This document shows, in pieces, positions 1 through 14,247 of a stretch of DNA of 14,247 nt. Below the pieces are notes generated by a model. The model saw only the letters and a program-made list of their open reading frames with translations, ran no database searches and had not been told where the DNA came from. Each line of letters starts with the position of its first letter. Positions within the stretch are counted from its first letter, which is position 1. The DNA is from Flavobacteriales bacterium. GTDB lineage: Bacteria > Bacteroidota > Bacteroidia > Flavobacteriales_E > Vicingaceae. The stretch is taken from positions 25,113-39,359 of the forward strand of contig NVVI01000010.1 of assembly GCA_002402165.1 (NCBI GenBank). Reading direction: 5' to 3'. Made by a program: the position numbers and the translations under genes.

Positions 1-2605
1 CAGCAATTTTTTTACCAGAAACATTATAACTTAGGTTTGCAGAAAGTCCCAAAGAATCATTGTTGTATTCTAAGTAAAAATTAATAATGTATGGTGATTG
101 TCCAAAAAGACTTCTTGTATCATCCGCATTAGGATCACTCGCCCTAATTAATTCTAATTCTTGAGCGTCTATTCCTACCTCAGAAAAAACATAAGTAAAG
201 TTTCCTCCTGTACTAAATGTATTTACAGAATCAGATAGAAAACCAAGTTTCTTTTTAATTTCAAATTCAGCTCCGTAAACTGTGGCATTTTTAATATTTC
301 TCCACGTTAATTCTGAATTTTGTGCCTGAGTATTAAATACCAATTCAATTGGGTTGGTAAATGATTTATAAAACCCTCCTAAAGAAATAATTTCACCAAA
401 ATTGGGGAATAGCTCATACCTTAAATCAAAGTTATCAATTAATGTCCTCTCTAATTCTGGATTCCCTACAATAATCCAGTTAGTTGAAAAATCATAGGTT
501 GCAAAAGGTGCTATTTCTCTAAATGTAGGTCTGGCTAATGTTCTTGAATACGCAGCTCTCAGATTACTTTTCTCTGTAAGTGCATAAGTTGTATTTAACG
601 CTGGCAATACATCTGCTTCAGTTAGTGTTCCTGTTTTTTCATCTTTATCGAAACTTCTCACAAAAATATCGGTTGTTTCCAATCGAGCTCCAGTGACAAT
701 TCTTAGTTTTTTCGTAGCCCAAATGTCTCCCATTAAATACCCAGCAAAAACAGATTGATCGGCTGAATAACTATTTCTACGTTCAGTTGCATCCTCAATA
801 TAAAGGTAATTTGAAACAGGATTTCCAGCAGTTGGCAACACCATATTACTATCATTCAAATAGCCAGCAACACTCCCATTATAAGTCAAAAATCCTTGAG
901 AGCGATAATTGTACCTGTTCTCTGTTAAGATTCTTTCTTGTTGTAGCATTGCACCTCCAAATTTTATTTTTGATGCTTTTCCATCTTTTTCTTTGATGTT
1001 AAATTCAAGGTTTATTTTGCCATCAGTAGTTGTCTGGTTAAGTTCTCTATAGTACCTAGTTGGGACGGGATAAATAGATGCTTGAATACTATAGTTGGTA
1101 TCTCCAGTAATTTCATCAACCGTATAATCATTGGAAAAATAACGTAAATCTGGTTGGTTTTGATTGGATTGTGAAAAGGCATACATCCAATCCACTTTTA
1201 ATTTTTTTAATCCTTCAAAATAATGTTCTCCTTTAGTTTGGTAACTACTCAAGGCATTTTCTTCATACTCTAACGCCCTTGTTTGAAAATACAATCCTTC
1301 TTGGTCTTCAGGAATTTCACCTTCTTGAAAAGTAGTGGTTGTAATTCCGTTTTGGTTTCTTAAATAAACAAATCCTAATTTATGATTGGGAGAGATTTTA
1401 TAAGAAATATTAGCAATCGCTCCCCACAGTACGTTTTCCTTAGATTGTACGTCTTTTAATGTTCTTTGTGCGTTTAGCTCATTTACATCAGACACATTTC
1501 CTGTTAACTCATAACGATTGGTAAAAGCATCCTCATCTCTATGATCGTATTTTTTCGAGTAAGATAATCCAGCAACAAACCCCAAACTTTTACCAAATAG
1601 TTTGGTTTGATTGCCAACGGAAAGAGAATAACTTTGGTTTAAGAATGATTTTTTTTCACTAACATCCATTTCTTTGTTAAAAGACTTTCCTACTTTTTCT
1701 AAACGGTCATTTTCTACAAACAAAGCTGGAATATTTCCAGTTGAAGTAGGCTTATCTCTGGTTCCATCATCAAAACCTAAATAATCTGTTCCTCCACCTT
1801 CATAAGTTAAAAAACCGTCTTTTAGGCTTGACGCTGTATTATAGCCTAAAGCACTTGAAAATTGAAAAGTAAATTGCTCTGGAAAATCTTTTGTTTCAAT
1901 ATCAACTAATCCACCAGTAAAGCTACCAGGCAAATCGGGAGTAAAAGATTTTATCACCTTCATATTTTCAATCATATTTGTTGGAAATAAATCCAACTGA
2001 ACTGCATTCCTATTTGGATCTAATCCTGGAATTTCAGCCTTATTGATGGTGGTTTTACTGTAGCGATCACTTAAACCTCTTACATAAACATACTTACCAT
2101 CTTCTATTGTTAAACCCGTTACTCTTTTAGCTGCTCCAGCCGCATCACTATCTCCTCTTTTAGCAATCTCTTTTGCTCCAATAACTTCCATTACTGTTGC
2201 TGATTTCTTTTTTATTTGGAGTAAGTATTCTTCATTTTTTCTATCTGCTTTTGCTTCAATGGTAAATGTTTCTATTGCCATAGATGAAGTGCTTAATGAA
2301 AAATTGTGTAATGTTATCTCGTTATTTACAACGACAATATTAATAGTGTCAGCACGAAAAGAGATATAAGAGCAAATTAATTTATAATTTCCTGCTGCTA
2401 CATTTTCTATTTTATAATTTCCATCAAAATCAACGATAGAACCAATAACAGAGCCAGAACTTGTTTTTAACCCTTGAACCATAACGGTAGCACCTATTAA
2501 AGTTTCACCAGATTCTTTTTCTATAGCTTTCCCTTGAATAATTCCTTGAGAAAAAACCATGTTTGTACAGAAAAATAAAAGTACAATAGCTAATAATTTG
2601 TTCAT
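1..2605 (-). CDS. TonB-dependent outer-membrane receptor with carboxypeptidase-regulatory-like N-terminal domain (3' end cut by window)
   Basis: Outer-membrane active-transport receptor, energised by TonB/ExbBD; substrate not readable from sequence. The frame is open from ATG at 2603-2605 to the window edge, giving 868 codons without a stop; the last barrel strands are missing. Seen in order: a signal peptide (MNKLLAIVLLFFCTNMVFSQ), a CarboxypepD_reg-like beta-sandwich (about 21-105, with GETLIGATV and DFDGNYKIEN), a plug (about 130-245, with YVYVRGLSDRYSKTT, IPGLDPNRN, DLFPTN and PDLPGSFTGGLVDI), then a long beta-barrel rich in aromatic-ended strands. The plug motifs are characteristic of a Bacteroidota receptor family often encoded beside a beta-helix lipoprotein and a PhoB-type regulator (family knowledge). 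It lies downstream of the lipoprotein gene but behind a terminator, so it probably has its own promoter, where a tandem TTAAC box is found. No SusD-like gene is visible in the window. Confidence 0.93.
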   Translation of the reverse strand, partial: MNKLLAIVLLFFCTNMVFSQGIIQGKAIEKESGETLIGATVMVQGLKTSSGSVIGSIVDFDGNYKIENVAAGNYKLICSYISFRADTINIVVVNNEITLHNFSLSTSSMAIETFTIEAKADRKNEEYLLQIKKKSATVMEVIGAKEIAKRGDSDAAGAAKRVTGLTIEDGKYVYVRGLSDRYSKTTINKAEIPGLDPNRNAVQLDLFPTNMIENMKVIKSFTPDLPGSFTGGLVDIETKDFPEQFTFQFSSALGYNTASSLKDGFLTYEGGGTDYLGFDDGTRDKPTSTGNIPALFVENDRLEKVGKSFNKEMDVSEKKSFLNQSYSLSVGNQTKLFGKSLGFVAGLSYSKKYDHRDEDAFTNRYELTGNVSDVNELNAQRTLKDVQSKENVLWGAIANISYKISPNHKLGFVYLRNQNGITTTTFQEGEIPEDQEGLYFQTRALEYEENALSSYQTKGEHYFEGLKKLKVDWMYAFSQSNQNQPDLRYFSNDYTVDEITGDTNYSIQASIYPVPTRYYRELNQTTTDGKINLEFNIKEKDGKASKIKFGGAMLQQERILTENRYNYRSQGFLTYNGSVAGYLNDSNMVLPTAGNPVSNYLYIEDATERRNSYSADQSVFAGYLMGDIWATKKLRIVTGARLETTDIFVRSFDKDEKTGTLTEADVLPALNTTYALTEKSNLRAAYSRTLARPTFREIAPFATYDFSTNWIIVGNPELERTLIDNFDLRYELFPNFGEIISLGGFYKSFTNPIELVFNTQAQNSELTWRNIKNATVYGAEFEIKKKLGFLSDSVNTFSTGGNFTYVFSEVGIDAQELELIRASDPNADDTRSLFGQSPYIINFYLEYNNDSLGLSANLSYNVSGKKIA

Positions 2606-2629
2606 TTGGTAAGTTTTTTTATTCTTCTA

Positions 2630-2637
2630 CAAAGAAA
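2630..2637 (-). promoter_or_regulatory. Candidate -7 promoter element of the TonB-dependent receptor gene
   Basis: On the minus strand this reads TTTCTTTG, one mismatch from the Bacteroidota -7 consensus TAnnTTTG, and it lies 24 nt before the start codon. The identical octamer occurs upstream of the lipoprotein gene (4232-4239). No clear -33 TTG is found at standard spacing, which would fit an activator-dependent promoter. This is inference from motif and position only. Confidence 0.4.
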
Positions 2638-2655
2638 ATAATCAACCGTAATTAA

Positions 2656-2676
2656 GAGGTTAAACAAATGTTAAGT
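2656..2676 (-). promoter_or_regulatory. Tandem TTAAC box upstream of the TonB-dependent receptor gene (candidate response-regulator site)
   Basis: The minus strand reads ACTTAAC-ATTT-GTTTAAC followed by CTC: two TTAAC-like half-sites 11 bp apart, the usual tandem spacing for OmpR/PhoB-type regulators. It matches the box before the response-regulator gene (4373-4393) at 16 of 21 positions, in the same orientation relative to its gene. It is exactly 18 nt from the -7-like element, as at the regulator gene. The function is inferred, and AT-rich DNA makes chance matches more likely. Confidence 0.45.
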
Positions 2677-2771
2677 ATCTGTTATTAGTGAGTAGAAAAA
2701 AAAGAAAAATAAACTCAAGACTATTTTTAAAATATAATACAAACGCCAACACAGCAAAGAGTTTTCAGGCA

Positions 2772-2802
2772 AACAAAAAGCCCTTGCGGTTACAAGGGCT
2801 TT
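2772..2802 (-). terminator. Rho-independent terminator of the lipoprotein gene
   Basis: A perfect 10-bp stem (AAAGCCCTTG at 2777-2786 with CAAGGGCTTT at 2793-2802) has a 6-nt loop. Read on the minus strand it is followed by a T-rich run (TTTTTGTTT). It starts about 20 nt past the lipoprotein stop codon. It separates that gene from the receptor gene, so the two are probably not simply cotranscribed, although partial read-through is possible. Confidence 0.88.
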
Positions 2803-2822
2803 GAGTAATTATTAAGTTAATA

Positions 2823-4196
2823 TTATGGGAACGTTAACGTCCAACCTTGTGCCCAATTGCTTGCGCTAACATCAAAAGCACCTTTGTAAGTTACAGGGTC
2901 AAACCACGGGTCTAAAGAAGCTGTTCCTATTCCCAAACTCCCAAGAGGAACAGGATTACTTGCAGAAATTCCAGCAGAAGCAGTACTTAAATTTGTTACA
3001 CTTGCATGTGTCGATAAATCTAAGCCTGAGTTAGTTACCGCAGAAACAATATTATCTACTCCAATTACAGAGAGGACAATATCTGCTAATATTAATTCTC
3101 CCGCATCTAACCTTGCTTTTGAATCTTGACCTGAAGCTAAATCTTCAATATCTATTCCTTTTCCAAAATTATGGAAGACTGAATTATGGTACTCTCCTCC
3201 AGCATTATCTCTAAATGTTAATGCTCTACTTGTTCCATTTCCAATATAAGTCGCATTGTATATCATAGGATGAGCATAAGGAAGCCCATCTTCAGGAACT
3301 GTCCCTCCATCGTGTTCTCCCCCTCTATCAGATGAAGCGTCTTGAATCGCAATCCAATATTGTCCTTTCCCTCTAAATCCTTGATCGTAATCGTAAGAAT
3401 CATCAGAACAACCATTAACTAAGATGTACTTTAATTGAGGAACTCCTCCAAAAAATTCAATACCGTCATCTTGATTAGAAACAACTTCAATATGATGAAT
3501 GGATGTTCCAGAACCAACACCTCCTAACGTTAAGCCATTTATCTCGTTTCCAGCACCAATATCTGTTCCTCCATGTCGTATCGAAATATAACATAAAGAA
3601 CCTGAATTATCTGCATCATTACTACCCCCATACAATCCTCTTGGTTCAGATGTTGGAATTCCTTCAATATTTTGAGTTGTTGGAACCGTATTTAATGTTG
3701 CATTACCCAATAATATAAGTCCACCCCATTGTCCTTTTGTTGATAGTGGAACTGAACCATTTAAAGGATCAGCTTCAAAAGTAAAAATTATTGGCTGAGA
3801 TGATGTCCCACAGGCACTAATCATTCCACCTTGTGCTACGATTAATGCAGAAGCATTAGCCCCAGTCCCTGGTTTTCCTTTTATAACTGTCCCTGGTTGA
3901 ATAGTTAACGTTTGTCCTGAATTTACAAACACAAAACCATCCAATAGGTATATGTTGTTACTTGTCCAAGTTGTTGTGCCTGTACCTGAACCATTATCAG
4001 TTATTGTAACACAGTTTGTGCACCCTGGAGGTGTAGGTGTTGTGGCATAAGTACACGAGCCATCATCTTTTACTGCATCAGGGTTAAAGTTTTCTGCGGT
4101 TGGGTCTGTACAACCTTCTTTTTTAGAACACGAAGTAAAAACACTTGCTAGTCCAACGGTAATTGCCGTAATTAATAATAAGTTTTTTGTTTTCAT
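2823..4196 (-). CDS. Surface lipoprotein with thrombospondin-3/calcium-type motif and beta-helix-like body
   Basis: Predicted secreted lipoprotein of 457 residues, function unassigned. The N-terminus MKTKNLLLITAITVGLASVF is followed by T-S-C23, a lipobox with Phe instead of Leu at -3, so lipidation at Cys23 is likely. Residues 28-50 hold the Bacteroidota motif GCTDPTAENFNPDA..DDGSCTY, an Asp-rich, probably calcium-binding unit. A short Pro/Thr linker and a Cys pair (C59, C62) follow. From about residue 80 onward the repeated short strands (LTIQPGTVIKG, GQWGGLILLGNATLN, GLTLGGVGSGTSIHHIEV, DDGIEFFGG) look like a right-handed beta-helix. This type of protein is often encoded next to TonB receptors of the family found downstream, so it may be the surface partner or ligand-binding subunit of that receptor (inference). 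It is divergent from the response-regulator gene, with 243 bp between them, and ends in a good terminator. Confidence 0.88.
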   Translation of the reverse strand: MKTKNLLLITAITVGLASVFTSCSKKEGCTDPTAENFNPDAVKDDGSCTYATTPTPPGCTNCVTITDNGSGTGTTTWTSNNIYLLDGFVFVNSGQTLTIQPGTVIKGKPGTGANASALIVAQGGMISACGTSSQPIIFTFEADPLNGSVPLSTKGQWGGLILLGNATLNTVPTTQNIEGIPTSEPRGLYGGSNDADNSGSLCYISIRHGGTDIGAGNEINGLTLGGVGSGTSIHHIEVVSNQDDGIEFFGGVPQLKYILVNGCSDDSYDYDQGFRGKGQYWIAIQDASSDRGGEHDGGTVPEDGLPYAHPMIYNATYIGNGTSRALTFRDNAGGEYHNSVFHNFGKGIDIEDLASGQDSKARLDAGELILADIVLSVIGVDNIVSAVTNSGLDLSTHASVTNLSTASAGISASNPVPLGSLGIGTASLDPWFDPVTYKGAFDVSASNWAQGWTLTFP

Positions 4197-4279
4197 TTTT
4201 TCAATCTTTAGTTTTATAATTATTTATAATGCAAAGAAAGTGTGTATACATTACTATATAATGAATTCAATCTTATAGT

Positions 4280-4300
4280 TAGTTTATATTCATGTTAAGT
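4280..4300 (-). promoter_or_regulatory. TTAAC-type box upstream of the lipoprotein gene (weaker copy)
   Basis: The minus strand begins ACTTAACAT, identical over 9-10 bp to the first half of the receptor box, with a degenerate second half (TATAAAC). The full 21 positions match the receptor box at 15. It lies 40 nt from the TTTCTTTG element, so its geometry differs from the other two boxes. This is a tentative third member of the set. Confidence 0.3.
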
Positions 4301-4372
4301 AAAAACTACATCCAGAGTAATAATTTGAACAAAAAAACTTCCGCCTCCAATAATAACGTGGATAATACAATT

Positions 4373-4393
4373 AGTTAATATTTAATTAACATC
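4373..4393 (+). promoter_or_regulatory. Tandem TTAAC box upstream of the response-regulator gene (candidate autoregulation site)
   Basis: Reads AGTTAAT-ATTT-AATTAAC followed by ATC, with half-sites 11 bp apart. It shares 16 of 21 positions with the receptor box and sits 18 nt before TAATTTTA (4412-4419), a -7-like element with one mismatch. The same spacing at the receptor gene is the main argument that the site is real. Binding by the adjacent regulator is inferred. Confidence 0.45.
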
Positions 4394-4439
4394 CATAAAG
4401 TAAGGTTGTCCTAATTTTATATAATAAAATATTAAGTAT

Positions 4440-5117
4440 ATGAATAACGAAAAAATATTATTAGTAGATGATGAACTGGATATTTTAGAGTTCTTAGATT
4501 ATAATTTAACCAAAGAAGGATTTAATGTTTCCATATGTTCAAATGGCAAGGACGCTATAGAGGTTGCCAAAAAAGAAATACCTGATTTAATAATCTTAGA
4601 TGTTATGATGCCAGAAATGGATGGTATTGAAACTTGCCATGAACTAAGAGAGACCGAAGGATTGGAAAATGTATTGATTGCCTTTTTAAGTGCAAGAGGA
4701 GAGGATTACTCACAGGTTGCTGGGTTTGATGCAGGAGCAGATGATTATATCACTAAACCAATAAAACCAAGATTATTGGTTAGCAGAGTTAAAGCTATTT
4801 TAAGAAGACGATATGCCCCCGAAGATATATTAGTGAGTGAACAGACAGGGAGTATAAGAATTGATAGAGAAAAATACCTTGTTTACAAAGAAGATCAAGA
4901 ATATTCGCTGCCAAAAAAGGAGTACGAGCTGTTAGCATTATTACTTTCTAAGCCTGGGAAAGTTTTTACTAGAGATGTAATTTTAGAGCGTATATGGGGA
5001 GGAGAAGTAATTGTTGGAGATAGGACAATTGATGTTCACATAAGAAAACTTAGAGAAAAATTCGGAGATAATTGCATTAAAACTATTAAAGGAGTTGGAT
5101 ACAAGTTTAAAAATTAA
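4440..5117 (+). CDS. PhoB/OmpR-family response regulator
   Basis: Cytoplasmic two-component transcription regulator, 225 residues, normal full length for the family. The receiver domain (about 3-122) shows the acidic pair D10/D11, phospho-acceptor D54 in LIILDVMMPEMDG, S84, Y103 and K106. The winged-helix DNA-binding domain (about 130-224) has LPKKEYELLALLLSKPGKVFTR, then IDVHIRKLREKFG and IKGVGYKF. All residues needed for phosphorylation and DNA binding appear intact. The ATG at 4440 is the first in frame and begins just before the receiver; no Shine-Dalgarno is visible, as usual in Bacteroidota. A histidine kinase gene is normally found directly downstream of such regulators; here an IS3-family element begins 84 bp after the stop, and no kinase or recognisable remnant is present. 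A tandem TTAAC box in its own promoter suggests autoregulation. PhoB itself is possible, but the physiological signal is not proven. Confidence 0.93.
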   Translation: MNNEKILLVDDELDILEFLDYNLTKEGFNVSICSNGKDAIEVAKKEIPDLIILDVMMPEMDGIETCHELRETEGLENVLIAFLSARGEDYSQVAGFDAGADDYITKPIKPRLLVSRVKAILRRRYAPEDILVSEQTGSIRIDREKYLVYKEDQEYSLPKKEYELLALLLSKPGKVFTRDVILERIWGGEVIVGDRTIDVHIRKLREKFGDNCIKTIKGVGYKFKN

Positions 5118-5163
5118 ACTCTGCCATATTACAATCTGGGTTAAATTAAAAGTTACGATTTCG

Positions 5164-5203
5164 TGGAATTCCTACAAAGAAGCTGGAATTCCTACAAAAA
5201 GTG
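5164..5203. repeat. Two tandem 20-bp repeats abutting the IS left end
   Basis: TGGAATTCCTACAAA occurs at 5164-5178 and again at 5184-5198, exactly 20 bp apart; the intervening bases differ. The second unit ends where the IS terminal repeat begins (5202). Two units with almost no spacer do not make a CRISPR. They may be a remnant of the sequence that lay here before the rearrangement. Confidence 0.7.
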
Positions 5204-5221
5204 GGACAAAAAAGTTAAGAC

Positions 5222-6137
5222 CTATGCTACATTTTTCATTTTATTAAATTCTGTTTCAACTTCTACTGGAGTTTTATAACCCAAAGAAGAGTGTAAACGT
5301 TTTCTATTATACCATATTTCAATATATTCAAAGACTGCTAATTTAGCTTGCTCTATGGTTTTGTATTCTTGATGATATATTAATTCTGATTTAAGTGTTT
5401 TAAAGAAAGATTCAGCTACTGCATTATCCCAACAATTACCCTTTCGGCTCATACTTTGAGTAATTAGATTATTGGTGTTAAGCTGGTTTCTAAACTCCTT
5501 GCTTGCATATTGGATGCCTCTCTGAATGAAAAATAAGGTTGTTGTCTATTTTTCTTTTTGATGTTGCCATTTTCCAAGCTGGAGTTATCGTTTCTTTTGT
5601 AAATAAGGTTTTACTCAACGACCAACCAATTACTTGTCTATCATATAAATCCATAACCGTTGTTAAATACAACCAATCTTCATCAGTTTTGATGTAGGTA
5701 ATATCTGATACCCAAACTTCATTTTAAGCCTTAGGCTTAAAATTTCTATCTAAATGATTATCAGAAATGGCATACATATGATTCGAGTTGGTGGTTACTT
5801 TATATTTCTTTCTAATCTTACTTTTTAAGTTGTTTAAACGCATTAGTTTCGCTACTCTTGGTTTGGATACTTTAATTCCTCTTCTTTTTAATTCTTCAGT
5901 TACTTTTGGTGAACCATAAGTTCTTCTACTTTCTTCAAAAACTTCTTTGATTTCTATTGTCAATTTTTGGTTTTCTATTTCTCGTTTAGATGGTCCTTCA
6001 CAATACCATCTATAATAACTACTTCTACTTACTTTTAATACGTTGCACATCTTCTCAATGGGATAATAATATTTATGTTTTTCTATAAATTGAAAGACTT
6101 CCCATCGCTCTTGGAAAAGATGTGAACGGCTTTTTTT
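5222..6137 (-). pseudogene. IS3-family transposase orfB, inactivated by a nonsense codon and a 2-nt deletion
   Basis: Encodes the catalytic half of the transposase, normally made as an OrfA-OrfB fusion. After the frameshift site the reading continues SRSHLFQERWEVFQFIEKH and reaches the HTH_21-like segment PIEKMCNVLKVSRSSYYRW. At 5724-5726 the codon after FKPKA is TAA where a sense codon (probably CAA) is expected, since NEVWVSDITYI follows in the same frame. Near 5518-5522, [13 protein letters not shown] has become HSE-RHPICK through loss of two bases, destroying the second catalytic Asp and shifting frame. The final part resumes as [12 protein letters not shown] and then [20 protein letters not shown] with the catalytic Glu, ending at the TAG at 5222-5224. 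The gene thus survives as three open segments (6050-5724, 5672-5490 and 5452-5222 are the readable pieces) and cannot give an active enzyme. Confidence 0.93.
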
Positions 6138-6391
6138 AATATCTCAAGTTCTAACTGAGCATTTTTAAGCTCTTTCTTTAATCGTTTAACCTCTGGTAGT
6201 TCTTCTTGTAACTTGGAGTTGGTTATTGATTTTAAATTAACTTGTTTTCTTGCTGTTGCTCGCCATTTATAAATTCGCTGTACTTGTACGCCTAATTCAT
6301 CAGCTAATTCTTTTATGTTCTCTCGCTGATAACTTAAGCTTACTGCCTTTTCTTTAAATGATTCACTGTATACTCTTTTTGCTTTCTTCAT
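6083..6391 (-). CDS. IS3-family transposase OrfA (HTH_Tnp_1-type)
   Basis: Small DNA-binding protein of 102 residues that recognises the IS ends. The N-terminal helix-turn-helix is visible (YSESFKEKAVSLSYQ, then IKELADELGVQVQRIYKWR), followed by a C-terminal leucine-zipper-like coiled coil (LPEVKRLKKELKNAQLELEI). It ends 18 residues after a run of seven A's used for -1 frameshifting. Read through without a shift, the protein stops in the sequence FSKSDGKSFNL. The frame is intact, so OrfA alone could still be made and could act as an inhibitor of related elements (family knowledge; not shown here). Confidence 0.92.
   Translation of the reverse strand: MKKAKRVYSESFKEKAVSLSYQRENIKELADELGVQVQRIYKWRATARKQVNLKSITNSKLQEELPEVKRLKKELKNAQLELEILKKAVHIFSKSDGKSFNL
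6131..6137 (-). promoter_or_regulatory. Programmed -1 frameshift slippery site A7 in the IS transposase
   Basis: On the minus strand the codons TTA AAA AAA GCC contain A-AAA-AAA, fitting the X-XXY-YYZ slippery heptamer. A -1 slip moves reading from OrfA (..ILKKAVH) into the orfB frame (..ILKKSRSHLFQE), joining the two halves as in active IS3 elements. Any downstream stimulatory structure was not worked out. Confidence 0.75.
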
Positions 6392-6521
6392 AATTCTAAG
6401 GTATTGTTTTTTATTAAAACAGTCTTAGTTTTTATGTCCCAGCTAAGTTAGTAACTCCATCCTCCAGTCACACAATATGTTCAAAAAGATAAAAATATTA
6501 AAATTAATATGACATTTCTTT

Positions 6522-6541
6522 CATATATAGTTTTTTATATG
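6522..6541. promoter_or_regulatory. Palindrome in the ArsR-family promoter (candidate operator)
   Basis: CATATA at 6522-6527 and TATATG at 6536-6541 form an inverted repeat with an 8-bp spacer; extension outward gives 7 of 8 matching positions per arm. It touches the upstream edge of the -7 element, where repressor binding would block polymerase. ArsR-family dimers bind AT-rich palindromes of about this size, so autorepression through this site is a reasonable inference. Confidence 0.45.
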
Positions 6542-6549
6542 TATGTTTG
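6542..6549 (+). promoter_or_regulatory. -7 element of the efflux operon promoter
   Basis: TATGTTTG is a perfect match to the Bacteroidota TAnnTTTG element and lies 16 nt before the chosen ArsR start codon (6566). No exact TTG is seen at the -33 position. The element lies inside the longer open frame that begins at 6509, which argues against that upstream start. Confidence 0.6.
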
Positions 6550-6565
6550 CATAGAATTTAAGATA

Positions 6566-6856
6566 ATGGAAAAATTAAATACAGAAAAATTAGAAAAAGT
6601 AGCCTTCGTTTTAAAAACCATAGGCCACCCTGTTAGACTTGCTATCATTAACCACTTGGCAATAAATGAAAAAATGTCTGTTAATGAAATATGCGAAGCC
6701 TTAGGTCTTGAACAATCTTTAATCTCTCACCATTTAAACAATATGAAATTAAAAGGGGTATTGGATTGTGATAAGGAAGGGAATAGCCGATACTATTTTG
6801 TAGTGCTCGAAGAAGTGCTTACTGTAATTAATTGTATGGAAAAATGTAAATTATAA
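6566..6856 (+). CDS. ArsR-family winged-helix transcriptional repressor
   Basis: Cytoplasmic dimeric repressor of 96 residues, probably the regulator of the efflux operon that follows 21 bp downstream. The start is placed at ATG 6566 (MEKLNTEKLEKVAFVLKTIG). An in-frame ATG at 6509 would add 19 hydrophobic residues unlike the family and would lie upstream of the promoter element. The typical GHPVRLAIINHL helix, the recognition helix region (VNEICEALGLEQSLISHHLNNMK, split at residues 39-61) and the wing EGNSRYYFV are present. The classic ELCVCD arsenic motif is absent: only C43 lines up with its last Cys. Other cysteines are C68, C90 and C94, the last two as CMEKC in the C-terminal dimer helix, so a thiol or soft-metal sensor is possible. 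The Cys that sulfur sensors of the SqrR/BigR type have in the LILCHL helix is Asn here. The inducer is therefore unknown. Confidence 0.9.
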   Translation: MEKLNTEKLEKVAFVLKTIGHPVRLAIINHLAINEKMSVNEICEALGLEQSLISHHLNNMKLKGVLDCDKEGNSRYYFVVLEEVLTVINCMEKCKL

Positions 6857-6877
6857 ACTTTTTATTTAATTAATAAT

Positions 6878-8221
6878 ATGAGAATAACAACATATACACA
6901 TATAGCTATATTAATAACAGGATTACTGTTAATTAATATAAATGCACATGGACAAGAGAAAATTGAATTGTCATTAGACGAGGCAGTTGCAATAGCACTA
7001 AAAAGTAACTGGCAAATCAAAATGACTGAAACAAAATTAGGGATGGCAAAATCTGATTTGATGAAAGCTAACTCATCATTTTTGCCAAACGTAAATATTT
7101 CAGAGACGTTTATTAGTACAACAGACCCATTGAACGTATTTGGATTTAAACTAAAACAAGAGATTGTATCGAGTGCAGACTTTAATCCTATAGTATTAAA
7201 TAACCCTGAAGCTTTTGATAATTTTACTACTCGAATTCAGGTAGAACAGCCAATAATAAATCTTGATGCCTTAACTGGAAGAAGTGCCGCATCATCAGCT
7301 GTAAAAGCTTCCGAGCTGAATCTAGTTTGGACTAAAAACCTGATAACACTTAAAGCAAAGTACTTCTATTTTCACCTTCAATTAGCAAACAAGAAGAAAG
7401 AAGTCTTAGAAAGTTCTCAAAAAGCATTGAAAGAAAATTTTCGAGTTACTCAAAATTTATTCGACCAAGGACTAGTTCAGAAAGTGGATGTACTCGATAT
7501 GGAGTTAAGAATGACTGAACTTGAAAGTCAATTGTTAGCCATGGAAACACAAATCAATGACATCAATTTACAATTCACTCATTTCTTAGGTTATGAAATA
7601 ACAACTAAAATTGCGCTAACAGATACGATACAAAACTTTACTGAAATACCGTTAGAAAATTCTTCTCAGGGAATTTCAATAAATCGCTCAGACCTACAAG
7701 CATTATCTCTACAGTTAAAAGCAAGCGACAAAATGTTGAACTCTTCTAAAATGAGTTTTCTGCCACGATTAAATGCTTTTGGAAGTTACGAGTGGAACGA
7801 TAATAAAGTATTTGGTACATCGGCCAACAATTATTTTATAGGTGCGAAATTACAATGGGATCTTTTTAAAGGAGGGAAAAATATCGGAAAGCTTCAAAAA
7901 ATGAAATATCAAAGGAACTTAATGCAAATTAGGTATGATGAAAAATTATCTGACAGTCAACGAGAGTTAGTAAAGATTAAAAATCAACTGCTCCTTTCAA
8001 AAAAGCAATTGGAATTGGCAGAACTAACGGTAAGACAAGCCAAAGAAGTTTATAAGATAAAGTCAGATAGGTATGAAGAGGGTTTGGAAAAAACTGCAGA
8101 CATTCTTCAATCTGAGGCCATTTTATTATCAAAAAAACTAAACCTATTACAAAGAATTAATCAATACCAGCAATTGATTTTCAATTTAGAATTGTTGTTG
8201 GAAAAAGAAATCACAAAATAA
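6878..8221 (+). CDS. TolC-family outer-membrane efflux protein
   Basis: Outer-membrane channel of the tripartite pump, 447 residues, usual length. It has a signal peptide (MRITTYTHIAILITGLLLIN, cleaved near AHGQ), then two outer-membrane-efflux-protein repeats. Each repeat has long amphipathic helices (for example LDEAVAIALKSNWQIKMTE; QNLFDQGLVQKVDVLDMELR; YKIKSDRYEEGLEKTADILQ) and short barrel strands. The motif LFDQGLVQKVDVLDME is the characteristic TolC/CusC-type signature before the coiled-coil tunnel. No lipobox Cys is present, unlike many CusC-type factors. It is the second gene of the operon, 21 bp after the repressor and 7 bp before the fusion-protein gene, so almost certainly cotranscribed. 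Function as exit duct is secure by family and context; the substrate is unknown. Confidence 0.93.
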   Translation: MRITTYTHIAILITGLLLININAHGQEKIELSLDEAVAIALKSNWQIKMTETKLGMAKSDLMKANSSFLPNVNISETFISTTDPLNVFGFKLKQEIVSSADFNPIVLNNPEAFDNFTTRIQVEQPIINLDALTGRSAASSAVKASELNLVWTKNLITLKAKYFYFHLQLANKKKEVLESSQKALKENFRVTQNLFDQGLVQKVDVLDMELRMTELESQLLAMETQINDINLQFTHFLGYEITTKIALTDTIQNFTEIPLENSSQGISINRSDLQALSLQLKASDKMLNSSKMSFLPRLNAFGSYEWNDNKVFGTSANNYFIGAKLQWDLFKGGKNIGKLQKMKYQRNLMQIRYDEKLSDSQRELVKIKNQLLLSKKQLELAELTVRQAKEVYKIKSDRYEEGLEKTADILQSEAILLSKKLNLLQRINQYQQLIFNLELLLEKEITK

Positions 8222-8228
8222 TATAGAC

Positions 8229-9302
8229 ATGAAAAAAGGAAAACTAATAACACTATTAACGGCTACCACGATAATATTATCATCATGTGGTAGTGATGAG
8301 AAGAATACTCAACAACCTGAGGCAATTCCAGTAACCATAGAACACGCTGTCCCTACTCAACAGACTACCGAACATCAATTTTCTGGAAAAGTAACAGCAG
8401 ATGATAAAATGGTATTGAGCACAACAATAATAGGACAAATAGAACAAGTTCTGATTAAAGAAGGAGATGAAATTGTTAAGGGGCAACTTTTGGTTAAGGT
8501 AAAAAGCAATGACCTTTCTGCTAAACGAAGTACAGCCATATCAGCTGTGAAAACAGCAAAACTGAACATGAAAAATACAATCAAAAACTATCAGCGGATA
8601 AAAACGTTATTCGAAAAAGAGAGTGCCACTCAAAAAGAGTTGGAAGATATGGCTACAGCCAAAGAAGGAACTATCACAAAGTACAAAGAAGCCAATCAAA
8701 ATTTAACAGAAATCAATGAATACCTAAGTTATGCTAACCTGAAATCTCCAATCAATGGATTTGTATCTAAAAAAATGGTAAATGTTGGCGATATGGCAAA
8801 ACCTGGGCATCCAATTTTAGCATTAGAATCACTGGATGAATTAAAGATAGAAGTAGATGTTCCGGAGTTCGAAATAAGCAAATTCAAACTGAATGATGCT
8901 GTTTCGATAACCATAGATGCGGTAAATCTGAACAAAGTAAAAGGGACTGTAGAAAGGATAATACCATCTTCTTCTTTCTCTGGGCAGTATAAAGTAATAG
9001 TAGTTTTAAAAGAAAGCTACTATAATCTTAAACCTGGAATGTATACCAAAATTCATCTTTTAAAGGGTATGGAAAATAAACTCCTGGTTTCTAAAAACAT
9101 AATAATTAATAGGGGACAATTAACTGGTTTATATACTGTAAACCAGCAAGATGAAGCAGTATTACGTTGGGTGAGGTTGGGAAAGGAATATGGAGATAAG
9201 GTGGAAGTTCTTTCTGGTTTGAGATTAGGAGAACAACTAATTGTTTCTTCAGCATCTAAATTAACAGATGGAATTAAAATACAAATCACTAAAATAAATT
9301 AA
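8229..9302 (+). CDS. RND efflux membrane-fusion (periplasmic adaptor) lipoprotein
   Basis: Adaptor of 357 residues linking the RND pump to the TolC-like channel. The N-terminus MKKGKLITLLTATTIILSSC is a lipoprotein signal with Cys20 as lipid anchor. The barrel-sandwich (lipoyl-like) half motif IGQIEQVLIKEGDEIVKGQ lies at about 72-90, followed by a coiled-coil hairpin (about 100-165). The second sandwich half (SPINGFVSKKMVNVGDMAKP) and beta-barrel/membrane-proximal domains follow, with a typical C-terminus (VLSGLRLGEQLIVSS). There are no His/Met-rich ends as seen in some metal-binding adaptors such as CusB, which weakens a copper/silver reading. Its stop is 2 bp before the pump gene start, so translational coupling is likely. 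Confidence 0.93.
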   Translation: MKKGKLITLLTATTIILSSCGSDEKNTQQPEAIPVTIEHAVPTQQTTEHQFSGKVTADDKMVLSTTIIGQIEQVLIKEGDEIVKGQLLVKVKSNDLSAKRSTAISAVKTAKLNMKNTIKNYQRIKTLFEKESATQKELEDMATAKEGTITKYKEANQNLTEINEYLSYANLKSPINGFVSKKMVNVGDMAKPGHPILALESLDELKIEVDVPEFEISKFKLNDAVSITIDAVNLNKVKGTVERIIPSSSFSGQYKVIVVLKESYYNLKPGMYTKIHLLKGMENKLLVSKNIIINRGQLTGLYTVNQQDEAVLRWVRLGKEYGDKVEVLSGLRLGEQLIVSSASKLTDGIKIQITKIN

Positions 9303-9304
9303 TT

Positions 9305-12300
9305 ATGAGCGGAATTGCAGGAAATATTGCCAAACAATTTATTAACTCAAAGCTAACGCCTTTGTTAATGATTGTATTCATAGCAGTGGGGATTTACAGT
9401 GCTATGCTTACTCCTAAAGAAGAAGAGCCTCAAATTGAAGTTCCAATAGCCGATATATTTTTACAATATCCGGGAGCGAGTACAACTGAGGTAGAATCGA
9501 GAGTTGTAAAACCATTAGAGTCGATAATCTCAGATATTCAAGGAGTAGAATATGTTTATTCACAGTCATTGGAAGGACAAGCATTTTTGGTTGTTCGTTA
9601 TTATGTGGGAGACAATAGCGAGGAAAGCATCTTTAGGCTATACAATGAGATTCAAAAAAACATGGATAAAATGCCAGCAGGCGTTAGCATGCCATTAATA
9701 AAAACCAGATCAATAGATGACGTTCCAGCTTTAGGCTTAACCTTATGGAGTGAAAATTATGACGATTTTGAATTAAAAAGAATTGCAGAAGAATTAACTA
9801 CTGAAATCGAAAAAGTAACAGATGTTAGTTTTACTAAAACTTATGGAGGAAGAAGTCGAGAAGTTCAGGTTATCCTTAATCAAGAAAGTATGGCAGCATA
9901 TAACCTTGATGCTGATGTGATAACAAACAGTATTTATTCTTCAAACCAACAAGCTCAAGTTGGAGCCTTTAATAATAGTGATACTGAATTTTTGGTAGAA
10001 ACAGGTCAGTTTTTAAAAACTGCCGAAGACATAGAAAACTTGGTTGTTGGAGTTATTGACCAAGCTCCAATATATTTAAAACAGGTTGCCAAAGTAATTG
10101 ACGGTCCGGAAATCCCATCTGAGTACGTAACCTTTGGATTGAGTGAAAAGCAAGCAGCCATTAATAAGGGTTCAACGAAAGAATTTGCCGCAGTAACCAT
10201 ATCAGTTGCTAAAAGAAAAGGAGCCGATGCCATGAAAATTGCAGATAAGGTTCTCGATAAAGTAGAAAAACTAAAAACCGATTTAATTCCTTCTGATGTA
10301 CATGTAGAAGTAACGAGAAATTATGGAGAAACAGCGTCTCATAAAGTAAGTGAATTACTATTACATTTAGGAACAGCCATTCTTTCCGTTGCATTAATTG
10401 TAATGTTATCTATGGGTTGGAGAGGTGGATTAGTTGTTTTCTTATCTGTTCCAATCACTTTCTCATTGACCCTGTTTGCATACTATGCTTTTGGTTATAC
10501 CCTTAATAGAATTACACTTTTTGCATTAGTATTTGTTACAGGAATAGTAGTTGATGATTCAATTATAATTGCAGAAAATATGCATCGTCATTTTAAAATG
10601 AAAAAAATGCCGTTTATGCAGGCCGCAATTGCCTCTATTAACGAAGTCGGCAATCCAACAATTTTAGCAACATTTACTGTAATAGCAGCAGTATTACCAA
10701 TGGTTGCTGTATCTGGTTTAATGGGTCCCTATATGAGTCCAATGCCAATTGGTGCTTCTGTAGCAATGTTTGTTTCATTAATTGTAGCATTAACCATTAC
10801 TCCCTGGTTGGCTTATCGTTTATTGAAAAATGACAAAAGCAAAGAAAAAGAGTTTGTTTTAGAAGAAACCAAAATTTATAAACTGTATAATAAAGTATTA
10901 TCACCAATGATTGAAAGTCCTAAAAAAAGATGGACGTTTATTGGGGCTGTTAGTATTTTACTATTGGCATCTATGAGTTTGGTTTACTTTAAAATGGTAG
11001 CTGTAAAAATGCTGCCTTTTGACAATAAAAATGAATTTCAGATAGTAATTGATATGCCCGAAGGAACCACTCTAGAACGAACAGCTGTGGTAACAAAGGA
11101 AATTGCAGCTTATGTTAAGAAGCAAGAGGAAGTAGTCAATTATCAGACTTATGTAGGAACTGCTGCTCCAATTAATTTTAACGGTTTAGTTCGCCATTAC
11201 GACATGCGCAGGAACGCCAACATGGCCGATATTCAGGTTAATTTATTAGACAAAGGCGATAGAAGTATTCAAAGCCATGATATCGCTAAACGAATGCGTC
11301 CGGAAGTTCAGAAAATAGGTAAAAAATACAATGCCAATGTTAAGGTTGTTGAAGTTCCTCCTGGACCTCCGGTTATTGCAACAGTTGTAGCGGAAATTTA
11401 TGGGCCAGATGCAGCAGTACAGGAAGACATTGCTCTGCAAATTAAAGAGATGTTGAGCACGGTTGATGATGTAGTAGATATTGATTGGATGACAGAGGAT
11501 GATCAAATTGAATACAACTTTATTGTAGATAAAGAAAAAGCAATGTTGTTGGGTATTTCCTCCAAAAAAGTAGTAGATGTGCTAAACACTGTGTTGGGAG
11601 GTAAAACGGTTTCATTTTTACACAATGATAATGAGGTAAATGCAACTCCAATTACATTAAAACTGAAAGAAGCAGAACGATCTTCTTTAGAAGATTTAAA
11701 AAAGGTGAAACTACAATCACCTTCAGGAAGAATGGTGGCTCTTGGAGACATTGTTAAAATTGAAGAGAAGACAAAAGACAAAAGTATTTTCAGAAAAAAT
11801 CAAAAAAGGGTAGTTTATGTTACCGCAGATATTGCTGGCAATATGGAAAGTCCTGTTTATGCAATAATGGATGCTGGTAAGAAACTAAAGGACATTAAAC
11901 TTCCTGAGGGATACAGTTTAGAAGAATTGTACAGTAACCAACCTGTTATGGAGCAAAACTACAGTATAAAATGGGATGGAGAATGGCAAATTACTTTAGA
12001 GGTGTTTAGAGATTTAGGAAGTGCTTTTGCCGTGGTGTTGGTCATTATTTATATACTGATTGTTGGCTGGTTCCAAAGCTTTAAAGCTCCTATTGTAATG
12101 ATGGTTGCTATTCCGCTTTCTCTGGTTGGAGTGCTGGTTGGGCACTGGATGTTAGGTGCATTTTTCACAGCTACATCTATGATTGGTGTTATTGCGCTGG
12201 CCGGAATAATGGTTAGGAATTCCATACTCTTAATTGATTTTGTGGAGCTAAGATTAAAAGAAGGTGTTCCGCTAAAACGAGCAATAATTGAAGCAGGAGC

Positions 12301-12484
12301 AGTACGTACAACACCTATTTTATTAACTGCTGGAACAGTTGTTATTGGGGCATTTATTATTCTGTTTGATCCAATTTTTCAAGGATTAGCAATTGCCCTA
12401 ATGGGAGGTTCTATAACAGCAACTTTTTTAACTCTGATTCTGGTACCATTGGCGTACTATATGACGGAAAAACACAAACATTAA
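9305..12484 (+). CDS. RND-family efflux pump, inner-membrane subunit
   Basis: Proton-driven transporter of 1059 residues, full length with 12 expected membrane segments. TM1 is at about 18-36; TM2-6 at about 345-505; the second half, with TM7 at about 550 and TM8-12 at about 905-1050, mirrors the first. The proton-relay region in TM4 reads FVTGIVVDDSIIIAEN, with D417, D418 and E424 matching AcrB D407, D408 and E414 rather than the single-Asp CzcA/CusA pattern. In TM10, where AcrB has Lys940, this protein has Arg971 (GIMVRNSILLIDF). The periplasmic loop carries VVEVPPGPPVIATVVAEIYGP, a motif of an RND subgroup that I know only from general experience of Bacteroidota and Proteobacteria genomes. 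The DD pair argues against a classical heavy-metal (HME) pump, while the ArsR repressor favours a metal or sulfur-type stress. Substrate is open. The shared operon with TolC, adaptor and two small proteins is clear. Confidence 0.95.
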   Translation: MSGIAGNIAKQFINSKLTPLLMIVFIAVGIYSAMLTPKEEEPQIEVPIADIFLQYPGASTTEVESRVVKPLESIISDIQGVEYVYSQSLEGQAFLVVRYYVGDNSEESIFRLYNEIQKNMDKMPAGVSMPLIKTRSIDDVPALGLTLWSENYDDFELKRIAEELTTEIEKVTDVSFTKTYGGRSREVQVILNQESMAAYNLDADVITNSIYSSNQQAQVGAFNNSDTEFLVETGQFLKTAEDIENLVVGVIDQAPIYLKQVAKVIDGPEIPSEYVTFGLSEKQAAINKGSTKEFAAVTISVAKRKGADAMKIADKVLDKVEKLKTDLIPSDVHVEVTRNYGETASHKVSELLLHLGTAILSVALIVMLSMGWRGGLVVFLSVPITFSLTLFAYYAFGYTLNRITLFALVFVTGIVVDDSIIIAENMHRHFKMKKMPFMQAAIASINEVGNPTILATFTVIAAVLPMVAVSGLMGPYMSPMPIGASVAMFVSLIVALTITPWLAYRLLKNDKSKEKEFVLEETKIYKLYNKVLSPMIESPKKRWTFIGAVSILLLASMSLVYFKMVAVKMLPFDNKNEFQIVIDMPEGTTLERTAVVTKEIAAYVKKQEEVVNYQTYVGTAAPINFNGLVRHYDMRRNANMADIQVNLLDKGDRSIQSHDIAKRMRPEVQKIGKKYNANVKVVEVPPGPPVIATVVAEIYGPDAAVQEDIALQIKEMLSTVDDVVDIDWMTEDDQIEYNFIVDKEKAMLLGISSKKVVDVLNTVLGGKTVSFLHNDNEVNATPITLKLKEAERSSLEDLKKVKLQSPSGRMVALGDIVKIEEKTKDKSIFRKNQKRVVYVTADIAGNMESPVYAIMDAGKKLKDIKLPEGYSLEELYSNQPVMEQNYSIKWDGEWQITLEVFRDLGSAFAVVLVIIYILIVGWFQSFKAPIVMMVAIPLSLVGVLVGHWMLGAFFTATSMIGVIALAGIMVRNSILLIDFVELRLKEGVPLKRAIIEAGAVRTTPILLTAGTVVIGAFIILFDPIFQGLAIALMGGSITATFLTLILVPLAYYMTEKHKH

Positions 12485-12496
12485 TACTAAGAAATT

Positions 12497-12802
12497 ATGA
12501 AACTAATAATTGTAATAGGAATGCATGAGCATCAAGATCAACTCGATAAATTATTTAAAGAATCTGGAATTCCAATTTTTAGCAAAGTGGATGTGAAGGG
12601 ATTTAAATCTGGAAACAAGCAAGCGGATTTATCCAACTGGTTTGGAGGAGGTACTGATCCTAATTTATCCATTATGTTTTTCGCTTTTGTTCCAAAGCAG
12701 AATGCTGAAAGCATACTAGAAAAAGTAAAAGGATTCAATTCAGAAGAAAACAGAATTGCCCCATTACATGCTTTCCAATTACCAGTAGAAAAAATCGTAT
12801 AA
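12497..12802 (+). CDS. Small PII-like (GlnB-fold) protein of the RND operon
   Basis: Soluble protein of 101 residues, probably trimeric with a ferredoxin-like PII fold. It begins MKLIIVIGMHEHQDQLDKLF (beta1-alpha1), then SKVDVKGF at 29-36, matching the PII beta2 'VKGFG' entry to the T-loop. A short loop with SNWFGGG (46-52) follows, then beta3 SIMFFAFVP (58-66), alpha2 (67-79) and a final strand HAFQLPVEKIV (91-101), resembling PII 'KIFVFDVEQAV'. The T-loop is shorter than in GlnB and has no Tyr51 equivalent, so uridylylation is unlikely. PII-like proteins (PII-NG, DUF3240 types) are known beside RND metal-efflux genes (family knowledge). A role as a sensor or modulator of this pump is inferred. 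It starts 12 bp after the pump gene and 18 bp before the DUF2892 gene. The fold call is by eye. Confidence 0.75.
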   Translation: MKLIIVIGMHEHQDQLDKLFKESGIPIFSKVDVKGFKSGNKQADLSNWFGGGTDPNLSIMFFAFVPKQNAESILEKVKGFNSEENRIAPLHAFQLPVEKIV

Positions 12803-12820
12803 ACTTTAAATTATAATATT

Positions 12821-13006
12821 ATGAAAGAAAGAATGATAAAAGGAATAGCTGGCACATTTGTATTGACCGGCTTAGTTCTAGGATATTTTGTAAATGAGTA
12901 CTTCTATTTAATAATTGCCTTTGTAGGTTTAAATCTTGTTCAAACTTCATTTACTAAATGGTGTTTACTTGGTAATATTTTAGGAAGTTGTGGAGTTAAG
13001 GATTAG
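12821..13006 (+). CDS. YgaP-like two-helix inner-membrane protein (DUF2892)
   Basis: A 61-residue protein with two predicted membrane segments (about 9-23 and 28-42). Family features visible are the start MKERMIKGIAGTFVLTGLVL, the FVGLNLVQTSFTKWC stretch and a C-terminal LGSCGVK. Cys48 and Cys57 lie after the second helix. DUF2892 corresponds to the membrane part of the rhodanese YgaP and often occurs near sulfur-handling or ArsR-regulated genes (family knowledge), which suggests that this operon may deal with reactive sulfur or thiol stress; there is no rhodanese domain here. It is the last gene of the operon, 18 bp after the PII-like gene; a MITE-like repeat starts 11 bp after its stop. Confidence 0.85.
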   Translation: MKERMIKGIAGTFVLTGLVLGYFVNEYFYLIIAFVGLNLVQTSFTKWCLLGNILGSCGVKD

Positions 13007-13017
13007 ATAATAAATAA

Positions 13018-13169
13018 GGTTCTGTCGCATTAATCGAAAAATTGCAGATTATGGTGCATAATTGACAAAACCAAAAACCCCTAAATCGTTGATATTAGAC
13101 TCTTTAACTTTTTCGAAAGTAGAGAGTTTTCGTGAATAATGATCGAAAAACAACTAATACGACAGAACC
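13018..13169. mobile_element. MITE-like element, 152 bp, with 15-bp terminal inverted repeats
   Basis: GGTTCTGTCGCATTA at 13018-13032 is matched by the inverse TAATACGACAGAACC at 13155-13169 (14 of 15 positions; two flanking A/T bases pair as well). The body has no coding frame. The GGTTCTGT end resembles termini of IS6-like elements, but the parent could not be identified. No 8-bp or shorter target duplication is visible (left flank ATAAATAA, right flank TTTAAAGC). It is best read as an internally deleted, non-autonomous insertion element. Confidence 0.7.
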
Positions 13170-13432
13170 TTTAAAGCACTTTGTTTCACTTTTATAGAAA
13201 GTGAAACAAAATTTAATTAGATTAATGTATACACGCTTTCCCAAGTGTTTGCCAAAAATATTTAGCTCTTGATAGCACTGGATTTTATATGAGTACTCAT
13301 CTTTTTTCCCAACCAAATTCCTACGACATAACGACAAAAACTGGATAATAAATTTGTTATTGTAAGTATTTATTTCTTGTTATCCAAGTGCTGCAGGGCA
13401 AGCTGAGGCTTCTTAGTTTATCAAACCTTTAC
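13170..13432. other. Gene-free stretch between convergent genes
   Basis: These 263 bp separate the MITE-like element from the S74/type IX gene on the minus strand. They contain the 13-bp hairpin at 13180-13210. The rest is AT-rich, with no coding frame that resembles a protein, no RNA gene and no clear T-tailed terminator recognised for either side. Confidence 0.6.
13180..13210. repeat. Perfect 13-bp hairpin between convergent transcription units
   Basis: TTTGTTTCACTTT (13180-13192) and AAAGTGAAACAAA (13198-13210) pair perfectly around the 5-nt loop TATAG. It lies between the plus-strand efflux operon and the minus-strand S74 gene and could end transcription from either side. There is no strong T-run after it in either direction, so a protein-binding or element-derived palindrome is also possible. 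Confidence 0.65.
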
Positions 13433-14247
13433 TTATTTAGTTTTTACCATTTTTTTAGCGGAAATAACTTTACCATCAGCAACCAAAGAATAAGTATAGA
13501 CCCCTGAACTTAGGTCTTCTCCGTAGACCTTAATACTTCCTTCTCCTCTATCAATAAGTTCTACCGTTTTAATAATTCGACCATTTTGATTGTAAAAATG
13601 AAGTCGTGCTTTTATAACACTTTTTGGTAATACATACTTTATCATTGTACTCTCAGCAAATGGATTTGGAACATTTTGATCTAAAATAATAGTTTCAATA
13701 TTCTCCAAAGTAATATTTTGACTGTTCTCAATAGACGTAGTTTTATCGTCCGTATATAGAAGTTCTTCTAACTTTTCTATACGGGTAGAGAGTCCTTCAA
13801 TTTCTGCTTCCAATCCTTCTACATATTCTTGCTGTTCTTTGTGCCCTTGGATCAGGACAGGGATAAATCCCGTGTAATTTAATGCTTTATAATCAATTTT
13901 TTTAGCAACAATATTATTGTTGTCATCGTATTTTGGTGGTAATACAGTTTTCTGAACTAAGCCTGGGAGAATTGCTTCTACCTCTTGGGCAATCAAACCA
14001 TATTGAAGCTTATCAGAAAAATTCATGCGCTCAAATTCTTTTGTTTTAAATAAATATGTTTTCGGGCTTAGCTTATCAAGTATTTCCGTAGCATTCCGAA
14101 TATTAGCAACATCTTTCTTGAATTGTCTATCTGAAGTAATCATCACTCCTCCATTCACAAATCCATTTCCTGTAATATAAACATCACCTTGAAAATATCC
14201 TGCATAATTAGCAATTATACCACTCAATGGAGAGGTTCTTGCATGAA
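13433..14247 (-). CDS. Secreted fibre-like protein with S74 chaperone domain and type IX sorting domain (5' end outside window)
   Basis: This is the C-terminal 271 or so codons of a larger surface or secreted protein. The frame stays open past TTG 14225-14227 to the window edge (..HARTSPLSGIIANY), so that TTG is not the start. Numbering from that codon: a short beta-rich stalk end (1-30); the peptidase_S74 intramolecular chaperone domain (about 31-125) with the Ser32-Asp33 site in TSDRQFKKDV and the nearby lysines; then YGLIAQEVEAILPGLV and YKALNYTGFIPVLIQ, typical of the family. A coiled coil follows at about 128-158 (EYVEGLEAEIEGLSTRIEKL). Last is a type A type IX secretion domain (about 183-264) with NVPNPF, LHFYNQNGRI, GVYTYSL and the end KKMVKTK. 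S74 domains help trimeric fibres fold and often cut themselves off. The fusion to a type IX tail implies that export signal and stalk could be separated on cleavage. Confidence 0.9.
   Translation of the reverse strand, partial: HARTSPLSGIIANYAGYFQGDVYITGNGFVNGGVMITSDRQFKKDVANIRNATEILDKLSPKTYLFKTKEFERMNFSDKLQYGLIAQEVEAILPGLVQKTVLPPKYDDNNNIVAKKIDYKALNYTGFIPVLIQGHKEQQEYVEGLEAEIEGLSTRIEKLEELLYTDDKTTSIENSQNITLENIETIILDQNVPNPFAESTMIKYVLPKSVIKARLHFYNQNGRIIKTVELIDRGEGSIKVYGEDLSSGVYTYSLVADGKVISAKKMVKTK

Follow-up and report, generated by a model that had tools for sequence, protein, structure and literature searches.

Among transporters controlled by PII proteins, SbtA is regulated by SbtB and AmtB by GlnK, and both regulators bind nucleotides. 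PII-like genes are also already known beside RND efflux pumps, in the PG0541 family and as PII-NG with CzcABC (available part of PMC7726332). Like the operon described here, the PII-NG system has a gene for a PII domain protein within an RND operon; compared by description, it differs in that the pump is of the heavy-metal type and the PII-NG gene comes first in the operon (same part of PMC7726332).

RND pumps have been connected with sulfur as well. In the part of PMC12423496 available to us, RND pumps are among the likely targets of ArsR repressors that respond to sulfane sulfur, whose genes they adjoin; paired cysteines are given for these sensors, and no substrate is named for the pumps. 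Regulons of this SqrR/BigR/sHdrR group likewise unite ArsR, an RND pump and SQR, persulfide dioxygenase or rhodanese, but that part of the source mentions no PII protein, and in our case the ArsR lacks the paired cysteines and the sulfur enzymes lie on another contig. In Azospira suillum, Dsui_3440-3443 likewise comprise an RND pump and adaptor, together with SQR, and are expressed under sulfide (available part of PMC5358917); compared by description, this operon differs from ours in that the SQR gene lies inside it and that no PII is named in that part of the account.

Here we analyse a locus in a 14,247-nucleotide stretch of DNA from a Flavobacteriales bacterium, hereafter the window, which lies on contig 53 of a 3.06 Mb source genome (65 contigs, 91% complete). 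Among the literature matches listed for PII-like or DUF2892/DUF302 proteins with RND pumps, mostly open-access text, we found no paper on its six-gene combination, and the operon is likely a new combination of known parts. The pump family is found in 52 of 148 sampled Bacteroidota genomes, one copy in each, and two defined small partners accompany it, which opens its function to testing by gene removal.

Results

A compact six-gene operon

An earlier reading of the letters and open reading frames, the sequence-only reading, had proposed a compact operon of six plus-strand genes, and this is confirmed by the ORFs, the short gaps and the Pfam matches (Table 1). Genes for ArsR, a TolC-like channel, a lipoprotein adaptor, an RND pump, a PII-like protein and a DUF2892 protein follow one another at gaps of 21, 7, 2, 12 and 18 bp, and all six score above the Pfam gathering score. 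The adaptor has a lipoprotein-like N-terminus, with a lipobox (LSSCG) read off the sequence. The ArsR ORF as called mechanically starts earlier, at ATG 6509; we prefer ATG 6566 because an operator-like motif and a TAnnTTTG box, which fits the Bacteroidota -7 promoter element, sit between the two (6522-6549). The extended promoter pattern occurs once in the window and in none of 200 shuffles, and an Rfam search of the window gave no match at the gathering threshold.

Table 1. Features of the operon and its flanks, in window coordinates
Feature	Position	Strand	Details
Operator-like inverted repeat CATATA-TAGTTTTT-TATATG	6522-6541	+	putative ArsR site; binding predicted from sequence
Promoter-like TATGTTTG	6542-6549	+	matches presumed Bacteroidota -7 element TAnnTTTG
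ArsR/SmtB-type repressor	6566-6856	+	96 aa; Cys 43, 68, 90, 94; Pfam HTH_5 43 bits
TolC-like outer-membrane channel	6878-8221	+	447 aa; Pfam OEP 154.9 bits
Periplasmic adaptor	8229-9302	+	357 aa; HlyD_D23 82.6 bits; TIGR01730 189.1 bits, cut-off 94.9
RND permease	9305-12484	+	1059 aa; Pfam ACR_tran 537.1 bits
PII-like protein	12497-12802	+	101 aa; Pfam P-II 27.2 bits, barely over the cut-off of 25
DUF2892/YgaP-like membrane protein	12821-13006	+	61 aa; Pfam PF11127 (YgaP-like_TM) 37.5 bits, cut-off 25.3
Hairpin terminator-like site	13180-13210	+	3' of operon; 1 found, mean 0.0 in shuffles

Directly upstream of the operon lies a broken IS3-type transposase (5222-6391, minus strand), whose HTH_Tnp_1, HTH_21 and rve_2 parts fall into different ORFs, and between the DUF2892 gene and the terminator-like site lies a MITE-like element (13016-13171) with 17-nt inverted repeats, 94% complementary, set 122 nt apart. 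Further downstream, on the minus strand (13433-14227), a protein with a Peptidase_S74 chaperone domain is encoded; its Por_Secre_tail match is below cut-off.

The pump belongs to a distinct RND subgroup

As the sequence-only reading had noted, the permease carries an AcrB-like Asp pair (D417-D418, in VVDDSI beginning at residue 415), and this pattern, which marks TM4 of HAE-type pumps, is found in 130 of the 132 family pumps used for the tree. PPGPPVIATVV begins at residue 685; all 132 family pumps and, among the matches listed, 15/15 plasmid-borne relatives share the PPGPP core of this motif, versus 0/20 control pumps. The window pump misses the curated multidrug cut-off (best model NF033617, 460.3 vs 1250). 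Assignment to the heavy-metal (HME, CusA/CzcA) type was rejected, since the DFG...DGA motif is seen in 0/132 family pumps vs 10/20 controls and the window pump scores 258.8 vs a cut-off of 701.45 with TIGR00914.

The window permease contains no cysteine, and 116/131 family pumps are Cys-free vs 4/40 controls; when Cys content was paired within 27 genomes, the family pump was lower in 25 and equal in 2. Cys depletion was nevertheless set aside as an indicator of sulfur export, because 3/4 PG0541-type and 2/4 neighbouring HAE-like pumps are Cys-free too.

The 101-aa protein has a PII fold

Structure prediction of the single chain, the check that the sequence-only reading had asked for, gave a PII fold (ferredoxin-like with a T-loop, pLDDT 84.6), and the model matches PII structures; a PDB sequence search with the protein or its alignment as query returned no PII match. 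Within the predicted T-loop, W48-F49 is invariant in 70 sequences. The same reading's suggestion that the protein senses nucleotides or metals is unproven: in a pattern test, 0/113 PII-like sequences matched the glycine-rich B-loop pattern in their last 40 residues, and 64/113 have no Cys at all. In this respect the protein differs from SbtB and GlnK, which serve other transporter types and bind nucleotides. Membership in the PG0541 family was rejected (20.3 bits vs a cut-off of 45 for NF045581).

A second intact PII copy was seen in one genome (locus L242, G010:C1, 6888-7397), where it follows a pump remnant of just the C-terminal 60 aa; the cluster around it holds three SQR-like matches, two DUF2892 matches and one rhodanese-like match.

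Both small genes are conserved with the pump

We compared neighbourhoods in two locus sets, the best 80 of at least 583 pump relatives in named genomes and the pumps of 148 evenly sampled Bacteroidota genomes, with up to 5 candidates scored per genome. The two sets may share species, and L055 and L056 are one strain; loci with less than 1 kb of flank (L015, L036, L062, L068, L141, L142) were left out. As controls we used 40 of the 45 matches to other RND pumps encoded in these genomes (18 with the heavy-metal motif, 4 with an HAE-like motif and 18 others). The neighbourhood profiles covered sulfur, regulator, PII and DUF2892 genes; those for PII and DUF2892 start from the window sequences, and genes beyond contig ends may be hidden from all these counts.

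With set 1 being the best 80 of at least 583, a PII gene lies within 3 kb of the pump in 109/125 loci of both sets and a DUF2892 gene in 91/125, vs 0/40 controls for either. In the 76 loci of set 1 (best 80 of at least 583) with enough flank, the corresponding numbers were 67 and 72. At E <= 1e-200 each of the 52 pump-bearing genomes of the 148 has one copy, the lowest score being 1269 bits. A PII-family match occurs in 49/148 genomes and both occur together in 45, in all of which the two matches are no more than 348 bp apart; seven genomes have the pump without PII, and four have PII without the family pump. In these four (L238-L241), a PG0541-family protein ends an OEP-MFP-RND operon; the PG0541 operons thus resemble ours in having a PII-like last gene and differ in their RND subgroup and in the TetR-like gene (a label read from sequence) that precedes them.

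Among 126 labelled loci PII is absent from 16 and DUF2892 from 34, and on the pump tree, built with FastTree and carrying a long-branch warning, PII changes state ~11 times and DUF2892 ~10 times, so both are accessory. The sequence-only reading had named failure of the PII fold, or lack of conservation of the small genes with the pump, as outcomes that would count against it; the fold holds and the genes are conserved, so neither was found.

One locus in these sets, L086, is in a record titled as a Bifidobacterium breve MAG and bears this outer-membrane efflux operon; the record is probably mislabelled or a mixed bin.

Regulators differ among loci

The window ArsR scores 68.3 bits with NCBIfam HTH_metalloreg (NF033788, cut-off 55), which places it in the ArsR/SmtB metalloregulator superfamily. 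Membership in the SqrR/BigR group, judged by two cysteines in alpha-2 and alpha-5, was rejected: N29 occupies the alpha-2 Cys position, Cys 90 and 94 lie near the end, and the BigR model gave 38.9 bits against a cut-off of 155. Because the protein departs from the SqrR type in where its cysteines lie, its inducer might also be a metal.

ArsR did not prove to be a constant partner of the pump. Besides the window, a like ArsR heads the operon in L009, and an ArsR-rhodanese fusion lies upstream of the channel gene in L177 (12500-13195, minus strand) and L183 (12095-12754, minus strand), with domains checked for L177. In family f16, 29/30 loci have a CsoR-like gene, and at other loci no profiled regulator adjoins the channel gene. 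Copper-sensing CsoR has His at a position where the CsoR-like proteins (n=30) have Asn in 26 and Ser in 4, a substitution that, judged from sequence, recalls the persulfide sensor CstR. At plasmid loci outside Bacteroidota, 10/15 ArsR-like proteins among the matches listed have two cysteines so placed that one falls within the alpha-2 motif and one near the C-terminus, which corresponds to the sulfane-sulfur sensor pair given in the available part of PMC12423496.

Sulfur genes accompany the pump at some loci

A SQR-like, MBL-type or rhodanese gene lies within 5 kb of the pump in 57/125 family loci (set 1 being the best 80 of at least 583) vs 0/40 controls. SQR and persulfide dioxygenase had been named beforehand by the sequence-only reading; the SQR, SQR485, MBL, MBL-rhodanese, rhodanese, CsoR, SmtB and DUF2892b profiles took their seed sequences from the loci under study, so counts made with them are partly circular. 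In 18 of the best 80 of at least 583 relatives, a SQR-like gene on the same strand ends 2.3-4.2 kb upstream of the pump, and for one of the 18 the best relative is a solved SQR (117 bits); L024 has a type III SQR (651 bits, NCBIfam cut-off 525). An MBL-rhodanese protein is encoded 31 bp downstream of DUF2892 in L086, and f16 has an MBL gene in 26/30 loci. One MBL protein matched 4ysb best and human ETHE1 third, with glyoxalase II close behind.

Some observations speak against a sulfur reading, among them N29 in place of the alpha-2 Cys in the window ArsR, the loci that lack PII or DUF2892, the pump columns, which do not follow PII, and the searches for an SQR in the source genome (below). Sulfur genes lie within 5 kb at only those 57 loci and within 3 kb at only 37/125, and in NCBIfam the MBL genes reach an equal or higher score with glyoxalase II (best model, below cut-off). 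In Azospira, sulfide was oxidized at the same rate after deletion of the SQR-RND operon, and metal-sulfide stress is put forward by the authors as one reason why the RND genes are induced (available part of PMC5358917).

Plasmid loci made up 15 of the 25 matches listed, of at least 5000, with L155 repeating L147. The 14 outside Bacteroidota (matches listed) have pumps 39.8-48.6% identical to that of the window, and within 6 kb of them we found DUF2892 at 13, ArsR at 12, a SQR-like gene at 11, rhodanese at 6 and PII at none; one SQR from these relatives matches a solved SQR with 468 bits. At the Bacteroidota plasmid locus, L143, none of these five genes was found within 6 kb. The enrichment over controls and the SQR-like genes at 11/14 outside-phylum loci (matches listed) support the sulfur or thiol link drawn by the sequence-only reading, which thus stood as to fold, small-gene conservation and sulfur, and fell short as to a constant ArsR and nucleotide or metal sensing by PII.

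A rare operator-like motif marks three sites in the source genome

The 19-bp operator-like motif CATATATAGNNNNNTATAT occurs three times in the source genome, against an expected 0.03-0.08 (Markov model, 69 kb of source-genome sequence) and 0 for the backward control. The sites precede the pump operon, an apparent second operon elsewhere in the genome (ArsR-TauE-MBL/rhodanese-rhodanese-DUF6132-like-rhodanese) and a DUF302 gene. CATATATAG-N5-TATAT lies upstream of both ArsR genes, and the pattern has exactly three genomic copies. Since the motif was defined from two of its three sites, those before the two ArsR operons, the DUF302 site is independent evidence; a 21-bp stretch common to the window site and the DUF302 site would be expected 0.00001-0.00003 times. 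Allowing one mismatch added two sites, each within an ORF (521 or 581 aa).

The ArsR of the second operon is 43% identical to the window ArsR, and the MBL-rhodanese protein is 57% identical to its L086 counterpart; the DUF302 family is also annotated, and was confirmed, at a Methylocella pump locus. Judged from these sites, the two operons and the DUF302 gene are probably co-regulated. One profile search of the source genome found no SQR, and a second gave one weak match far below cut-off with a model that also fires in all 14 controls.

Discussion

From the gene content, the PII fold, the linkage, and the rarity and placing of the motif, we infer, with a probability of about 0.5, that the pump operon is the efflux arm of a regulon for defence against reactive sulfur (sulfide or persulfide). 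ArsR would sit on the inverted repeat that adjoins the -7 box on its upstream side and keep the operon off, with all three promoters closed in this state; modification of its cysteines by sulfane sulfur or, possibly, their binding of a thiophilic metal would release it. The pump operon, the ArsR-TauE-MBL/rhodanese operon (persulfide-dioxygenase-like) and the DUF302 gene would then be expressed together, with TauE, MBL/rhodanese and the rhodaneses clearing sulfite and persulfide and the RND pump removing the remainder. The exported species may be a sulfur-loaded compound such as a polysulfide, a low-molecular persulfide or a thiol adduct.

The pump could instead be a general exporter of drugs or toxicants, with PII and DUF2892 acting elsewhere, in sulfur or energy metabolism, and sharing only its promoter. 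We consider this unlikely. Such a loose attachment agrees with the separate losses of the two genes on the tree, with the PII copy of L242 that sits beside only a pump remnant among SQR-like and DUF2892 genes, and with f16, where DUF2892 is nearby in only 2/30 loci and MBL genes are frequent. It also agrees with the pumps themselves: in the family alignment we found no columns that track PII presence, and at the 426 columns conserved in PII-bearing loci, an average of 98.7% of the PII-less loci show an unchanged residue. Against it, 0/96 sampled pump-less genomes carry a window-type PII, and the four weak matches are the PG0541 proteins beside another RND pump.

That the operon exports a metal, metalloid or metal-sulfide, with ArsR sensing As, Cd, Zn or Cu and the PII-like protein acting like PII-NG, is doubtful: the generic metalloregulator score and four cysteines of the window ArsR would suit it, as would the PII-NG of Geobacter, which is encoded with CzcABC and increases under cobalt (available part of PMC7726332), but the family lacks the heavy-metal motif, the pump misses the CusA/CzcA cut-off, and sulfur genes adjoin none of the 40 controls, including the 18 with that motif.

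Within the reactive-sulfur reading, roles can be sketched for the two small proteins. The PII-like protein, probably a cytoplasmic trimer, would sit on the cytoplasmic face of the pump and gate it through the Trp-Phe of its T-loop, by analogy with SbtB-SbtA and GlnK-AmtB; we suggest a gate on account of the fold, the T-loop Trp-Phe and the place behind RND pumps. In its full form, this proposal has a PII trimer that lacks the canonical nucleotide loop gating the RND trimer of a reactive-sulfur exporter via a conserved Trp-Phe/Trp-Trp T-loop, while DUF2892 feeds in sulfane sulfur; we regard it as speculative and rather improbable. If true, it would put an RND pump under PII control and give persulfide homeostasis an export branch, and gating by PII would in itself add RND exporters to the PII-controlled transporters.

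The window DUF2892 protein carries a KWC motif, the Cys motif is found in 107/108 sequences, and even the single exception has a Cys at this place. This single conserved cysteine at the membrane may hold or pass on sulfane sulfur, and its conservation would fit a sulfur relay. In the available part of PMC5358917, a DUF2892 transcript is ~10-fold up during sulfide oxidation. In two loci, L173 and L175, genes of the C_GCAxxG_C_C redox type lie between PII and DUF2892.
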